From contig NZ_JAEKGC010000013.1 in NCBI RefSeq assembly GCF_016405885.1, positions 62,001 to 126,000 of the forward strand: a stretch of DNA of 64,000 bases, written 5' to 3'. The position numbers and the translations under genes were made by a program. The notes under the pieces are model-generated. The model was not told the origin of the DNA. It did not search any database and was given only the letters and a program-made list of their open reading frames with translations. This document shows positions 1 to 64,000 of the stretch, one piece after another. Source of the DNA: Arthrobacter sp. MSA 4-2. Lineage in GTDB: Bacteria > Actinomycetota > Actinomycetes > Actinomycetales > Micrococcaceae. Every line of letters begins with the position of its first letter. Position 1 is the stretch's first letter.

Positions 1-529
1 CCAGTTCATCGCCGGCATCCTGCGCCACGCCCCCGAGTTCACCGCGGTGACCAACCAGTTCGTGAACTCCTACAAGCGCCTCTGGGGCGGGGGCGAGGCG
101 CCCAGCTACATCTCCTGGGGCCACAACAACCGCTCCGCGCTGGTGCGCATCCCCCTGTACAAGCCGAACAAGGGCCAGTCCGCCCGGATCGAATACCGGG
201 GCATCGACTCCGCCGCGAACCCCTACCTCGCCTACGCCGTCCTGCTCGGCGCCGGGCTGAAGGGCATCGAGGAGGGCTACGAACTGCCCCTGGGCGCCGA
301 GGACGACGTCTGGAGCCTCACCGCCGCCGAGCGGCGCGCGATGGGCCACGATCCGCTCCCGGCGAGCCTTCACGATGCGGTGCGCGCCATGGAGGACTCC
401 GAACTCGTCGCCGAGATCCTCGGCGAGCAGGTCTTCGAGAACTTCCTGCGCAACAAGCGCGCCGAATGGCACGACTACCGTATCGAGGTCACCCCCTATG
501 AGCTGCGCCGCAACCTGGGCATCCTGTAA
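1..529 (+). CDS. glnA2: Glutamine synthetase, GlnA2 type (C-terminal part only)
   Basis: This is the C-terminal part of a glutamine synthetase, which makes glutamine from glutamate, ammonia and ATP in the cytoplasm. The frame is open from base 2, so the N-terminus lies outside the window. Visible family motifs are the NRSALVRIP segment (ATP/glutamate site), RIEYRGIDSAANPYLA and a conserved C-terminal helix. It lies directly upstream of glnE, as glnA2 does in M. tuberculosis. The adenylylation-loop Tyr seen in the other glutamine synthetase of this window (DLYELP) aligns with Trp here (DVWSL), so GlnE should not be able to modify this enzyme. The family is certain; the GlnA2 subtype rests on context and the missing Tyr. 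It probably forms an operon with glnE, 27 bp downstream. Confidence 0.93.
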   Translation, partial: QFIAGILRHAPEFTAVTNQFVNSYKRLWGGGEAPSYISWGHNNRSALVRIPLYKPNKGQSARIEYRGIDSAANPYLAYAVLLGAGLKGIEEGYELPLGAEDDVWSLTAAERRAMGHDPLPASLHDAVRAMEDSELVAEILGEQVFENFLRNKRAEWHDYRIEVTPYELRRNLGIL

Positions 530-556
530 CGGCACCCGCCGGGCCGCTGGTGCCCG

Positions 557-3500
557 ATGAGCCTGGCGGGACGGCTCATCAGCGCCGGATTCACCGACCT
601 TGAGAAGAGCACGCGGTTCCTCGAGGCCCCCGAACTGGCGGGCATCGACGCGGAGCTGCTCTTCGCCGCGCTGGGCCACGCTGCCAGCCCCGACCTCGCC
701 CTCCAGTCGTACGTGCGCCTGCTGGCCGTCGAACCGGCGGTGGCGGAACTGTTCACCCGGGAGCCGGACCGGGCCACGGCGCTCTTCCGCCTGCTGGGGG
801 CCTCCGAGGCGCTGGGGGAGTTCCTCATGCGCCACCCCGGGCACCTCGACGCGGTCCGGCTCCCGGCGCGGGCGGCACCCGCCGTGACACCGGAGCAGCT
901 CCGCGCCTCCCTGCTGGCCGCGGTGGACGCCGACCCCGCGGTGGAGAACCCCGTCGCCGGGAAGACCGGGACGGGCGCCCACCAGTGCCTGCGCGCGGCC
1001 TACCGCCGCCACCTGACCGAACTGGCGGTGCGCGACCTCTCCCACCCCTCTCCCATCGACTACCTGCCCACCGCCGCCCGCGAACTGGCCGACCTGGCAG
1101 CGGCCGCACTCGAGGCCTCCCTCGCAGTGGCCCGCGCGGACCTCGCCGAAAGCTATTCCGCCGACGACATCGCCGCCGTCCGGCTCGCCGTCATCGGGAT
1201 GGGCAAGTGCGGAGCGAGGGAACTGAACTACATCTCCGACGTCGACGTGATCTACGTGATCGACGCCCCGTCCCTCGACGAGGCCCTCGCCAGCCGCATC
1301 GGCACGGCCCTGGCCACCGGCATCTCCCGCGGGGTCTACTCCGCGGGGCCCGAACCGGCGCTCTGGGAGGTCGACGCCAACCTCCGGCCGGAGGGCCGCG
1401 ACGGCCCGCTGGTGCGCACGCTCGAATCGCACCTGACCTACTACTCCCGCTGGGCCTCCACCTGGGAGTTCCAGGCGCTGCTCAAGGCGCGGGCGGTGGC
1501 CGGGGACCCGGAGCTGGGGCGCCGCTACGAGGAGGCCGTGGCGCCGCTGGTGTGGACATCGTCGGAGCGGGAGGGCTTCGTGGAGTCCGTCCGGGCGATG
1601 CGCCGGCGGGTCACCGAGAACATTCCCCGGCACGAGGGGCCGAAACAGCTCAAGCTCGGCAGCGGCGGGCTGCGCGACGTCGAATTCACGGTGCAGCTGC
1701 TGCAGCTGGTGCACGGGCGGGCCGACGAAAGCCTCAGGGTCCGGGACACCGTCACGGCGATCGCGGCCCTCAGCGCCGCCGGGTACATCGGCCGGGCCGA
1801 CGCCGCGGACCTCGACAACGCCTACCGCTACCTGCGCCTCCTTGAGCACCGCATCCAGCTGACGCAGCTGCGCCGCACCCACCTGATGCCCGACGGCGAC
1901 GCCGCCCGGCACGCGCTGGCACGCTCCACCGAGGGCGCGATGGTCAGCGTTCGCCCCACCGCACGGAGCATGGTCGAGAAATGGCAGCGGACCCGCCGGC
2001 TGGTGGAGCGCCTCCACGAGACCATCTTCTACCGGCCGCTGCTCAACACCGCGGCGAACCTCAGCCTCGAAGACGCCAAGCTCACCCCGGAGGCCGCCCA
2101 GGCGCGGCTGGCCGCCCTTGGCTACTCCGACCCGAAAGGCGCAATGCGCCATATCGAGGCCCTCACCGGCGGCATCCGGCGCCGGGCCGTGCTGCAGCGC
2201 CAGCTCCTTCCGATCCTGCTGGCCTGGTTCGCCGACGGCGTGGATCCCGACGCCGGGCTGCTGGGCTTCCGCCGCCTCAGCGAGTCGCTTGGGGAGAGCC
2301 ACTGGTACCTCGGGATGCTGCGGGACTCGAAGGCCGCAGCGGAACGGCTGTGCAACGTGCTCTCCTCGAGCCGGTTCATCACCGATCTGCTCGAGGTCTC
2401 GCCGGAATCGACGAAGTGGCTGGGCTCCGACCCCGAGCTGGTCCCCGACACCTTCGAGTCGCAGTGGCAGGAAATCCGGTCGAAGATGTCGCGCCACCCG
2501 CAGCCGCAGGACGCGATGCGGCTGATCCGCCTCATCCGCCGCCGGGAACTGCTCCGCATCGCCATCGCCGACAGCGCCGGGCTCCTCACGCAGGCCGCGG
2601 TGGGCAACGCGCTCGCCGACGCCGACCGGGCCGCCGTGCTCGGAGCCCTCCACGTTGCGGAAAATTCCATCCACGCGTCCGAGCCGCGCATTACCGACGT
2701 CGTCGTCATCGCCATGGGACGCCAGGGCGGCCGGGAGATCACCTACGGCTCCGACGCCGACGTGCTCTACGTCCACCGGCCGCTGCCCGGAGCCGATCCG
2801 GCCGCCGCCCAGCGGCAGGCGGAGAAGGTGGTGTCGCAGCTCGCCGCGAACCTCACCCAGCCGTCCAAGCCGCCGGTCCTCGCGGAGCGGGTCCTTGAAA
2901 TAGACGCCGCCCTGCGTCCGGAGGGCCGGCAGGGGCCGATGGTCCGCTCCCTTGACTCGTTCCGCGAGTACTACAAGCGGTGGTCACTGATCTGGGAGGC
3001 CCAGGCGCTGCTGAGGGCGCGGCCGATGGCGGGCAGCGACGCCCTGACGGCCGATTTCCTCAAGCTCATCGACCCCATCCGCTACCCGTCCTCACTGTCG
3101 GAGACCGACGAGCGGGAGATCCGCCGGATCAAGGCACGGATGGAGGCCGAACGCCTCCCGCGCGGGGCCGACCCCTCCCGGCACCTCAAGCTGGGCCGCG
3201 GCGCCCTCAGCGACGTCGAATGGCTGATCCAGCTGTTGCAGCTCCGCCACGCCGCACAGGTGCCCGAACTGCGCACCGCTTCCACGCTTGAGGCGATGGA
3301 CGCCGTGGAGGCCGCCGGGCTGCTGTCGGCACCCGAAGTGGAAACCCTGCGGCGCAGCTGGCTGCTCACCAGCAGGCTGCGTGCGGCCAACGTCATCTGG
3401 AGCGGGCGCAGCTCCGACCTGCTGCCCTCCTCACGCCGCGACCTTGAGGCGGTGGCCCGCTGGTGTGGTTACGGGTCCGGAAAGGGTGCCGAGCTGGAGG

Positions 3501-3565
3501 AAGATTATCTGCGCCTGACCCGCCGGAGCCGGGCCATCTTCGAGCGCAACTTCTACGGAACCTGA
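557..3565 (+). CDS. glnE: Bifunctional glutamine synthetase adenylyltransferase/deadenylyltransferase
   Basis: GlnE attaches AMP to a Tyr of glutamine synthetase and removes it again, switching the enzyme with nitrogen supply. The 1002-residue length is normal for actinobacterial GlnE. Two nucleotidyltransferase domains are visible. The N-terminal (adenylyl-removing) one carries GMGKCGARELNY followed by SDVDVIYV at about residues 214-236. The C-terminal (adenylylating) one carries AMGRQGGREITYGSDADVLY at about 718-740. Each is followed by a helical domain with LKLGxGxLxDVE (about residues 372 and 877). The ATG at 557 is the first plausible start after the glnA2 stop. Only the glnA at 8.3-9.7 kb has the target Tyr, so that is the likely substrate. 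Confidence 0.97.
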   Translation: MSLAGRLISAGFTDLEKSTRFLEAPELAGIDAELLFAALGHAASPDLALQSYVRLLAVEPAVAELFTREPDRATALFRLLGASEALGEFLMRHPGHLDAVRLPARAAPAVTPEQLRASLLAAVDADPAVENPVAGKTGTGAHQCLRAAYRRHLTELAVRDLSHPSPIDYLPTAARELADLAAAALEASLAVARADLAESYSADDIAAVRLAVIGMGKCGARELNYISDVDVIYVIDAPSLDEALASRIGTALATGISRGVYSAGPEPALWEVDANLRPEGRDGPLVRTLESHLTYYSRWASTWEFQALLKARAVAGDPELGRRYEEAVAPLVWTSSEREGFVESVRAMRRRVTENIPRHEGPKQLKLGSGGLRDVEFTVQLLQLVHGRADESLRVRDTVTAIAALSAAGYIGRADAADLDNAYRYLRLLEHRIQLTQLRRTHLMPDGDAARHALARSTEGAMVSVRPTARSMVEKWQRTRRLVERLHETIFYRPLLNTAANLSLEDAKLTPEAAQARLAALGYSDPKGAMRHIEALTGGIRRRAVLQRQLLPILLAWFADGVDPDAGLLGFRRLSESLGESHWYLGMLRDSKAAAERLCNVLSSSRFITDLLEVSPESTKWLGSDPELVPDTFESQWQEIRSKMSRHPQPQDAMRLIRLIRRRELLRIAIADSAGLLTQAAVGNALADADRAAVLGALHVAENSIHASEPRITDVVVIAMGRQGGREITYGSDADVLYVHRPLPGADPAAAQRQAEKVVSQLAANLTQPSKPPVLAERVLEIDAALRPEGRQGPMVRSLDSFREYYKRWSLIWEAQALLRARPMAGSDALTADFLKLIDPIRYPSSLSETDEREIRRIKARMEAERLPRGADPSRHLKLGRGALSDVEWLIQLLQLRHAAQVPELRTASTLEAMDAVEAAGLLSAPEVETLRRSWLLTSRLRAANVIWSGRSSDLLPSSRRDLEAVARWCGYGSGKGAELEEDYLRLTRRSRAIFERNFYGT

Positions 3566-3806
3566 GGGTCCGCCCTGCTTCTGCGGGCACGGTCCGGAGA
3601 CAGGGGCAGCTACTCCCATCCGCGGGCCCGGCTGCCTGCCGGACCGCACCCTTCGGCACTCGGTGCTCAAGGCAATTACCTGTTAAGTGGCCGTACGCTA
3701 CCCGATCCTTCCGAATCGGGCCCGGTTTCGTTGCCGCGAATTGATCAGTAGGCTTACGGTCGGGGCACCCCGCACGCGCGGGGACACCCCGACCAGAGAG
3801 TTCATT
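3566..3806 (+). promoter_or_regulatory. Leader region with GC-rich hairpin before the secreted protein gene
   Basis: This 241-bp gap separates glnE from the Thr-rich protein gene. A two-part hairpin sits at 3760-3792: an outer TCGGGG/CCCCGA stem and an inner CCCCGC/GCGGGG stem with an ACGC loop. It ends just before the AGAGAG ribosome-binding sequence at 3795-3800. A possible -10 hexamer TAGGCT lies at 3749-3754 without a convincing -35. The hairpin could be a transcription end for glnE or a structured 5' leader; I cannot tell which. Confidence 0.4.
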
Positions 3807-5015
3807 ATGCGTTTTTCTTCATTGGTAGCCGCGACGACCCTCGGACTCGTCGTCGCACTGGCACCAGCCGCCCCGGGCCTCGCCGGCCAGGCCGAACGGC
3901 AGGCGAACTGTGCCGCGGTCGGTGGAACGCTGTCGGGCACCGGCAACGGCAACAACCAGACCTGCACCGTCACCACAGTGGTCGTTGCCCCCGACGTACC
4001 CACCGGCAGCCCGACGACGACCTTCGGTGAGGACCGCCCCGCCGGCGAGCCGGTTACCGTGGACACCTCCCAGCCGGTGCGCCAGCCCGACCCTGAGGTG
4101 ACGACCGAAGAACGCGATACCGGCGAGGCGACCGTCGTCGAAACCGAGCGCGTGGGCACCCCCGTCGTCACCGAGGAGGAGCGCGACGCGGGCGAGGCCA
4201 CCAGCGAGGACGTCGTCGTGGCCGGCACCCCGACCTCCACCACCCGCACCGAACGCGGCACCACCACGACCACCCAGCAGCCGACCACAACCAACTGCCG
4301 CAGGGTCAACGACGACCGGTCGGCCAAGCCTGTCGAGAAGTGCGACCGCGCCGTCCTGACCACCAGGACGACCCCCACCACGATCGTCACCACGACAACG
4401 ACGCCCCAGGAGCGGGTCACCACCACCACGCAGCCGCGGGAGACACTTATCACCACGACCACGCCGGTCACCGAAGTGTTCACCACCACGCAGCCGCGGG
4501 AGTCGTGCACCACGACGACCTTCCAGACGCAGATCGCGACGGCGACAACGCAGCAGACCCAGCGCACGGCGACCACCACCCAGCAGACGACGCGCACCAC
4601 GACGACGACGACCGCGACGTTCCGCTTCGACCGCAACGACCAACCAATCATTCCCAGCGGCACGCCGACAGCGACCCCCTCGACCAGTGCGGGAGATCCG
4701 GTGATCACCACGGCAGAGGTTCCGGGTACTCCGGTCGTCACCACCGGAACCCGGCCCGGCGAGGACGAATCGGACGTGGCCTGCACGCCGGCCGCTCCGG
4801 TCATCACCTCCGCCGACGGTGAGACAAGGGAGGACGTGGAGACGGCGACGGTCCCCGCCGAGCCCACCATCACGGTGACCCGTGAGGAAATCGATCCCCT
4901 CGTCGTCGATACCGAGGCTCCTGGAGCTCCGATCGTCACAACCGATACGCGTACCACCGGCCAGACCTGCTACAAGAATCCCTCGACGGCCGAACAGCGG
5001 CGCAACCGCTGCTAG
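3807..5015 (+). CDS. Secreted Thr-rich low-complexity protein, unknown function
   Basis: I do not recognise a family. The ATG at 3807 is chosen because it follows an AGAGAG ribosome-binding sequence and opens a clear Sec signal peptide (MRFSSLVAATTLGLVVALAP, cleavage near AGLAG/QAE); the frame is open further upstream but without a better start. The mature protein, of 402 codons in total, is dominated by Thr and acidic repeats: (V/T)TEERDxGEAT units, long TTTT runs separated by Q, R and P, and xTPVVTT units towards the C-terminus. Eight Cys are scattered through the mature part, including one at the last residue, so disulfide bonds are possible. No LPxTG or membrane anchor is visible. Thr-rich secreted proteins are often O-mannosylated in Actinobacteria, but that is inference. 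A terminator follows at once, so it is probably a single-gene unit. Confidence 0.8.
   Translation: MRFSSLVAATTLGLVVALAPAAPGLAGQAERQANCAAVGGTLSGTGNGNNQTCTVTTVVVAPDVPTGSPTTTFGEDRPAGEPVTVDTSQPVRQPDPEVTTEERDTGEATVVETERVGTPVVTEEERDAGEATSEDVVVAGTPTSTTRTERGTTTTTQQPTTTNCRRVNDDRSAKPVEKCDRAVLTTRTTPTTIVTTTTTPQERVTTTTQPRETLITTTTPVTEVFTTTQPRESCTTTTFQTQIATATTQQTQRTATTTQQTTRTTTTTTATFRFDRNDQPIIPSGTPTATPSTSAGDPVITTAEVPGTPVVTTGTRPGEDESDVACTPAAPVITSADGETREDVETATVPAEPTITVTREEIDPLVVDTEAPGAPIVTTDTRTTGQTCYKNPSTAEQRRNRC
4421..4502 (+). repeat. Two 22-bp direct repeats 60 bp apart inside the Thr-rich gene
   Basis: Bases 4421-4442 and 4481-4502 are identical and exactly 60 bp (20 codons) apart. Both encode a TTTQPRE segment in frame. 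This points to recent in-frame duplication in the low-complexity region, where allele length may vary. Confidence 0.85.
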
Positions 5016-5036
5016 TCCGGTTCAAAGCGTCCAAAG

Positions 5037-5073
5037 GCTGCCGCCCACCGTTCCCGGTGGGCGGCAGCTTTTT
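5037..5073 (+). terminator. Rho-independent terminator after the Thr-rich protein gene
   Basis: A perfect 14-bp stem (5037-5050 with 5055-5068, 4-nt loop TTCC) is followed by five T residues at 5069-5073. It ends transcription from the plus strand and may also act on the convergent acyltransferase gene. Confidence 0.9.
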
Positions 5074-5135
5074 CGTGCGGGCACTGGGTGCTCCCCGGCA
5101 GCTGGGCCCGGTCCGCAGGATCCGGAGTGGAGGGC

Positions 5136-7271
5136 TCAGCCGGCGCGGCTGGCCTCGAGGTCGGCCGCCAGGGCCGGGGCGAGGGAGCGCATGTAGGCGG
5201 AGGTCACATGGTTGTCGTCGTAGTAGACATGCGCTCTGCCGATGGAGGCATAGCACCGCCCGTCGGGGCAGAACTGGTCTGACAGGTCAAGGACCTTGAT
5301 CCGGTCCGAATCTGCCGCCTTCGCGGCTTCGGCGAGGGGGTCGGCGGGGAGTACGTCAGCGCCGTCGTTGGAACAGGCGCGCGGGGCGGTGGGGTTCTGC
5401 GCCAGGCACTCGGCCGTGGTGCGGTCGAGGGTCAGGGGCGTGTCGCGCAGGACGAAGACCTCGCTGCCTGCCTCGGCCCAGGGCAGGGCCCGGCGGGCGA
5501 ATCCGTCGCGGTACTGCTCGGGTTGCGAGCGGCCGCTTCCGTCGTCGATCTTCTCCACCGCGCCGAAGGAGGAGACGAAGACGAGTTCGGGTTTCTCGGC
5601 GGTGATCCGGTCAGAGACGGCGCCGCTCCACTTCAGGCACTTCTTCCGGTACGCCTCGCTGGTGGTCGGCTTGCCCTTGAACGCCACCCGGGGCACGTCG
5701 ACGACCGGACAGCCATCCACGACGCTCTTCTTGACCATCCAGCGGTTCTGCCGGGCAAGTTCGAAGACCGCCGCCTGCCACTGCTCGGCGTGGGAATCAC
5801 CCACCAGCCATACGGTGGCGGCCGGTTCGGCACCGCCCGCGAAGTCGCATTCGATCAACCGGTTCGCCTTCTTGATCCAGAGGGGGTCGGCAGCCCGCCC
5901 GCATTCGGGTGGGGACTTCTCATAGGATTCTGCGGCGGTCACCACCTCCGTGGCGGGCGGCCCAAGGGGATCCGGGCAGAGCCGGTCGGGCTGGAGGCTG
6001 CCGGCGCCGAAACAGGAGCTCCGCGAGGCATCCTTGAGGACGGCGCTGTGGTTCCGCTCGGCGCTGTCGACGCTGACGATCATCGCAGCGGCCACCACAG
6101 TGACCACAGCCATCGAGGCGGCCGTTGCGCCGAGGACCCGGCCGAAGGAAGCACCGGCCAACAGGACCGAGCGCCCCGGATCCTCAACCAGGGACTTGGT
6201 GAGCGCGGCCAGGGCCACCGCGACGGCGAGCAGCAGCACCTCGTCACCGAGAGCGGGGTCGCGGTTAATGACGCTGGGAGCCAGGACGATCAGCGGCCAG
6301 TGCCAGAGGTAGAGGGAGTAGGAGATGTCCCCGATGAACTGGGCCGGCGGTGCCGCCAGGAGCCTGTTCGGGGACCACCCGGGGTGGTGCGGGCCCGACA
6401 CCAGGACGAGCAGGGTGCCTGCCACGGGCACGAGCGCGGCGGCGCCGGGGAAGAGAGTTTCGTCGTTGAAGGTGACCGCGGCGAACAGGATCAGGCCGAG
6501 TCCGGCCCACTGTGCGGCACCGCTCACCAGCAGCCCTGCCGAGGTGCGGGAGCGGGGGAGCGTAAGGACGGTCGCCACGAGTCCACCGGCGGCAAATTCC
6601 CAGACTCGAGTCTGCGTCACGAAATAGGCTTCGCTGGGGCTGGTGTAGGTCAGGTGGATGCAGACGATCAGGGAGAGCACCCCGACGGCAGCCAGGCCGC
6701 CGCGGACCACCTGAACGGAGGGGAGCCTCCACCGGGCGGCGAGGAGGAAGAGCCCCAGCAGGAACAGCGGCCAGACGAGGTAGAACTGTTCCTCGACCGA
6801 CAGCGACCAGTAGTGCTGGACGGTCGACGGCGCCGCGTTGTCCGCCGAGTAGTCAAGGGACTTGTCCGCAAGGACCCAGTTTTCGATATAGACGGTGGCG
6901 GCGATGGTCTCCCAGGCGAGGGAGGCCCACCTCGGGAAGGGCAGGAAAACCCACGCGGCGGTCAGGGAGACCAGCGCAACCGTGAGCGCGGCGGGCAGCA
7001 GACGCTTGATGCGGCGGAGGTAGAAAGCGCCAAGCCGGACGCCGCCGGTGCGCCCCAGCTCCGAGAGCAGGTGCTTGGTCATTAGGAAGCCGGAGATGAC
7101 GAAGAACACGTCGACTCCGACATATCCGCCGGGCAGCCATGCCGGCCAGAGGTGGGCGATCACCACGAGCAGCACTGCAATGGCCCGGAGGCCCTGCACA
7201 TCCCTGCGGACCTCTTTGGCCGGCGTAGTGGCGCGGCGTGGGGGCGCCATCGTGCGCACGGCGTTGCTCAT
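5136..7271 (-). CDS. Acyltransferase 3/SGNH hydrolase fusion (OafA/OatA-like)
   Basis: This is a membrane-bound O-acyltransferase that moves acyl (usually acetyl) groups onto cell-surface glycans such as polysaccharide or peptidoglycan. The N-terminal 400 or so residues form the multi-helix acyltransferase-3 domain with the R-X10-H motif (Arg29, His40) and the FFVISGFLM segment. The C-terminal part is an SGNH domain with the block I motif GDSH near residue 490 and the catalytic DxxH-type end, DDNHVTS, near residue 683. The length (711 aa) fits the fused class. The ATG is preceded by an AGGTG ribosome-binding sequence. It stands alone, convergent with the Thr-rich secreted protein; the two might both act on the cell surface, but that is only proximity. 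The acceptor glycan cannot be read from the sequence. Confidence 0.92.
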   Translation of the reverse strand: MSNAVRTMAPPRRATTPAKEVRRDVQGLRAIAVLLVVIAHLWPAWLPGGYVGVDVFFVISGFLMTKHLLSELGRTGGVRLGAFYLRRIKRLLPAALTVALVSLTAAWVFLPFPRWASLAWETIAATVYIENWVLADKSLDYSADNAAPSTVQHYWSLSVEEQFYLVWPLFLLGLFLLAARWRLPSVQVVRGGLAAVGVLSLIVCIHLTYTSPSEAYFVTQTRVWEFAAGGLVATVLTLPRSRTSAGLLVSGAAQWAGLGLILFAAVTFNDETLFPGAAALVPVAGTLLVLVSGPHHPGWSPNRLLAAPPAQFIGDISYSLYLWHWPLIVLAPSVINRDPALGDEVLLLAVAVALAALTKSLVEDPGRSVLLAGASFGRVLGATAASMAVVTVVAAAMIVSVDSAERNHSAVLKDASRSSCFGAGSLQPDRLCPDPLGPPATEVVTAAESYEKSPPECGRAADPLWIKKANRLIECDFAGGAEPAATVWLVGDSHAEQWQAAVFELARQNRWMVKKSVVDGCPVVDVPRVAFKGKPTTSEAYRKKCLKWSGAVSDRITAEKPELVFVSSFGAVEKIDDGSGRSQPEQYRDGFARRALPWAEAGSEVFVLRDTPLTLDRTTAECLAQNPTAPRACSNDGADVLPADPLAEAAKAADSDRIKVLDLSDQFCPDGRCYASIGRAHVYYDDNHVTSAYMRSLAPALAADLEASRAG

Positions 7272-7319
7272 TCTCTGACACCTCGATCCGTCGAACTGCT
7301 CGTTTTCGGCGCTCGGGAA

Positions 7320-7348
7320 ATTCTAAGGGGGCTGAGGATTTTCCCCAA
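7320..7348 (-). promoter_or_regulatory. Probable promoter of the acyltransferase gene
   Basis: On the minus strand a TTGGGG hexamer (7343-7348) lies 17 bp upstream of TAGAAT (7320-7325), a good match to a sigma-A-type promoter. The start codon is about 50 nt further on. Confidence 0.55.
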
Positions 7349-7665
7349 TTCGGTAACGCTGGCACAGCCACCGTCCGCCCGACCGGTATTTGGCCCATTT
7401 TTTCATCGGTGGACCGGGCGCTGGTGCCCTAGTTTTCAGTGGCGGTCCCGGCCGCGCTGTGTCAGGGGGCAGCGGCAGCACGGGATTTTTGCGTCGCGGT
7501 GCCGCCCTGATCCGGGCCTGTCCGCGCGTCCGTGGCGCTGTGAAGGTGCGTCACCGCGGGCCGATCCCGCAGCGGATCGTGGCATGCAACCGTGTCATCC
7601 AGGCGTGTCATTCGAAACCGGCGCCGCCGGTGGCGTGTGCCGCCAGACGCCAGACACCCGCATCA

Positions 7666-7718
7666 TCGTGCTGGTGCCGCCGCACGCCAAGGCCGTCGTG
7701 CTGGTGCCGCCGCACGCC
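7666..7718. repeat. 23-bp tandem direct repeat with 7-bp spacer
   Basis: Bases 7666-7688 and 7696-7718 are identical, giving a 30-bp period. Only two copies are present, the spacer is far too short for a CRISPR array, and there is no nearby cas gene. Confidence 0.85.
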
Positions 7719-7832
7719 TGTGCCCGCGCGCGCGTCCGTGTCCGGTGCGGGGGCTCGCCCTGTAGTCCGGGTGTCCGGCCCGCTGCGCCGTCGACCCGGT
7801 GGGCAGACCGGGCTTGCGGCGGGGGTACGGAG

Positions 7833-8045
7833 TCAGATCTGGATGGTCTTCGAGACCCTGCACCTGTTGCTGCCGGGTGCGACCCGCTCCGCGCGGAGGC
7901 CTTGAAGGACCTCCTCGTCGGTCAGGGTGTGGCCGTCGGCAGCGGCGAGCGTCTGGATCTGCGCTGCCCCCACCGCGAAGACCTTGCTGTCTTCAACCTC
8001 AGCACCGGCATCCAGCTCAACTTCGACCTCGTAAGTTTTCTCCAT
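7833..8045 (-). CDS. Hypothetical 70-residue acidic protein
   Basis: I do not recognise this protein. The frame is probably real because its third codon positions are strongly G/C-rich, as in neighbouring genes, and the composition is that of a soluble acidic protein (start MEKTYEVEVEL) rather than the Arg/Pro-rich shadow ORFs around it. It has a possible beta-strand N-terminus and a helix around ADGHTLTDEEVLQGLR. No signal peptide, membrane segment or metal motif is visible. No clear Shine-Dalgarno sequence precedes the ATG. It lies alone in an otherwise gene-poor region downstream of glnA. Confidence 0.5.
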   Translation of the reverse strand: MEKTYEVEVELDAGAEVEDSKVFAVGAAQIQTLAAADGHTLTDEEVLQGLRAERVAPGSNRCRVSKTIQI

Positions 8046-8127
8046 GGTCGATTGTTGCGCCGAACCGGAAGTTTGAACAGGTCCGAACCGATCCCGGGCA
8101 ATCCCTTCGACGCATCGTCACCCACTC

Positions 8128-8182
8128 GAAACTGCAGCTCACCACGTTCTGCGCCCGGTGAAGCGTGGTGAGCTGCAGTTTC
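8128..8182. repeat. Perfect 19-bp inverted repeat with 17-bp spacer
   Basis: Bases 8128-8146 (GAAACTGCAGCTCACCACG) are the exact reverse complement of 8164-8182. No T-tract follows on either strand and no gene overlaps it. It could be a long cruciform or hairpin, a repetitive extragenic element or a large operator. Confidence 0.9.
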
Positions 8183-8195
8183 GGGGCGAACGCGG

Positions 8196-8257
8196 AAGGC
8201 CCCTCCGCCCGGATCGAGTGAGGGGCCTTCGAGGCGCCAGCGTCAGGCGCTGGCGCC
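8196..8257 (-). terminator. Two consecutive hairpins downstream of glnA
   Basis: The first hairpin pairs AAGGCCCCTC (8196-8205) with GAGGGGCCTT (8220-8229). The second pairs GGCGCCAGCG (8233-8242) with CGCTGGCGCC (8248-8257). They begin about 50 bp past the glnA stop and probably end its transcript, although no long U-tract is seen. Confidence 0.6.
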
Positions 8258-8309
8258 GAGCCGTCAGGACGGTCCACAGGTAAACACCTGCTGCGCCCCT
8301 GGGGCCGGG

Positions 8310-9734
8310 CTAGACGCCGTAGTAGAGCTCGAACTCGTAGGGGTTCGGGCGCAGCGACAGCGGGAAGATCTCCATCTCGCGCTTGTACGCGATCCAGGTC
8401 TCGATGAGGTCCTGGGTGAAGACCCCGCCGGCCTGCAGGAACTCGTTGTCCGCCTCGAGGGCGAGCAGCGCCTCCTCGAGGGAGCCGGGAGCCTTCTGGA
8501 TGTCCTTGGCCTCCTCGGCGGGCAGCTCGTAGAGGTCCTTGTCGATGGGGTCGGCCGGTTCGATCCGGTTCTTGATCCCGTCAAGGCCCGCCATCAGCTG
8601 GGCCGCGAACGCCAGGTAGGGGTTCGACGAGGGGTCCGGAGCGCGGAACTCGATGCGCTTGGCCTTGGGGTTGGAGCCCGTGATGGGGATCCGGATGCCG
8701 GCCGAGCGGTTGCCCTGCGAGTACACCATGTTGACCGGGGCCTCAAAGCCCTTCACCAGGCGGCGGTAGGAGTTCACCGTCGGGTTGGTGAAGGCCAGGA
8801 CGGCGGAGGCGTGCTTGAGCAGGCCACCGATGTACCAGCGGGCGGTGTCGGACAGGCCGGCGTAGCCGCGCTCGTCGTAGAACAGCGGCTCACTGCCGTT
8901 CCACAGCGACTGGTGGCAGTGCATGCCTGAGCCGTTGTCGTTGAAGACCGGCTTGGGCATGAAGGTCGCTGACTTGCCCCAGGCGTTGGCGACGTTCTTG
9001 ACGATGTACTTGAACTTCTGCAGGTCGTCCGCCGCGTGGGTCATCGTCGTGAACTTGTAGTTGATCTCGGCCTGGCCGGCGCCGCCGACCTCGTGGTGGG
9101 ACCGCTCGACCTCAAGGCCGGCCCGGTCCAGCTCGACGCAGATGGCGTCGCGGAGATCGGCCTGCTTGTCGACGGGGGAGACGGGGAAGTAGCCGCCCTT
9201 GAACGGGGTCTTGTTGCCAAGGTTGCCCCCGACCTCCTCGCGGCCGCTGTTCCACGGGGCCTCGATGGAGTCGACCTTGTAGAAGCTTCCCTGCGGGGAG
9301 GACTCGTACTGGACGTTGTCAAAGATGAAGAACTCCGCCTCGGGGGCGAAGAACGCAGTGTCGGCGATGCCGGTGGAGGCGAGGTAGGCCTCGGCACGCT
9401 CGGCGACGCCGCGCGGGTCGCGGTGGTACGGGTCACCGGTGCGGGGGTTCACGATCGAGAAGTTCAGCGCCAGCGTCTTTTCGACCCGGAAGGGGTCGAT
9501 GAAGGCGGTGGTGACGTCGGGGATCAGCTGCATGTCCGATTCCGCGATGCCCTGGAAGCCGCGGATGGACGAGCCGTCGAACAGCTGGCCGTGGATGAAG
9601 AAGTCGGCGTCCACCGATTTCGCCGGCACATTGAAGTGCTGCTGCACTCCGGGCAGGTCGGTGAATCGGACGTCGACGAACTTCACCCCTTCGTCAGCAA
9701 TGTACTTGAGGACTTCGTCCGCATTCTTGAACAT
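8310..9734 (-). CDS. glnA: Type I glutamine synthetase, GlnE-regulated
   Basis: This is the main ammonia-assimilating glutamine synthetase, a cytoplasmic dodecamer in this family. The start is taken at the ATG at 9734 (protein MFKNADEVL, 474 aa) because a TAAGGAG ribosome-binding sequence lies 9 nt upstream; a longer frame from 9755 would bury that site. Visible motifs include the DGSSIRGF segment near the N-terminus, the metal/ATP site around [15 protein letters not shown]-type residues, NRSAGIRIP, and the adenylylation loop DLYELP with Tyr near residue 402. That Tyr is the substrate of GlnE encoded at 0.6-3.6 kb. A GlnR-type box lies 127 bp upstream. The order glnA, RDD, DUF4191, lipA, lipB matches M. 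tuberculosis glnA1. Confidence 0.97.
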
Positions 9735-9860
9735 GGATTGATGCTCCTTACGCATAGCTTGGGTAACGGCCCGGCGTCATCGGGTGTCCGCGTCAACAGA
9801 AAGCGGACACACGGGCAGTGCCTTGCTGCAGCCGACAAGTTACAACTGTAGAAGCGCGCA

Positions 9861-9898
9861 GTTTCCCTCGGGTGTCACCATTGTTTCCGGCACGTTAC
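9861..9898 (-). promoter_or_regulatory. GlnR-type operator upstream of glnA
   Basis: Reading the minus strand from 9898 to 9861 gives GTAAC-N6-GAAAC-N6-GACAC-N6-GAAAC. This matches the a-b-a-b layout of the GlnR box known from Streptomyces (gTnAC-N6-GaAAC repeated). A -10-like TACAGT lies at 9845-9850 on the same strand, so its -35 would fall inside the box. GlnR itself is not encoded in this window. Control of glnA by nitrogen through GlnR is the direct inference. Confidence 0.8.
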
Positions 9899-10015
9899 TT
9901 AATGGGCAGTGCTTTCAGCCTAGCGTGCCTTCAGGGGAGCGACGGTCTGTGCCCCGAGCCGTCCGACGGGACGGCGGCCCGCACGGGGCGCGAAAAACCG
10001 GCGGGCGCCCGCCGG

Positions 10016-10027
10016 TAAACTGGGCCT
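10016..10027 (+). promoter_or_regulatory. Likely leaderless promoter of the RDD gene
   Basis: A TAAACT -10 hexamer (10016-10021) is followed by exactly 6 nt and then GTG at 10028. No Shine-Dalgarno sequence is present, so transcription probably starts at the start codon. Confidence 0.55.
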
Positions 10028-10465
10028 GTGGTGAATCGAAACGACGTCGGATCCTGGCTCAACGGACCTCCTCCCTCGGGAGCGCAGGACTGGCCCGGGC
10101 AGCGGCTGGGACGTCCGAAGAGCGGCCCCGGCTCCATCGCGCGGGTTGGGCCACGGGTGGTGGCCCTGCTGATCGACTGGGCGCTGTGCACCCTCATCTC
10201 GCAGGCCTTCTTCGGCTGGGACGCGTTCGCCACGACGTACCTGTTCCTCCTGGAACAGATCCTCTTCGTCGGTTTCTTCGGCTACAGCATCGGCCACCGG
10301 GTGCTGAGCATGCAGGTGCAGACCCTCGACGGACGTCCGGCCGGGTTCCTCACCGCCGCCATCCGCTCCGTACTGATCTGCCTGGTGATCCCCGCACTTA
10401 TCTTCGACCCCGACCAGCGCGGCCTCCACGACCGCGCCCGCGGCACCGTCCTCGTCCGGATCTAG
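10028..10465 (+). CDS. RDD family membrane protein
   Basis: This is a small integral membrane protein of the RDD family, whose biochemical role is generally unknown; some members affect ion or sodium tolerance. The 145-residue protein has a short polar N-terminus, then three or so hydrophobic helices, including LLIDWALCTLISQAFF with the Arg/Asp pattern of the family (VGPRVVALLIDWAL) and a second segment LLEQILFVGFFGYSIG. GTG at 10028 is taken as the start; a second GTG follows at once. The gene is divergent from glnA and shares its promoter region, as in M. tuberculosis (Rv2219A beside glnA1). Confidence 0.85.
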   Translation: MVNRNDVGSWLNGPPPSGAQDWPGQRLGRPKSGPGSIARVGPRVVALLIDWALCTLISQAFFGWDAFATTYLFLLEQILFVGFFGYSIGHRVLSMQVQTLDGRPAGFLTAAIRSVLICLVIPALIFDPDQRGLHDRARGTVLVRI

Positions 10466-10513
10466 TCCGGCCGCTGGAGCCAGGGCTCCCGGAGCTCCGG
10501 CCCCCGGAGCAAT

Positions 10514-10573
10514 GGCCTTGACGCACTGGCCTTAACGCACTGGCCCATAACGAACTGGCCCTTAACGAACTGT
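10514..10573. repeat. Four degenerate tandem repeats of about 14-15 bp
   Basis: The region reads as four successive units: GGCCTTGACGCACT, GGCCTTAACGCACT, GGCCCATAACGAACT and GGCCCTTAACGAACT. It lies between the RDD gene and the terminator of the convergent DUF4191 gene. No coding role is apparent. Confidence 0.75.
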
Positions 10574-10612
10574 GGCAGGAAACCCCGGAACACCGGGAGC
10601 TTCCTGCCACAG
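10570..10612. terminator. Bidirectional hairpin between the RDD and DUF4191 genes
   Basis: A perfect 12-bp stem (CTGTGGCAGGAA at 10570-10581 with 10601-10612) encloses a smaller CCCGG/CCGGG stem. It lies between two convergent genes and probably ends both transcripts. Confidence 0.7.
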
Positions 10613-10626
10613 AGAAGTCAGCGGAC

Positions 10627-11379
10627 CTAGCGGCCCTTCATGGCCTTGCGGTCCGGGCGGGCCTTGTACGGATCGACGCCCTTGGGGATCGGCAGACGGG
10701 TGCCGAGTGCGCGCAGCCGCTTGTCGACCGCGTGCACCTCCTGCTTGGTGAGGGACTTCTTGAGCTTCTGGGCGGTCTTGGCCACCTTCGCCAGGGGCAC
10801 CTGGCCCTCGCCGCGGCCGGCCTGGATCACGTGGACCGGCACGTTCGGCACGATGCGGGCCATCTTCCGGCGCTCGTCGTCGACGAGGCGCTTCACGCGC
10901 CCGGACGGGCCTTCGGTGACGAGTACTATGCCGGGGCGGCCGATGGCACGGAACACGGCGTCCTGGGAGCGAGGGTTCATGGCCACGGGCTGCTCCTCGA
11001 GGATCCAGCCCCTGCGCAGCACGCTCAGTGCGGCCCCGGCTGCGCCCGGCTTGCCCTCGATCTGCGAGAAGGCCGCCCGTTCGGCGCGGCGCGACAGGAT
11101 GAATACCGCGGCCAGGAAGGCCAGCGGCACCGAGATCAGCATCAGCGTCACGACGTTCTGGATGAGCAGGCCGATGATCAGCCCCACAGCAATGATGCCC
11201 AGGAAGGCAAGGAGCATCAGCCAGACCACGTTCGGGTCGTTGCGCCTCGTCATCTTGAAGACTTCGAGGATCTGCTTGGTCCTGCCGGTCTTCTTCGCCG
11301 GCTTGGCAGCCTTGGGCTTGCGGGAGAAAAGGCGCCGTTTGGGCGCGGGGGATCCCTCAGGATTGATGCTGTGCGACAT
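10627..11379 (-). CDS. DUF4191 family membrane protein
   Basis: This is a conserved actinobacterial membrane protein of unknown function (DUF4191; Rv2219 is the M. tuberculosis counterpart by position). The 250-residue protein has a Lys/Arg-rich cytoplasmic N-terminus, two adjacent membrane segments at about residues 53-95 (VVWLMLLAFLGIIAVGLIIG and the following VTLMLISVPLAFLAAVFIL) and a long basic cytoplasmic tail. A TAGAAT hexamer lies 9 nt before the ATG on the minus strand, so the mRNA leader may be only a few bases long. It is the next gene downstream of lipA on the same strand, and the steady pairing suggests a link to lipoate or cell-envelope metabolism without showing one. Confidence 0.85.
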   Translation of the reverse strand: MSHSINPEGSPAPKRRLFSRKPKAAKPAKKTGRTKQILEVFKMTRRNDPNVVWLMLLAFLGIIAVGLIIGLLIQNVVTLMLISVPLAFLAAVFILSRRAERAAFSQIEGKPGAAGAALSVLRRGWILEEQPVAMNPRSQDAVFRAIGRPGIVLVTEGPSGRVKRLVDDERRKMARIVPNVPVHVIQAGRGEGQVPLAKVAKTAQKLKKSLTKQEVHAVDKRLRALGTRLPIPKGVDPYKARPDRKAMKGR

Positions 11380-11468
11380 AGTGGCTCAATTCTACGTGAT
11401 GGCGGCCGCGCTCAAGCCGCGCCGAAGCGACCGAATGAAGCCGGAATTGCGAAGGTGCCTGCGGGCCG

Positions 11469-12470
11469 TCAACCGGCCTTCAGATCGGAGGCTTCCCGGA
11501 GTGAGGGGCCGGAGTCGTCGAGGTGAGCAAGCTCCGACGGGAGCTCGAGTCCCTTCCGCCGCATGGCCCGCGCCCACAACCGACCGGCCCGGTAGGACGA
11601 GCGCACCAGAGGCCCGCTCATGACCCCGAGGAACCCGATCTCCTCGGCCTCCTCGCGGAGTTCGACGAACTCGCCGGGCTTGACCCACCGGTCCACCGGC
11701 AGGTGCCGTTCACTCGGCCGGAGGTATTGGGTGATGGTGATCAGATCACACCCGGCGGAGTGAAGGTCGCGGAGCGCTTCGGAGATTTCCTCCCGCGTCT
11801 CGCCCATCCCGAGGATCAGGTTTGACTTGGTCACCATGCCGCGCGCCCGGCCCTGGGAGATCACATCGAGGGACCGCTCGTACCGGAAGGCGGGCCGGAT
11901 CCGCTTGAAGATCCGCGGGACGGTTTCGACGTTGTGTGCGAACACCTCGGGAGCCGCGTCGCAGATGGCCGCGATGTGTTCGGGCCGCCCGGAAAAGTCG
12001 GGGATGAGGATTTCGACGCCGGTGCCGGGGTTCATGCTGTGGATCTGGCGGATCGTCTCGGCGTAGAGCCAGACACCCTCATCGGGTAGGTCATCGCGGG
12101 CGACGCCGGTCACGGTGGCGTAGCGGAGGTTCATCGACTGGACCGACTGGGCCACCTTGAAGGGCTCGCTGCGGTCCAGGGGCTGGGGCTTGCCGGTGTC
12201 GATCTGGCAGAAGTCGCAGCGGCGGGTGCATTCGGATCCGCCGATGAGGAAGGTCGCCTCGCGGTCCTCCCAGCATTCGAAGATATTGGGGCAGCCGGCC
12301 TCCTCACAGACCGTGTGAAGGCCTTCCTTTTTCACAAGGTTCTTCATGGAGACGAACTCGGGGCCGATATTGACCTTGGCCTTCATCCAGTCCGGCTTGC
12401 GCTCGACAGGCGTCTCCGCGTTGCGCGCTTCGATGCGCAGCATGCGGCGTCCTTCGGGGGCCAGGCTCAC
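11469..12470 (-). CDS. lipA: Lipoyl synthase (radical SAM)
   Basis: LipA inserts two sulfur atoms into protein-bound octanoyl groups to make lipoyl cofactors. The 333-residue protein shows both iron-sulfur cluster motifs: the auxiliary cluster C-x4-C-x5-C (Cys55, Cys60, Cys66) and the radical-SAM CxxxCxxC (Cys81, Cys85, Cys88). The GTG start overlaps the lipB stop (GTGA), with GGAG about 8 nt upstream inside lipB, so translation is coupled to lipB. Its likely substrates are the lipoyl domains of the E2 protein encoded at 20.2-22.0 kb. Confidence 0.97.
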
Positions 12471-13189
12471 AGTAAAGCTCCTTTGGGCTGGTCGGCGCCA
12501 GCGTCGTCGGTCGGTCCGTCGGGAAGCGTTGTGGCCGCGTCGTCGAGTACCAATGCTGACTCATTCTTGCGCAGTTCTTCCTCGATGCGCGACACGATGT
12601 CCGATGGTGGAACGGTGCGGCCGGTCTCGGCGGAGATGCTGGTCACGCCCGCGTCGGTGATGCCGCAGGGAACGATCTGCTCGAAGGGTGCGAGGCTGTT
12701 GCTGCAGTTCACCGCGAATCCGTGCATCGTCACCCGCCGGTTGATGCGGATTCCGATGGCGGCGATCTTCCGGTCCGGCAGTCCTCCTCCGGCGGCAATC
12801 CACACCCCCGACCGCCCGTCGATGCGGATGCCCTCGAGGTCGTAATCCTTCAGCACGGCGATGATGACGTCCTCGAGGATCCCCACGTAGTCGGTCACCC
12901 GAGTGGGTTCGGGCAGGGCGAGGATCGGGTACCCGACGAGCTGGCCGGGGCCGTGCCAGGTCAGTTTCCCGCCCCGGTCCACCGCCACCACCGGCGTGCC
13001 GTCGAAGGGCCGCTCATGGTCTTCGGTGCGTTTTCCCGCCGTATAGACGGCCTCGTGCTCAAGCAGGAGCACGGTGCTCGGCGAGCGCCCCTCGGCGACC
13101 GCGTCGTGCAGGCTGCGCTGGAGGTCCCAGGCCCTCGTGTAGTCGACGTATTCGGGATGGAGGCCGATCCTGGCGAACTCGAGAGTCAT
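12467..13189 (-). CDS. lipB: Octanoyl-(ACP):protein N-octanoyltransferase
   Basis: LipB moves octanoate from acyl carrier protein onto lysines of lipoyl domains, the step before LipA. The family motif [17 protein letters not shown] is at about residues 72-88. The catalytic Lys (Lys141 in KIAAIGIR) and Cys (Cys175 in PCGI) are both present. The 240-residue protein has a 20-residue acidic tail beyond the usual end. It overlaps lipA by 4 bp. The ATG has no Shine-Dalgarno sequence but lies 6 nt after a TACCCT hexamer, which suggests a leaderless lipBA transcript. Confidence 0.96.
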
Positions 13190-13201
13190 GGGTTAAGGGT
13201 A
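13190..13201 (-). promoter_or_regulatory. Likely leaderless promoter of lipB-lipA
   Basis: On the minus strand TACCCT (13196-13201) is followed by 6 nt and then the lipB ATG. No ribosome-binding sequence is visible, which fits transcription starting at the start codon. Confidence 0.5.
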
Positions 13202-13263
13202 ATGCCCGCCGCCCGCAAAAAAGGCCCGGAAAAATCCGGACACGAAAGAGGTACACCTGACCT

Positions 13264-15513
13264 GTGGATAAGGGCCTCGGACGGGATTTCGGGGACTACA
13301 ACTTAAGGATGGACACCTCCGCCAGCGATGGAGACCGTTTCCCCCACCTCACCGGAGGCGGGAGCGACGGCGGCGACGTGGACGCCGGGGGAGTTGCCTT
13401 CTCCGGGCACCCCGGCACGGGCAGCGGCACTGCCCCTTTGCCCGACGGCGGCCGCACCCCTGTGCCGGACGGTGGATCTGGCGACGGTCCCCCGCCCTCG
13501 GTTGAGGGGTTCGAGACGGGACGCCTGCTCGGAACGGGCGGCAGTTCCTCCGCCTGGCTCGTCACCGCACACGACGGAGGTGGAATGTTCGCGCTGAAGG
13601 TCGGCGCTGCGGGACACTCCGGCGCCGATCAGGACAGAACAGATGCAGGCGTTGCCGAGGGAACGGCCCACCGGGAGGCGCACGTGATGGGCGGGCTGCG
13701 CCACGAACACCTCGTGACCATCCACGGGATCGTGGTGACGGACCGCGGCCCCGGTGTGCTCATGGACTACGCTCCCGGAGGTTCCCTCCAGAACCTGGTG
13801 GCGGTGCGGGGGCCGCTGCCGATCGGCGAGGCGGTCACGGTCCTGGTGCCCATTGCGCAGGCTCTCGCCTACCTCCACGGGCAGGGTGTCTCCCACGGTG
13901 ACGTCACTCCCTCGAACATCCTCTTCACCGAGGAAGGCAAGCCGCTGTTGAGCGACTTCGAACTGGGGCGGCGCCTCGGCGAGGGGCGGCGGCTTACGGC
14001 CGGAACGCCTGGCTTCACGGATCCCCGCCCATCCGAGCCGGAGCGCCTCAACACCGAGTCCGACGTCTTCGCCCTCGGCGCGGCGGCGTGGTTCGCCCTG
14101 ACCGGCCGGGTGCCCGGGCCGTCCGCGCAGCGCCCGCCCCTGTCGGTGCTGGTACCCGAGATTCCACCCCGGTTTCTTGCCCTGATCGAGGAGGCGTTGT
14201 CCGAAGATCCGACGCAGCGCCCCGATGCCGTCGCCTTTGCGCGGGGGACCCTGAGGGCGGGCACGGCCGTGCCGGTCGGGCTGGTCGAGGCGGTGGGGGA
14301 GGATGTCCGCCCGCGCCTCCTTACCCGGCGCGACGCCGCACCGGACGCCAGGCCTCGGGGTCTGCTGGCCCGCATCGGTTCGGGCGGACGGAAGTCCGGT
14401 GAGTTCGGTGAGTCCGGTGGGATCGGTGCGAGAACGGCATTCGGGAGCGGGAAGGGGAGATCCGGGCCGCGGGCCAGGGCCCTGGGCAGCGGGCCGGACT
14501 CCCGGCCCGCGGAACCGCGCCGGCGCGCCGCGGCAGCCCGAACGGGCCGACGGTCGGCCGCACGGCGGGGACCCAGCGCAGTTCCGGACTCGATTCCGAG
14601 GTGGATCGCGGCCGCCGCCCTCGCGGTCCTAGTCGCGGCCGGCGCGGTCTGGGCGCAGGGGGAGGGCGGGCACCCCCGCCTGCCCGAGCGCCCACCGGAG
14701 GCCGTCGCGGACCGGGTGCCGGACCTTCCGGGAGCCAGGCCAGCGCAGCTGCCACCGGCGACTGGCCCCGAGCCCGATCGCGGGGAGGAACCGGCTCCCA
14801 GGCAGGGGTCGGCTGCCCGGCAGGAACCGGCTCCCCGGCAGGGACCGGCTCCCCAGGAGGAACCGGGTGCCCGCGAGGAATCGGCTCCCCGGCAGGAACC
14901 GGCTCCCCTGGACGTTCCGGGATCACCGGAGGCCGACGGGTCCCGAGGTGCCCCAGACCGGGCGGAACTCCATCCTCCGTCGGGCACCCCGGATGGTCCG
15001 GCGACACACCCGGCGCCGGAGACCCTGAAACCGTCGGGGGCTCCGGCGCCCGAGCCGACTTCAGCGGCTGACCCGCTCAGGGCACTGCCTCAGCTGGTGC
15101 TGCGGCGCGCCGCCGCTTTTGCCCGGGCGGACCCGGCCCTGCTCGACGAGGTCAACACGCGCGGGTCGCCGGCGATGGCATCGGACCACCGGGAAGTCAC
15201 TGCCCTTGCGGAAGCCGGCCGGCGCCTGGCCGGGCTGCGGCTGACCCTGATCGAGGCGCAGATCGTCGAACCCCCTGCCGCAATACCCCCTGCCGCCATA
15301 GCCCCGGGGTCCAACACGCCCGCCGAAGGCGGCGCGTCCCGGACCACAGCGGTCGCCGCCACGGTGGAGGTCTCAGCCCACACAGAAGTCGACAAGTCGG
15401 GAGCCGCCGTCTCCGCGGAGGTTCCTCCGCGCCGGCAGGAACTTGTCTTCGTCCTCAGGGAGGAGGGCGGCTGGAAGATCCACGCGGTGTATGCGGCCGC
15501 GCCGGGCCCGTGA
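13264..15513 (+). CDS. Membrane-anchored eukaryotic-type Ser/Thr protein kinase with atypical motifs
   Basis: This is a PknB-like protein kinase. The kinase domain covers about residues 80-345: a Gly-rich loop GTGGSSSAW near residue 90, the ATP-binding Lys in FALKVG, the alpha-C Glu in HREAHVM, the catalytic loop HGDVTPSNIL near 210 and SDFELG near 230. The usual HRD is HGD and the usual DFG is DFE, so it is a non-RD kinase with a variant metal motif; Asp, Asn and Lys remain, so activity is possible. After a basic Ser/Gly-rich linker comes one membrane helix (AAAALAVLVAAGAVWA, about 450-466). An outside part follows with a Pro/Glu/Gln/Arg repeat (residues 508-549) and a C-terminal domain resembling a stalk-borne NTF2-like fold (uncertain). 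GTG 13264 follows AGAGG by 12 nt; ATG at 13309 is an alternative. Confidence 0.85.
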   Translation: MDKGLGRDFGDYNLRMDTSASDGDRFPHLTGGGSDGGDVDAGGVAFSGHPGTGSGTAPLPDGGRTPVPDGGSGDGPPPSVEGFETGRLLGTGGSSSAWLVTAHDGGGMFALKVGAAGHSGADQDRTDAGVAEGTAHREAHVMGGLRHEHLVTIHGIVVTDRGPGVLMDYAPGGSLQNLVAVRGPLPIGEAVTVLVPIAQALAYLHGQGVSHGDVTPSNILFTEEGKPLLSDFELGRRLGEGRRLTAGTPGFTDPRPSEPERLNTESDVFALGAAAWFALTGRVPGPSAQRPPLSVLVPEIPPRFLALIEEALSEDPTQRPDAVAFARGTLRAGTAVPVGLVEAVGEDVRPRLLTRRDAAPDARPRGLLARIGSGGRKSGEFGESGGIGARTAFGSGKGRSGPRARALGSGPDSRPAEPRRRAAAARTGRRSAARRGPSAVPDSIPRWIAAAALAVLVAAGAVWAQGEGGHPRLPERPPEAVADRVPDLPGARPAQLPPATGPEPDRGEEPAPRQGSAARQEPAPRQGPAPQEEPGAREESAPRQEPAPLDVPGSPEADGSRGAPDRAELHPPSGTPDGPATHPAPETLKPSGAPAPEPTSAADPLRALPQLVLRRAAAFARADPALLDEVNTRGSPAMASDHREVTALAEAGRRLAGLRLTLIEAQIVEPPAAIPPAAIAPGSNTPAEGGASRTTAVAATVEVSAHTEVDKSGAAVSAEVPPRRQELVFVLREEGGWKIHAVYAAAPGP
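14785..14910 (+). repeat. Seven in-frame 18-bp tandem repeats in the kinase gene
   Basis: Seven units of exactly 18 bp encode hexapeptides of the form (E/Q)(E/G)(P/S)(A/G)(P/A)(R/Q/L), for example EEPAPR, QEPAPR and EESAPR. They form an extended stalk just outside the membrane. Exact phasing suggests that copy number can change without breaking the frame. Confidence 0.92.
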
Positions 15514-15514
15514 G

Positions 15515-16408
15515 TCAGACGCGCCGATCCCTGACCTGCTCGGCGAGATCGGCGGCGGTCACGGCATCGAACCGGAAGCCCGACGCGGTGAGGACCTTCG
15601 GGTCCATCCGTGCACTCACCAGCAGGAGCTCGTCCGCGAGCTGGCCCATCGCCACGGTCAGGACCTTCTGCGGGACGCGGAAGCGGGTGGGGCGGTGCAG
15701 CGTCCTGCCGAGCTCCTGGAGGAGCGTCTGCAGCCTCGCCGGCTGCGGCGCGCTGAGGTTCACCGGCCCTTCCACCTCCGCGGTGAGCAGGTGTTCCATG
15801 GCGCGCACCTCGTCGGTCATGGTGATCCACGGCCACCACTGCTGTCCGCTTCCCAGGGGGCCGCCGGCGTAAAGACGCATCGGCAGGAGCAGCTTCGGCA
15901 GGGCGCCCCCCTTCCGGCTCATGACGATGCCCGTGCGGGTCAGCACGGTGCGGACGCCCTCGGGGGCACTCACCGCCTCGGCCTCCCAGCGGCGGCACAC
16001 GTCGGACAGGAAGAGGTCACCGGAGCCCGAGGCCTCGGTGAGCACCTCATCGCCCCGGTTCCCGTAGTACCCGGAGGCGGACTGGCTGAGGAACACCTCC
16101 GGCGGGCTGCCGGCCCGCCGCATCGCCTCGACCAGGGTGCGGGTGGAGCGGATGCGCGAGGAGTAGAGGGATTCCTTATGGCTGCGGGTCCACAGGCCGC
16201 CGGCAATGGACGTGCCCGAAAGGTTGATGACGGCGTCGGCCCGGTCCATCACCGACGGGTCGAGCTCGCCCCGGGCCGGATCCCACGCCACCTCATTTGG
16301 GCCTGCGGGAGCACGCCGGACGAGCCGGGTGACCGAGTGGTTGTCCCGCAGCCGGTTCGAGAGAGCCTTGCCGATCAGGCCGGAAGCGCCGGCGATGAGA
16401 ATATGCAT
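15515..16408 (-). CDS. TIGR01777 family (YfcH/SulA-like) nucleotide-sugar epimerase-type protein
   Basis: This is an atypical short-chain dehydrogenase/epimerase, cytoplasmic, of unknown substrate. The N-terminal Rossmann motif is HILIAGASGLIGKAL (GxxGxxG). Further family features are NLSGTSIAGG, the SQSASGYYGNRGDEVLTE segment (with the YfcH-type SAxGYYG) and the C-terminal DUF1731-type region. The 297-residue length is normal. It ends 1 bp from the convergent kinase gene. In M. tuberculosis Rv2216 holds the same position beside lipB and sucB, so the linkage is old. Confidence 0.9.
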   Translation of the reverse strand: MHILIAGASGLIGKALSNRLRDNHSVTRLVRRAPAGPNEVAWDPARGELDPSVMDRADAVINLSGTSIAGGLWTRSHKESLYSSRIRSTRTLVEAMRRAGSPPEVFLSQSASGYYGNRGDEVLTEASGSGDLFLSDVCRRWEAEAVSAPEGVRTVLTRTGIVMSRKGGALPKLLLPMRLYAGGPLGSGQQWWPWITMTDEVRAMEHLLTAEVEGPVNLSAPQPARLQTLLQELGRTLHRPTRFRVPQKVLTVAMGQLADELLLVSARMDPKVLTASGFRFDAVTAADLAEQVRDRRV

Positions 16409-16479
16409 GCCCCCATCGAACCATCCATGACGTCCCGGGGGAACACGGCGGCCTCAGCGGTTGCGGCGGAGGCTGTGGC

Positions 16480-16491
16480 TAGAATCGGGCA
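16480..16491 (+). promoter_or_regulatory. Likely leaderless promoter of the Tricorn gene
   Basis: A TAGAAT hexamer (16480-16485) is followed by exactly 6 nt and the ATG at 16492, with no Shine-Dalgarno sequence. Confidence 0.6.
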
Positions 16492-19400
16492 ATGGGCTCC
16501 TCAGACTACTTACGCTATCCTCATCTCTCCGGAGATTCCGTCACGTTCATCGCCGAAAACGACGTCTGGGTGGCGCCGGTTTCGGGTGGAAGGGCGTGGC
16601 GCATTTCGGCGATGCAGCTGCCCGCCCGCAACCCCCGGTTCTCCCCGGACGGAAAGGTGATCGCCTGGACCGTGGTGCAGGCCGGTGCGCCCGAGGTGGT
16701 GGCGGCGAACGTTGACGGCGGCGGCTACCGGCGCCTGACCTTCTGGGGGCACCAGAGCACCCGGGTCAAGGGGTTCACCGAACAGGGCGACGTCATCGCT
16801 ACCAGCGCCTACCGGCATGAGGACCCCCGGCTGGCCTGGGCCTACCGGGTGCCGCTCGACGGGTCCGCCCAGACGGTGCTCCCGTACGGGCCGGTTGACA
16901 CCATCGTGCACGGGGAAGCGCTCGGCGACGAGCGCCCGGTGATTATCGGCAGCGTGATGACGCGCGAGCAGGCGTGGTGGAAGCGCTACCGCGGCGGAAC
17001 GGCCGGAAAGCTGTGGATCGACGCCGACGGCGGCGGAAGCTTCTCCCGGTTCGTGCCCGAGCTCGACGGAAACCTCACGGATCCCATGTGGGTGCGAGGG
17101 CGCGTGGCGTTCCTTTCGGACCACGAGGGCTACGGCAACCTGTACTCCGTGGACCGGCAGGGCGGGGACCTGCGCCGGCACACCGACAATGAAGACTTCT
17201 ACGTGCGCCACGCCTCCACCGACGGGGAGCGGATCGTCTTTGAATCGGCCGGACAGCTGTGGCTGCTGGGCTCGCTCGAGCTGGAGACGGCGCCGGAACG
17301 GCTGGACATCGAGCTCGGGTCGGCCTCGACCGCGCGGCGGCCGGTTATGCTCGACGCCGCCCGCCACCTCGCCGACGCCGTCCCGGTTCCCGCAGGCGAT
17401 GCCAGCGTCGTCGAAACCCACGGAACCCTCCATTGGCTGACCCACCGGGACGGCCCCTCGCGCGTGATCGAGGGCACCGCCGGCGTGCGGGCCCGGCTGG
17501 GACGGCCCCTTGGGGCGGACGGCGTCGTCTATGTCGCCGACCACGGCGGCGAAGAATCCCTCTACATCCGCGATGTCTTCGGTGCTGCCCGGCCGGCCGG
17601 CACCGCACCGCAGCCGGGCACCGCCCAGGACCCGGAGCGGAACAGCGGCGGCCCCGCCCTGCCGGCCCCCGTGCCGGCGGTCCAGGGGGCGCCGTTGATA
17701 CAGACCCCGGCCGGAGACGACGGCGGGGCCGGCGACCCGGGCTCCACCGCGCTCGCCGCCCAGGACGCACCGGAGGCCCGGCTGCTGCGCACCTTCGCCT
17801 TCGACGGCCCGTTCCGCGCAAGCGAACTTGCGGTGAGCCCGGATGGGGCACGCGTCGCCGTCGCCGGTGAACTCGGCGGGCTGCTGGTGCTCGAGGTGGC
17901 CTCGGGGACGTTCTTCCCGCTTGCCGCGCCCGAGCACGGCGCCATCAACGACGTCGCCTTCTCGGGAGACTCGCGCTGGGTCACCTGGGCGGAGCCCGTG
18001 ACGACGGAGGGCGCACGGACCCGGATCCGCATCGCCCGGGCCGAAAAGGAGGCCGAGGTCCACGACCTCACCGACGGGCGTTTCCGCGACTCAACGCCCG
18101 TCTTCACCCGCGACGGCAAGTACCTGGCGTTCCTTTCGGACCGCAGCTTCGACCCGGTGTACGACACGCACCGCTTCGACCTGAGCTTCCCCGCCTCCAC
18201 CAAGCCCTTCCTGGTGGCGCTCGCCGCCGATACACCCTCGCCCTTCGGCCCGGCCGCGCATTCCGCCCGCCCGGACGGCGCGGGGAAAGACGACGGCGCT
18301 GAAGATGCGCCGAAAGCGGTCAGCGTCGACGCCGACCGCATCGGGGAACGGATCATCGCCGTACCCGTCGCCCAGGGCAGCTACGAATCCCTCTCCGCGG
18401 TCGAGGGCGCCCTGTTGTGGACGGCGGGGGAGGCCGGTGGACTGACCGGCGACGGCCGGGCCACTCCCTCCGACCAGGAGCCGGCGCGCCGGCTGGAACG
18501 GTTCGACCTGAAGCGGCGCACCGTCGAGGTCCTCGTCGCCGAGGCGGACTCCTACCGGGTCAGCGGGGACGGTTCGACCGCCGTAGTCGTCCGCCAGGGC
18601 TCCGTCACCGCGGTCCCCACCACAGGCAAGGTCGAGCCGGAGTCACCCGAGCGGATCGAGGTGGGGCTCGAGCGCGTGCGGGTGCTGCTCGACCCGGTCG
18701 CCGTCTGGAAGCAGGCCTACCAGGAGACGTGGCGGCTCCAGCGCGACTTCTTCTGGACCCCTGACCTCGGCGGAATCGACTGGGAGGCGGTCGGCGCCAA
18801 GTACCGTCCGCTCCTCGACCGGATCGGCTCGCACGACGACCTGATCGACGTCCTCTGGGAGCTCCACGGCGAACTGGGAACCTCCCACGCCTACGTCACC
18901 CCGGCCCTGAACGCGGAACCGGGCGGTGCACAAGGCTTCCTGGGCGCCGAGCTTGAGCCCACGGAGGCCGGATGGACGGTGAAGCGGATTTTCGCCGGCG
19001 AATCCTCCGATCCGCAGGCCTCCTCCCCGCTGAGCGCCCCCGGGGTGGCCGTCGCCGAGGGGGACACCATCGACGCCGTCGACGGCGTGCCGGTCCCGGC
19101 CGGGTTCGGGCCGTCGGTCCTGCTCACCGGTTCGGCCGGCCGCACCGTCGAGCTGACCGTGACCCGCCGGGACGGCGACGGCGCGGGCACCACCCGGCGT
19201 GTGGCCGTCGTGCCCCTGCGCAGCGAGGAACGGCTGCGCTACCAGAACTGGGTGAACGCCAACCGCACAATCGTGCACGCGGCCTCCGGCGGACGTTTCG
19301 GCTACCTCCACATCCCGGACATGGTGGCCAACGGCTGGGCCCAGCTGCACCGCGACCTCGACCGCGAAACGGGCCGCGACGCCCTGATCGTCGACGTGCG

Positions 19401-19929
19401 GCGCAACCGCGGCGGCCACACCTCGCAGCTGGTGGCGGAGCTGATCGGCCGGAAGGTCACGGCCTGGGCCTTCCCCCGCGGCGAGCAGCCCGGGACCTAC
19501 CCGGCGCACGCCCCGCGCGGGCCGGTGGTCATCCTCGCCGACGAGTTCGCCGGTTCGGACGGAGACATCATCACGCAGGTCGCGAAGCTGCGCGGGATCG
19601 GCCCGGTCATTGGGTCGCGGACCTGGGGCGGGGTGGTGGGAATCGACGGGAGGTTCCGCCTCGCCGACGGCACCGGCGTCTCCCAGCCGAGGTATTCCTT
19701 CTGGATGACCGGCGGGCCCGGCTGGGGCGTTGAGAACTACGGCGTCGACCCCGACATCGACGTGCCCTTCCCCCCGCACGCCTACGCCGCGGCGGAGGAC
19801 CCGCAGCTCGAGCACGGGGTGGCCACCCTCAAGGAGATGCTCACCGAGCTGCCCACGGACCTCCCCCCGGCGCGGGAGGGTTACCGTTCGCTGCGCCCCG
19901 CGCCGCTGCCGGCACGCCCGGGCGGCTGA
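16492..19929 (+). CDS. Tricorn protease homologue
   Basis: Tricorn is a giant cytoplasmic protease that in archaea trims peptides released by the proteasome and hands them to aminopeptidases. The 1145-residue protein has the expected order. The beta-propeller region runs from the N-terminus to about residue 620 with repeated SPDG and FLSD blade motifs. A helical Tricorn C1 domain is near 740-800, a PDZ domain near 815-915 and an S41-type catalytic core follows. The catalytic Ser lies in EFAGSDGD near residue 1022 and the catalytic Ser/His pair in GTSHAYV near 799-800. A Pro/Gly/Ala-rich insert at about 360-430 breaks the propeller. A nearby leucyl aminopeptidase (pepA) and a PAC2-type proteasome chaperone homologue suggest a shared role in peptide turnover, but they are not in one operon. 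Confidence 0.93.
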   Translation: MGSSDYLRYPHLSGDSVTFIAENDVWVAPVSGGRAWRISAMQLPARNPRFSPDGKVIAWTVVQAGAPEVVAANVDGGGYRRLTFWGHQSTRVKGFTEQGDVIATSAYRHEDPRLAWAYRVPLDGSAQTVLPYGPVDTIVHGEALGDERPVIIGSVMTREQAWWKRYRGGTAGKLWIDADGGGSFSRFVPELDGNLTDPMWVRGRVAFLSDHEGYGNLYSVDRQGGDLRRHTDNEDFYVRHASTDGERIVFESAGQLWLLGSLELETAPERLDIELGSASTARRPVMLDAARHLADAVPVPAGDASVVETHGTLHWLTHRDGPSRVIEGTAGVRARLGRPLGADGVVYVADHGGEESLYIRDVFGAARPAGTAPQPGTAQDPERNSGGPALPAPVPAVQGAPLIQTPAGDDGGAGDPGSTALAAQDAPEARLLRTFAFDGPFRASELAVSPDGARVAVAGELGGLLVLEVASGTFFPLAAPEHGAINDVAFSGDSRWVTWAEPVTTEGARTRIRIARAEKEAEVHDLTDGRFRDSTPVFTRDGKYLAFLSDRSFDPVYDTHRFDLSFPASTKPFLVALAADTPSPFGPAAHSARPDGAGKDDGAEDAPKAVSVDADRIGERIIAVPVAQGSYESLSAVEGALLWTAGEAGGLTGDGRATPSDQEPARRLERFDLKRRTVEVLVAEADSYRVSGDGSTAVVVRQGSVTAVPTTGKVEPESPERIEVGLERVRVLLDPVAVWKQAYQETWRLQRDFFWTPDLGGIDWEAVGAKYRPLLDRIGSHDDLIDVLWELHGELGTSHAYVTPALNAEPGGAQGFLGAELEPTEAGWTVKRIFAGESSDPQASSPLSAPGVAVAEGDTIDAVDGVPVPAGFGPSVLLTGSAGRTVELTVTRRDGDGAGTTRRVAVVPLRSEERLRYQNWVNANRTIVHAASGGRFGYLHIPDMVANGWAQLHRDLDRETGRDALIVDVRRNRGGHTSQLVAELIGRKVTAWAFPRGEQPGTYPAHAPRGPVVILADEFAGSDGDIITQVAKLRGIGPVIGSRTWGGVVGIDGRFRLADGTGVSQPRYSFWMTGGPGWGVENYGVDPDIDVPFPPHAYAAAEDPQLEHGVATLKEMLTELPTDLPPAREGYRSLRPAPLPARPGG

Positions 19930-19997
19930 TCGATCCCAGTTGATCGATCCCAGCTGACCGGTCCCGGCCGATCGGTCCCGGCCGATCGGCTTCCGGG
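19928..19997. repeat. Four and a half 14-bp tandem repeats after the Tricorn gene
   Basis: Units of 14 bp begin at 19928, 19942, 19956, 19970 and (partial) 19984, with the pattern GAtCGaTCCCaGyt; each contains the palindrome-like GATCGATC or its variant GACCGGTC. The first unit starts inside the Tricorn stop codon. Confidence 0.85.
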
Positions 19998-20109
19998 CCG
20001 ACCCGCCGCGCTCCGTGCCCGCCCAGTCCCTGCCCGTGCCGGTGCAGGCGGGCGCCGGCGGGCGGCGTCGAGCGGCGTCGAGGGCCGGCGGTAATCGGCA
20101 GCCAAGAGC

Positions 20110-20145
20110 AAAGGGCGGCGTTCCCCGTGGGGAACGCCGCCCTTT
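20110..20145. terminator. Strong bidirectional terminator between the Tricorn gene and sucB
   Basis: A 17-bp perfect inverted repeat (20110-20126 with 20129-20145) begins with AAA and ends with TTT, so it reads as a terminator from either side. It lies 18 bp after the sucB stop. Confidence 0.85.
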
Positions 20146-20162
20146 GCGGTGAAGCGGAGAGC

Positions 20163-21998
20163 CTAGAGGCCGAGCTCGGCTTCGAAGGCTCCATCCTCAA
20201 GGCGCGCCTTGAGGGTCTGCAGGAACCGGCCGGCATCCGCGCCGTCGACCAGGCGGTGATCGTAGGTCAGGCTCAGGTACATCATCGAACGGATGGCGAT
20301 GGTGTCTTCGCCGTCGGCGTCCGTCACGACGATCGGGCGCTTGACGATCGTCCCGGTGCCGAGGATGGCGACCTGGGGCTGGTTGATGATCGGGGTGTCG
20401 AACAGTGCTCCGACCGAGCCGAAGTTCGTGATCGTGAAGGTTCCGCCCGCGAGCTCGTCCGGTCCGATCTTGTTGTTCTTCGTGCGCGCTCCGACGTCGG
20501 CGATCTTCTTCGCCAGGCCGCCCAGGTTCAGGTTGCCCGCATCGCGGATGACCGGAACCAGCAGGCCCTTCTCGGTGTCCACCGCGATCGCCAGGTGCTC
20601 GGCGTCGTGGTAGGTGATCTCCTTCTTTTCCTCGTCGAAGGACGCGTTGAGCTTCGGGTGCTGCTTCAGCGCTTCGATCACGGCCTTGGAGATGAAGGGC
20701 AGGAAGGTCAGCTTGGCGCCGTTCTGGGCCTGGAAGCTGTTCTTCGCCGTGTTCCGCAGCCGCGCGATGCGGCTCATGTCGACCTCGATGACCTGGGTGA
20801 GCTGGGCGGAGACCTGGAGGGACTCCCGCATCCGCTTCGCGATGGTCTGGCGGATCCGCGGGGCCTTCTCGACCGTGCCGCGCAGCTTCGAGGGCTCCAC
20901 GGCGGGCGCGGCGGCACGGGCCGGCGCGGACGCAGGTGCCGCGGCGGGCGCCGGAGCGGCGGCCGCGGCCTTGGCCGCCTCCGCTGCCTCGAGGACGTCC
21001 TGCTTGCGGATCCGTCCACCGACGCCGGTGCCCCGGAGGGAGGCGAGGTCGACGCCGTTCTGGTTGGCCAGGCGGCGCACCAGCGGGGTCACGTAGGCGT
21101 CCCCGGCCGGCTGGGACTCCGCGGGAGCCTCCTGCTCGGCGGCGGGGGCCGGAGCGGGCGCTTCCTGCGGTGCAGGGGCGGGCGCTGCTTCCTGCTCGGG
21201 CTCCGACGTCTTCTCGGCGGGCTTCGGAGCCTCTTCGGCCTTGGGTGCCGCAACCGGAGCTTCGCGGGTCTCCGCTTCGCCGGCGGCGAGCGGCTCACCC
21301 TGGGGCGCCTCGGCCTTGGCCGGTGCACCTGCGCCGGTTCCAATGACAGCGAGGACGGAGCCGACCTCGGCCGTTTCATCCTCGGCGACGCGGATCTCCT
21401 GGAGGGTTCCGGCGACGGGGGAGGGGATCTCGGTGTCGACCTTGTCGGTGGAGACCTCGAGGAGCGGTTCGTCGACGGCGACCTCGTCACCGACGGCCTT
21501 GAGCCAGCGGGTGATCGTGCCTTCGGTGACGCTCTCGCCGAGGGCCGGCAGGGTCACCTCAGTGCCTTCGCCCGATCCGCTGTCCGAACCACTGTCCGAT
21601 CCACCGGATGCGGCCGGCGCGGCAGCCTCCTGGGCGGGCTCGGGGGCGGCTTCCTGGGCCGGCTCGGGTGCTTCTTCGGCTGCGGGTTCCGGGGCGGCCT
21701 CGGCGGCCGGCTCGGCGGCGGGAGCCGCGCTGCCGTTGGAGTCGGCCGAGCCGCCTCCCGAGCCGTCGCCGATGCGCACCAGGGGAGCGCCGACGTCGGC
21801 CGTCTCGTCCTCGGCGACGAGGATCTCTTCGATTACGCCCGCAATCGGCGAGGGAATCTCGGTGTCGACCTTATCGGTCGAAACCTCAAGGAGCGGCTCG
21901 TCAACTTCGACACGGTCGCCTACCTGCTTCAGCCAGCGGGTGACGGTGCCCTCGGTGACGCTTTCACCGAGAGCGGGTAAGTTCACGGATTCAGACAT
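20163..21998 (-). CDS. sucB: Dihydrolipoamide acyltransferase (E2), actinobacterial SucB type
   Basis: This is the core E2 subunit of 2-oxoacid dehydrogenase complexes. It carries acyl groups on lipoyl arms and transfers them to CoA. The 611-residue protein has two lipoyl domains with modified Lys at 43 and 186 (both in VSTDKVDTE), joined by long Ala/Pro/Glu linkers. A peripheral-subunit-binding domain lies around residue 300 ([15 protein letters not shown]), and the catalytic domain contains the [10 protein letters not shown] motif with His near 581. In Actinobacteria this type (DlaT in M. tuberculosis) usually serves pyruvate dehydrogenase, despite the sucB name. The next upstream gene on the same strand is lpd (E3), and lipB/lipA, which lipoylate it, are close by. 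Confidence 0.95.
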
Positions 21999-22095
21999 AG
22001 TGTCCCCGTTTCTCCTTGTTGGTTCGTTCCTGGCGGCTGGGCCCCCGGTGGTGCCGGGTCAGCCGGAAATGCTTGGATGGCTTATTGCGAGCTTA

Positions 22096-22117
22096 GTGCA
22101 CCCCGTTTGGGGTGCAC
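22096..22117 (-). terminator. Hairpin between lpd and sucB
   Basis: A perfect 9-bp stem (GTGCACCCC with GGGGTGCAC, loop GTTT) lies 30 bp downstream of the lpd stop, followed by the sucB leader. A second, weaker hairpin (CCCGCAT/ATGCGGG) lies at about 22122-22140. They may attenuate read-through from lpd into sucB. Confidence 0.5.
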
Positions 22118-22146
22118 CGGGCCCGCATTGGGGATGCGGGCGGAGC

Positions 22147-23529
22147 TCAGCTGTGCAGGGGCTTGCCCGCGAAGGCCAGGGCGGCCTCGCCGAGGGATTC
22201 GTTCTGCGTCGGGTGGGCGTGAACCAGCTGGGCGACGTCCTCGGGGTAGGCCTCCCAGTTGACGATCAGCTGCGCCTCGCCGATCTGCTCGCCCATACGG
22301 CTGCCGATCATGTGGACACCGATGATGGGGCCGTCCTTCTCCCGGACGAGCTTTACCAGCCCGCCGGTGCCGATGATGGAGCTCTTGCCGTTGCCCGCCA
22401 GGTTGTACTCCTGGGTCAGGACCTTGTCCTCGCCCAGCTTCTCCTTGGCGGCCTTCTCGGTGTAACCGACCGAGGCGATCTCGGGCTCGCTGTAGGTGAC
22501 CTTGGGGATGTTGAGGTCCTCGACGACGACGGGCTTGAGGCCGGCGATCTCTTCGGCGACGAAGATGCCCTGCTGGAAGCCGCGGTGGGCCAGCTGCAGG
22601 CCGGGGACGATGTCGCCGACGGCGTAGATGTTGCCGACGCCGGTGTGGAGGCGCTCGTTGGTGATGACGAAGCCGCGGTCCATCGTCAGGCCCGCCTCTT
22701 CGAAGCCGAGGTCCGCGGTGGCCGGTCCGCGGCCCACGGCCACGAGCATGAGGTCGGCCTTGAAGGTCTTGCCGTCCTCGAGAGTGGCGGTGACGCCCTC
22801 GTCGTTCTGCTCAACGCCCTGGAAGCGGGTGCCGGTGTTGAACTTGATGCCGCGCTTCTTGAACGCACGCTCGAAGGCCTTGACGATGGTGGCGTCTTCG
22901 TTGGGCACCAGGGAGGGGAGGGCTTCGATGATGGTGACGTCGACGCCGAAGGACTCCCAGACGGAGGCGAACTCGCAGCCGATGACGCCGCCGCCGAGGA
23001 TGATGGCGCTCTTGGGAACGCTGTCCATCTGCAGGGCCTGGTCGGAGGTGATGACCTTGCCGCCGATTTCAAGGCCGGGCAGGGTCCGCGAGTAGGAGCC
23101 GGTGGCCAGGACGATGTTCTTGCCCGTGTAGGAGGTCCCGTCGACCTCGACGGTGTTCTGGGAGGTCAGCCGGCCGGCGCCTTCGATCACGGTGATGCCG
23201 CGGGACTTGATCAGGCCCGTCAGCCCCTTGAACTTGCTGGCGATGATGCCTTCCTTGTAGGCGTTCACCGCGCCCATGTCGATCGACTCGAAGGTGGCAT
23301 TCACGCCGTACTTGCCTGCCGAGCGGGCGCTGTCCGCGACCTCCGCCGTGTGCAGGAGCGCCTTGGTGGGGATGCAGCCGTTGTGGAGGCAGGTGCCGCC
23401 CAGCTTGCCCTTCTCCACGAGACCTACGGTCAAACCCAGCTGAACGGCCCGGAGGGCGGCAGCATAGCCACCGCTTCCCGCGCCGAGGATCAGGATGTCG
23501 AATTCTTGCGCAGCTGCCGTATCGGCCAC
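22147..23529 (-). CDS. lpdA: Dihydrolipoyl dehydrogenase (E3)
   Basis: E3 reoxidises dihydrolipoyl groups with FAD and passes electrons to NAD+, closing the cycle of 2-oxoacid dehydrogenase complexes. I place the start at the GTG at 23529, because GGGAG lies 7 nt upstream; this gives 460 residues, normal for the family, whereas the open frame runs 38 codons further. Visible motifs are the FAD-binding GAGSGGYAAA (residue 16 on), the redox disulfide Cys47/Cys52 in GGTCLHNGC, the NAD-binding GGGVIGCE and the active-site HAHPTQNE near the C-terminus. It precedes sucB on the same strand. Confidence 0.96.
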   Translation of the reverse strand: MADTAAAQEFDILILGAGSGGYAAALRAVQLGLTVGLVEKGKLGGTCLHNGCIPTKALLHTAEVADSARSAGKYGVNATFESIDMGAVNAYKEGIIASKFKGLTGLIKSRGITVIEGAGRLTSQNTVEVDGTSYTGKNIVLATGSYSRTLPGLEIGGKVITSDQALQMDSVPKSAIILGGGVIGCEFASVWESFGVDVTIIEALPSLVPNEDATIVKAFERAFKKRGIKFNTGTRFQGVEQNDEGVTATLEDGKTFKADLMLVAVGRGPATADLGFEEAGLTMDRGFVITNERLHTGVGNIYAVGDIVPGLQLAHRGFQQGIFVAEEIAGLKPVVVEDLNIPKVTYSEPEIASVGYTEKAAKEKLGEDKVLTQEYNLAGNGKSSIIGTGGLVKLVREKDGPIIGVHMIGSRMGEQIGEAQLIVNWEAYPEDVAQLVHAHPTQNESLGEAALAFAGKPLHS

Positions 23530-23678
23530 TTTGACGCTCCCTCGCGTAAGCAATGACGCGCCGGGACGCGTCGGTGATTGATTGTGCCAAATTGCTTGGT
23601 GATCAGGCTTTACCCTATCGCCAGATGCTGCCCGCGGCCACATGGGAACCGCCCATTCCGGGCACGTGTGGGCAGTCT

Positions 23679-23719
23679 CACGAAGGCCCGCCGGGCGGTC
23701 TGCCGGGCGGGCCTTCGTG
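23679..23719 (-). terminator. Terminator-like hairpin after pepA
   Basis: A perfect 14-bp stem (CACGAAGGCCCGCC at 23679-23692 with 23706-23719) follows the pepA stop within a few bases. No T-tract is seen, so the call rests on stem strength and position. Confidence 0.65.
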
Positions 23720-23724
23720 CTGAC

Positions 23725-25269
23725 CTAGGAGGCCCGCTCGAGCACGTCCTCGACGTAGGCCAGGAGCGTGCGGACGCCGACGCCGGTGCCCGCCTTGGGC
23801 GTGTACCCGTAGGCGGAGCCTTCGTTGAAAGCCGGTCCGGCGATGTCGAGGTGCGCCCACGGGATTTTCTCTCCGTCGGTGGAGCCGACGAACTCCCGCA
23901 GGAAGACGGCCGCCGTCATCATGCCGCCGAACCGCTCGCCGATGTTGGCGATGTCGGCGACCTGGGAGTCGAGGCTCGGACGCAGTTCCTCGGGCAGCGG
24001 CATGGGCCAGAACGACTCACCGGCGCGGTCGGCCGCGGCCTTGACCGCGTCGCGCACGCCGTCGTCGCCCATCACACCGGAGGTGCGGTTGCCGAGGGCG
24101 ATCATCTGGGCGCCGGTGAGGGTGGCGATGTCGATGATGGCGTCGGGGTGCTCCTCGCTGGCGGCGGCGAGGCCGTCGGCGAGCACCAGGCGGCCCTCGG
24201 CGTCGGTGTTGAGGACCTCGACGGTGCGTCCGCCGTAGGTGGTCAGGACGTCCTCGGGACGCTGGGCGGTGCCCGAGGGCATGTTCTCCGCAAGGCACAG
24301 CCAGGCTGTGACCTTGGCGGCCAGGCCCAGTTCGGCCACGGCGAGGACGGTGTTGAGCACGACGGCGGCGCCGGCCATGTCCAGCTTCATCGTCTGCATG
24401 CCGGCGGCGGGCTTCAGGGACAGTCCGCCGGAGTCGAAGGTGATGCCCTTGCCGACGAGGGCCAGGTGCACCTTTGATTTCGCGGGCGTGTACTCGACCT
24501 TCACCAGGCGCGGCGGCCGGGAGGAGCCCTTGCCGACCCCGAGGATGCCGCCGTAGCCGTCGCGTTCGAGCTTCTTCTCATCCATCACCGTCACTTTGAC
24601 GGGCAGGCCCTTCGAGAGGTCCCGCGCTGCCTGCGCGAAGGTCTCGGGGTAGAGGTGGCTCGGCGGCTGGTTGACCAGCGAGCGGGTGGCGTTCACGTTC
24701 TTCGCCAGGACGGCGGCGCGGGCCAGGCCGGCCGTCAGCGCGGCGTCCTGCGCGGCGGCGGTGTGCACGAGGATGGTGCGCACCGGCCCGTCATCCTTGC
24801 GGGGGGCGGGCTTGCCGTCGGCGCCAAGCCCGGAACGGTATCCGTCGTAGGCATAGGCGCCCAGGGCGGCGCCCTCGGCGACCGCCGTGGCTTCGGCCAC
24901 GCCCGGTGCCGGCAGGGCGAGCACCACGGTCTCGAGGCCCTTGAGCTGGCGGACCGCTGCTCCGGCGGCGCGCCGCAGGGTCTCCGCCGGCAGTGCGCTT
25001 CCGGGGGTGACCGGGCCCACGCCGACGAGCACGAGGGACTCCGAGCCGCTGTCGGGCAGTGCGGCCAGCCGGCGGACGTCGTCGGCGGCGCCGGTCACGC
25101 CCAGGACCTGGAGCGAATCGCCCAGGGCGCGCGCGGCCTTGGCCGGCAGGGGACTGTCGAGCAGGACCGGGCCGTCCTGGCCCTTGCCCACGCCGATCAC
25201 CAAGGCGTCACTTGGGATTCTTTTGAGGTCTTTGGCAACCGCTGTCAGAGTGGGCTCGCTTGGCTTCAT
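23725..25269 (-). CDS. pepA: Leucyl aminopeptidase (M17 family)
   Basis: This cytoplasmic metallo-aminopeptidase removes N-terminal residues from peptides, including products of larger proteases. The start is placed at the ATG at 25269 (514 aa); a GTG one codon earlier is equally close to the AAAGAGG ribosome-binding sequence. The catalytic domain shows KGITFDSGGLSLKP and the M17 signature NTDAEGRL with its metal ligands, then the Arg/Lys site residues. Family length is about 500. It is upstream of lpd on the same strand. Peptide trimming in concert with Tricorn is possible but unproven. Confidence 0.95.
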   Translation of the reverse strand: MKPSEPTLTAVAKDLKRIPSDALVIGVGKGQDGPVLLDSPLPAKAARALGDSLQVLGVTGAADDVRRLAALPDSGSESLVLVGVGPVTPGSALPAETLRRAAGAAVRQLKGLETVVLALPAPGVAEATAVAEGAALGAYAYDGYRSGLGADGKPAPRKDDGPVRTILVHTAAAQDAALTAGLARAAVLAKNVNATRSLVNQPPSHLYPETFAQAARDLSKGLPVKVTVMDEKKLERDGYGGILGVGKGSSRPPRLVKVEYTPAKSKVHLALVGKGITFDSGGLSLKPAAGMQTMKLDMAGAAVVLNTVLAVAELGLAAKVTAWLCLAENMPSGTAQRPEDVLTTYGGRTVEVLNTDAEGRLVLADGLAAASEEHPDAIIDIATLTGAQMIALGNRTSGVMGDDGVRDAVKAAADRAGESFWPMPLPEELRPSLDSQVADIANIGERFGGMMTAAVFLREFVGSTDGEKIPWAHLDIAGPAFNEGSAYGYTPKAGTGVGVRTLLAYVEDVLERAS

Positions 25270-25642
25270 CACTAAGGTGTTTCCTCTTTCCGAGATGGGG
25301 AATCGGGCTCCGGGCCCCCTGTGCAGCACCCGGCGCCGGGCCGCGGGCAGGCCGGTGTCCGTCCTTCGATCGTATCCCCTCGGCGGCCGCCCTCCCGGAC
25401 CGCGCCGGCCGCGGCCCGCCGAGGCGCCGCAGCCCGCCGTCGCGCTGGCCGCGCCGCCGGATGTCCCGCCGGATGTCCCGCCGGCCGGGGCCCGACCGGG
25501 CCTTCACCGAAGCCCGTCGGATTTCCGCATGTCGGCGGTGCGGAATGTTGGATGCGCCCACGGTGTTGAGAGAATCAGCAGAGTAGTTGGAACCCCGATG
25601 GCGCGCCCGCGCCGGCTGCCTCGGGAAATGCAGGAGGAAATG
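25270..25642. other. Divergent intergenic region between pepA and the PAC2 gene
   Basis: These 373 bases hold the outward promoters of pepA and the PAC2 gene. A TTGGAT hexamer near 25550 with GAGAAT 16 bp later may be the PAC2 promoter; the match is weak. A 12-bp unit (CGCCGGATGTCC) is repeated twice near 25454-25477. I see no gene here: the open frames are Arg/Pro-rich without start signals. Confidence 0.45.
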
Positions 25643-26632
25643 ATGCTTGATCCACGGACACTGTTCAGCCTCAGTACCACCGTCGACCCCGAGCGGCTGC
25701 ACGGGCTGCCCCTGCTGGCGGGCCTGAGCGGCTTCCTCGACGCCGGGCAGGTCATCTCGCAGGTCAGCGAGGAGCTCCTGGAGACCCTCGATTCGGAGCT
25801 CGTCGCCGTGTTCGACACCGACCAGCTCATCGACTACCGCAGCCGGCGTCCCCGGATCCTCTTCGAGGAAGACCACTTCACCGACTACCAGGCGCCGCGG
25901 CTTGAGCTGCACCTGCTTCATGACGGGCTCGGCGAGCCGTTCCTGCTGCTGGCGGGACTCGAGCCGGACCTGCAGTGGGAACGCTTCGTCGGCGCCGTGC
26001 AGCTCCTGATCGAGGACTTCGACGTCTCGCTCGTCGCCTGGATCCACTCCGCCCCCATGGCGGTGCCCCACACCCGGCCCATCGGCGTGACCGCCCACGG
26101 GAACCGTCCGGACCTGACCGCCGGGATGAACGCCTGGCGGCCCACGGTGCAGGTCGACGCCTCGGTGGGCTCCCTGATGGAGATGCGGCTGATGGAAGCC
26201 GGCGTCGACGTCGTCGGGCTCGTGGTGCACGTACCGCACTACCTTGCCGAGGCCGAATACCCGCCCGCTGCCGTCGCCGCCCTCGAACACCTGGGCGCCA
26301 CGGCGGAGCTCATGCTCCCCACCGACCGCCTGCGGGAGACCGGCCGGGTCGTCGAACGGCAGATCGCCCGCCAGGTGAGCGGGTCCGCCGAGGTGCAGTC
26401 GGTGGTGAGCTCCCTCGAGGAGAACTACGACGAACGCACCGCCAGCGTCGAGCGGCGCTCACTGCTGGTCAAGGAGAACAGCGAACTGGTAAGCGCCGAC
26501 GAGCTCGGCGCCGAAGTCGAGGCCTACCTGGCCAGCCCGCAGGCCGAAGAGGAGTCAAGCCTGCTGCTCGGCGGTGCGCTGGACCGCGACGAGGATCAGG
26601 GGGATGCAACGGATCCCTTCGGCAAGCGCTGA
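25643..26632 (+). CDS. PAC2 family protein (proteasome assembly chaperone-like)
   Basis: PAC2 proteins resemble a eukaryotic proteasome-assembly chaperone; Rv2714 of M. tuberculosis is the model for this actinobacterial class, and the true role is open. The start MLDPRTLF at 25643 has AGGAGG 5 nt upstream; a longer frame upstream lacks support. The 329-residue protein shows the family pattern: an N-terminal segment with GLSGFLDAGQV, then FDTDQLIDYRSRRPRI, EPDLQWERF, the GVTAHGN segment and a second HVPHYLAEAEYPPAA. The C-terminal 90 residues are charged and helical. It forms a single-gene unit, closed by a strong hairpin. Confidence 0.88.
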   Translation: MLDPRTLFSLSTTVDPERLHGLPLLAGLSGFLDAGQVISQVSEELLETLDSELVAVFDTDQLIDYRSRRPRILFEEDHFTDYQAPRLELHLLHDGLGEPFLLLAGLEPDLQWERFVGAVQLLIEDFDVSLVAWIHSAPMAVPHTRPIGVTAHGNRPDLTAGMNAWRPTVQVDASVGSLMEMRLMEAGVDVVGLVVHVPHYLAEAEYPPAAVAALEHLGATAELMLPTDRLRETGRVVERQIARQVSGSAEVQSVVSSLEENYDERTASVERRSLLVKENSELVSADELGAEVEAYLASPQAEEESSLLLGGALDRDEDQGDATDPFGKR

Positions 26633-26681
26633 GCGGCTGAGCAGGCGATTCAATCAGCGTCGCGATCAAGTACAGGATCGA

Positions 26682-26711
26682 GGGCGCCGGGTCCGGAAGG
26701 ACCCGGCGCCC
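26682..26711 (+). terminator. Hairpin after the PAC2 gene
   Basis: A perfect 13-bp GC-rich stem (26682-26694 with 26699-26711, loop GGAA) starts 50 bp after the PAC2 stop. Only a short T-rich stretch follows. Confidence 0.7.
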
Positions 26712-26835
26712 GTTGCGTTAACTCTCCGTTGAGGTAACGCTGTGCCCCGGGCCTGTGTTTCTGCCCGCACCGGCGTCTAGAGTGGCGTCATCCGGCCGGC
26801 AGGCGCCCGGATTTGTAAGCGGCAAGGGGGGCGCG

Positions 26836-27618
26836 GTGCGCAGGGTAGCGGTTGTGGGTGGAACGGGAGCAGTCGGGTCCATGGTCACGCGGCACCTTCT
26901 CGAGGAAGGGCACGAGGTCGTTGTGCTTTCCCGTTCCGGCAGGCGGCCGGACTCTCCGGAGGGGCCGCAGTACCGCCGGGCCGATGTGTCGACGGGAGAG
27001 GGCCTGCAGGAGGCGCTGCGCGGGTGCGAGGCGCTGATCGACGTGACCAACGCGAAGCTCCGCGCCGCCCAGCAGGGAACCTTCGTCGGCGGCGCGGCGA
27101 GACTGCTGGAGGCCGCCGCCGCCGAAGGGGTGGGCCGGGCGGTCCTGCTCTCGATCGTCGGCATCGACAGGTCCCCGCTGGCCTACTACCAGGCCAAGCT
27201 CGCCCAGGAACAGGCCTACCTCGGCGCGGGACTGGACACCTGCATCCTGCGTGCCACCCAGTTCCATACCTTCGTCGAGGCCCTTCACTCCTCCCTGCGG
27301 AGGGTGGGGCTCTGCCCGTACTTCTCCGGCGCCCGGTTCCAGACCATCGATCCCGACGCCGTCGCCCGCCGGCTCGTTGAACTCGTCCCGGCGGGGACGA
27401 CCGGACAGGCGCGTGAGGTGGCCGGCCCCGAGGTCCGCGCGGCACGCGAGTATGCCGCCGACTACCTGCGGGTTCCCGGCCGCCGGGGCCTGGCGCTCCC
27501 GCTGCCCCTGCCCGGCCCCGCGGGAAAGGCCTTCCGGCAGGGAATCAACATTCCGGCCGACCCGCTGGTGCTCGGCTCCACCTATGCCTCGTGGACCGCT
27601 GCCGCCAGACGCCCCTGA
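26836..27618 (+). CDS. NAD(P)-binding atypical SDR (NmrA-like) protein
   Basis: This is a cytoplasmic Rossmann-fold protein of the atypical SDR type, which either reduce a small substrate or sense NAD(P)H; the substrate is unknown. The GTG at 26836 is chosen because an AAGGGGGG ribosome-binding sequence precedes it and the nucleotide-binding motif VAVVGGTGAVGSMV starts within five residues. Further features are the (A/S)DVSTGEGLQEAL acidic stretch, LLSIVGID, and AYYQAKLAQEQ in place of the classical YxxxK. The 260 residues match the family. A TAGAGT hexamer near 26776 may be its promoter. It is not obviously linked to its neighbours. Confidence 0.85.
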   Translation: MRRVAVVGGTGAVGSMVTRHLLEEGHEVVVLSRSGRRPDSPEGPQYRRADVSTGEGLQEALRGCEALIDVTNAKLRAAQQGTFVGGAARLLEAAAAEGVGRAVLLSIVGIDRSPLAYYQAKLAQEQAYLGAGLDTCILRATQFHTFVEALHSSLRRVGLCPYFSGARFQTIDPDAVARRLVELVPAGTTGQAREVAGPEVRAAREYAADYLRVPGRRGLALPLPLPGPAGKAFRQGINIPADPLVLGSTYASWTAAARRP

Positions 27619-27657
27619 TCCCGGCGGCTCCGCTCTCCCGTCGGATCTCCCTTCGCA

Positions 27658-27705
27658 TGTCAACATCCCTTGACACGACACCCGCAGTCAATTTATGTTG
27701 ACACC
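27658..27705 (+). promoter_or_regulatory. Promoter with two TGTCAA-N6-TTGACA-type operators
   Basis: A perfect -35 TTGACA (27670-27675) lies 18 bp from a -10-like TATGTT (27694-27699), and the ATG at 27706 comes exactly 6 nt later. Two inverted repeats overlap it: TGTCAA-N6-TTGACA at 27658-27675 and GTCAA-N6-TTGAC at 27687-27702. Their centres are 28 bp apart, one covering the -35 and the other the -10. This is the layout of a repressor-controlled promoter, probably autoregulated by the small HTH protein it precedes. Confidence 0.7.
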
Positions 27706-27945
27706 ATGAGAGTGGAGGACATGATGGACCTTGTAAGGACCGCTGCGGCGGACGACGATCCGCGTTCGGGCCTCGCGGCCGCGGCAATGCTTCGGCAGGA
27801 ACTCGAACGCGTCGAGGCAGTCCAGGTCCGGCGCGCCCGGGCCCGCGGGCTGACCTGGGAACAGATCGCCGGGCCCCTCGGCGTGACCCGGCAGGCCGTG
27901 CACCGCAAGTACGGCGGGCGGGGGCTGCTGGGACGCCGGCAGTGA
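27706..27945 (+). CDS. Small helix-turn-helix regulator
   Basis: This is a likely DNA-binding regulator of the following exporter. The 79-residue protein has an N-terminal helical half (residues 1-40) and a C-terminal HTH reading GLTWEQIAGPLGVTRQAVHRKYG, similar to sigma-70 region 4-like or MerR/AsnC-type helices; I cannot name the family. The ATG at 27706 lies 6 nt after a -10 hexamer, so it could be leaderless. An internal ATG at 27724 has GGAGG 5 nt upstream and would give 73 residues. It overlaps the ABC gene by 4 bp (GTGA), which implies translational coupling. Confidence 0.8.
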   Translation: MRVEDMMDLVRTAAADDDPRSGLAAAAMLRQELERVEAVQVRRARARGLTWEQIAGPLGVTRQAVHRKYGGRGLLGRRQ

Positions 27946-29699
27946 GCACCGAAGTCCCGGAGCGGCGGGCCTCCTTCGCCGAGTTCCTTCCCTACCTGCG
28001 CGGACACGTGAGCCTGCTCGTGGCCGCCGGAGCGGTTTCCCTGGTCGCCACGGCCCTTGCCCTGCTGCAGCCGCTCATGGTCCAGCGGCTCATCAACGCC
28101 GTCGGCGCCGGCACCGACTGGACTCCCTTCCTGTGGCTGCTCGTGGCGATCACCCTCGGACAGGCGGTCTTCAGCGCCGGCCAATCCTACCTCCTGCAGC
28201 GCACCGCCGAATCGGTCGTGCTCGGCGTCCGCCGCTCACTCGTCGGCCAGCTGCTCCGCCTGCCGGTCCGCGAGTTCGACGCGCGGCGCGTGGGGGACCT
28301 GATGTCCCGGGTCGGATCGGACACAACGCTCCTGCGCAGCGTCATCACCTCGGGCCTCTTCGAGATCGTCTCCTCGGTGCTCATGTTCGCCGCCGCGGTG
28401 GTGCTGATGATCCTGCTCGACCCCCTGCTCTTCGGCATCACGGTCACCGCGGTGTTGGGCGGCGCCGCGTGCGTCGTGCTGCTGGGATCGCTGATCCGCA
28501 GGCGGAGCCGTCAGGTGCAGGAGGCGGTCGGTGCCATGGCGGCCGCCGTGGAGCGCGGCCTCTCCGGCATCCGCACCATCAAGGCCGCGGTCGCCGAGGA
28601 CCGCGAGGCGGCCCTGATCGACCGGGAAGCCGTGGGCGCCTACCGTGCCGGGGTGGCTGCGGCAAAACTGCAGGCCGTCGTCGAGCCGATCATGTCGATC
28701 TGCATCCAGGGCGCGTTCATCGTGGTCCTCACGGTGGGCGGCGTCCGGGTGGCCGACGGGTCCCTGGCCCTCGGCGACCTCCTGGCGTTCATCCTCTACC
28801 TTTTCCTCCTGGTGCTGCCCATCGGATCCGCCCTGGGCGCCTTCGTCCAGATCCAGGCGGGCCTGGCGGCCCTCGACCGGATCCAGGAGGTCGCCCGGCT
28901 GGAGCCCGAAGCCGGCGACGAGGACGGACTCACCCCGGGCCGCACCGCGTCCACTGCGCCCGAGGTCCGGTTCGACGCGGTGTCCTTCGGCTACGACGAC
29001 GACGGCGGCGAACCGGTCCTCACGGACCTCAGCTTCTCGGTCCCCGCCGGCAGCCGGACCGCAATCGTCGGACCCTCGGGCGCCGGAAAGTCGACCGTGC
29101 TCGGGCTCCTCGAGCGCTTCTACGAACCCACCGGGGGAACGATCACCTATGACGGGGTGCCCCTGGCGGCCATCCCGCGCCGGGAACTGCGATCCCGCCT
29201 CGGCCTCGTCGAGCAGGAGGCGCCCGTGCTCAGTGGCACGCTGGCGGACAACCTGCGGATCAGCGCCCCCGACGCCACCTCGGCCCGGATGGTCTCCGCA
29301 CTGGAGTCGGTGGGACTGGGCGAGCTGGTGGAGCGCTCGGAGACGGGTCTGGGGCTCAACCTTGGCGAGGACGGCGTCCGGCTCTCCGGCGGCCAGCGCC
29401 AGCGCCTCGCCTGGGCGCGGGTGCTCCTGGCGGACCGGCCGGTCCTGCTGATGGATGAACCGACCTCCGCCGTCGACTCGCGCACGGAGCAGCTGCTGCA
29501 GCGGACCCTCAGCGAGGCCGCGCGGAGCCGGACCGTCGTCGTCGTCGCCCACCGCCTCTCGACCATCGCCGACTTCGACCGCATCCTGGTAATGGACCGC
29601 GGGCGGGTGGTGGCCTCGGGCACCCACGCGACCCTCGTTCAGAGCAGCGCGCTGTACCGGGACATGGCCGTGCGCCAGCGCCTGGTCCAGCACGCCTGA
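27942..29699 (+). CDS. ABC exporter half-transporter (fused membrane and ATPase domains)
   Basis: This is a type IV ABC exporter, working as a dimer in the membrane, likely expelling a hydrophobic or toxic compound. The 585-residue protein has six predicted helices in residues 20-315. Its ATPase shows Walker A GPSGAGKST near 376, a Q-loop Q in VEQEAPVLSG, the signature LSGGQRQRLAWAR, Walker B VLLMDEP and the H-loop His in VVVAHRLST. All catalytic residues are intact. The GTG start overlaps the HTH gene. The AlkZ-like gene follows 11 bp later. The substrate is unknown; linkage with a DNA glycosylase homologue suggests a DNA-damaging compound. Confidence 0.93.
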   Translation: MSTEVPERRASFAEFLPYLRGHVSLLVAAGAVSLVATALALLQPLMVQRLINAVGAGTDWTPFLWLLVAITLGQAVFSAGQSYLLQRTAESVVLGVRRSLVGQLLRLPVREFDARRVGDLMSRVGSDTTLLRSVITSGLFEIVSSVLMFAAAVVLMILLDPLLFGITVTAVLGGAACVVLLGSLIRRRSRQVQEAVGAMAAAVERGLSGIRTIKAAVAEDREAALIDREAVGAYRAGVAAAKLQAVVEPIMSICIQGAFIVVLTVGGVRVADGSLALGDLLAFILYLFLLVLPIGSALGAFVQIQAGLAALDRIQEVARLEPEAGDEDGLTPGRTASTAPEVRFDAVSFGYDDDGGEPVLTDLSFSVPAGSRTAIVGPSGAGKSTVLGLLERFYEPTGGTITYDGVPLAAIPRRELRSRLGLVEQEAPVLSGTLADNLRISAPDATSARMVSALESVGLGELVERSETGLGLNLGEDGVRLSGGQRQRLAWARVLLADRPVLLMDEPTSAVDSRTEQLLQRTLSEAARSRTVVVVAHRLSTIADFDRILVMDRGRVVASGTHATLVQSSALYRDMAVRQRLVQHA

Positions 29700-29710
29700 C
29701 GGGAACCTCC

Positions 29711-30817
29711 GTGGCGGCCCGTACGGGGGATGATCTCCGGCAGGTCCGGCTGCGCTCGCACCGGCTCGCCGGGAGCGCCTCCGGCGACGCCGCCGGGGCC
29801 GTGCACCGGATGCTCGCCGTCCAGGCGCAGAACCTCGCAGGGGCCCGGTGGAGCCTGGGCCTGCGCACCCCGGGCCTTACCGACACGGCGCTCGCCGACG
29901 CCCTCCGCGAGGGGACGATCGTGCAGACCTGGACGATGCGCGGAACCCTCCACCTCACCGCACCGGCGGACGCGCCCTGGCTGTTGTCCCTGCTCGGTCC
30001 GCGCGCCTGGAGCGGCCGGGGGAAGCTCTGGCGGGATACCGGCCTCACCGGGGCGGTGTTCGCGCAGGCCGCGGTGGTGCTCGGTGTGGCGCTCGAGGGA
30101 ACGGCGCTGCCGCGAAGCACTGTCCTGGGCCGGCTCGAGGACGCCGGCATTCCGACCGGCGGGCAACGCGGTTCCCACATTCTGCGGTACCTCGCCGAGA
30201 CGCAGGTGGTCATCATCGGTCCGCCCCAGGGCCGCACCCAGACCTTCGCGTTGTTTCGGGACCGGATCCCGGCGGTGGAGCCGCCCGGGCGGGAGGAGGC
30301 GCTGGCCCGGCTGGCGTTCCGCTACATCTCCGGCCACGGACCCGCCACGGCCCGCGACCTCGCCTGGTGGAGCGGACTGACCCTTGCCGACTCCCGGCTC
30401 GCCCTCCACCTCGCCTTACCGAACCTGGCGGTACTGCCCGCCGACGGGGAGCCGTCCTATGTCGACCCCGAGGTGCTCGACGCCCGGTCCGGAGGGCCGG
30501 CGACGGCGCACCTGCTTCCCGGCTTCGATGAGTACACCATCGGGTACGCGGACCGGACGCTCGTGCTTGAGGAGCGCCACCGCAGCGCCGTCGGCCCGGC
30601 GGCGAACGGGCTGTTCCGCCCGGCCCTGGCAGTTTCGGGCAGGATTCGCGGAACCTGGGAGCAGGAGATCCGCGGCGGCTCGGTCCACCTCAGGGTTGCG
30701 ACATTCCCCGGGGAGGCCCTCCCCGGCCCGGACGGGGCAGCGGCCCTGCGCGCGGCGGCGGACCGCTACTCGCAGTTCCTCGGGCTGCGCGTGGTGCTTG
30801 ATCCTGTCGACGGGTAG
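29711..30817 (+). CDS. Winged-helix AlkZ-like DNA glycosylase family protein
   Basis: This belongs to the HTH_42 (AlkZ/YcaQ) family, whose studied members excise alkylated bases or unhook DNA crosslinks; Streptomyces AlkZ protects an azinomycin producer. The 368-residue protein shows the catalytic Q-x-Q motif as Gln38-Ala39-Gln40 in AVQAQNL, followed by TMRGTLHL, repeated winged-helix regions, the GFDEYTIGYADR segment and the C-terminal VHLRVATFPG region. Q-x-Q is the AlkZ form, not the QxD of E. coli YcaQ. It is co-directional with the ABC exporter with an 11-bp gap (GGGAACCTCC before a GTG), so the two are probably one operon. Activity on any lesion is inferred from family only. Confidence 0.85.
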   Translation: MAARTGDDLRQVRLRSHRLAGSASGDAAGAVHRMLAVQAQNLAGARWSLGLRTPGLTDTALADALREGTIVQTWTMRGTLHLTAPADAPWLLSLLGPRAWSGRGKLWRDTGLTGAVFAQAAVVLGVALEGTALPRSTVLGRLEDAGIPTGGQRGSHILRYLAETQVVIIGPPQGRTQTFALFRDRIPAVEPPGREEALARLAFRYISGHGPATARDLAWWSGLTLADSRLALHLALPNLAVLPADGEPSYVDPEVLDARSGGPATAHLLPGFDEYTIGYADRTLVLEERHRSAVGPAANGLFRPALAVSGRIRGTWEQEIRGGSVHLRVATFPGEALPGPDGAAALRAAADRYSQFLGLRVVLDPVDG

Positions 30818-30846
30818 CTGGTCCGGAGCGGGGTGGCTCGGACGTG

Positions 30847-32304
30847 TCAGGACCCACCGGCCCGCGGCGCGTCGGCCGATTCGAGGGCGCTCCCCGCCGG
30901 CGTCCGCCCTGTCACGGCCCTCCCCTTCAATGCCCGGACGCCGGTCCCGACGACCACCAGGCCCACCAGCCCGGTCACGGTCAGCCCGAGGCCGGAATAG
31001 CCAAGCGCGGTCAGGAGGGGGCCCGCGAGCGCCCCGCCCAGCGCTCCGGCCGCATTCATCGAAAGATCGGACACCCCCTGGACGGCGGCCCGGTCCGGGA
31101 CGATCACCGACTCGGCGACAAGGGCCGACCCCGAGACCACGGCGGCCGACCAGCCTAGGCCAAGCAGGATGAGGCTGACCGTGACCGCGGCCGCGGATTC
31201 GGCGCCGGTCCAGGCGAGGATCAGGGCGCCGAGCAGCAGGGCCTGGCCCAGGAGGATTCCGGTGATCCTGCCGGCGCGGTCGGCCAGCCAGCCGAAAGCG
31301 GGGGAGAAGGCGAACATCCCGGCGACGTGGAGGCTGATGGTCAGCCCCACGACGGCCAGGCTCGCCCCGTGGTCGCGCAGGTGCACCGGGGTCATTGACA
31401 TCAGGGCCACCATCGCGGCGTGGCTGCAGGCGATGGCGAGGACGGCGTAGCGGGCCAGGGGGTTGCCGCGGAGGGCGGCAAGGCCGCCCCTGCGGTGCAC
31501 CGGACCGGGCGTCGTGCCGCGCAGGGCGAGGGAGCTCAGCAGCGGGTCCGGGCGGAGGCAGACCGCATAGACGGCGGCGGCGGCCGCCTGGGCGACCGCG
31601 GAGAACACGAAGGCTCCGGAGAGCGGAGGCAGGCCGAGGAGGGCACCGAGCGCTTCGCCGGGTTCGAACAGGTTGGGGCCAAGGACCGCGCCGATGGTGG
31701 TAAACCATACGACGAGGGAGAGGTCGCGGCCGCGGGTGGCGTCGGAGGCGAGGTCCGTCGCGGCGAACCGCGCCTGGAGGTTCGTCGCGGAGCCGGCGCC
31801 GAGCAGCAGCAGGGCGAGCAAGAGCAGGGGGAACTGGGATACCGCCGCTGCGGTGATGGCCAGCACCGCTCCGGCCCCGGCGATCAGGGCGCCGGTCGAC
31901 AGGGAGATCCTGCGGCCGGACCGCTGGGCAAGCCGGGCCAGGGGAACGGCGAGGATCGCCGCGCCGAGGGTGCTCATGGTTGCCGCCATCCCGGACCAGG
32001 AGCTTGACCCGGAAAGATCGGCGGCCAGCAGCGCACCGAGGGACAGGGTGGCGCCCATGCCGATGCCGCCGAGGATCTGGGCGCCGGCCAGCACCTGCAC
32101 CACCCGGCGCTGGTCGCGGGCATCGGTGCCCCCTGCCTCCTCCGCGGTGGTGGCGCTGTCCGCCGTCTCCGCCGCGGAGCCGCGTGACTGCTCCGCGGCA
32201 GTGTCGGCGGACCCCGGACGCCGTTGTCCCCGATAGGGCAGCTTCCTGTTCACCCACCCAGTAATACCACCGGACCACCCCTTTTCCTTTGGTGTCTGGG
32301 CCAC
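30847..32304 (-). CDS. Major facilitator superfamily exporter
   Basis: This is a 12-helix MFS transporter, probably a drug/proton antiporter. The start is set at the GTG at 32304 (485 aa), with AAGGGA 7 nt upstream; the frame is open 183 codons further but that part reads as Arg/Pro-rich noise. A polar N-terminus of about 75 residues precedes helix 1. The loop 2-3 motif A resembles LARLAQRSGRRI and the repeat in the second half reads FGWLADRAGRITG, both typical of MFS. It converges on the AlkZ-like gene with a 29-bp gap. It may belong to the same detoxification group, but it is transcribed separately. Confidence 0.88.
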   Translation of the reverse strand: MAQTPKEKGWSGGITGWVNRKLPYRGQRRPGSADTAAEQSRGSAAETADSATTAEEAGGTDARDQRRVVQVLAGAQILGGIGMGATLSLGALLAADLSGSSSWSGMAATMSTLGAAILAVPLARLAQRSGRRISLSTGALIAGAGAVLAITAAAVSQFPLLLLALLLLGAGSATNLQARFAATDLASDATRGRDLSLVVWFTTIGAVLGPNLFEPGEALGALLGLPPLSGAFVFSAVAQAAAAAVYAVCLRPDPLLSSLALRGTTPGPVHRRGGLAALRGNPLARYAVLAIACSHAAMVALMSMTPVHLRDHGASLAVVGLTISLHVAGMFAFSPAFGWLADRAGRITGILLGQALLLGALILAWTGAESAAAVTVSLILLGLGWSAAVVSGSALVAESVIVPDRAAVQGVSDLSMNAAGALGGALAGPLLTALGYSGLGLTVTGLVGLVVVGTGVRALKGRAVTGRTPAGSALESADAPRAGGS

Positions 32305-32429
32305 GGTTTTTCCCTTCGGGAGATGAAGGGGCCCGGGCCGCCCAGGGCAGGGCGGAAACCGCGCAGGAAGTTGTCCACTTAACCGGACCCCCGCGGACGG
32401 GCAGCAAGGGGGCAGCGCAGGCTGGCACC

Positions 32430-33773
32430 ATGACCAGCGACCCGGAACGGCTGCACCTCGGCACCGCAGCCGACCTCCTGTCCTACATCCCGCATGCCAT
32501 TGGATTCGTTCCGGTCGAGAGCCTGGTGGTGCTAACACTTTCGGGCGGCCGGGTCGGCGCCACCCTGCGGGTCGACCTGCCAGGCCCGGACGCCGAGGCA
32601 GGAAGCTATGCCGAGGGAGTGGCGGCCATCCTGGCGTCGGACACGGCGGCCGACGGCGCGGTGATGATCCTTTACACGGATGCCCGGTGGTCCGAACCGG
32701 GGAGGCCACCCTACGGCCGGGTGGTGCGCGAGCTCGAGCGGACGCTGCGGGCGGCGGGCACCCCTCTGCGCGACGGTTGGGTGGTCTCCGGAACGGCCTG
32801 GCGCGAATACTTCTGTGTCGACACCCGATGCTGCCCCTGGCCGGGGCGGCCACTTGCGGAGATCAGCGACAGCGCCGCCAGCGCCGAACTGGTGCTGCGG
32901 GGAAGCTCCTTCTCGCCGTCGGTTGAGACGGCCGCGGCGCTGCCACCGGGATCGGCGGTGGAGGGGAAGCCGTCCGTCGAGGCGCTCGCGGCCTCCTACC
33001 GCCGCCGGTGCGAGCGCACCTGGACCACCGCCTCCCAGTTCCGGGCCACCCTGCTCGTCTGGGACCATCTGCTCAGCGGCCGGAGGCCACCGCTGGGAAG
33101 GCAGGAGCACGAGACGGCGGCCTTCCTGCTGGCCGGCCTTTCGTGCAAGGCCGTCCGCGATTCGGTGCTGGTGCTTGCGGGATGCGGCCTGGAGGCAGCC
33201 GAACAGGGAGCACGCGCCTGCGGAGCCGTGGGCGATCCGGGTCTTCCGGGGATGATGCCGGTGGTGCCCCGTTCCGCCGCCGGACAGACCCTGGCACTGG
33301 AGGCACCCCGGGGAGGTGAGCCGGGTGGCAGCGCGGGCGGCGGCCAGCCCGCTCGTCGGGGCGGCGGCCAGCCCGCTGCCCCGAACCGTGAATCGATAGG
33401 TTTCATTGGCGGTGGGCCGCTTCCTGCCGGGGACCGGGCGGGAGCCTGCCGGCGTTACTCCGACTTCCTGGTGGGGCGTTCATTCGAGGCGCCGCGGTGG
33501 GACACCCTCGACGCCGCGCACGATCTCCTCCTCCGCCTCTCCGCCGTCTCCGCGGACGAGTCCCAGGCGGCGGTGCATTCAATGCTTGGATGGATCGAGT
33601 TCGCCCGCGGCCGTGGATCCCTCGCCTGTGTGTACTTTGAGCGCGCCGAACGCGCCTGCCCCGGCTACCGGCTGGCAGGGCTCCTGAAGGAACTCCTCCT
33701 CCGCGGCGGACTCCCGGAATGGGCGTGCAGCCCGGATACGGCGTGGAGTGCCCGGCGCGGGCGGCTGGGGTGA
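32430..33773 (+). CDS. DUF4192 family protein
   Basis: This is a conserved actinobacterial protein of unknown function. The ATG at 32430 (MTSDPERLHLGT, 447 aa) is chosen because the DUF4192 domain begins there with DLLSYIPHAIGFVPVESLVVLTL; the longer upstream frame lacks family features. Other hallmarks are WVVSGTAWREYFCVDTRCCPWPGRPL (two adjacent Cys plus one upstream) and a C-terminal TPR-like helical part (LDAAHDLLLRLSAV and QAAVHSMLGWIEFARGRG). A Gly/Gln/Pro-rich linker at about residues 290-325 separates the halves. A CAGGCT hexamer lies 6 nt before the ATG, possibly a weak leaderless promoter. No operon partner. Confidence 0.85.
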   Translation: MTSDPERLHLGTAADLLSYIPHAIGFVPVESLVVLTLSGGRVGATLRVDLPGPDAEAGSYAEGVAAILASDTAADGAVMILYTDARWSEPGRPPYGRVVRELERTLRAAGTPLRDGWVVSGTAWREYFCVDTRCCPWPGRPLAEISDSAASAELVLRGSSFSPSVETAAALPPGSAVEGKPSVEALAASYRRRCERTWTTASQFRATLLVWDHLLSGRRPPLGRQEHETAAFLLAGLSCKAVRDSVLVLAGCGLEAAEQGARACGAVGDPGLPGMMPVVPRSAAGQTLALEAPRGGEPGGSAGGGQPARRGGGQPAAPNRESIGFIGGGPLPAGDRAGACRRYSDFLVGRSFEAPRWDTLDAAHDLLLRLSAVSADESQAAVHSMLGWIEFARGRGSLACVYFERAERACPGYRLAGLLKELLLRGGLPEWACSPDTAWSARRGRLG

Positions 33774-34045
33774 GCGGACAACTCCGGCGGGGCCCTGAAA
33801 TTCACGCCCACCCCAAAGCGTGAGACAATAAACGATGAGACCCGGTGGGGTCCGCGCATCACATGGAGGCCTGCGGGGCTCCGGTGCCTGCCGAACAGGG
33901 CAGGTCCGGAATAGTCCCGCACGCGGAGGAAGTTCCTGTTAGGAGCTGATCCTCGGTCTTCGTCTGAACCAAGGCGCGGACTTGACAGGGTCATAGTGGT
34001 GTTGTCCCCTTGATGGCACCGCAAACCGCGTATGAAAGGTTCTCT
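33774..34045 (+). promoter_or_regulatory. sigA promoter and structured 5' leader, with a possible 35-codon leader ORF
   Basis: These 272 bases precede sigA. A hairpin at 33880-33910 pairs TCCGG-tg-CCTGCC with GGCAGG-t-CCGGA. A small open frame, ATG at 33835 to TAG at 33942 (35 codons, starting MRPGGVRASHGG), is uninterrupted. A weak TTCACG (33801) and GACAAT (33824) pair, 17 bp apart, ends 5 nt before that ATG. A perfect TTGACA also occurs at 33983-33988, but no good -10 follows. The long structured leader suggests post-transcriptional control of the sigma factor; whether the small frame is translated is open. Confidence 0.45.
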
Positions 34046-35269
<1,224 letters not shown>

Positions 35270-35321
35270 CACCCGGGCGGCAGGCCGTCCTCGGCCCGCC
35301 GCAGGCCAGACGTAAGAGCAG

Positions 35322-35363
35322 ACATAGGAAAGGCCCCCTCCGGAGAGGGGGCCTTTCCTATGT
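35322..35363. terminator. Terminator after sigA
   Basis: A perfect 19-bp stem (35322-35340 with 35345-35363, loop CGGA) lies about 50 bp past the sigA stop. It separates sigA from the convergent DUF7455 gene. Confidence 0.85.
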
Positions 35364-35390
35364 GCTTATCGAGACTGTGCTTATCGAGAC
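35361..35390. repeat. Perfect tandem duplication of 15 bp
   Basis: TGTGCTTATCGAGAC occurs twice in immediate succession (35361-35375 and 35376-35390), starting within the right arm of the sigA terminator. Confidence 0.9.
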
Positions 35391-35442
35391 GGGTGACCGG
35401 CGTACCGGCCACGCTGCACGCGGCGGACGGGCCGCGGGCACA

Positions 35443-35664
35443 TCAGTCTTCGGAAACGACCGGCTTCTCGCGGAGCCGCTCGGTCTCGTCCTGCCACTCG
35501 GAAGTGAGCGGCCGCAGGTTCGCTTCGACGGACCGCGCATGGTGTCCGCAGAAGAGAAGCTCTCCACCGGAGGTTGAAAGGACTGCGCGCACGTAGGCCT
35601 GGGCTCCGCAGCGGTCGCAGCGGTGCTGGGCGGTAAGTTCTCGGGTTGCAACTGCAGTACTCAT
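35443..35664 (-). CDS. DUF7455 small zinc-ribbon-like protein
   Basis: This 73-residue protein carries CDRCGAQAY and FCGHH, which give two Cys plus a Cys/His pair likely to bind a metal. It matches the DUF7455 family that regularly sits next to sigA in Actinobacteria; its function is unknown. The ATG follows GAGGAGG, a strong ribosome-binding sequence. It is divergent from parE. A role near RNA polymerase has been suggested by position only. Confidence 0.85.
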   Translation of the reverse strand: MSTAVATRELTAQHRCDRCGAQAYVRAVLSTSGGELLFCGHHARSVEANLRPLTSEWQDETERLREKPVVSED

Positions 35665-35930
35665 GAATGCCTCCTCATGTGGATCGTGTATTCATATAAC
35701 CATTATTCGTTGCCGTTTCTTCGCAGGGTGGGTTTTCTTTCGCTCCCGGCGTAGGGAGGGCCCGCCTTGACACTGCCGGAGGTGCCCGGGATCACAACTG
35801 GAGCCGCAGTCCCGGCCGGGCCTGCACGGCGATGTCGGTGCCGGGTAATAAGCTTGACCCTGGTGTCCAGCGGCCCTTTCCGGGCGTTGGATTCCTCACT
35901 CCAGCCACGCGTCAAGGAGACCACCCCAAC

Positions 35931-38039
35931 GTGACCCCACTCAGTTCCGACTACACCGCACGCCATCTCTCGGTCCTCGAGGGCCTTGAGGCCGTCCGCA
36001 AGCGGCCGGGGATGTACATCGGCTCGACGGACTCCCGCGGGCTGATGCACTGCCTGTGGGAGATCATCGACAACTCGGTCGACGAGGCCCTGGCCGGGTT
36101 CGGCCAGAGCATCACCGTGATCCTCCACGCCGACGGCTCGGTCGAGATCCACGACGACGGCCGCGGCATCCCGGTGGACGCCGAGCCCAAGACCGGGCTC
36201 AGCGGCGTCGAGGTGGTCTTCACCAAGCTCCACGCCGGCGGCAAGTTCGGCGGCGGCTCCTACACCGCCTCCGGCGGCCTCCACGGCGTCGGCGCCAGCG
36301 TCGTCAACGCCCTCTCGGCCCGGCTCGACGTGTACGTTGACCGCGGCAGCAAGACCTACAAGATGTCCTTCCGCCGCGGCGAGCCCGGCCGCTTCGTGGA
36401 CGGGAAGACGATCTCGCCCACCGCGGCGTTCGAGCCCTTCCTCGACAGCTCGCGGCTCGACGTCGTCGGCACCACCAAGCGAGGCGTCACCGGCACCCGG
36501 ATCCGCTACTGGGCCGACCGGCAGATCTTCACCCCGGACGCGAAGTTCTCCTACGAAGAGCTCGAGACCCGCGCCCGGCAGACCTCCTTCCTGGTCCCGG
36601 GCCTGCGGATCACCCTGCGCGACGAGCGCCGCATCCCCGGCACCCCCGGCGAGGCCGGGCCGGTGGAACAGGTCTTCCAGCACGACGGCGGCATCTCCGA
36701 GTTCGCCGAGTTCCTCGCCGTCGACGCCGCAGTGACCGACGTCTGGCGCATCCACGGCTCGGGCCGGTTCAAGGAATCCGTTCCCGTGCTCGACGAGCGC
36801 GGGCACAGCCAGATGGCGGAGGTCGAACGGGACTGCGAGGTCGACATCGCGCTGCGCTGGGGCATCGGCTACGAGACGACCATGCGCAGCTACGTCAACA
36901 TCATCGCCACCCCCAAGGGCGGCACGCACCAGAGCGGGTTCGAGCAGGCCCTGCTGAAGACCTTTCGCAAGGTGATCGAGGCCAACGCCCGCAAGCTCAA
37001 GGCCGGCAACGACAAGATCGAGAAGGACGACGTGTTCGCGGGCCTGACCGCCGTCCTCACCGTCCGCCTGGCCGAACCGCAGTTCGAGGGCCAGACAAAG
37101 GAGATCCTCGGCACCTCCGCGGTGAAGGCCATCGTGGCGAAGGTCGTGGAGAAGGAAATCACCGCCCGGCTGAACTCCACCGCACGCGCCGACAAGGCCC
37201 AGTCGGCACTGCTGCTGGAGAAGGTCGTTGCGGAGATGAAGTCGCGCATCTCCGCCCGCGTGCACAAGGAGACCCAGCGCCGCAAGAACGCCCTCGAGAC
37301 CTCCTCAATGCCCAGCAAGCTCGCCGACTGCCGCATCGACGACCCCGAACGGTCCGAACTGTTCATCGTCGAGGGCGACAGCGCCCTCGGAACGGCCAAG
37401 CTCGCCCGGTCCTCGGACTACCAGGCCCTGCTGCCCATCCGGGGCAAAATCCTCAACGTGCAGAAGGCCTCGGTGGGCGACATGCTCTCCAACGCGGAAT
37501 GCGCGGCGCTGATCCAGGTGGTCGGGGCCGGTTCCGGGCGCAGCTTCCAGCTCGATGCGCGGCGCTACGGCAAGATCATCCTCATGACGGACGCCGACGT
37601 CGACGGCGCCCACATCCGTACCCTGCTGCTGACCCTGTTCTTCAGGTACATGCGCCCGCTCGTGGAGGCGGGCCGGGTGTACGCCGCGGTGCCGCCGCTG
37701 CACCGGGTGGAGGTCATCAATCCCGGCTCGAAGCCGAACGAGATGGTCTACACGTACTCGGAAAACGAGCTGCACCGGCTCCTGGCCGCCATGGAGAAGT
37801 CCGGCAAGCGCTTCAAGGAACCCATCCAGCGCTACAAGGGCCTGGGGGAGATGGACGCCGCCCAGCTCGCCGAGACCACCATGGATCCGCGCCACCGGAC
37901 GCTGCGCCGGGTGCGGATCTCCGAGGCCGAGTCGGCCGAGCGGGTCTTCGACCTGCTGATGGGCAGCGATGTCGCACCCCGGAAGGACTTCATCGTCGCC
38001 GGTGCCGCGACGCTGGACCGGGACCGCATTGACGCCTAG
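35931..38039 (+). CDS. parE: DNA topoisomerase IV subunit B (ParE/GyrB-like)
   Basis: This is the ATPase subunit of a type IIA topoisomerase that separates daughter chromosomes. The GTG at 35931 (702 aa) is used because AAGGAG lies 11 nt upstream; the open frame runs 33 codons further. ATPase motifs are EIIDNSVDEAL, DDGRGIPVD and GGLHGVGASVVNAL; the TOPRIM domain shows EGDSALGTAK and DADVDGAHIRTLLL; the C-terminal end has QRYKGLGEMD. Its partner is probably the ParC subunit encoded 9.6 kb downstream on the opposite strand. ParE versus a second GyrB is judged from context with sigA and DUF7455, as usual in Micrococcales. Confidence 0.92.
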   Translation: MTPLSSDYTARHLSVLEGLEAVRKRPGMYIGSTDSRGLMHCLWEIIDNSVDEALAGFGQSITVILHADGSVEIHDDGRGIPVDAEPKTGLSGVEVVFTKLHAGGKFGGGSYTASGGLHGVGASVVNALSARLDVYVDRGSKTYKMSFRRGEPGRFVDGKTISPTAAFEPFLDSSRLDVVGTTKRGVTGTRIRYWADRQIFTPDAKFSYEELETRARQTSFLVPGLRITLRDERRIPGTPGEAGPVEQVFQHDGGISEFAEFLAVDAAVTDVWRIHGSGRFKESVPVLDERGHSQMAEVERDCEVDIALRWGIGYETTMRSYVNIIATPKGGTHQSGFEQALLKTFRKVIEANARKLKAGNDKIEKDDVFAGLTAVLTVRLAEPQFEGQTKEILGTSAVKAIVAKVVEKEITARLNSTARADKAQSALLLEKVVAEMKSRISARVHKETQRRKNALETSSMPSKLADCRIDDPERSELFIVEGDSALGTAKLARSSDYQALLPIRGKILNVQKASVGDMLSNAECAALIQVVGAGSGRSFQLDARRYGKIILMTDADVDGAHIRTLLLTLFFRYMRPLVEAGRVYAAVPPLHRVEVINPGSKPNEMVYTYSENELHRLLAAMEKSGKRFKEPIQRYKGLGEMDAAQLAETTMDPRHRTLRRVRISEAESAERVFDLLMGSDVAPRKDFIVAGAATLDRDRIDA

Positions 38040-38070
38040 CGGCTAGCCGACGCACGCCAAAGCGCCGTCC

Positions 38071-38306
38071 GCACCCGATAGCGACGCCCGCACCCGAAAG
38101 CGACGTCCGCGCCGGATTTTTCCGGTGCGGACGTCGTTTCTGCGTGTGGGCGTCGTAATCGGGGTCATCGGAGCCGACGGCGGGCGTTCACCGAGCGGAA
38201 CCGCACCGGGCCGGATTCCGCACCACATCACGACGGGCGCGCCTGAAAGCGTCCTTCGCACCGGATATTGCCGGTACGGATGTCGCTTTCGGACGGGTGT
38301 GTCGTG
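38071..38306. repeat. Two dispersed palindromic elements between parE and the M56 gene
   Basis: This gap holds two related palindromes with CGAAAGCGAC-type outer ends. Element A has stems at 38101-38116 and 38121-38136 (one G-T wobble, TTTT loop), preceded by two direct copies of GCACCCGAwAGCGACG at 38071 and 38090. Element B pairs 38245-38264 with 38271-38290 (16 of 20 bases, loop ATATTG). Related elements occur at 47.3-47.5 kb. No gene is visible here. Confidence 0.8.
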
Positions 38307-38351
38307 AACGGGCGCGGCCCCGACGCCCCGAGCTGTCCCCGAGGGGCGACC

Positions 38352-39329
38352 TCACCCGGGCAGTGCGGGGGCGATCAGCAGCAGGGGAGGGAACACCAGC
38401 AGCAGACCGGCCGAGCCCAGGGCCACGGCGCGCTGCAGGGCCGTCAGGGGCCGCAGGGGGGTCAGCAGCCGGCGCAGGCGCTGGACCGAGGTGCTCCAGT
38501 CCTCGGCCATGGTTCCGCGGTCCGGTGCCGGCAGCTCCAGCCGTGTCTCCGCCGACGGGGCGGTGTCAGCCACGGCCGGTGACCCGGCGGCGACGATCGC
38601 GATGGCCCGCACGAGGGTGCCTTCGTCGACGTGCTTGAGGGCCTGGTCGTCGGCCAGCATCTCGATCAGCTCCGTCACCGCAACCTGTGCCAGCTGCGAG
38701 GTGGGCAGCCAGGGCAGGGCGGAACGCCAGGCGGCGAACGCCCACAGGAGCAGGTGGTGGCGCTGCTGGAGGTGGGCATTTTCGTGGGTCAGGACGGCGT
38801 TGAGTTCCTCCTGGCTGAGCATTTCAAGGAGTCCGTCGGACAGGACGGTCACCGAGCGAGCCCCCCCGGGCAGGCAGTAGGCAACGGGCGTGGGGTGGTT
38901 GATCACGAGGGTCGCGGGGGAGTCCTTCACCGGCGAACTGAGCAACCGCAACATGCTGCGGTGGCGCCGGCGCTGGCGCTGGATACGAATGAAGGTCAGC
39001 ATCAGCGTGAAGACCAGGTGGACGCCCAACAGGGTCGCCGCGCTCAGAGCAAAGACGTGGATGATTCCGAGGGTCTCGGCCGGCTTCTGCTCCATCAGTA
39101 CGTTCCACAGTCCGATAGAGGCCGACACGAGATTATCGCCCAGCGGGGCCAGGCCCCAGACGAGCATGGCCCCGATCATCGAGAGCCCGCCGGCGAGGGC
39201 GATCGACTGCCACAGGACCATGGCCGTGAAGGGGGAGCGCGCGGGCCAGCGGGCGCGGGAGAGCGCAATGGGCGCCGGCCACGCGAGGAACACCGCGAGG
39301 GCCGCCAGAAAGTATGACGCCCAGAGCAC
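38352..39329 (-). CDS. M56 family membrane metalloprotease (BlaR1/MecR1-like, no sensor domain)
   Basis: This is an integral-membrane zinc protease. In BlaR1 systems the M56 protease responds to a signal and leads to cleavage of BlaI. The 325-residue protein has four or so membrane helices (including ALAVFLAWPAPIAL and LSAATLLGVHLVFTLML). The zinc motif is HENAH at residues 182-186 in a cytosolic loop. There is no C-terminal penicillin-binding domain, so beta-lactam sensing is not expected. It follows blaI with a 6-bp gap and is clearly co-transcribed. Rv1845c of M. tuberculosis is comparable. The signal is unknown; linkage to cytochrome bd suggests redox or respiratory stress. Confidence 0.88.
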   Translation of the reverse strand: MLWASYFLAALAVFLAWPAPIALSRARWPARSPFTAMVLWQSIALAGGLSMIGAMLVWGLAPLGDNLVSASIGLWNVLMEQKPAETLGIIHVFALSAATLLGVHLVFTLMLTFIRIQRQRRRHRSMLRLLSSPVKDSPATLVINHPTPVAYCLPGGARSVTVLSDGLLEMLSQEELNAVLTHENAHLQQRHHLLLWAFAAWRSALPWLPTSQLAQVAVTELIEMLADDQALKHVDEGTLVRAIAIVAAGSPAVADTAPSAETRLELPAPDRGTMAEDWSTSVQRLRRLLTPLRPLTALQRAVALGSAGLLLVFPPLLLIAPALPG

Positions 39330-39335
39330 TGGGGC

Positions 39336-39704
39336 CTAGGCGCCGAGCAGCCTGCGCAGGGTCTGCGCCTCCGACTCCGAGACGCTGCCGATGAAACGCG
39401 CAAGCACCGCCTCGCGGTCGGGCGCCTTGACGAACACTTCGTGCATCAGCTCGGCGGTGTGGTCGGCGCGGCTGGTGACCGCCTTGTAGCGATGGGGCCG
39501 GCTGTCGCGCTCGCGCTGCACCAGGCCCTTCTTCTCCAGACGGGACAAAACGGTCAGCACAGTGGTCACGGCGAGCTCCCGCCCGGTCTCGGCGCCGGCC
39601 GGGACGACGGCGATCGAATCGCGCAGCTCGTTGGCCGTGAGTGCCCCGGGTGTTGACCACAGCAGGTCCATCACTGTGCGTTCGAGGTCTCCGAGGGTTG
39701 CCAT
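39336..39704 (-). CDS. blaI: BlaI/MecI/CopY family repressor
   Basis: This winged-helix repressor binds DNA as a dimer and is inactivated when its M56 partner triggers cleavage. The ATG at 39704 (122 aa) is chosen from AAGGA 5 nt upstream and from the family start (MATLGDLERTVMDLLWSTPG). The recognition region reads VTTVLTVLSRLEKKGLVQRERDSRPHRYKA, followed by the dimerisation helices. It is divergent from cydA, and three TTCTAC-N5-GTAGAA palindromes lie in the shared 219-bp region. That makes it the likely regulator of both its own operon and cydAB-cydDC. Confidence 0.9.
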   Translation of the reverse strand: MATLGDLERTVMDLLWSTPGALTANELRDSIAVVPAGAETGRELAVTTVLTVLSRLEKKGLVQRERDSRPHRYKAVTSRADHTAELMHEVFVKAPDREAVLARFIGSVSESEAQTLRRLLGA

Positions 39705-39812
39705 GTTCTTCCTTCTGCGAAATCCGATGATGCATTTGGTGCCACGCCTGCCGATGGGGCAGGCGCAGGATACAGCTCTACGACTTAAAGGATACCGCGT
39801 TTTGCCGCTGGT

Positions 39813-39884
39813 TTCTACGTCACGTAGAAGCCTCATAAAATTTGTTCTACGCTATGTAGAAGAAGATTTCTACACGACGTAGAA
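39813..39884. promoter_or_regulatory. Three BlaI-type operators between blaI and cydA
   Basis: Three perfect dyads of TTCTAC-N5-GTAGAA occur at 39813-39829, 39845-39861 and 39868-39884, with spacers GTCAC, GCTAT and ACGAC. They resemble the TACA/TGTA-centred operators of BlaI proteins. A TAAAAT -10-like hexamer at 39836-39841 lies between operators 1 and 2 on the cydA strand; operator 1 would overlap its -35. Binding by BlaI would repress cydA and probably blaI as well. Confidence 0.85.
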
Positions 39885-39923
39885 CAACGGCCGCGCAGCC
39901 CGCGGTGTACGCGAAAGGGTTTC

Positions 39924-41504
39924 ATGGAAGCCTTGGAAATTGCCCGGTGGCAATTCGGCATCACCACCGTCTACCACTTCCTGATGGTCCCGCTGACCAT
40001 CGGCCTCGGCCTGCTGGTGGCGGTGATGCAAACCCTTTGGTACCGCACGGGCGAGGCATCGTACCTGCGGATGACGCGCTTCTGGGGCAAGCTCTTCCTG
40101 ATCAACTTCATCATGGGCGTGGCGACCGGGCTGGTGCAGGAGTTCCAGTTCGGCCTGGCGTGGAGCGAATACAGCCGGTTCGTCGGTGACATCTTCGGCG
40201 CACCCCTGGCGCTTGAGGCACTGCTGGCCTTCTTCGTGGAGTCGACCTTCCTCGGCCTCTGGATCTTCGGGTGGCAGCGACTGCCAAAGCTGGTCCACCT
40301 GCTCTGCCTGTGGGCCGCGGTGCTCGCCTCGGTGCTCTCCGCCTACTTCATCCTCGTGGCCAACTCCTGGATGCAGCACCCGGTCGGGTACGAGGTTGTC
40401 GACGGCCGGCCGGTCCTGAACGACATTTGGGCGGTGCTGACCAACAACACCGCGCTGGTGGCCTTCCCCCATACGGTCTTCGGTGCCCTCGCCGTCGCCG
40501 GGGCGTTCCTGCTCGGCATCAGCTGGTACCACCTCTGGAAGCGCCGCAACGACGGGATTGACACCGTCGACGCGTCCGGCCGGGTCCAGATCGGCGCCGC
40601 GGCCGCTCCGTCGCGCGACGCCACCGACCACCGGGTCTGGCTGCGCTCTGCCCGGCTCGGCGCCGTCGTCGCCATGATCGCCTTCGCCGGCACCGCCGTC
40701 TCCGGCGACCTCCAGGGCAAGCTCATGTTCGATCAGCAGCCCATCAAGATGGCCGCCGCGGAGGCCGCCTGCCACGACGGCACCGGCTTCTCCGTGCTCT
40801 CCGTCGGCAACCTCGGCTCCCAGAGCTGCGACGACATCGTGGCCCTCGTCGAAGTTCCCGGCGTCCTCTCCTTCCTGGCCAACGGCGACTTCACCACCGA
40901 AGTCAAGGGCGTGAACACGCTGGTCCCCGAATACCAGGAGAAGTACGGGACCCACCTGCCCGACAACCCCATCTACGGCGACCGCGCCGGCACCGAGATC
41001 GACTACCTCCCCGTCCTCGAGGTCACCTACTGGGGCTTCCGCATCATGATCGGCTTCGGTGCCATCGCCGCCCTCGCCGCCGGCATCGCCTTCTGGGTGC
41101 TGCGCAAGGGCACCGTCCCCGAGTCCCGGTGGCTCATGCGCCTTGCAGTCTTCGGCATCCTCGCCCCGTTCGGCGCGAACGCCGCCGGCTGGATCTTCAC
41201 CGAGATGGGCCGCCAGCCCTTCGTCGTCGCACCGAACCCCGAGTTCGCCGGCATCGACAGCGTGTTCATGTTCACCGCCGCCGCCGTCTCCCCGGGGGTC
41301 ACCGTGGCCGAACTGCTCACCTCCCTGATAGCCCTCGCCTCGGTGTACGCGGTGCTGCTGGTCATCGAGGTCCGTCTGCTCTTCACCTACGTCCGCGGCG
41401 GAGTGGCCTCGGCCATGCCCGAGCTCGCCCACACCCCGGCGGACCACGACGGCGGGTCCGGGCACCGGGCCGACGACGCCGACGTCCTCTCTTTCGCGTA
41501 CTAA
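39924..41504 (+). CDS. cydA: Cytochrome bd ubiquinol oxidase subunit I
   Basis: CydA is the quinol-oxidising, haem-carrying subunit of the high-affinity terminal oxidase bd in the cytoplasmic membrane. The 526-residue protein starts MEALEIARWQFG with GAAAGGG 4 nt upstream. The conserved haem-ligand His is at position 18 (TTVYHFLMVPL). Other family segments are KLFLINFIMGVATGLVQEFQFG, ANSWMQHPVG and GRQPFVV. The Q-loop is of the short type normal for Actinobacteria. It heads the cydA-cydB-cydDC operon downstream of three BlaI-type operators. Confidence 0.96.
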   Translation: MEALEIARWQFGITTVYHFLMVPLTIGLGLLVAVMQTLWYRTGEASYLRMTRFWGKLFLINFIMGVATGLVQEFQFGLAWSEYSRFVGDIFGAPLALEALLAFFVESTFLGLWIFGWQRLPKLVHLLCLWAAVLASVLSAYFILVANSWMQHPVGYEVVDGRPVLNDIWAVLTNNTALVAFPHTVFGALAVAGAFLLGISWYHLWKRRNDGIDTVDASGRVQIGAAAAPSRDATDHRVWLRSARLGAVVAMIAFAGTAVSGDLQGKLMFDQQPIKMAAAEAACHDGTGFSVLSVGNLGSQSCDDIVALVEVPGVLSFLANGDFTTEVKGVNTLVPEYQEKYGTHLPDNPIYGDRAGTEIDYLPVLEVTYWGFRIMIGFGAIAALAAGIAFWVLRKGTVPESRWLMRLAVFGILAPFGANAAGWIFTEMGRQPFVVAPNPEFAGIDSVFMFTAAAVSPGVTVAELLTSLIALASVYAVLLVIEVRLLFTYVRGGVASAMPELAHTPADHDGGSGHRADDADVLSFAY

Positions 41505-41545
41505 GAGCCGCTTCCCGCGGCCGACACAGAAAAAGGTACCCCCGC

Positions 41546-42568
41546 ATGTCCGAGGCTCTTCCCACCCTCTGGTTCGTCCTCATCGCCGTCCTCTGGGCCG
41601 GCTACCTCTTCCTCGAAGGCTTCGACCTTGGGGTGGGCATGCTGATGAAGCTCGTCTACCGCACTGACTCCCAGCGCAGGGTGCTGCTGAACACCGTGGG
41701 GCCGGTGTGGGACGGCAACGAGGTGTGGCTGATCACCGCCATCGGCGCCACCTTCGCCGCGTTCCCCGCCTGGTACGCGTCCCTGCTGTCGTCGCTCTAC
41801 CTGCCCTTCACCGCCGTCCTGCTCGGCCTGATCTTCCGGGCAGTGGCCTTCGAGTGGCGGGGCAAGGTCGACAGCCCCGCATGGCGGAACCGTTGGGACT
41901 GGGCCATCGCCCTGGGGTCCCTGACGGCCGCCGCCGGCATCGGCGCGGCGCTGGCCCTGACCACCACCGGCCTGCCGATCAACGCCAACGGCGACCGCGA
42001 GGGCGGCCCGTTCGCCTGGTTCAACGGCTACGCGCTGCTCGGCGCCGCGGCCGTGGTGCTCTTCTGCCTGGTCCACGCCGCCGCGTTCCTGGCGCTGAAG
42101 ACGGAGGGCGGCGTGCGCGGCGCGGCGCTGCGGGTGGTGCGGCGGTGCCTGCCCTTCGCGCTGCTGCCGATGCTCGCCTGGGCGCTCACCGTGCAGGTCC
42201 GCGGCGGAACGATGCTCACCGCCCTGGCGCTGGTCTTTGCCGCCGGCTGCGCCGCCGCGTCCTGGCGCTCGGCGCGCGGGAACCGCGACGGCCGCGCCTT
42301 CGCGGCGCTGGGGGCGGCGATGGTGCTGATGATTGGCTCAATCTTCGCTGCTGCCTTCCCCGTGGTGCTTCCTTCGACCCTGGATCCGCTGTTCGACCTG
42401 ACGGTGGACAGCGCGGCGTCCTCCCCGTACACGCTGGGCCTGATGAGCATTGTGGCGGCGTTCGGGCTGCCGCTCATCCTCGCCTACCAGGGCTGGACCT
42501 ACTGGGTGTTCCGGCGCCGGATCTCCGAGCGGAGCATCCCTGCGGCCCACGCCGTGACCCCACTGTGA
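41546..42568 (+). CDS. cydB: Cytochrome bd ubiquinol oxidase subunit II
   Basis: CydB pairs with CydA in the membrane. The ATG at 41546 follows AAAAAGG by 9 nt and opens with LPTLWFVLIAVLWAGYLFLEGFDLG-type sequence, the family start. The 340 residues form about eight helices, with GPVWDGNEVWL and YLPFTAVLLGLIFR as typical segments. The gene lies 41 bp after cydA and its stop overlaps the GTG start of cydDC (GTGA), so the three are translated as one operon. Confidence 0.96.
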   Translation: MSEALPTLWFVLIAVLWAGYLFLEGFDLGVGMLMKLVYRTDSQRRVLLNTVGPVWDGNEVWLITAIGATFAAFPAWYASLLSSLYLPFTAVLLGLIFRAVAFEWRGKVDSPAWRNRWDWAIALGSLTAAAGIGAALALTTTGLPINANGDREGGPFAWFNGYALLGAAAVVLFCLVHAAAFLALKTEGGVRGAALRVVRRCLPFALLPMLAWALTVQVRGGTMLTALALVFAAGCAAASWRSARGNRDGRAFAALGAAMVLMIGSIFAAAFPVVLPSTLDPLFDLTVDSAASSPYTLGLMSIVAAFGLPLILAYQGWTYWVFRRRISERSIPAAHAVTPL

Positions 42569-45500
42569 GCGCCCCCGGAGTGAACGCCACGGAACGACGC
42601 CGCAGGAGGGGGCCGGAGTCCCCGGCCGGTCCGGTCGGCTCGACGCCTGCGGTGTACCTGCTCGGAGTCCTCGCGGCGGCGAAGGCCGCCGGACTGGTGC
42701 TGGTGGCCTCGGCCCTTGCCGCTGGGATCGCCTCCCTCGCGGACGGTGGGCTCGAACCCGGACCGCTGCTGATCCAGGGTGCCGCCGGCGTCGTGCTGCG
42801 CACCCTGGCCGCCTGGGGGCAGGATGTCACCGCCGCGCGGCTTGTCGTCGGGGTGAAGGAACGGGTGCGGCACGCCGCCCTGGAACGCGTCGTCGGCGAC
42901 GGCGGCAGCGCGGTCCTGCCGGCGGGTACCGGCGGAGAGGCCGGTTCCCGCGCCCCGGAAGCCGCCGGCACGGGTGCGCTGAGTGTGCTGCTGACCCGCG
43001 GCCTCGACGGGCTCGACAAGTACTACACCCAGTACCTGCCCGCGCTGGTCACCTGCGCCGTTGTCCCGCTGCTGGTGGGGGTGAGGATCCTCGCCGCGGA
43101 CTGGATCAGCGCCGTGGTGATCCTGCTGACCGTCCCGCTGGTGCCGGTATTCATGATCCTGATCGGACTCCACACCGAGGAGCGCACCCGGGACGCCGCG
43201 TCCGCCCTCGCGCGGCTGTCGGACCACCTGGTGGAACTGGCCCGGGGTCTGCCGGTGCTCGTGGGCCTGGGCCGTGCGGCGCAGCAGACCCGGGCCCTGG
43301 CAGACATCGCCGACCGCTCCTCGGCGCGCACCATGGCCACACTGCGCACCGCGTTCCTGTCCTCCCTGGCCCTCGAACTCATCAGCACCATCTCGGTGGC
43401 GGTCGTGGCGGTCTTCGCCGGAGTGCGCCTGATCCACGGTGACCTCGGGCTGGAAACCGCTCTCCTCGCCCTCATGCTGGCCCCTGAGTGCTACACGCCC
43501 CTGCGCGAGGTGGGGGCCGCCCACCACGCCAGCGAGGACGGCAGGGAGGCCGGCGGGCGCGTCCGCGCCATCCTAGAGGCTCCGCGGCCCCGGCACGGGG
43601 CGCGGACGGACCGGGACGCCGTCGCGGTCTCCGACCTCACCGCACGCTTCGCGGGGGCCGGCGGCCCGCTGTTCGCCGGGCTCACCTTCAGCCTTGCCGA
43701 GGGGCGCATCACGGCACTGACCGGGCCGAGCGGCAGCGGCAAATCCACCCTGATGGCCCTGCTCGCGGGCACGGCCGCAGTGCCCGGGCTGAAAATCACG
43801 GGCACGTTGTCCGGTGCCGCCCCGGGCTCGGTGGCCTGGGTGCCCCAGCACCCGGAGTTCCTCTCCGACACCGTCGGGGAGGAACTCGCCCTGTACGCCG
43901 GGTTGGCCGCAGGCGACCCGGCGCTCGCCGACGGTCTCGCCGCGGTCGGCGGGCCGGAGCTGCTCGGCCGGCGGACCGGCGAACTGAGCCCCGGTGAGGC
44001 GCGCCGGGTCGCCGTTGCCCGTGCCCTGCTGCGCGCCCGGCACCAGCCCGGGGTGCGCCTGCTGCTGCTCGATGAACCGACTGCCCACGTCGATGCGGCC
44101 TCCACCGAAGCCATCCGCGGCGTCCTGCGCCGGCTCCGTGGAAGCCTCACGGTGCTGCTGATCGCGCACGACGAGCGAACCGCAGGGCTCGCCGATGCCA
44201 CCGTCGTCCTCGGTGGGCCCGCCGCACTGGACGGCGTCCTTTCCGCGGCCGTACCCAACGGTGTGGCCGGGCCCGGTGCGCTGACCGCTGCCGTGGAAGC
44301 GGGCACCTCCGTGGAACTGGCCACTACCGCGCGGCCGGTTGAGTCCGCGCAGCAGGGCGGCACCCGGGCGGGCACGACGGCCGACGACGCCGGCTCCTCC
44401 GGCGCCGACCGTTCCGGCCGTCCCGTCTCCGTCTCCGACCCCGGGCCGTCCGCCGCCCCGGAGGTCCCCGCCGCGGGTCTGCGGGCGGTGCTGGCCCTGG
44501 TCCGGCCGTGGGAGCCGCGGTTCCTCGGCGCCGCCAGCCTCGGCCTGGGCTCCTCCCTGTTCGCCGTCGCCCTGACCGCCGTCTCCGGCTGGCTGATTGT
44601 GCGGGCGGCCGAGCAGCCGCCCATCCTGTACCTGCTCACGGCCATCGTGGGGGTGAGGTTCTTCGGCATCGGACGCTCCCTGCTGCGATACTGCGAACGG
44701 CTCGCCCTGCACCGGGCCGTCTTTGCCCGGGCCGACCGGGTGCGCCTGCGAGTGTGGGAGGGCCTGCTGCACCGGTCCGAAGCCTGGCGGACGCTCGCCC
44801 GCGGCTCCGGCGGCATCGAAAGCCTGGTGGGGGATGTCGACGAACTGCGCGACCTGACTCCCCGAGCGGTCCTGCCGCCCCTGACGGCGCTCCTGACCGG
44901 GGCCGCGGCGATCCTGACCACGGCCCTGCTGCTCCCTGCAGCGCTCGGCTGGCAGTTGGCGGTCACCGCCGCGGCGCTCGTGGCGGCGCCGGCCGCGGCG
45001 GTCGTGGCCGACCGGGCCGCCGGTGCCGCTAACGTGGTGCGGCGGGCCGAATCCCTGGAGCTCACCGCGCGGCTGCTGCGCGCAGCACCGGACCTTGCAG
45101 TGAACGACGCCGCCGGCCGGGCGCTGAGCCGCTGGAAGGCGTTGGACCACAGTGCCGCCCGGGGGCTGCGCCGGGTGGCGTGGGCGGCCGGCACCGGCCA
45201 GGGCCTCGTTGTGCTCGCCTGCACCGCCGGCGCGATCGGCGTGCTGACGGTGTCCGCTGGCGTTCCGGCCGAAACCGCGGCTGTCATCGCCCTGATGCAG
45301 CTCGCGCTGATCGAACCCTTCGGGGCCGGCGCCGCGGCCGTGCAGCACTGGGGGCCGCTGCGCGCCGTTGCCGTTCGGCTCCATCCGGTCCTCGCACCGG
45401 AACCCGACGGGCAGGACGGCCCTGCCCCTTCCGGAGCCCGGGCGCGGCGCTCCGGTGCGGAATCAGCGGCCCGCGGCCGCCGTCGTTCCACCGGAGTCCG

Positions 45501-46263
45501 CCTTGGAGCCGGCGCGCTGGACCCCGGGCAGCGCGCCGCCGCGGGACCCGCCGGACCCATCCGGTCTCTCGCCCTGCAGGACGCGGCGGTCGCGTACGGC
45601 CGTGGCGAACCGGTGGTCTCGGGCGTCTCGCTCACCCTGGAGCCGGGCCGCTGGACGGCGCTGACAGGGCCCTCGGGCAGCGGCAAGTCGACCCTGATCG
45701 GCGCCCTGCTGGGATTCCTGCCCCTGAGGTCTGGAAACCTCTTGGTGAACGGCAGCGGAGCAGCCCCCGGGGATTCGATACTGCGCCGGATCGCCTGGTG
45801 TCCCCAGGAGAGCCACCTGTTCAACTCGACGCTCCGGGCCAACCTGCAGCTCGCACGCAGTGACGGCACCCCCATCTCCGAGGCGGAGCTTATCCGGGTC
45901 CTGCACACCGTCGGCCTCGGCCCCTTCCTCGACGGGCTCGACGAGGGGCTGGACGCGCGGGTCGGTGCGGGCGGCACCCGGCTCAGCGGAGGACAGCGGC
46001 AGCGGCTCGCCGTCGCGCGGGCCCTCCTGACCGATGCCGACGTCCTGCTGCTCGACGAGCCCACCGCGCACCTCGACCCGGCCGGCGCCCGTGACCTCCT
46101 GCGCGACCTGCGCCTGGGGCTGACCGACAAGGCCGTGCTGCTCGTGACGCACGACGCCCACGAGGCGGAGCTGTGCGAGGAGGAGGTGCGGATCGGACGG
46201 CACGCCGGCCGGGATGTGTTCCCCGGCAGGGGTGACCTACGCTGGGCGTATGAGCCCGTCTGA
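42565..46263 (+). CDS. cydDC: Fused CydDC thiol/haem ABC exporter
   Basis: CydDC is an ABC transporter needed to assemble cytochrome bd; it exports cysteine/glutathione-type thiols or handles haem. Here the two half-transporters form one 1232-residue chain, a fusion known in several actinobacteria, so this is not a frameshift. The CydD half has membrane helices at about residues 25-310 and an ATPase with GPSGSGKSTLMALL near 390 and LLLLDEPTAHVD. A Thr/Gly/Ala-rich linker of about 80 residues follows. The CydC half repeats the pattern, with GPSGSGKSTLIGAL near 1035, LSGGQRQRLAVARALL and VLLLDEPTAHLD. The CydD signature is LSPGEARR, a mild variant of LSGGQ. The start codon overlaps cydB and the 3' end overlaps the GNAT gene by 14 bp. 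Confidence 0.94.
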   Translation: MSAPGVNATERRRRRGPESPAGPVGSTPAVYLLGVLAAAKAAGLVLVASALAAGIASLADGGLEPGPLLIQGAAGVVLRTLAAWGQDVTAARLVVGVKERVRHAALERVVGDGGSAVLPAGTGGEAGSRAPEAAGTGALSVLLTRGLDGLDKYYTQYLPALVTCAVVPLLVGVRILAADWISAVVILLTVPLVPVFMILIGLHTEERTRDAASALARLSDHLVELARGLPVLVGLGRAAQQTRALADIADRSSARTMATLRTAFLSSLALELISTISVAVVAVFAGVRLIHGDLGLETALLALMLAPECYTPLREVGAAHHASEDGREAGGRVRAILEAPRPRHGARTDRDAVAVSDLTARFAGAGGPLFAGLTFSLAEGRITALTGPSGSGKSTLMALLAGTAAVPGLKITGTLSGAAPGSVAWVPQHPEFLSDTVGEELALYAGLAAGDPALADGLAAVGGPELLGRRTGELSPGEARRVAVARALLRARHQPGVRLLLLDEPTAHVDAASTEAIRGVLRRLRGSLTVLLIAHDERTAGLADATVVLGGPAALDGVLSAAVPNGVAGPGALTAAVEAGTSVELATTARPVESAQQGGTRAGTTADDAGSSGADRSGRPVSVSDPGPSAAPEVPAAGLRAVLALVRPWEPRFLGAASLGLGSSLFAVALTAVSGWLIVRAAEQPPILYLLTAIVGVRFFGIGRSLLRYCERLALHRAVFARADRVRLRVWEGLLHRSEAWRTLARGSGGIESLVGDVDELRDLTPRAVLPPLTALLTGAAAILTTALLLPAALGWQLAVTAAALVAAPAAAVVADRAAGAANVVRRAESLELTARLLRAAPDLAVNDAAGRALSRWKALDHSAARGLRRVAWAAGTGQGLVVLACTAGAIGVLTVSAGVPAETAAVIALMQLALIEPFGAGAAAVQHWGPLRAVAVRLHPVLAPEPDGQDGPAPSGARARRSGAESAARGRRRSTGVRLGAGALDPGQRAAAGPAGPIRSLALQDAAVAYGRGEPVVSGVSLTLEPGRWTALTGPSGSGKSTLIGALLGFLPLRSGNLLVNGSGAAPGDSILRRIAWCPQESHLFNSTLRANLQLARSDGTPISEAELIRVLHTVGLGPFLDGLDEGLDARVGAGGTRLSGGQRQRLAVARALLTDADVLLLDEPTAHLDPAGARDLLRDLRLGLTDKAVLLVTHDAHEAELCEEEVRIGRHAGRDVFPGRGDLRWAYEPV
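46238..46249 (+). promoter_or_regulatory. Possible leaderless promoter of the GNAT gene
   Basis: TACGCT (46238-46243) is followed by 6 nt and the ATG at 46250. The hexamer lies inside the end of cydDC. The same hexamer and spacing occur before the gene at 50236. Confidence 0.45.
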
Positions 46264-47233
46264 GCCTTCCGCCCTGCCCGCTTCTCTCACCTGGCGCCCC
46301 ATCACGGTGGAGGACGTCGACCAATGGCATGAGCTGATCCTGAGGATGGCAGCCGAGGACAAGCCCGACTGGATCGAGGACCGCGCCGACCTGGAGCAGG
46401 CGCTGGCGTCGTCAAAGAACGATCCGCGCGTAGACACCCTGCTCGGCCTCGACGCCGACGGGACCGCCCGCGCCTTCGGCCGGATCATGTTGAACCCTGA
46501 TTCGGTGACGGCCCACAGCGCCGGCGGCGTCGACCCGGCGTGGCGGCGGCGCGGGATCGGGCGGGCGGTCTTCACCTGGCAGGAGCGCCGGGCACGGGAG
46601 CGCCTGGCCGGTGCCGGCGTCAAGGGCGGGGTGCTTCGGACGTACGTCGAGGAGCGGAACCCCTCCCATGTGGCGCTGCTCGCACTCAGCGGGAGCACCA
46701 TCGTGCGGTACTTCACCGAGATGACCCGCCCCCTCTCGGAGCCGATCCCCGATCTCGCCTTGCCGGCGGAGCTTGACCTTGTGACCTTTCATGATGCGAT
46801 TTCTGACGGCGTTCGACTCGCGCACAACGACGCCTTCGCGGACCACTGGGGAAGCGAGCCGCGCGACGAGGAAGCCTGGGGCTTCGTCACCGCCCATCCC
46901 GAGTTCCGGGCCGACTGGAGCCTGGCGCTAGTGGAGAAGCAGACAGGATCCGTGGCCGCCTACCAGATGGCCAGCTTCGATCCGGACTCCCGGGAGCTTC
47001 TCGGCCGGGCCGAGGGTTACACCGATCTGCTGGGGGTCCGCCGTGCCTGGCGGGGCCGTGGCCTGGCCCCGGCGCTGCTGGCGGAGGCCATGCGGCGCTT
47101 CCGTGCGGGAGGCATGGACAGCGCCGGCCTCGGTGTCGATACAGAGAACCCCTCGGGCGCCCTCGGCTTGTATGAGCGGATGGGGTACGTGCCCACGCAG
47201 CGCTCGTTGGCGTTCGACCTCACCATGACCTGA
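46250..47233 (+). CDS. Tandem GNAT family N-acetyltransferase
   Basis: This is a cytoplasmic acetyltransferase with two GNAT repeats; the substrate is unknown. The ATG at 46250 gives 327 residues starting MSPSEPSALPASLTWRPI. The first GNAT covers about residues 10-165, with the acetyl-CoA loop region VDPAWRRRGIGRAVFTW. The second covers 175-327, with LLGVRRAWRGRGLAPALLAEAM followed by GVDTENPSGALGLYERMGY. It lies inside the end of cydDC by 14 bp, but a TACGCT hexamer 6 nt before the ATG suggests its own leaderless promoter as well. No functional tie to cytochrome bd is apparent. Confidence 0.88.
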   Translation: MSPSEPSALPASLTWRPITVEDVDQWHELILRMAAEDKPDWIEDRADLEQALASSKNDPRVDTLLGLDADGTARAFGRIMLNPDSVTAHSAGGVDPAWRRRGIGRAVFTWQERRARERLAGAGVKGGVLRTYVEERNPSHVALLALSGSTIVRYFTEMTRPLSEPIPDLALPAELDLVTFHDAISDGVRLAHNDAFADHWGSEPRDEEAWGFVTAHPEFRADWSLALVEKQTGSVAAYQMASFDPDSRELLGRAEGYTDLLGVRRAWRGRGLAPALLAEAMRRFRAGGMDSAGLGVDTENPSGALGLYERMGYVPTQRSLAFDLTMT

Positions 47234-47344
47234 CCGCCGTCGCTCACCCTGGCCTGCCCGCCGTCGGCTGGCCTGGCCTGACCACCGGGCGCAGGGCTCC
47301 CCACCGTGCCTTTTTGCGGCGGCCGGTGCGCCCAACCGCGACAG

Positions 47345-47540
47345 GCGCACCCGAAAACGACACGCGCGCCTGATATTTCCCGTTCGGCCGTCGCTTTCGG
47401 GTGCGCTGGTCGCGTTCTGGTTCGGTCGTCGCAGGTAGGTGTGCCCTTCACGCCACGGAGAGGTCGGTGAGGGCACCGCACCCGAAAGCGGTCCGCCTAC
47501 CCGGAAACGACGAACGCACCCGGAATTTCGGGTGCGTTCG
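47345..47540. repeat. Two dispersed palindromic elements between the GNAT gene and parC
   Basis: This gap of 388 bases (47234-47621) holds no convincing gene. Element C pairs GCGCACCCGAAAACGAC (47345-47361) with 47390-47406 (16 of 17 bases). Element D has a perfect 12-bp stem, CGAACGCACCCG (47511-47522) with 47529-47540, and CACCCGAAAGCGG upstream near 47479. Both share the CACCCGAAAGCGAC core with the elements at 38.1-38.3 kb. Confidence 0.8.
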
Positions 47541-47621
47541 CCGCTTTGGAGTGCGCTCGTCGTTAACGGGTCCGCTGGTCGTTTCAGACGCGGCCCTGCC
47601 GCTGGCCGGCTCCCCGCCGGG

Positions 47622-50138
47622 CTATGCCGGAGCCGGAGCCGACCCGCCGTCCTCCGCCGCGGGCCAGGACAGTGCCGGACCGATGACGTCGATCTGCTGG
47701 GTCAGGGCGATTCCCGACCCGTCACGCCGGCCGTGCTCGGTCGGCAGGGCCCGGGCCACACCCGTGGAGGACGCCGCCTTCGCCGGTCCGTGCCCGGCCC
47801 ACGCCAGCGCCAGGCCGTCCTCGCCGCTGAGGAAGCGGTGGGCCCGCACGCCGCCGGTTGACCGGCCCTTGGCGGGGTACTCGGCGAAATCGGTCACCTT
47901 CACCGACCCAGGGGAGGTTCCGGGGAGGGCGCCGCTTGAGGTGGCGACGGTGACGACGACGGCGGTCGGGTCCGCCGCAGCGACCACACTGAAGGACAGC
48001 ACGGAGTCACCCGCGGCGAGCTTGATGCCGCTCATGCCTCCGGCGGTCCTGCCCTGCGGGCGCACCGCGGAGCCCGCGAAGCGAAGCAGCTGGGCCTGCC
48101 GGGTGAGAAAGACCAGCTGGTCGTCGTCCCCGGCGGGGGCGATGCCCACCACGGCGTCCTTCGGCTTCAGGGCGATAATCTCCCAGTCGTCCCGGTTCAG
48201 CGGGTACTCGGGGGTCACCCGCTTCACCACGCCCTGGGCCGTGCCGAGCGCCAGCACAGTGTTCAGCGGCGCCAGGCCTACGAGGGTCTCACCGCGCTCA
48301 AGGGTGATGAACTCCTTCGCGGGCACGCCGCCGGCAAGGTTGGGCACCCCGGCGCTGGGCGGAAGGGCCGGCATGTCCATGACCTGCAGGCGGATCATGC
48401 GTCCGCTCGAGGTGACCGCGGCGATCTCGGCCCGCGCCGTCGTGGGCACGATGGAGCGGAAGGCGTCGTGCTTGATCCGCTGCCCGTCAGTGAGCGGTTC
48501 ACGGTCGGCGGTCCGCGCGATCTGGCCCGACGCCGATAGCACCGCCCAGACCGGGTCGTCGGAGATCTCCAGCGGCAGCACAGACTTGGCGCCCTTGCCC
48601 GCGGCCTCGGGGAGCGCCGAGCCCTTCAGGGGGGCCGCGGCCTCCGACTCCAGCAGCACGGTGCGCCGCGGGGTGGCGAACTTTTCGGAGATGGTGCCGA
48701 GCTCGTCGGAGACGAGGGTGCGCAGGAGCTCCTCGGAGCCCAGGATCCGCTCGAGTTCCTCGATCTCGCGGCGCAGCTGGTCCTGCTCCTTCTCCAGTTC
48801 GATGCGCGAGTACTTGGTGAGCTGGCGCAGCCGCAGCTCGAGGATGTGGTTCGCCTGGATCTCGGAGAGGTCGTAGATCGACATCAGGCGCTCCCGCGCG
48901 GCGGCGGCCTCGTCGGAGGACCGGATGATCTGGATGACCTCGTCGATGTCGACGATCGCGATCAGCAGGCCCTCGACCAGGTGCAGGCGGTCCTTCTTGC
49001 GGCCCAGCCGGTACGCGGTGCGCCGGCGGACCACGAGGATCCGGTGGTCGACGTACACCTGGAGGAGTTCGAGCAGACCCAGCGTGCGGGGCTGGCCGTC
49101 CACCAGGGCCACGTTGTTGATGCCGAAGGAATCCTCCATCGGGGTGTGCCGGTAGAGCTGGGCGAGGACGGCGTTGGGGTTGAAGCCGTTCTTCAGCTCG
49201 ATGACCAGGCGCAGCCCGTGCATGCGGTCGGTCAGGTCGACGATGTCGGAGATGCCCTGGAGCTTCTTGGACGTCACCGCGTCCTTGATCCGCTCGATGA
49301 CCTTCTCCGGGCCCACGGTGTAGGGCAGCTCGGTGACGACCAGGCCGGTGCGGCGGGCCGAGAGCTGCTCGATCTCCACCTTCGCCCGGGTCTTGAAGGA
49401 ACCCCGCCCGGTGGCGTACGCATCGCGGACCCCGGCCAGGCCCACGATCTTGCCGCCGCTGGGCAGGTCGGGCCCGGGGATGAAGCGCATCACGTCGTCG
49501 AGCCCGGCGTCGGGGTGGGCGATCAGGTGGCGGGCCGCGGCGATGACCTCGCCGAGGTTGTGCGGGGCCATGTTGGTGGCCATGCCGACGGCGATGCCGC
49601 TGGCGCCGTTGACGAGCAGGTTCGGGAACGCCGCCGGCAGGACCTCCGGCTGCATCAGCTGGTTGTCGTAGTTCGGCACGAAGTCGACGACGTCCTCGTC
49701 GAGGTGGTCGGTGAGGCTCAGGGCCGGGGCGGCGAGCCGGGCCTCGGTGTACCGGGGGGCGGCGGGGCCGTCGTCGAGGGAGCCGAAGTTGCCGTGGCCG
49801 TCGATCAGGGGCAGGCGCAGGGAGAAGTCCTGGGCCATGCGGACCATCGCGTCGTAGATGGCGGCGTCGCCGTGCGGGTGCAGCTTGCCCATGACCTCCC
49901 CGACGACGCGGGCGGACTTCACGTGGCCGCGGTCGGGACGCAGGCCCATGTCGGTCATCATGTACAGGATGCGCCGCTGCACCGGCTTCAGGCCGTCGCG
50001 GGCGTCGGGGAGCGCGCGCGAGTAGATCACCGAATAGGCGTACTCGAGGAACGAGTCCTGCATTTCGGACTCGACATCGATGTCGATGATGTTCTCGGTG
50101 AAGTCTTCGGGCGGAGCTGTTTTTTGGCGCCTGGCCAT
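47622..50138 (-). CDS. parC: DNA topoisomerase IV subunit A (ParC/GyrA-like)
   Basis: This is the DNA-cleaving subunit of a type IIA topoisomerase, partner of the ParE at 36-38 kb. The 838-residue protein has the catalytic Tyr130 in APRYTEARL, the [11 protein letters not shown] segment and a C-terminal beta-pinwheel with GyrA-box-like repeats. In the quinolone-resistance region ([18 protein letters not shown]) the residue equivalent to E. coli GyrA Ser83 is Ala92, while the Asp87 equivalent (Asp96) is kept. It is divergent from the GNAT/acyl-CoA synthetase gene. Confidence 0.93.
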
Positions 50139-50223
50139 AGCGGTGGGGGTTCCTCAACTTGGATCTGCGGGCATTTCGTTGGCGGGCCCGGACGCGCTAC
50201 AGACGCGCGCCGACGTTGCCCAC

Positions 50224-50235
50224 TACGCTGAGTCT
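50224..50235 (+). promoter_or_regulatory. Likely leaderless promoter of the GNAT/acyl-CoA synthetase gene
   Basis: TACGCT (50224-50229) is followed by exactly 6 nt and ATG at 50236. No Shine-Dalgarno sequence is present, which also supports this start over the longer open frame. Confidence 0.55.
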
Positions 50236-52965
50236 ATGGTGGCCGACGGACATTACCCCGAATATTGGGAAGCCGATGTCGTGCTGCGCGACGGCGGGAC
50301 GGGCCATCTGCGGCCCATCGCGCCCTCGGATGCGGACGCCGTCCAGGCCTTCCACGGCCGGCAGTCGGAGAACTCGATCTATCTGAGGTTCTTCACCTAC
50401 AAGGCCACGCTGAGCGCCAAGGAGCTCAAGCGCTTCACCGAGGTGGACCACCACGACCGGGTGGCGTTCGTCATCACCCGGGGCGCGGACATCATCGGGA
50501 TCGGCCGCTACGACCGGCTGGACGACCCCACCGAGGCGGAGGTGGCGTTCAACGTTTCGGACGCCTACCAGGGCCGCGGGGTCGGCTCGATCCTGCTCGA
50601 ACACCTCGCCGCGGCCGCCCGGGAGAACGGCATCCGGCGCTTCTCCGCCGAGGTGCTCCCGGAGAACCGCAAGATGATCACGGTTTTCGCCGAGGCCGGC
50701 TACGAGGTCGAGCGCCACTTCGACGACGGCGTCGTCGAGCTCCGGTTCGACATCGATGCGACGCGGAAGTCCCGGGCGGTGATGGAGGCACGGGAACACC
50801 GGGCGGAGGCCCGCAGCGTGGCGGGCCTGATGAGCCCCGCCTCGGTCGCGGTGATCGGCGCCAGCCGCCGGTGGGGCAGCGTCGGCCACGCCCTCCTTGG
50901 GCACATCACCGAGGGCGGGTTCGCCGGCACCGTGTACGCGGTGAACCCGGAGGCCTTCGAACTCGGGGGCGGGGTCTCCTACGCCTCGGTGCGCGAGGTC
51001 CCCGGCCCGGTGGACCTGGCCGTCATCGCCGTGCCGAAGGACCAGGTGGACCCGGTGGTGGATGAATGTGCCGCCGCCGGCGTCCGCGGCCTGCTGGTGG
51101 TCACCTCCGGGTACGCCGAGGACGGCGCGGAGGGCCTGGCCCGGCAGCGCGCCCTGGTGGCCCGGGCCCGGGCGCAGGGCATGCGCGTGGTGGGCCCGGC
51201 CTCGCTGGGGATCGTCAACACGGACCCCTCGGTGCGCCTGAACGCCTCGATGGCGCCGGCCCTGCCCCGGCGCGGGGGCCTCGCCCTGTTCAGCCAATCC
51301 GCCGGCCTCGGGGTGCTGCTGTACTCGGCCGCGGCCCGCCGCGGACTCGGGGTTTCCTCGATCATCTCCGCAGGCAATCGGGCCGACGTCTCCGGCAATG
51401 ACGCCATGCAGTACTGGGAGGACGACGGCGCCACGTCGGCCGTGGCGCTCTACCTCGAGACGATCGGCAATCCGCGCAAGTTCTCCCGCATCGCCCGGCG
51501 GCTGGCGCAGACCAAGCCGGTGATCGTGGCAAAGTCACCCGTGACGGGCCTGCAGCTGCCGCCCGGGCACGCGGTGCGCACCACGCAGGCCCCGCCGGCC
51601 GCCCTCGACGCGATGCTGCGCCAGTCCGGGGTGATCCGGGTGGAAACCACCGAGCAGCTCATGGACGTCGCCTCGATCGTCGCCTCCCAGCCGCTGCCGG
51701 CCGGGCCCGGGATCGCCGTCTTCTCGAATTCCGCCGCCCTGGGCAAGGTGCTCGCCGACGCCGTGACCGCCCAGGGGATGACGGTGGCCGCCGTCGTGGC
51801 GGACCTGGACCTCGACGCGGGCCAGTCGGTCGCCCTGCCGTCCCTCGAGGCCGCTGTGGCCGGGGCGCTGGCGCGGGAGGACGTCCACGCGGCGATCATC
51901 ACCACGCTTCCGGCCCGGGGCCTGCCCGCAGAGACCGTCTCCGCGGCCCTGCAGGCCTGCGGGGAGGCCGCCGGCAAGCCCGTGGTCGCCTCCTTCACCG
52001 GCGTGCTCGACCCGCAGCTGCAGCTCGACGGCCTCGTGGAGGCCTCCCCGGCGGACCCGGCGGTTCCGGCGGCGGATGAGGCACGGGCGGGAGCAGGGCT
52101 GCAGCGCGGGCTTCCGGCCTTCGCCAGCCCGGGGGCCGCGGTGGCGGCCCTCGGCGCCGTCGTCGCCTACACCCGCTGGCGCGCCCGGGACCACGGCGAG
52201 TACGCCGAGCTTCCCGGAACGGACGACGACGCGGCCGCCGAGCAGCTCGAGGGGATCCTCGGCCGGGTCAGCGGCGTCGGCCTGACGCGCCTGAGCGCCG
52301 AGGAGGGTGCGGTGCTCCTCGGCCACTACGGGATCGACGTGCTGCCCTCGGCCTCGTTCGACTCCGCCGACGAGGCCGTGAAGGCCGCCGACCAGCTCGG
52401 CTGGCCGGTGGCGCTGAAGACCACCGACGAGCACCTGAGACACCGCCTCGACCTGGGCGGGGTGCGCCTGGGCATCGAGGACGCCGAGGCGCTGCGGGCC
52501 AATATCGTCGCGATGGAGAAGGCGCTTGCCCCCTTCGGAAGCTTCGGCATGGAGGTGCAGTCGATGGCGCCTTCGGGGCAGGCGTGCACCCTGCGCGCGA
52601 TCGAGGACCCGCTCCTGGGCCCGGTGCTGTCCTTCGGTCTGGCCGGGGACGCCGTGAACGTGCTCGACGACTGGGCCCACGGCGTTCCGCCCCTGACCAC
52701 CGTCGATGTGGCCGACCTGGTCCGGGCACCGCGGGCGTCGCGGAAGCTGTTCGGCTACCAGGGCCTGCCCCCGGCCGACATCGCCGCCGTTGAGGACCTC
52801 GTGGCGAGGGTGGCCCTGCTCAAGGACAACCACCCCGAGATCGCCCTGCTCGAATTCAACCCCGTGTTGGTGGCCACCTCCGGCCTGGCGATCCTCAGCG
52901 CCACCATCGACGTCGGCAACCCGCGGCACCGCACCGACAGCGCCCGCCGGGCGATGAGGGACTGA
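50236..52965 (+). CDS. GNAT domain fused to ADP-forming acyl-CoA synthetase-like protein (Pat-like lysine acetyltransferase)
   Basis: This probably is a protein lysine acetyltransferase of the Pat/YfiQ kind, or an acetate-CoA ligase with a GNAT. The 909-residue chain begins with a GNAT (residues 15-175; acetyl-CoA loop NVSDAYQGRGVGSILLEHL). A CoA-binding Rossmann domain follows (SVAVIGASRRWGSVG near 215), then succinyl-CoA-ligase-like parts (LFSQSAGLGVLL) and an ATP-grasp domain at the C-terminus (WPVALKT, GGVRLGI, LLEFNPVLVAT). The GNAT is N-terminal, unlike E. coli Pat. The SHTG-type motif with the phosphorylatable His of active synthetases seems to read RTTQ here, so the synthetase part may be a sensor and not an enzyme. 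The start is supported by a -10 hexamer 6 nt upstream. Confidence 0.88.
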   Translation: MVADGHYPEYWEADVVLRDGGTGHLRPIAPSDADAVQAFHGRQSENSIYLRFFTYKATLSAKELKRFTEVDHHDRVAFVITRGADIIGIGRYDRLDDPTEAEVAFNVSDAYQGRGVGSILLEHLAAAARENGIRRFSAEVLPENRKMITVFAEAGYEVERHFDDGVVELRFDIDATRKSRAVMEAREHRAEARSVAGLMSPASVAVIGASRRWGSVGHALLGHITEGGFAGTVYAVNPEAFELGGGVSYASVREVPGPVDLAVIAVPKDQVDPVVDECAAAGVRGLLVVTSGYAEDGAEGLARQRALVARARAQGMRVVGPASLGIVNTDPSVRLNASMAPALPRRGGLALFSQSAGLGVLLYSAAARRGLGVSSIISAGNRADVSGNDAMQYWEDDGATSAVALYLETIGNPRKFSRIARRLAQTKPVIVAKSPVTGLQLPPGHAVRTTQAPPAALDAMLRQSGVIRVETTEQLMDVASIVASQPLPAGPGIAVFSNSAALGKVLADAVTAQGMTVAAVVADLDLDAGQSVALPSLEAAVAGALAREDVHAAIITTLPARGLPAETVSAALQACGEAAGKPVVASFTGVLDPQLQLDGLVEASPADPAVPAADEARAGAGLQRGLPAFASPGAAVAALGAVVAYTRWRARDHGEYAELPGTDDDAAAEQLEGILGRVSGVGLTRLSAEEGAVLLGHYGIDVLPSASFDSADEAVKAADQLGWPVALKTTDEHLRHRLDLGGVRLGIEDAEALRANIVAMEKALAPFGSFGMEVQSMAPSGQACTLRAIEDPLLGPVLSFGLAGDAVNVLDDWAHGVPPLTTVDVADLVRAPRASRKLFGYQGLPPADIAAVEDLVARVALLKDNHPEIALLEFNPVLVATSGLAILSATIDVGNPRHRTDSARRAMRD

Positions 52966-53029
52966 CCGGATGCACCCGCCGCCCACCGGCGGTTAGGCAG
53001 AGCGGACGCGGGTAGGGGAAACTGGGACC

Positions 53030-53707
53030 ATGACCCTTTCGCTCTCCCCGCAGCGTCGTGACCTCGATTCCTCACTTGAGCGCGCGGGCTTCTACCCACG
53101 GCTGGTCGCCGACGTCGTCCACGATGCGCTCGACGGCCGGGAGCCGCTCTCCCATGTTGTGCACCTCGAGACCCATTTCGAGCGCACCGAGGTGCACCGC
53201 CACATCACCGTGCTCGTCCTCACCGAGGACATGCTGGTCATCACGCACGTCGACGACCAGCAGCTCGACGATGCCGGTGAGCAGGTCACCGCCCAGATCT
53301 CCACCGAATCCGTTCCCGTGAGCCAGATCCGCTCCGTCGTCCTCAGCTACCTCTACGCCCAGCCCCAGGATTACAAGCCCTCCGATCCGGCGCGGGAAAT
53401 GACCCTCGCTATAGCCTGGTCCGGCGGGCAGCGCCTGGACATGGGCCCGGCCTCCTGCGGGGACCCGCAGTGCGACGCCGACCACGGCTACACCGGCACG
53501 ATCGCCCAGGAGGACATCGTGCTGCGCGTCAGCGCCGAGGCCGACGGCGTCCAGGCGGTCCAGAACGCGAAGTCCTTCGCCCGCGCGCTGCGCAAGGTGA
53601 ACACCGCCAGCCCCGTGGGAGGCGGCGCCGTGCTGACCTCCGACGGCGGAGGACGACGCCAGCCCGGCTTCGCCGGACGGTTCACCCGGGCCCCCCACGG
53701 GCGGTAG
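53030..53707 (+). CDS. DUF5998 family protein
   Basis: This is a conserved actinobacterial protein of unknown function, 225 residues, soluble. It starts MTLSLSPQRRDLDSSLERAGFYP and contains VVHLETHFERTEVHRHITVLVLTEDML, a PH-like beta-rich pattern, and a short CGDPQCDADHGYTG motif with two Cys that may bind a metal. The tail is disordered (Gly/Arg). The phosphodiesterase gene follows 7 bp later and tdk overlaps that, so the three are probably one operon; partnership with the phosphodiesterase is conserved in many actinobacteria as I recall. Confidence 0.85.
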   Translation: MTLSLSPQRRDLDSSLERAGFYPRLVADVVHDALDGREPLSHVVHLETHFERTEVHRHITVLVLTEDMLVITHVDDQQLDDAGEQVTAQISTESVPVSQIRSVVLSYLYAQPQDYKPSDPAREMTLAIAWSGGQRLDMGPASCGDPQCDADHGYTGTIAQEDIVLRVSAEADGVQAVQNAKSFARALRKVNTASPVGGGAVLTSDGGGRRQPGFAGRFTRAPHGR

Positions 53708-53714
53708 AGGGTCC

Positions 53715-54947
53715 GTGACGAGCCTCTCGACGCATCTCGAACCCCTGCCCGCACCGCCGGCCTACGGCGCCGGCACCGTCGGGGAAGTCCTGACCAGCGC
53801 CGCCGCGGCCCTCGGGCTCGGCGGGTTCGGCAACGCCCTCGGACTGCCGCCCGCCCGGCGGGTCTGCGTGGTGATGGTGGACGGTCTCGGGCTGTCCCTG
53901 CTGAAGAAGCGCGGAGGCCACGCCCCGTTCCTGCGCACGCACCTTGAGGGCGCCCGCACCCTCGGGTCGGCGTTCCCCTCGACCACCGCGGCCTCCCTGG
54001 CGAGCCTGGGCACCGGCCTGCCGCCGGGGCTGCACGGCATGGTCGGGTACGACGTGCTCGATCCCGCGCAGGACAAGGTGGTCAACATGCTCGGCAACTG
54101 GGACGACGGCGTCGACCCGGGGACCTGGCAGCCCCATCCCACGGTGTTCGAACGCGCCGCCCGCGACATTCCGGTCGTCACGGTCAGCCAGTCCCGCTTC
54201 GCCGATTCCCCGATGACCCGCGCGGCGCTGCGGGGCGGGAGCTTCCTCGGCGCGGGCACGCTGCAGGCACGGGTGCGTGGTGCCGCCGAGCAGCTCGCCA
54301 GCGCCGACACCATGCTCATGTACTTCTACCTCAACGACCTCGACAAGGCCGGCCACCGCCACGGCTGCGCCTCAACGGACTGGACGGACCGGCTTGAGGA
54401 CCTCGACTCGGCCATGAAGTCCCTCGCCCGGCAGATGCCGGCGGACACCCTGCTGCTGCTGACCGCCGACCACGGGATGGTCGATGTCGCCGAGGGCCAG
54501 CGCTTCGACTACTCGGCCCGGCCCGCCCTCGTGGACGGGATCGCCCACACCGCCGGGGAGCCGCGGATGGTCCACCTCTACTTCGAACCCGGCCTGGACA
54601 CCGCCGGCCGGGAGCGGCTGCGGTCGGCCTGGCAGGAGGCCTTCGGACGCCAGGCCTGGATCCTGACCCGGGGGGAGGCGGTGCAGTCCGGCCTGTTCGG
54701 GCCCACCGTCGATGCCTCGGTGCTCCCTCGGATCGGAGACCTGCTGGTGGCCGCGCGCGAGCCGATCGCCCTCTTCGACACCCGGCGCACCTCCGCATCC
54801 GCCCTCGAGGTGATCGGCCAGCACGGGTCAATGACGCGGGCCGAGCGCGAGGTGCCGCTGCTGACGCTGCGCCGGCCCGAACCCGCCCGGAAGGTCCCCG
54901 CACGGCGGGCGACGAAGCCCACCCCCGAAAGGCCGAACCATGGCTGA
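53715..54947 (+). CDS. Alkaline phosphatase superfamily nucleotide pyrophosphatase/phosphodiesterase
   Basis: This enzyme type hydrolyses phosphodiester or pyrophosphate bonds using two zinc ions. The 410-residue protein starts at GTG 53715. The metal site begins with VVMVDGLG near residue 55, the nucleophile Thr is in FPSTTAAS near 88, and LNDLDKAGHRHG and LTADHGMVDV supply the remaining metal ligands. No signal peptide is visible, so it appears cytoplasmic, unusual for animal relatives but common in actinobacteria. It overlaps tdk by 8 bp; a role in nucleotide turnover is therefore plausible. Confidence 0.88.
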   Translation: MTSLSTHLEPLPAPPAYGAGTVGEVLTSAAAALGLGGFGNALGLPPARRVCVVMVDGLGLSLLKKRGGHAPFLRTHLEGARTLGSAFPSTTAASLASLGTGLPPGLHGMVGYDVLDPAQDKVVNMLGNWDDGVDPGTWQPHPTVFERAARDIPVVTVSQSRFADSPMTRAALRGGSFLGAGTLQARVRGAAEQLASADTMLMYFYLNDLDKAGHRHGCASTDWTDRLEDLDSAMKSLARQMPADTLLLLTADHGMVDVAEGQRFDYSARPALVDGIAHTAGEPRMVHLYFEPGLDTAGRERLRSAWQEAFGRQAWILTRGEAVQSGLFGPTVDASVLPRIGDLLVAAREPIALFDTRRTSASALEVIGQHGSMTRAEREVPLLTLRRPEPARKVPARRATKPTPERPNHG

Positions 54948-55662
54948 ACTTCTGTTTTTCTGCGGCACGATGGACTCCGGAAAATCGACGCTTGCCCTGC
55001 AGATAGAGCACAACCACCGCGCCCGTGGCCGGAAGGGCGTGCTGTTCAGCTCCCACGACCGGGCCGGCGAGTCGATGATTTCAAGCCGTCTGGGGCTGCA
55101 GACCCGCGCCGTCGAGGTGCACCCAGACACCGACTTCTGGAGCGAGGTGACCGGACGGCTCACGCAGGGTGCGCGGGTGGACTACCTCATCTGCGACGAA
55201 GCGCAGTTCTACACCGCGGACCAGATCGATCAGCTGGCACGCATCGCCGACGACATGGACATCGACGTCTTCGCCTTCGGCATCACCTCGGATTTCAGGA
55301 CGAGGCTCTTTCCTGGTTCCCAGCGGCTCGTGGAGCTTGCGGACCGCATCCAGGTACTCCAGGTCGAGGCCCTGTGCTGGTGTGGGAAGCGCGCCACCCA
55401 TAACGCGCGCATCGTGGACGGCACCATGGTCGTCGAGGGGGACCAGATGGTTGTCGGCGACGTCGAGGCGGCGGCCGACCCCGATGCCGTGAGGCAAACG
55501 CCCCGGTCGGCCGGTGCGGCGGAGCCGGTCACCGAGTACGAGACGCTGTGCCGCAGGCACCACATGCGCCGGCAGACCTCGCGCGCCTCGAACGCGCTGG
55601 TGGGCAACGAACTGCCGCTGCCGTTCGAGCCGGCCCCGGAGGCGGAACCGGCAACGCTCTGA
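54940..55662 (+). CDS. tdk: Thymidine kinase
   Basis: Tdk phosphorylates thymidine with ATP in the salvage pathway. The 240-residue protein shows the P-loop GTMDSGKST (residues 9-17), the DEAQFY segment with the catalytic Glu near residue 86, GITSDFRTRLFPGS, and the zinc ribbon (CWCGKRATHNAR, then LCRRHHMRR). It overlaps the end of the phosphodiesterase gene by 8 bp, implying coupling. It differs from some actinobacteria, such as M. tuberculosis, that lack this type of kinase. Together with dut at 58.5 kb, the window holds two dTTP-supply genes, in separate units. Confidence 0.95.
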   Translation: MAELLFFCGTMDSGKSTLALQIEHNHRARGRKGVLFSSHDRAGESMISSRLGLQTRAVEVHPDTDFWSEVTGRLTQGARVDYLICDEAQFYTADQIDQLARIADDMDIDVFAFGITSDFRTRLFPGSQRLVELADRIQVLQVEALCWCGKRATHNARIVDGTMVVEGDQMVVGDVEAAADPDAVRQTPRSAGAAEPVTEYETLCRRHHMRRQTSRASNALVGNELPLPFEPAPEAEPATL

Positions 55663-55726
55663 GGCGCCGGCGGGAATTCGGGGACCCGCAGGGCTTTGGG
55701 GAGCCGGGGGATCCTGGGAAACCGCT

Positions 55727-55744
55727 GGGCTCGCTAGGGAGCCC
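55727..55744. terminator. Possible hairpin between tdk and sepH
   Basis: GGGCTC (55727-55732) pairs with GAGCCC (55739-55744) in the 161-bp gap between these convergent genes. The stem is short and no T-tract follows. Two copies of GGGATCCT flank it. Confidence 0.35.
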
Positions 55745-55823
55745 GGCGGGATCCTAGCGAAAAACCGGGTCGTGGGAACCCTTAGATCCTTCCCGCCCGC
55801 CGCGGCGCACGGGCCGCGTACAG

Positions 55824-57089
55824 CTAGTCGCCCTTGGTGCCGAAGACGATCTGGTCCCAGCTGGGCACGCTTGAGCGCTTGGGCTTGATGCGCCGGTCGG
55901 CCGGTTCCTCGGCCTTGGCCGCGGCACCGCCGTCCCTTCCTTTATCGCCGGACTGCTCCCGGCGGTCGCCCGGGCCTGCCTGGGCGGGCGTCCCGGAGGC
56001 GTCGGGAGTGTCTCTACCCCGGGACCCATCGGCAGGTGCGCCGTCCTCGTCGGCGGCGCGGACCGGAACGGCGAAAATGCTGATCTCGCGGGTCTCGGTG
56101 CTGACCCCATGGTAGAGCCGGGGCGAGCCGTCAGCGTGGAGGTCGGGGTCCTCTCCACTCTCCCGGGGCGCAGGAGCGAGGCTCAGTCCCGGGGGCAGTG
56201 AGCCGTCCTCGGCTTCGAATCCATCGCGTGGGTGCGCCGCGGGAATGCTTCCCCTGGTCAGCAGTTCGGCGAGGTTGTCATCGCTGTCCTCGTCGGCCCC
56301 GAGCCGCTGGCCGCGGCGCGAGCGCAGGACATCGAGGAGGCCGTCGGCGTCGTCGTGGGTCTCGACGGGGGGCTCCGCGGCCTTCTCGGCCTCGAAGTCG
56401 AAGACCCGGTCGGCGACGGCGCTGAGCCGGCGGTTGGGGAGCGGCCCGTCGAGCGGCTCGAGTTCGCTCAGCAGCTGCGCCCACCGGTTGGCGTTCACGA
56501 CGGTCTTGCGGGAGGGGTTGAACGTCCACTGCGCGGGCGGTTCCTCGCCGACGTTCACGGCCGAGCTTTCGGGGAGGTCGAAGCGGGCCACCACCGTCCA
56601 GGCGCCGTCGGTGCGCCGCCAGGAGTCCCATTCGATGTTCGCGGCGTCGACCCCGTAGGCCTCGAGCCGGAACGCAACCATTTCACCGAGCTGGGCCGGG
56701 TTGTCGCCGAAGGCGGAGCGGTAACCGTCGTGGGAGGGAAGGGGCGCCGCCACCTCGACGCGCTGGGCGAGGTAGGCCATGTAGTCGCGCTCAGCGCGCA
56801 CGGGGCCCTCGTACCTCAGGATGTGGGAGAGTTCGAGCCCCGACTCCTCGGCGATCCCCTGCGCCGTCGCGCCGCTGCGGATGCGGGCTTGGATGTCCCG
56901 CGGCGTCAGGTGGGTCGACGGGCCGGTCCGGCCGGTCGGGGAGGGCGGGGCGGCAGGAGCGACCCGCGTCGACTGCCGGGACGCTCCCGCTCGAAGGGCT
57001 TCGTCGATCGGCAGACGAAACGAGGCTCCTCCGTCGCCGCTTAACAGCAGATGATCGCCATCCACACCAACCAGGCGCAGCTCCTGCAT
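55824..57089 (-). CDS. sepH: Septation protein SepH (DUF3071)
   Basis: SepH binds FtsZ and promotes its assembly in sporulating and rod-shaped Actinobacteria. The ATG at 57089 (421 aa) follows GGAGG by 7 nt; the open frame upstream of it is spurious. The N-terminal DUF3071 domain starts MQELRLVGVDGDHLLL. A helix-turn-helix follows at about residues 70-110 (HLTPRDIQARIRSG and AQGIAEESGLELSHILRYEGPV). The C-terminal half is acidic and disordered and ends with a conserved basic KRSSVPSWDQIVFG motif, as in known SepH proteins. It faces tdk convergently and diverges from the DUF4193 gene. Confidence 0.92.
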   Translation of the reverse strand: MQELRLVGVDGDHLLLSGDGGASFRLPIDEALRAGASRQSTRVAPAAPPSPTGRTGPSTHLTPRDIQARIRSGATAQGIAEESGLELSHILRYEGPVRAERDYMAYLAQRVEVAAPLPSHDGYRSAFGDNPAQLGEMVAFRLEAYGVDAANIEWDSWRRTDGAWTVVARFDLPESSAVNVGEEPPAQWTFNPSRKTVVNANRWAQLLSELEPLDGPLPNRRLSAVADRVFDFEAEKAAEPPVETHDDADGLLDVLRSRRGQRLGADEDSDDNLAELLTRGSIPAAHPRDGFEAEDGSLPPGLSLAPAPRESGEDPDLHADGSPRLYHGVSTETREISIFAVPVRAADEDGAPADGSRGRDTPDASGTPAQAGPGDRREQSGDKGRDGGAAAKAEEPADRRIKPKRSSVPSWDQIVFGTKGD

Positions 57090-57406
57090 TAAAATCCTCC
57101 AGCCGACAGTAATTACTAGTCGAAACTCTGCCACTGAATGCCCGTCATTCCTACTACACCCCGTGGTGTGGCGCGGTTTCTTGGGCTGCGGCAGCCAGGC
57201 GGCCGACGGCAGCCGCCCGGCCCGGCGGGCACTCCGGCCGACACGGTGCGCGCCCCCGCCGACACGGCGGGCGCCGGGCAGCGGCACCGGGACCGCCCCA
57301 ATGAGGCAGAATGCACTGGTAAAAGTCCCACACACCGGGGCCGGGCCAGGGCTTTCCGGACCGGCCCAGCTGCTGCCCCCGAAGACCGGAGCGTGAAGGA
57401 ACCACC
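57090..57406. other. Divergent intergenic region between sepH and DUF4193
   Basis: These 317 bases carry the promoters of both genes. On the sepH side an AT-rich patch (TAGTAATTACT on the minus strand, near 57107-57117) may hold its -10. A short hairpin ACACC/GGTGT lies near 57155. On the DUF4193 side GAAGGA precedes the ATG. I see no gene. Confidence 0.4.
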
Positions 57407-57706
57407 ATGGCGACCGACTACGACGCGTCGAGCACCACCGATGAAGTAACAGCCGCCGAGCCAATCGAGGAACTGCGCACCACGGCCGCCGCCGTGCAGT
57501 CGCCGGTGGTCGACGAGGATGAGACCGAGGCTGCCGATTCCTTCGAACTGCCCGGGGCCGACCTCTCACATGAGGAACTGACCGTTCAGATCCTGCCCGC
57601 GCAGGCCGACGAGTTCACCTGTTCCTCATGCTTTCTGGTCCGCCACCGCTCCCAGATCGCGCGCGAGAAGAACGGGCTGCTGTTCTGCAGCGAGTGCGAA
57701 GGCTGA
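57407..57706 (+). CDS. DUF4193 family zinc-ribbon protein
   Basis: This 99-residue protein is conserved across Actinobacteria (Rv2699c in M. tuberculosis), function unknown. The N-terminal 60 residues are acidic and disordered. The C-terminal part shows CSSC and CSEC, a four-Cys metal site at about residues 72-75 and 95-98. The ATG follows AAGGA by 6 nt. The stop codon lies inside a perfect 26-bp palindrome shared with the convergent DUF3093 gene. Confidence 0.88.
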   Translation: MATDYDASSTTDEVTAAEPIEELRTTAAAVQSPVVDEDETEAADSFELPGADLSHEELTVQILPAQADEFTCSSCFLVRHRSQIAREKNGLLFCSECEG

Positions 57707-57722
57707 GCCGGCTCAGCCTTCG
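57697..57722. terminator. Perfect 26-bp palindrome spanning two convergent stop codons
   Basis: Bases 57697-57709 (CGAAGGCTGAGCC) are the reverse complement of 57710-57722 with no spacer. The TGA of the DUF4193 gene and the TGA of the DUF3093 gene lie symmetrically in the two arms, so both proteins end in Glu-Gly encoded by the same bases. It probably serves as a shared transcription end. Confidence 0.75.
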
Positions 57723-58177
57723 AGGGCCGCAGTGAACTGCTTGGGCCTGCGGGTGGACGCGAGCCAGTACGGGGTGCGGTCCTCGGGGTCGGTGACTTCG
57801 ATCCGGACCACGGGGGAGATCCAGCCCCGGATGCAGAGGTAGGCCAGGCCGTTGAGGGCGGTACCGCGCTGCTCGGTCGCCTCGTCGCCGGTGTAGGCCG
57901 ATACCGCGCCCAGGTAGCGGCGCTCGATCGTCGCCCGGCCGACCGTGAGGGTCGTGGGCGTGACCAGGATCCGCGGGGTGGAAAGGACAAGCAGGATCAC
58001 CAGGACCAGCGCGATCACCGCTGCCGCCGCGAACCCGATGAACACATCGATGGGGGCAAAGGTCACGATGGACGCCGCGGCGGCACCCAGCACCAGCAGC
58101 CAGACCCAGGGTGATGGCCACAGCCGCTCGGAATAGATGACGGTGTCCTCCACGGACCCTTCTGCGGCTTTCGACAT
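57713..58177 (-). CDS. DUF3093 family membrane protein
   Basis: This 154-residue protein has two adjacent membrane helices (WVWLLVLGAAAASIVTFAP and AAAVIALVLVILLVLS, residues 27-66) and a C-terminal PH-like soluble domain ending YWLASTRRPKQFTAAL. It matches DUF3093 (Rv2698 by position). Function unknown. A TAAGTG hexamer lies 7 nt before the ATG on the minus strand, so it may be leaderless. Confidence 0.87.
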   Translation of the reverse strand: MSKAAEGSVEDTVIYSERLWPSPWVWLLVLGAAAASIVTFAPIDVFIGFAAAAVIALVLVILLVLSTPRILVTPTTLTVGRATIERRYLGAVSAYTGDEATEQRGTALNGLAYLCIRGWISPVVRIEVTDPEDRTPYWLASTRRPKQFTAALEG

Positions 58178-58465
58178 GCTCTAACACTTACACCTTTTGC
58201 CGAGAGGTTTCATCCCGGCGGCGGGCCTCCACCCAGCGCCCGAGGCGCTAAAGTGGTGTGCTGGGGCAGCAGCAGCGGTGGAAGATCAGCCCGGGGATGG
58301 CGGCCCGCCCTGCCCGCCGCGGAGTCCACCCGCGGCACCCCCGCGAAGACCACCGCAGCGACAGAAACACCATCAGTTCAGGTTCACCGAACGTCCAAGT
58401 TCAGCGAACGTCCCACCGCTGCCGGCGCTGCCGGCACCGGTGCACACCAGAGGTTGGAGAAGCCC

Positions 58466-58960
58466 GTGCCAGACCCGCAGCAGGACCTGCAGGTGCAGAT
58501 CGTGATGCTCGACGACGCCCTCGAACCGCCCGCCTACGCCCAGCCGGGGGACGCCGGCGCGGACCTGCGCAGCCGCATCGACGTATCGCTCGCGCCGGGG
58601 GAGCGCCGGCTGGTTCCCACCGGGGTGTCCATCGCCCTGCCCGCCGGCTACGCAGGCTTCGTCCACCCCCGCTCCGGCCTGGCGGCCAGACACGGGCTGT
58701 CCGTCGTCAATGCCCCCGGCACCATCGATGCCGGCTACCGCGGTGAGGTCCAGGTCATCCTGCTGAACACCGACCGCTCCGCAACAGTGCACCTGGCGCG
58801 CGGCGACCGGGTGGCGCAGCTCGTGATCCAGCGGGTCGAGCAGGCGACCTTCGTACAGGTCCAGGAACTGCCCGAATCGGTGCGCGGCGCAAACGGCTTC
58901 GGCTCCACCGGTGGCTTCACCCCCGTGCCGGAGGCGCACAACCCCGCCACCGGCGGCTGA
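58466..58960 (+). CDS. dut: Deoxyuridine 5'-triphosphate nucleotidohydrolase (dUTPase)
   Basis: Dut hydrolyses dUTP to dUMP, keeping uracil out of DNA and supplying dTMP synthesis. The GTG at 58466 (164 aa) has GGAGA 6 nt upstream; the frame is open back to 58253, but the upstream part lacks family features. All trimeric dUTPase motifs are visible: GDAGADLRS, HPRSGLAARHG, VNAPGTIDAGYRGE, GDRVAQLVI and the C-terminal ATP-lid-like GANGFGSTGGF. A TAAAGT hexamer at 58250 suggests a leader of about 200 nt. The DUF3710 gene follows in the same direction. Confidence 0.95.
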   Translation: MPDPQQDLQVQIVMLDDALEPPAYAQPGDAGADLRSRIDVSLAPGERRLVPTGVSIALPAGYAGFVHPRSGLAARHGLSVVNAPGTIDAGYRGEVQVILLNTDRSATVHLARGDRVAQLVIQRVEQATFVQVQELPESVRGANGFGSTGGFTPVPEAHNPATGG

Positions 58961-59039
58961 GCCGCCCCCACAACAGACCGGGCGCTTCGCCGTCCGGAAC
59001 CGAACACCACGTCGACAGATCGAGGAGAGGAACCCACAA

Positions 59040-59798
59040 ATGGTTTTTGGGCGCCTGAAGAAGAAGAAGCAGGACGACGGCTCGGCGGAGCCCCAGGGCA
59101 CCGATGCCGCGGACACCGGCGGAACCGAGGCGGAAGCCGCCGAGACGCAGGAGCCGGCGGAGGCGACCCCCGAGGCACAGCGGCGTGAACTCGGTCCCTT
59201 CGATTCGGCCGAGAAGGACTCAACCGAGGGCTACATCGATCTCGGGGCGCTGAAGATCGGTGCCGCCGAAGGACTCCAGCTGCGCCTCGAGGTGGAGGAG
59301 CGCACCAAGCGGGTCATCGCCGTCACCCTCGACCTCGGCGGCTCGACCCTGCAGCTCCAGGCCTTCGCCGCACCCCGCTCCGAAGGCGTCTGGGACGAGA
59401 TCCGCCAGCAGATCGGCCTCTCCGTGGGATCCCAGGGCGGCACGGTGCAGGAACGGCAGGGCACCTTCGGCACCGAACTGATCGCCCAGCTGCCCGCCCC
59501 GCTGCCCGACGGAACCTCCGGCGTCCGCGTGGCCCGGTTCGTGGGCGTGGACGGCCCGCGCTGGTTCCTGCGCGGCGTCTTCGGCGGACCGGCGGCGCTC
59601 AACGCGGCCGCGGCCGCGCCGGTGGAGGCCCTCTTCCGCAACGTCGTCGTCGTCCGCGGGGACCACCCGCTTCCCCCGCGCGAGCTCCTGCCGCTGCGCC
59701 TGCCCAAGGATGCGTCCCCCACCCCGAACCCCGCGACGCCGGCCCGTCCCGGGCTCACCGCGCCCCAGCGCGGCCCCGAGATCACCGAGATTGGCTGA
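59040..59798 (+). CDS. DUF3710 family protein
   Basis: This 252-residue soluble protein is conserved in Actinobacteria next to dut (Rv2696c in M. tuberculosis); its function is unknown. The ATG at 59040 follows GGAGAGG. A basic start (MVFGRLKKKKQ) and an acidic disordered stretch (residues 15-50) precede the domain, with GYIDLGALKI, WDEIRQQIGLSVGSQGG and WFLRGVFGGPA as recognisable segments. It is followed immediately by the OB-fold gene with overlapping ends, so they form an operon with DUF3159. Confidence 0.87.
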   Translation: MVFGRLKKKKQDDGSAEPQGTDAADTGGTEAEAAETQEPAEATPEAQRRELGPFDSAEKDSTEGYIDLGALKIGAAEGLQLRLEVEERTKRVIAVTLDLGGSTLQLQAFAAPRSEGVWDEIRQQIGLSVGSQGGTVQERQGTFGTELIAQLPAPLPDGTSGVRVARFVGVDGPRWFLRGVFGGPAALNAAAAAPVEALFRNVVVVRGDHPLPPRELLPLRLPKDASPTPNPATPARPGLTAPQRGPEITEIG

Positions 59799-60111
59799 CA
59801 CCGGCCGGTCCCTGCCCCCGGCGGGCGGGGCCGCCCGCGGAGCCCGCGGGCGGCTGCACGGGCGCGGGCTGATCGACTCCGTCACCTACCAGCCGAAGAA
59901 CGCGCCACCGCGTTTCTCCGCCATCGTGAGGGTCGACGCCGGACCCCTGCCCGGGACGCGGGTACGCCTTGTATGGATGGGTCAGCGTGAAGTGCGCGGC
60001 ATCGAAGCCGGCGTCGAACTGGCCTTCGAAGGCATGGCGAGCCAGGTCGAGGGCATGCTGACCGTGTACAACCCGCGCTATGAAATTATTGGACGGCCCG
60101 AGGAGCCCTGA
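59791..60111 (+). CDS. OB-fold nucleic-acid-binding-like protein
   Basis: This small protein (about 106 residues) carries a single OB-fold domain. The beta-strand pattern is GRLHGRGLIDSVTY, FSAIVRVDAG, TRVRLVWMGQREVRGIEAGVELAFEG and TVYNPRYEII. The most likely start is TTG at 59791, overlapping the DUF3710 stop by 8 bp; no ATG or GTG is available in frame near the domain. Rv2694c is its positional counterpart. DNA or RNA binding is inferred from the fold only. Confidence 0.75.
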   Translation: MADTGRSLPPAGGAARGARGRLHGRGLIDSVTYQPKNAPPRFSAIVRVDAGPLPGTRVRLVWMGQREVRGIEAGVELAFEGMASQVEGMLTVYNPRYEIIGRPEEP

Positions 60112-60840
60112 GTGAACCAGAACCCGAAGCAGAACCAGCACGGCGACGCCCAGGACCGTCCGCGGCCCGAGGACCTCGCGTCCCAGTACGCGGCGCGGGC
60201 GGGCGTGAAGCGAACGGCCCACGGCAGCATCGACGTCCTCTCCTCCGTGGGCGGGGTGCAGGGGCTCTCCGAGAGCATCGTGCCGGGACTGGTGTTCACC
60301 GTGCTGTTCACCATCACGCGGGACCTGATGGTGTCCCTGGTGGCCGCCCTCGCCGCCGCCGCGGTCTTCTCGGTGATCCGGCTGGTCTCCCGCCGGCCCC
60401 TCACCCAGGCCCTCTCGGGGCTCATCGGCGTGGCGTTCTGCGCCATCGTCGCGCTGCGGACCGGCAACGCCGAAGATTTCTTCCTGCCAGGCTTCTATAT
60501 CAACGCCGCGTACATCGCCGCCATGGCCCTCTCCATCGCCGTGCGCTGGCCGATCGCGGGCGTCCTGTTCGGCTTTATCCGCTCCGAGGGCACCGAATGG
60601 CGGAAGGATCCCCTGCGCGTGAGGGCCTACTCGCTGGCGACGTGGATCATCATCTCCGTGCTCGCGCTGCGCCTGGCCGTCCAGCTGCCGCTCTACCTGG
60701 CCGGTAATGTGGCCGCCCTCGGGACGCTGCGCGTCGCGATGGGGCTGCCGCTGTACGCGCTGGGGCTGTGGCTGGCGTGGCTGGTGTCCCGGCCGACCGC
60801 ACCCACAACCCCCGCCCCACAGCCCGGCGCCGCCCGCTAG
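60112..60840 (+). CDS. DUF3159 family membrane protein
   Basis: This 242-residue protein has five or six membrane helices, the N-terminal 60 residues being soluble (MNQNPKQNQHGDAQDRP on). The GTG start at 60112 abuts the stop of the OB-fold gene. Recognisable segments are GVQGLSESIVPGLVFTVLF, SRRPLTQALSGLIGVAFCA, and the GFYINAAYIAAM helix. It matches DUF3159 (Rv2693c by position), function unknown. It is the last gene of the dut-DUF3710-OB-DUF3159 unit and faces the TrkA genes. Confidence 0.87.
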   Translation: MNQNPKQNQHGDAQDRPRPEDLASQYAARAGVKRTAHGSIDVLSSVGGVQGLSESIVPGLVFTVLFTITRDLMVSLVAALAAAAVFSVIRLVSRRPLTQALSGLIGVAFCAIVALRTGNAEDFFLPGFYINAAYIAAMALSIAVRWPIAGVLFGFIRSEGTEWRKDPLRVRAYSLATWIIISVLALRLAVQLPLYLAGNVAALGTLRVAMGLPLYALGLWLAWLVSRPTAPTTPAPQPGAAR

Positions 60841-60939
60841 GCGGGGCAGGCCCGCGGCCCGCTACCCCCGCCCGAAAGCCCGGGCGCCCTGTGCGGGGAG
60901 GCGGCCCGGACGCCGGGCGTCGGGAGCCGGGGCCGCCCG

Positions 60940-61629
60940 TCAGGCCGGGGTCGAGTCCGCCTCCGGCCGGCTGCGTGCCGCCAGGGCGCTCCGCAGGTCG
61001 TTCTCCGCCGCCACCGCCGCCAGGAAGAACAGTTCGTCGCCTTCCTCCACGGTGTCGTCAGGGCTCGGCGTGACGGGCACGTCGTCGCGCAGGATCGCCA
61101 CCACCGCACAGTCGAGGGGGAGCGCGACCGAGCTCAGGGGCTGCCCGACCAGGGGGGAATCCTGGGGCACCGTGAACTCGAGGATCGAGGAGACCCCGGT
61201 CTGCAGCGTGAGCAGGCGCACCAGGTCGCCGATCTCCACCGCCTCCTCGACGAGCGCGGTCATCAGGCGCGGCGTGTTCACCGCGACATCGACGCCCCAC
61301 GAGTCGTCGAACATCCAGTCGTTTTTCGGGTTGTTCACCCGGCCCACGGTGCGGCCCACACCGAATTCGCTCTTGGCCAGCAGCGACACTACGAGGTTGA
61401 CCTTGTCGTCCCCGGTGGCGGAGACGACGACGTCGGCCTCGTCGAGCCGTGCGTCCTTGAGGGTCGTCAGCTCGCAGGCGTCCCCGATGAGCCATTTGGC
61501 GCCCTTGAGTCCGCTGCGCCCGATCACCTCGGGCTTTTCGTCGATCAGGAGGATCTCGTGGTTGTTCGACAGCAGCTCGCGCGCGATCGAGGACCCGACG
61601 CTCCCTGCTCCGGCAATGACAACTCTCAT
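60940..61629 (-). CDS. trkA: TrkA-type potassium uptake regulator, second of pair (CeoC-like)
   Basis: This is a cytoplasmic RCK-domain protein that binds NAD(H) or a nucleotide and gates a potassium transporter. The 229-residue protein begins with a Rossmann motif MRVVIAGAGSVGSSIARELL and has the acidic ribose-binding LLIDEKPE, then ATGDDKVNLV. A C-terminal TrkA_C domain follows (residues 145-215). It overlaps the first trkA gene by 4 bp. In M. tuberculosis the same pair is CeoB/CeoC beside the Rv2690c permease. Confidence 0.92.
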   Translation of the reverse strand: MRVVIAGAGSVGSSIARELLSNNHEILLIDEKPEVIGRSGLKGAKWLIGDACELTTLKDARLDEADVVVSATGDDKVNLVVSLLAKSEFGVGRTVGRVNNPKNDWMFDDSWGVDVAVNTPRLMTALVEEAVEIGDLVRLLTLQTGVSSILEFTVPQDSPLVGQPLSSVALPLDCAVVAILRDDVPVTPSPDDTVEEGDELFFLAAVAAENDLRSALAARSRPEADSTPA

Positions 61630-62300
61630 TCGGCATTCTCCTTGGGTGGACCTGCGAGAATCCGCCCTATTTCATCGGTCGCGGTTGTCTTCATCATGGC
61701 GTGCACGATGTCGCCCTGCTGGTAGCTGGTCTCACCCGTGGGCAGCATCCCCTCGCCGAACCGCGTCAGGTACGCGATGCGCACCCCGCCGGCGGCCTCG
61801 ATGTCCTTGAGCGGACGGCCCAGCCAGGCGTCGTTGAGTGAGAGTTCTCCCAGGATCAGGCGCCCCGAGGTTTCGCGGTAGTCCCCGTCGATGCTCTGCT
61901 CCGGCAGGATCCGCCGCAGCACCTGGTCGGCGCTCCAGCGGACGGCGGCCACCGTGGGGATGCCGAGCCGCTGGTAGATCTCGGCCCGGCCCGGATCGTA
62001 GATGCGGGCCACCACGTGGCGGACGTGGAAGGTCTCCCGGGCCACCCGGGTCGCCAGGATGTTCGAGTTGTCTCCGCTGGAGACGGCCGCGAAGGCGTAG
62101 GCGTTCTCGATGTCGGCGTGCTTGAGGGTGTCCCGGTCGAACCCGACCCCGGTGACCTTCCGGCCGCCGAAGGAGGACCGCAGGCGCCGAAACGCCCGGT
62201 CGTCCTGGTCGATGATGGCCACGCTGTGGCCCGACTCGTCGAGGGTGTGGGCGAGGCTGACCCCCACCCTGCCGCATCCCATGATCACAAAATGAGCCAT
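61626..62300 (-). CDS. trkA: TrkA-type potassium uptake regulator, first of pair (CeoB-like)
   Basis: This is the paired RCK protein. The ATG at 62300 (224 aa) starts MAHFVIMGCGRVGVSLAHTL, a classic GxGxxG motif, so the longer open frame upstream is ignored. The second strand ends in AIIDQDDRAF, the AVSSGDNSNILA segment follows, and a TrkA_C domain occupies residues 135-215. Two single-domain RCK proteins from one operon probably form the gating ring. The divergent neighbour is a KimA-like potassium permease, so the likely target is adjacent. Confidence 0.92.
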   Translation of the reverse strand: MAHFVIMGCGRVGVSLAHTLDESGHSVAIIDQDDRAFRRLRSSFGGRKVTGVGFDRDTLKHADIENAYAFAAVSSGDNSNILATRVARETFHVRHVVARIYDPGRAEIYQRLGIPTVAAVRWSADQVLRRILPEQSIDGDYRETSGRLILGELSLNDAWLGRPLKDIEAAGGVRIAYLTRFGEGMLPTGETSYQQGDIVHAMMKTTATDEIGRILAGPPKENAE

Positions 62301-62491
62301 CGAGGGCACCCCTGTCTCCTGCTGCGCCCGGTGGCATTCCGGGCTGCTTACCGGCTCAATCCGGTCGGTGTCCGGTCGTCGTCCGGAGGCGCTCGGCGGC
62401 CGGTGCTGGGCGGCGGCTTGCACAGCCGCAGACCGCAGCGCCGGCTGCCGTAGGTCTCCAGCCTAATGGCTTCGGCGGGGCATAAACGCGC

Positions 62492-62504
62492 TAGTCTGGG
62501 GGCC
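62492..62504 (+). promoter_or_regulatory. Likely leaderless promoter of the KimA-like permease gene
   Basis: TAGTCT (62492-62497) is followed by 7 nt and the GTG at 62505. No ribosome-binding sequence is visible. A c-di-AMP riboswitch, which controls kimA in Bacillus, is not evident in the 204-bp gap. Confidence 0.5.
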
Positions 62505-64000
62505 GTGCTGACTTTTTTCGGGGCCGCCAAGCGGGTGCTGGTGGGCAAGCCTTTCCGCAGTGACAGGCGCAGGCGCCAGACCCTGCCCCAGCGGTGGGCC
62601 ATGCCCACGTTCTCAGCCAACGCGTTGTCCTCGGTGGCCTACGCTCCCGATGAGATCATCCTGACGCTGGCCCTCGCCGGCGTGGCAGCCGTCGTGCTCG
62701 CCCCCTGGGTGGGCCTCGCCGTGATCGCCGTCCTGCTTGTGGTCATCGCCTCCTACCGCCAGGCCCTGCGCGCCTATCCCACCGGTGGAGGCGACTACGA
62801 GATCGCCCGCCGGAACTTCGGCGGGCAGGCCGGTGCCCTGGTCGCCTCGGCCCTGATGGTCGATTACGTGCTGACCGTGGCGGTGTCGGTGTCCGCGGCA
62901 GCCCAGTACGCCGTCGAGCTCGCACCCGGTGCGGCGCCGATGCGCACCGGCATCGCCGTCGCCGGGGTGGCCGGGCTCGTCCTGCTGAACCTGCGCGGCG
63001 TGACGCGCGGGGCACGCCTCACCGGCCTTCCCACCTACCTGTTCACCGCGGTGGTGCTCGGAATGTGCGCCGTGGGCGTGTTCCAGAGCGCCGCCGGGAC
63101 CCTCCGCGACGCCCCGAGCGCGGGCTTTGAAATCGTGCCCGACGCCGCCTTCGACGCCGGGCTGGTGGGACTTGGGGGCGCGCTGCTGATCCTGCGCGCG
63201 TTCTCCGCCGGCGCAGCGGCGCTGACCGGCATCGAGGCCCCGGCCGCCAACGTGCCCAGCTTCGAGGCGCCCCGGGCACGCAATGCCGCCACCACCCTGG
63301 TGGTCCTGGCGGCCGTGGCGTCCCTGATGATGGCCGGGGTGATCTACCTGGCCAACGCCGCGAAGGTCCGCGTGGTGCTTGACCCCGCGAACCAGCTGCT
63401 CGTCGACGGCCGCCCGGTGGGGGAGGACTACCTCCAGAGTCCGGTGCTCAGCCAGCTGGCGGCGGCGGTCTTTAACGATGCGACCCTCCCGTTCTTCCTC
63501 GTCGTGGGCGCCACCGTCCTTGTGCTCCTGCTGGCCGGGCACGCCGCCTTCAACGGGTTCCCCCTGCTCGCCTCCCGGCTCGCCGGCGACGGCTACCTGC
63601 CGCGGCAGCTGAGGACCCGCGGTGACCGGCTGACCTACAGCAACGGCATCCTCGCGCTGGGCCTCGGCGCGGCCGCCCTGATCCTGCTCTTCGGCGCCGA
63701 CGTCACCCAGCTCGTCCAGCTCTACATCGTCGGGGTGTTCGTCTCCTTCACCGCCAGCCAGCTCGGGCTGATCACCCACTGGACCCGCGAGCTGCGCAGC
63801 ACCGCCGACCGGCAGGCCCGGTGGCGGATGCGCAAGTCCCGGGCGATCAACACCGCCGGGTTCATCCTGACCGCGGCGGTGCTCGTGGTGATCCTCGTGA
63901 CCAAGTTCGAGTACGGCGCCTGGATCGCGGTCCTCGCCATGGCGGTGCTCTTCGCGATCATGCGCAGCATCAAGAGCCACTACGACAGTGTGGCGTCCGA
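62505..64000 (+). CDS. KimA-like APC-superfamily potassium permease (3' end outside window)
   Basis: This is a large membrane transporter, open from GTG 62505 to the window end (498 codons so far). Its sequence follows B. subtilis KimA, a proton-coupled K+ importer, closely by eye: KRVLVGKPFRSD, ALSSVAYAPDEI, YRQALRAYPTGGGDYE, MVDYVLTVAVSVSA, ALTGIEAPAANVP and RGDRLTYSNGILALG. At least ten helices are visible. KimA reads SSDALSS in its first helix, whereas here it is SANALSS, so an Asp is Asn. The Asp, Thr and Ser of the VDYxLTVAVS helix and the Thr and Glu of ALTGIE are kept. It diverges from the two trkA genes. Potassium as the substrate is a strong inference; the M. tuberculosis counterpart is Rv2690c. 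Confidence 0.88.
   Translation, partial: MLTFFGAAKRVLVGKPFRSDRRRRQTLPQRWAMPTFSANALSSVAYAPDEIILTLALAGVAAVVLAPWVGLAVIAVLLVVIASYRQALRAYPTGGGDYEIARRNFGGQAGALVASALMVDYVLTVAVSVSAAAQYAVELAPGAAPMRTGIAVAGVAGLVLLNLRGVTRGARLTGLPTYLFTAVVLGMCAVGVFQSAAGTLRDAPSAGFEIVPDAAFDAGLVGLGGALLILRAFSAGAAALTGIEAPAANVPSFEAPRARNAATTLVVLAAVASLMMAGVIYLANAAKVRVVLDPANQLLVDGRPVGEDYLQSPVLSQLAAAVFNDATLPFFLVVGATVLVLLLAGHAAFNGFPLLASRLAGDGYLPRQLRTRGDRLTYSNGILALGLGAAALILLFGADVTQLVQLYIVGVFVSFTASQLGLITHWTRELRSTADRQARWRMRKSRAINTAGFILTAAVLVVILVTKFEYGAWIAVLAMAVLFAIMRSIKSHYDSVAS

What the first reader, a model, noticed from the sequence alone, without database searches (positions are those of the whole stretch)
39705..39923. Three BlaI-type operators between blaI-M56 and the cytochrome bd operon
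The BlaI repressor and its M56 protease partner are divergent from cydA-cydB-cydDC, and the shared gap contains three perfect TTCTAC-N5-GTAGAA dyads at 39813, 39845 and 39868. BlaI/BlaR systems are classically tied to beta-lactam resistance, but no beta-lactamase is here and the M56 protein lacks a penicillin-binding domain. The layout predicts that an unknown membrane signal, perhaps respiratory or redox stress, makes the M56 protease relieve BlaI repression of the bd oxidase. The dyads are seen directly; operator function and the signal are inference. The studied BlaI of M. tuberculosis (Rv1846c) has been linked to ATP synthase genes, which makes respiratory control plausible.
Basis: partly seen in the sequence, partly recalled or inferred. 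Interest (0 to 1): 0.75.

Follow-up and report, generated by a model that had tools for sequence, protein, structure and literature searches.

The report
BlaI repressor governs the respiratory chain
In these soil bacteria a repressor and a membrane protease of the kind usually linked to penicillin resistance most likely control the genes for respiration (oxidases, heme, copper delivery, ATP synthase), so the open question becomes which respiratory distress signal the protease senses.

Summary
In detail: three perfect TTCTAC-N5-GTAGAA dyads lie between blaI-protease and cydA. They are not chance: 0.17 expected with up to 2 mismatches; the genome has 7 exact copies, the backwards pattern 0.

The four other exact copies lie at qcrC (bc1 complex), hemQ-hemH, a flavohemoglobin gene and a small membrane-protein gene. 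In 18 fully sampled genomes, 72 of 95 dyad promoters precede respiratory, heme, copper-delivery or NO-detoxification genes.

Dyads track the repressor. At least 2 dyads occur in 99 of 101 relatives with a strong BlaI; 11 of 11 without BlaI have none, although all keep hemQ and 6 keep near-full cydA. Across 80 named loci half-sites stay fixed while spacers drift.

Best reading: BlaI represses a respiratory regulon and the sensorless membrane protease relieves it when respiration fails. Operators and regulon rest on strong comparative evidence; repression, proteolysis and signal are inferred.

Partly known: a 2017 paper states that M. tuberculosis BlaI binds the cytochrome bd and ATP synthase promoters. 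The breadth is the new part.

The parts
38352..39329 (-). BlaR1-like membrane zinc protease (M48/M56 type), 325 aa, no penicillin-binding sensor domain
   Evidence: Pfam M48 8.1e-12 (above cut-off), M56 3.5e-5 (below cut-off); H182ExxH186 and E223xxxD227; four hydrophobic segments; a relative lies beside BlaI in 80 of 80 named loci
39336..39704 (-). BlaI repressor, 122 aa, the only PF03965 match of the genome
   Evidence: Pfam PF03965 1.1e-20, single match, PDB 2g9w by sequence 1.9e-17
39705..39923 (.). shared divergent promoter region blaI / cydA, 219 bp, 52% GC against 70% in the window
39813..39829 (.). dyad 1 TTCTACGTCACGTAGAA, blaI-side operator (assignment inferred from cyd-less relatives)
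39845..39861 (.). dyad 2 TTCTACGCTATGTAGAA, cydA-side operator (assignment inferred)
39868..39884 (.). dyad 3 TTCTACACGACGTAGAA, cydA-side operator (assignment inferred)
39924..41504 (+). cydA, cytochrome bd subunit I
   Evidence: Pfam PF01654 1.4e-148
41546..42568 (+). cydB, cytochrome bd subunit II
   Evidence: Pfam PF02322 3.4e-97, TIGR00203 over cut-off
42562..46263 (+). cydDC fusion, thiol reductant ABC exporter (start approximate)
   Evidence: TIGR02857 CydD and TIGR02868 CydC, both over cut-off

Best explanation
BlaI is a repressor of an aerobic respiration regulon. A dimer binds the 17-bp dyad TTCTAC-N5-GTAGAA at or just upstream of promoters and blocks transcription of cydABDC, of its own blaI-protease operon, and of genes for the bc1-aa3 branch, heme and heme A synthesis, cytochrome c maturation, copper delivery, NO detoxification and ATP synthase. 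The neighbouring membrane zinc protease, which has the catalytic motifs of BlaR1 but no penicillin-binding sensor, is the likely switch: when respiration is impaired (over-reduced quinol pool, falling proton motive force, or loss of a working heme-copper oxidase through NO, cyanide, copper or heme shortage) it cuts BlaI before Phe104 and the regulon is derepressed. Shown by sequence and comparison: the dyads, their invariance, their targets, their loss together with BlaI, the protease motifs and the conserved Phe. Inferred: binding, repression, cleavage (about 0.75) and the signal (about 0.45, the least certain step).
For: Dyads: 3 of 3 confirmed, 0.17 expected; 242 exact copies in 38 genus genomes against 9 for the backwards pattern (my sums). 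Between 40 and 400 bp upstream of blaI in 80 named loci there are 211 perfect dyads and 5 with 1-3 mismatches, with 92 different spacers among 213 dyads. Targets: 72 of 95 dyad promoters in 18 fully sampled genomes are respiratory, heme, copper-delivery or NO-detoxification genes (hand labels; identities). Natural knock-outs: 11 of 11 family genomes with no BlaI match have 0 dyads but hemQ in 11 of 11 and near-full cydA in 6 of 11. The same unit in family f19 with CydA only 43-45% identical: 6 of 6 loci fetched with tandem dyads. Protease: HExxH...ExxxD, 44 of 44 across the class, the signature given for BlaR1 (passages). BlaI Phe104 is invariant in 24 of 24 and aligns with the Phe at the P1' position of the S. 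aureus BlaI cut site.
Against: No binding, expression or cleavage data for this organism. Of 95 promoters, 23 are not respiratory by my labels: 6 small membrane protein, 3 blaI only, 2 rhodopsin, 2 truncated hemoglobin, 2 small 4-TM protein, 2 at the metX 3' end (probably coding coincidence), 6 other or unclear. The backwards control is not zero everywhere: 46 against 552 dyads in the 101 strong-BlaI genomes, so some single sites may be chance. One-mismatch copies in the own genome (8) are no more frequent than in the backwards control (8), so their respiratory positions argue by function only. Two strong-BlaI genomes have just 1 dyad, and one of three mid-scoring genomes has 0. No sigma-70-type promoter was found in the gap. 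The protease scores below the M56 cut-off, and its model was poor (pLDDT 64) with no fold match at E<=0.001.
Confidence: 0.78

Rival explanations
1. Local control only: BlaI regulates its own operon and cyd, and the other dyads are incidental.
For: The cyd-blaI gap has the most dyads, 2-3 in 69 of 69 linked loci.
Against: The hemQ promoter has a dyad in 18 of 18 fully sampled genomes, qcrC in 13 of 18, hmp in 6 of 18; the qcrC dyad is the same 17-mer at 12 of 13 sites; all 11 BlaI-less genomes keep hemQ but have no dyad anywhere.
Confidence: 0.06
2. A classical beta-lactam or cell-wall stress system: the protease senses wall damage and the respiratory genes respond secondarily.
For: Family names; M. 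tuberculosis BlaI is described as a repressor of blaC (passages), and beta-lactam treatment there induced cydAB and blaI-blaR.
Against: No beta-lactamase among the four neighbours scanned or at the genes beside the other exact sites; the protease ends after its fourth hydrophobic segment with no sensor domain.
Confidence: 0.08
3. Copper or heme limitation is the direct signal, rather than electron flow or proton motive force (a variant of the best explanation, not exclusive with its operators and regulon).
For: Targets include CopC/CopD/YcnI/CtaG copper genes, SURF1, ctaA, ctaB, hemA/hemE, hemQ and the copper-free bd oxidase; an invariant Cys152 flanks the active site in 44 of 44 proteins across the class.
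Against: hmp, group III hemoglobin, rhodopsin, atp and sdh targets are not metal-supply genes. Cys152 is also present where no cyd is adjacent, so it is not specific.
Confidence: 0.3
4. Another regulator, not BlaI, uses the dyads and blaI is merely one of its targets.
For: No binding data here.
Against: Dyads disappear with BlaI: 0 in 11 of 11 genomes without a BlaI match; at least 2 in 99 of 101 with strong BlaI and in 0 of 16 with none or weak. A dyad sits upstream of blaI in 80 of 80 named loci.
Confidence: 0.04

Closest known systems
Mycobacterium tuberculosis BlaI (Rv1846c) with BlaR (Rv1845c)
   Same: Closest solved protein by sequence is PDB 2g9w (that it is Rv1846c is recalled). Paired with a BlaR lacking the extracellular sensor; reported to bind the Rv1303-ATP synthase and cytochrome bd promoters (passages). 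Here the first gene of the ATP synthase operon, of the Cg1360 family, has a dyad: exact in G387, one mismatch in the own genome.
   Different: Here the dyads reach many more respiratory, heme and copper genes, cyd is divergent from blaI, and no blaC-like target was seen. The primary paper (Sala 2009) is not held.
Staphylococcus aureus BlaI-BlaR1 and MecI-MecR1
   Same: Repressor family, adjacent membrane gluzincin protease with HExxH and ExxxD, Phe at the cut site.
   Different: No penicillin-binding sensor; different targets; different operator sequence (recalled: TACA/TGTA type).
Other actinobacterial cyd and terminal-oxidase regulators (HrrSA in C. glutamicum, Crp in M. smegmatis, SenX3-RegX3)
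   Same: Set terminal-oxidase or cyd expression (search listing for HrrSA and Crp; passages for SenX3-RegX3).
   Different: Two-component or cAMP regulators, not a repressor paired with a membrane protease.

Membership tests
BlaI/MecI repressor family (PF03965) | Pfam Penicillinase_R match over the curated cut-off | tested here: met
   74.5 bits against 22.6
BlaI/MecI repressor family (PF03965) | Homology to solved BlaI and MecI proteins | tested here: met
   2g9w, 1sd6, 1okr, 1sd4 with profile A2
BlaI/MecI repressor family (PF03965) | Phe at the P1' position of the BlaR1 cut site | tested here: met
   F104 invariant in 24 of 24 and aligned with the Phe of the S. aureus segment; cut site Asn101-Phe102 from a paper's passages
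BlaI/MecI repressor family (PF03965) | Binding to palindromic operators and repression | not testable with these tools
   Only comparative evidence
BlaR1 peptidase M56 | HExxH and ExxxD gluzincin motifs | tested here: met
   H182-E183-H186, E223-D227 in 44 of 44 class-wide rows; rows had been chosen for HExxH (78 of 79 kept)
BlaR1 peptidase M56 | PF05569 over its curated cut-off | tested here: not met
   23.6 bits against 31; 21 of 25 relatives match at E<=0.001; M48 matches 25 of 25
BlaR1 peptidase M56 | Extracellular penicillin-binding sensor domain | tested here: not met
   Protein ends after the fourth hydrophobic segment; no such Pfam domain
BlaR1 peptidase M56 | BlaR1 membrane fold by structure comparison | tested here: inconclusive
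   Model pLDDT 64, no Foldseek match at E<=0.001
bla beta-lactam resistance operon | Operator-controlled beta-lactamase gene | tested here: not met
   None at the genes beside the 7 exact dyads or among the 4 neighbours scanned; a whole-genome beta-lactamase search was not run

The most novel reading that the evidence does not exclude
The sensorless BlaR-like protease is a membrane sensor of respiratory failure, and BlaI is the master repressor of the aerobic respiratory chain in Micrococcaceae and related Actinomycetes. Beta-lactamase control would then be a later offshoot of an older respiratory system.
Probability: 0.5. Interest if true: 0.87.

Novelty: new variant of a known kind. Interest (0 to 1): 0.7.

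Why it matters
If true, a repressor-protease pair named for penicillin resistance coordinates oxidases, heme, copper delivery and ATP synthase. It makes the question of what sensorless BlaR proteins detect directly testable in a harmless soil bacterium with a readable regulon. It also gives uncharacterised membrane proteins (the small 145-aa protein with a dyad in 6 of 18 genomes) a respiratory context.

Tried and rejected
Counting one-mismatch dyads in the own genome: 8, and 8 in the backwards control; kept only as positions. Five of these promoters (atpI, resA, ctaB, the ABC-ctaA operon, CtaG/CopD) recur with exact dyads in other genera.

A heme- or quinone-binding role for two His of the third hydrophobic segment (H91, H104): invariant in the 78 close rows but not across the class (21 and 16 of 44); not claimed.

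Structure of the protease: AlphaFold pLDDT 64 and Foldseek without a match at E<=0.001; nothing is concluded from it. Sequence profile against PDB: best E 0.035, an HtpX homologue.

metX sites (L011, L035) were set aside as operators because the half-sites fall on the last codons (Phe-Tyr-x-x-stop by my reading).

A promoter scan of the gap found no sigma-70-type site.

Literature: ten searches listed no paper that I recognised as describing this regulon in Micrococcaceae. Most subscription papers are not held, so this is weak evidence of novelty. Papers seen as passages only: PMC7924339, PMC5874750, PMC10581053, PMC8849057, PMC12565901, PMC8265638, PMC5473688, PMC9834060.

Full report
Observation. 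The gap 39705-39923 holds three perfect TTCTAC-N5-GTAGAA dyads at the stated places. No other site with up to 2 mismatches exists in the window, 0.17 were expected, and 0 of 100 shuffles reached three. The genome (3.59 Mb, 35 contigs) has 7 exact copies and 0 backwards copies; the base composition of the window predicts about 0.013. BlaI (39336-39704) and the protease (38352-39329) are 6 bp apart on the minus strand; cydA, cydB and cydDC run the other way. The genome has one PF03965 match and one PF05569 match at E<=0.001, so one BlaI would serve all copies.

Where the other copies lie. The four remaining exact copies (loci) sit between ctaE and qcrC, upstream of hemQ-hemH, upstream of a flavohemoglobin and over the start of a 145-aa membrane protein. 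Eight one-mismatch copies lie upstream of the ATP synthase operon (its first gene is of the Cg1360 family), sucC, ctaE, resA-ccdA, a CtaG/CopD protein, an ABC transporter operon that ends in ctaA (COX15-CtaA), ctaB, and one unclear place. In number these one-mismatch copies equal the backwards control (8 and 8), so only their positions speak.

Relatives. All 38 genus genomes searched have exact dyads, 3-11 each; I sum 242, against 9 for the backwards pattern. I fetched every exact dyad of G001-G012 and of one genome in each of five other genera (G107, G264, G387, G439, G467), plus 2 places of G013 that I left out of the count (the cyd site of G264 from the locus, checked). With the own genome, 18 genomes give 95 promoters: hemQ 18, cyd 17, qcrC 13, hmp 6, copper genes 5, ABC-ctaA 4, resA 2, ctaC 2, and one each of ctaB, SURF1, sdhC, hemA/hemE and atpI, that is 72 of 95. 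The other 23 are small membrane protein 6, blaI alone 3, rhodopsin 2, group III hemoglobin 2, small 4-TM protein 2, metX 3' end 2, other or unclear 6 (labels by hand; Pfam, NCBIfam and PDB support; CtaA found downstream in 4 of 4 ABC loci of other genera). Many dyads lie close to the gene start: 7 bp before the hemoglobin (2 of 2) and 14-15 bp before hemQ in 13 of the 14 rows shown, which fits repression.

Natural experiments. In 120 family genomes, 99 of 101 with a strong BlaI match (E<=1e-24) have at least 2 dyads, and 0 of 16 with none or only a weak match do; 3 mid-scoring genomes (0, 1 and 6 dyads) were left out of that contrast. The strong group has 552 dyads against 46 backwards copies, so a minority of single sites may be chance. 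The 11 genomes with no BlaI match have 0 dyads, yet 11 of 11 keep hemQ, 6 of 11 near-full cydA and 1 a fragment. No dyad with up to 2 mismatches remains in the stretches around those 6 cydA genes; in the 18 stretches looked at there are two 2-mismatch matches, one beside the cydA fragment and one in a hemQ stretch. In 80 named loci (Arthrobacter, Pseudarthrobacter and kin, the best 80 of 314 relatives) 69 have divergent cydA with 3 (61) or 2 (8) exact dyads, and 11 have no adjacent cydA with 1 (10) or 2 (1). Between 40 and 400 bp upstream of blaI in these 80 loci there are 211 perfect dyads against 5 with 1-3 mismatches, with 92 spacer sequences among 213: the half-sites are held while spacers and most flanks drift.

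Breadth. A tandem pair of dyads occurs in 30 of 396 order genomes: 22 of the own family, 6 of f19 and 2 of f15; the backwards pattern scored 0 in the rows shown. All 6 f19 loci of that search have blaI-protease divergent from cydA although CydA is only 43-45% identical. In the two f15 loci cydA was not seen; the dyads precede a PepSY_TM gene. Among the 30 class loci fetched with the protease, 30 have BlaI beside it and 10 have cydA within the stretch: 2 of the own family, 4 of f19, 3 of 3 of f38 (divergent) and 1 of 1 of f53 (downstream, same strand). In f38, f53 and the other distant families no exact or one-mismatch dyad was seen; by my reading a shorter core CTAC-N5-GTAG lies upstream of blaI in 8 of the 24 loci outside f1 and f19.

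Mechanism. The repressor is a true BlaI relative. The protease has the HExxH and ExxxD motifs reported for BlaR1, which cuts S. aureus BlaI between Asn101 and Phe102 (passages). The matching Phe104 here is invariant in 24 of 24. The protease has four hydrophobic segments and no sensor domain. Its Pfam score favours M48 over M56, and its model was too weak to compare. Cys152 beside the active site is invariant in 44 of 44 class members: a testable switch, not a result. The signal is inferred from the targets: oxidase assembly, copper, heme, NO defence, ATP synthase and, in two genomes, rhodopsin share the theme of failing respiration better than low oxygen alone.

What is known. A 2017 paper (PMC5473688) says BlaI of M. 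tuberculosis binds cytochrome bd and ATP synthase promoters and that mycobacterial BlaR lacks the sensor (passages). A 2025 paper (PMC12565901) reports gel shift at the Rv1303 promoter and lower transcript on BlaI overexpression in M. smegmatis (passages). Others name atp genes and sigC as BlaI-controlled (passages). The primary 2009 paper is not held. So respiratory links of BlaI are known in mycobacteria; I found no report of this wide regulon or of the Micrococcaceae dyads in ten searches.

Verdict. Real, not chance, and more important than first thought: very likely a BlaI respiratory regulon (0.78), with proteolysis probable (about 0.75) and the signal open (about 0.45). New variant of a known kind; interest 0.7.

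Noticed in passing
L005:5558-5995 (own genome C2), L040, L057, L211, L227, L241: A 145-aa membrane protein without Pfam or NCBIfam match (L005 copy tested) or a relative of it has an exact BlaI dyad at or near its start in 6 of 18 sampled genomes from 4 genera: a candidate new respiratory gene.
   Followed up: partly
L013:3001, L025:3001: Exact dyads lie upstream of microbial rhodopsin genes (Pfam Bac_rhodopsin) in two Arthrobacter genomes, suggesting that a light-driven pump joins the respiratory regulon.
   Followed up: partly
L045:2556-2993, L054:2556-2993: Group III truncated hemoglobin genes (PDB 2ig3, E 4.4e-8 for L045) have an exact dyad about 7 bp before their start.
   Followed up: partly
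L225:2643-2993, L230:3049-3402: A small protein that looks like 4 TM segments by eye, with no NCBIfam or Pfam match (L230 tested), carries an exact dyad in two genera.
   Followed up: no
L144:1501, L145:1501: In family f15 paired dyads precede a PepSY_TM protein gene; in L145 it lies just downstream of blaI and the protease.
   Followed up: partly
L077: A contig filed as Vibrio cholerae 35D carries blaI, protease and cydA 83, 69 and 84% identical to the window's, with three perfect dyads; probably a mislabelled or contaminated record.
   Followed up: no
L267, L276 upstream of blaI: In family f22 the region before blaI holds TAGGTTAGCCT sequence that resembles an iron box (recalled), in line with the published IdeR control of M. 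tuberculosis blaI (passages).
   Followed up: no
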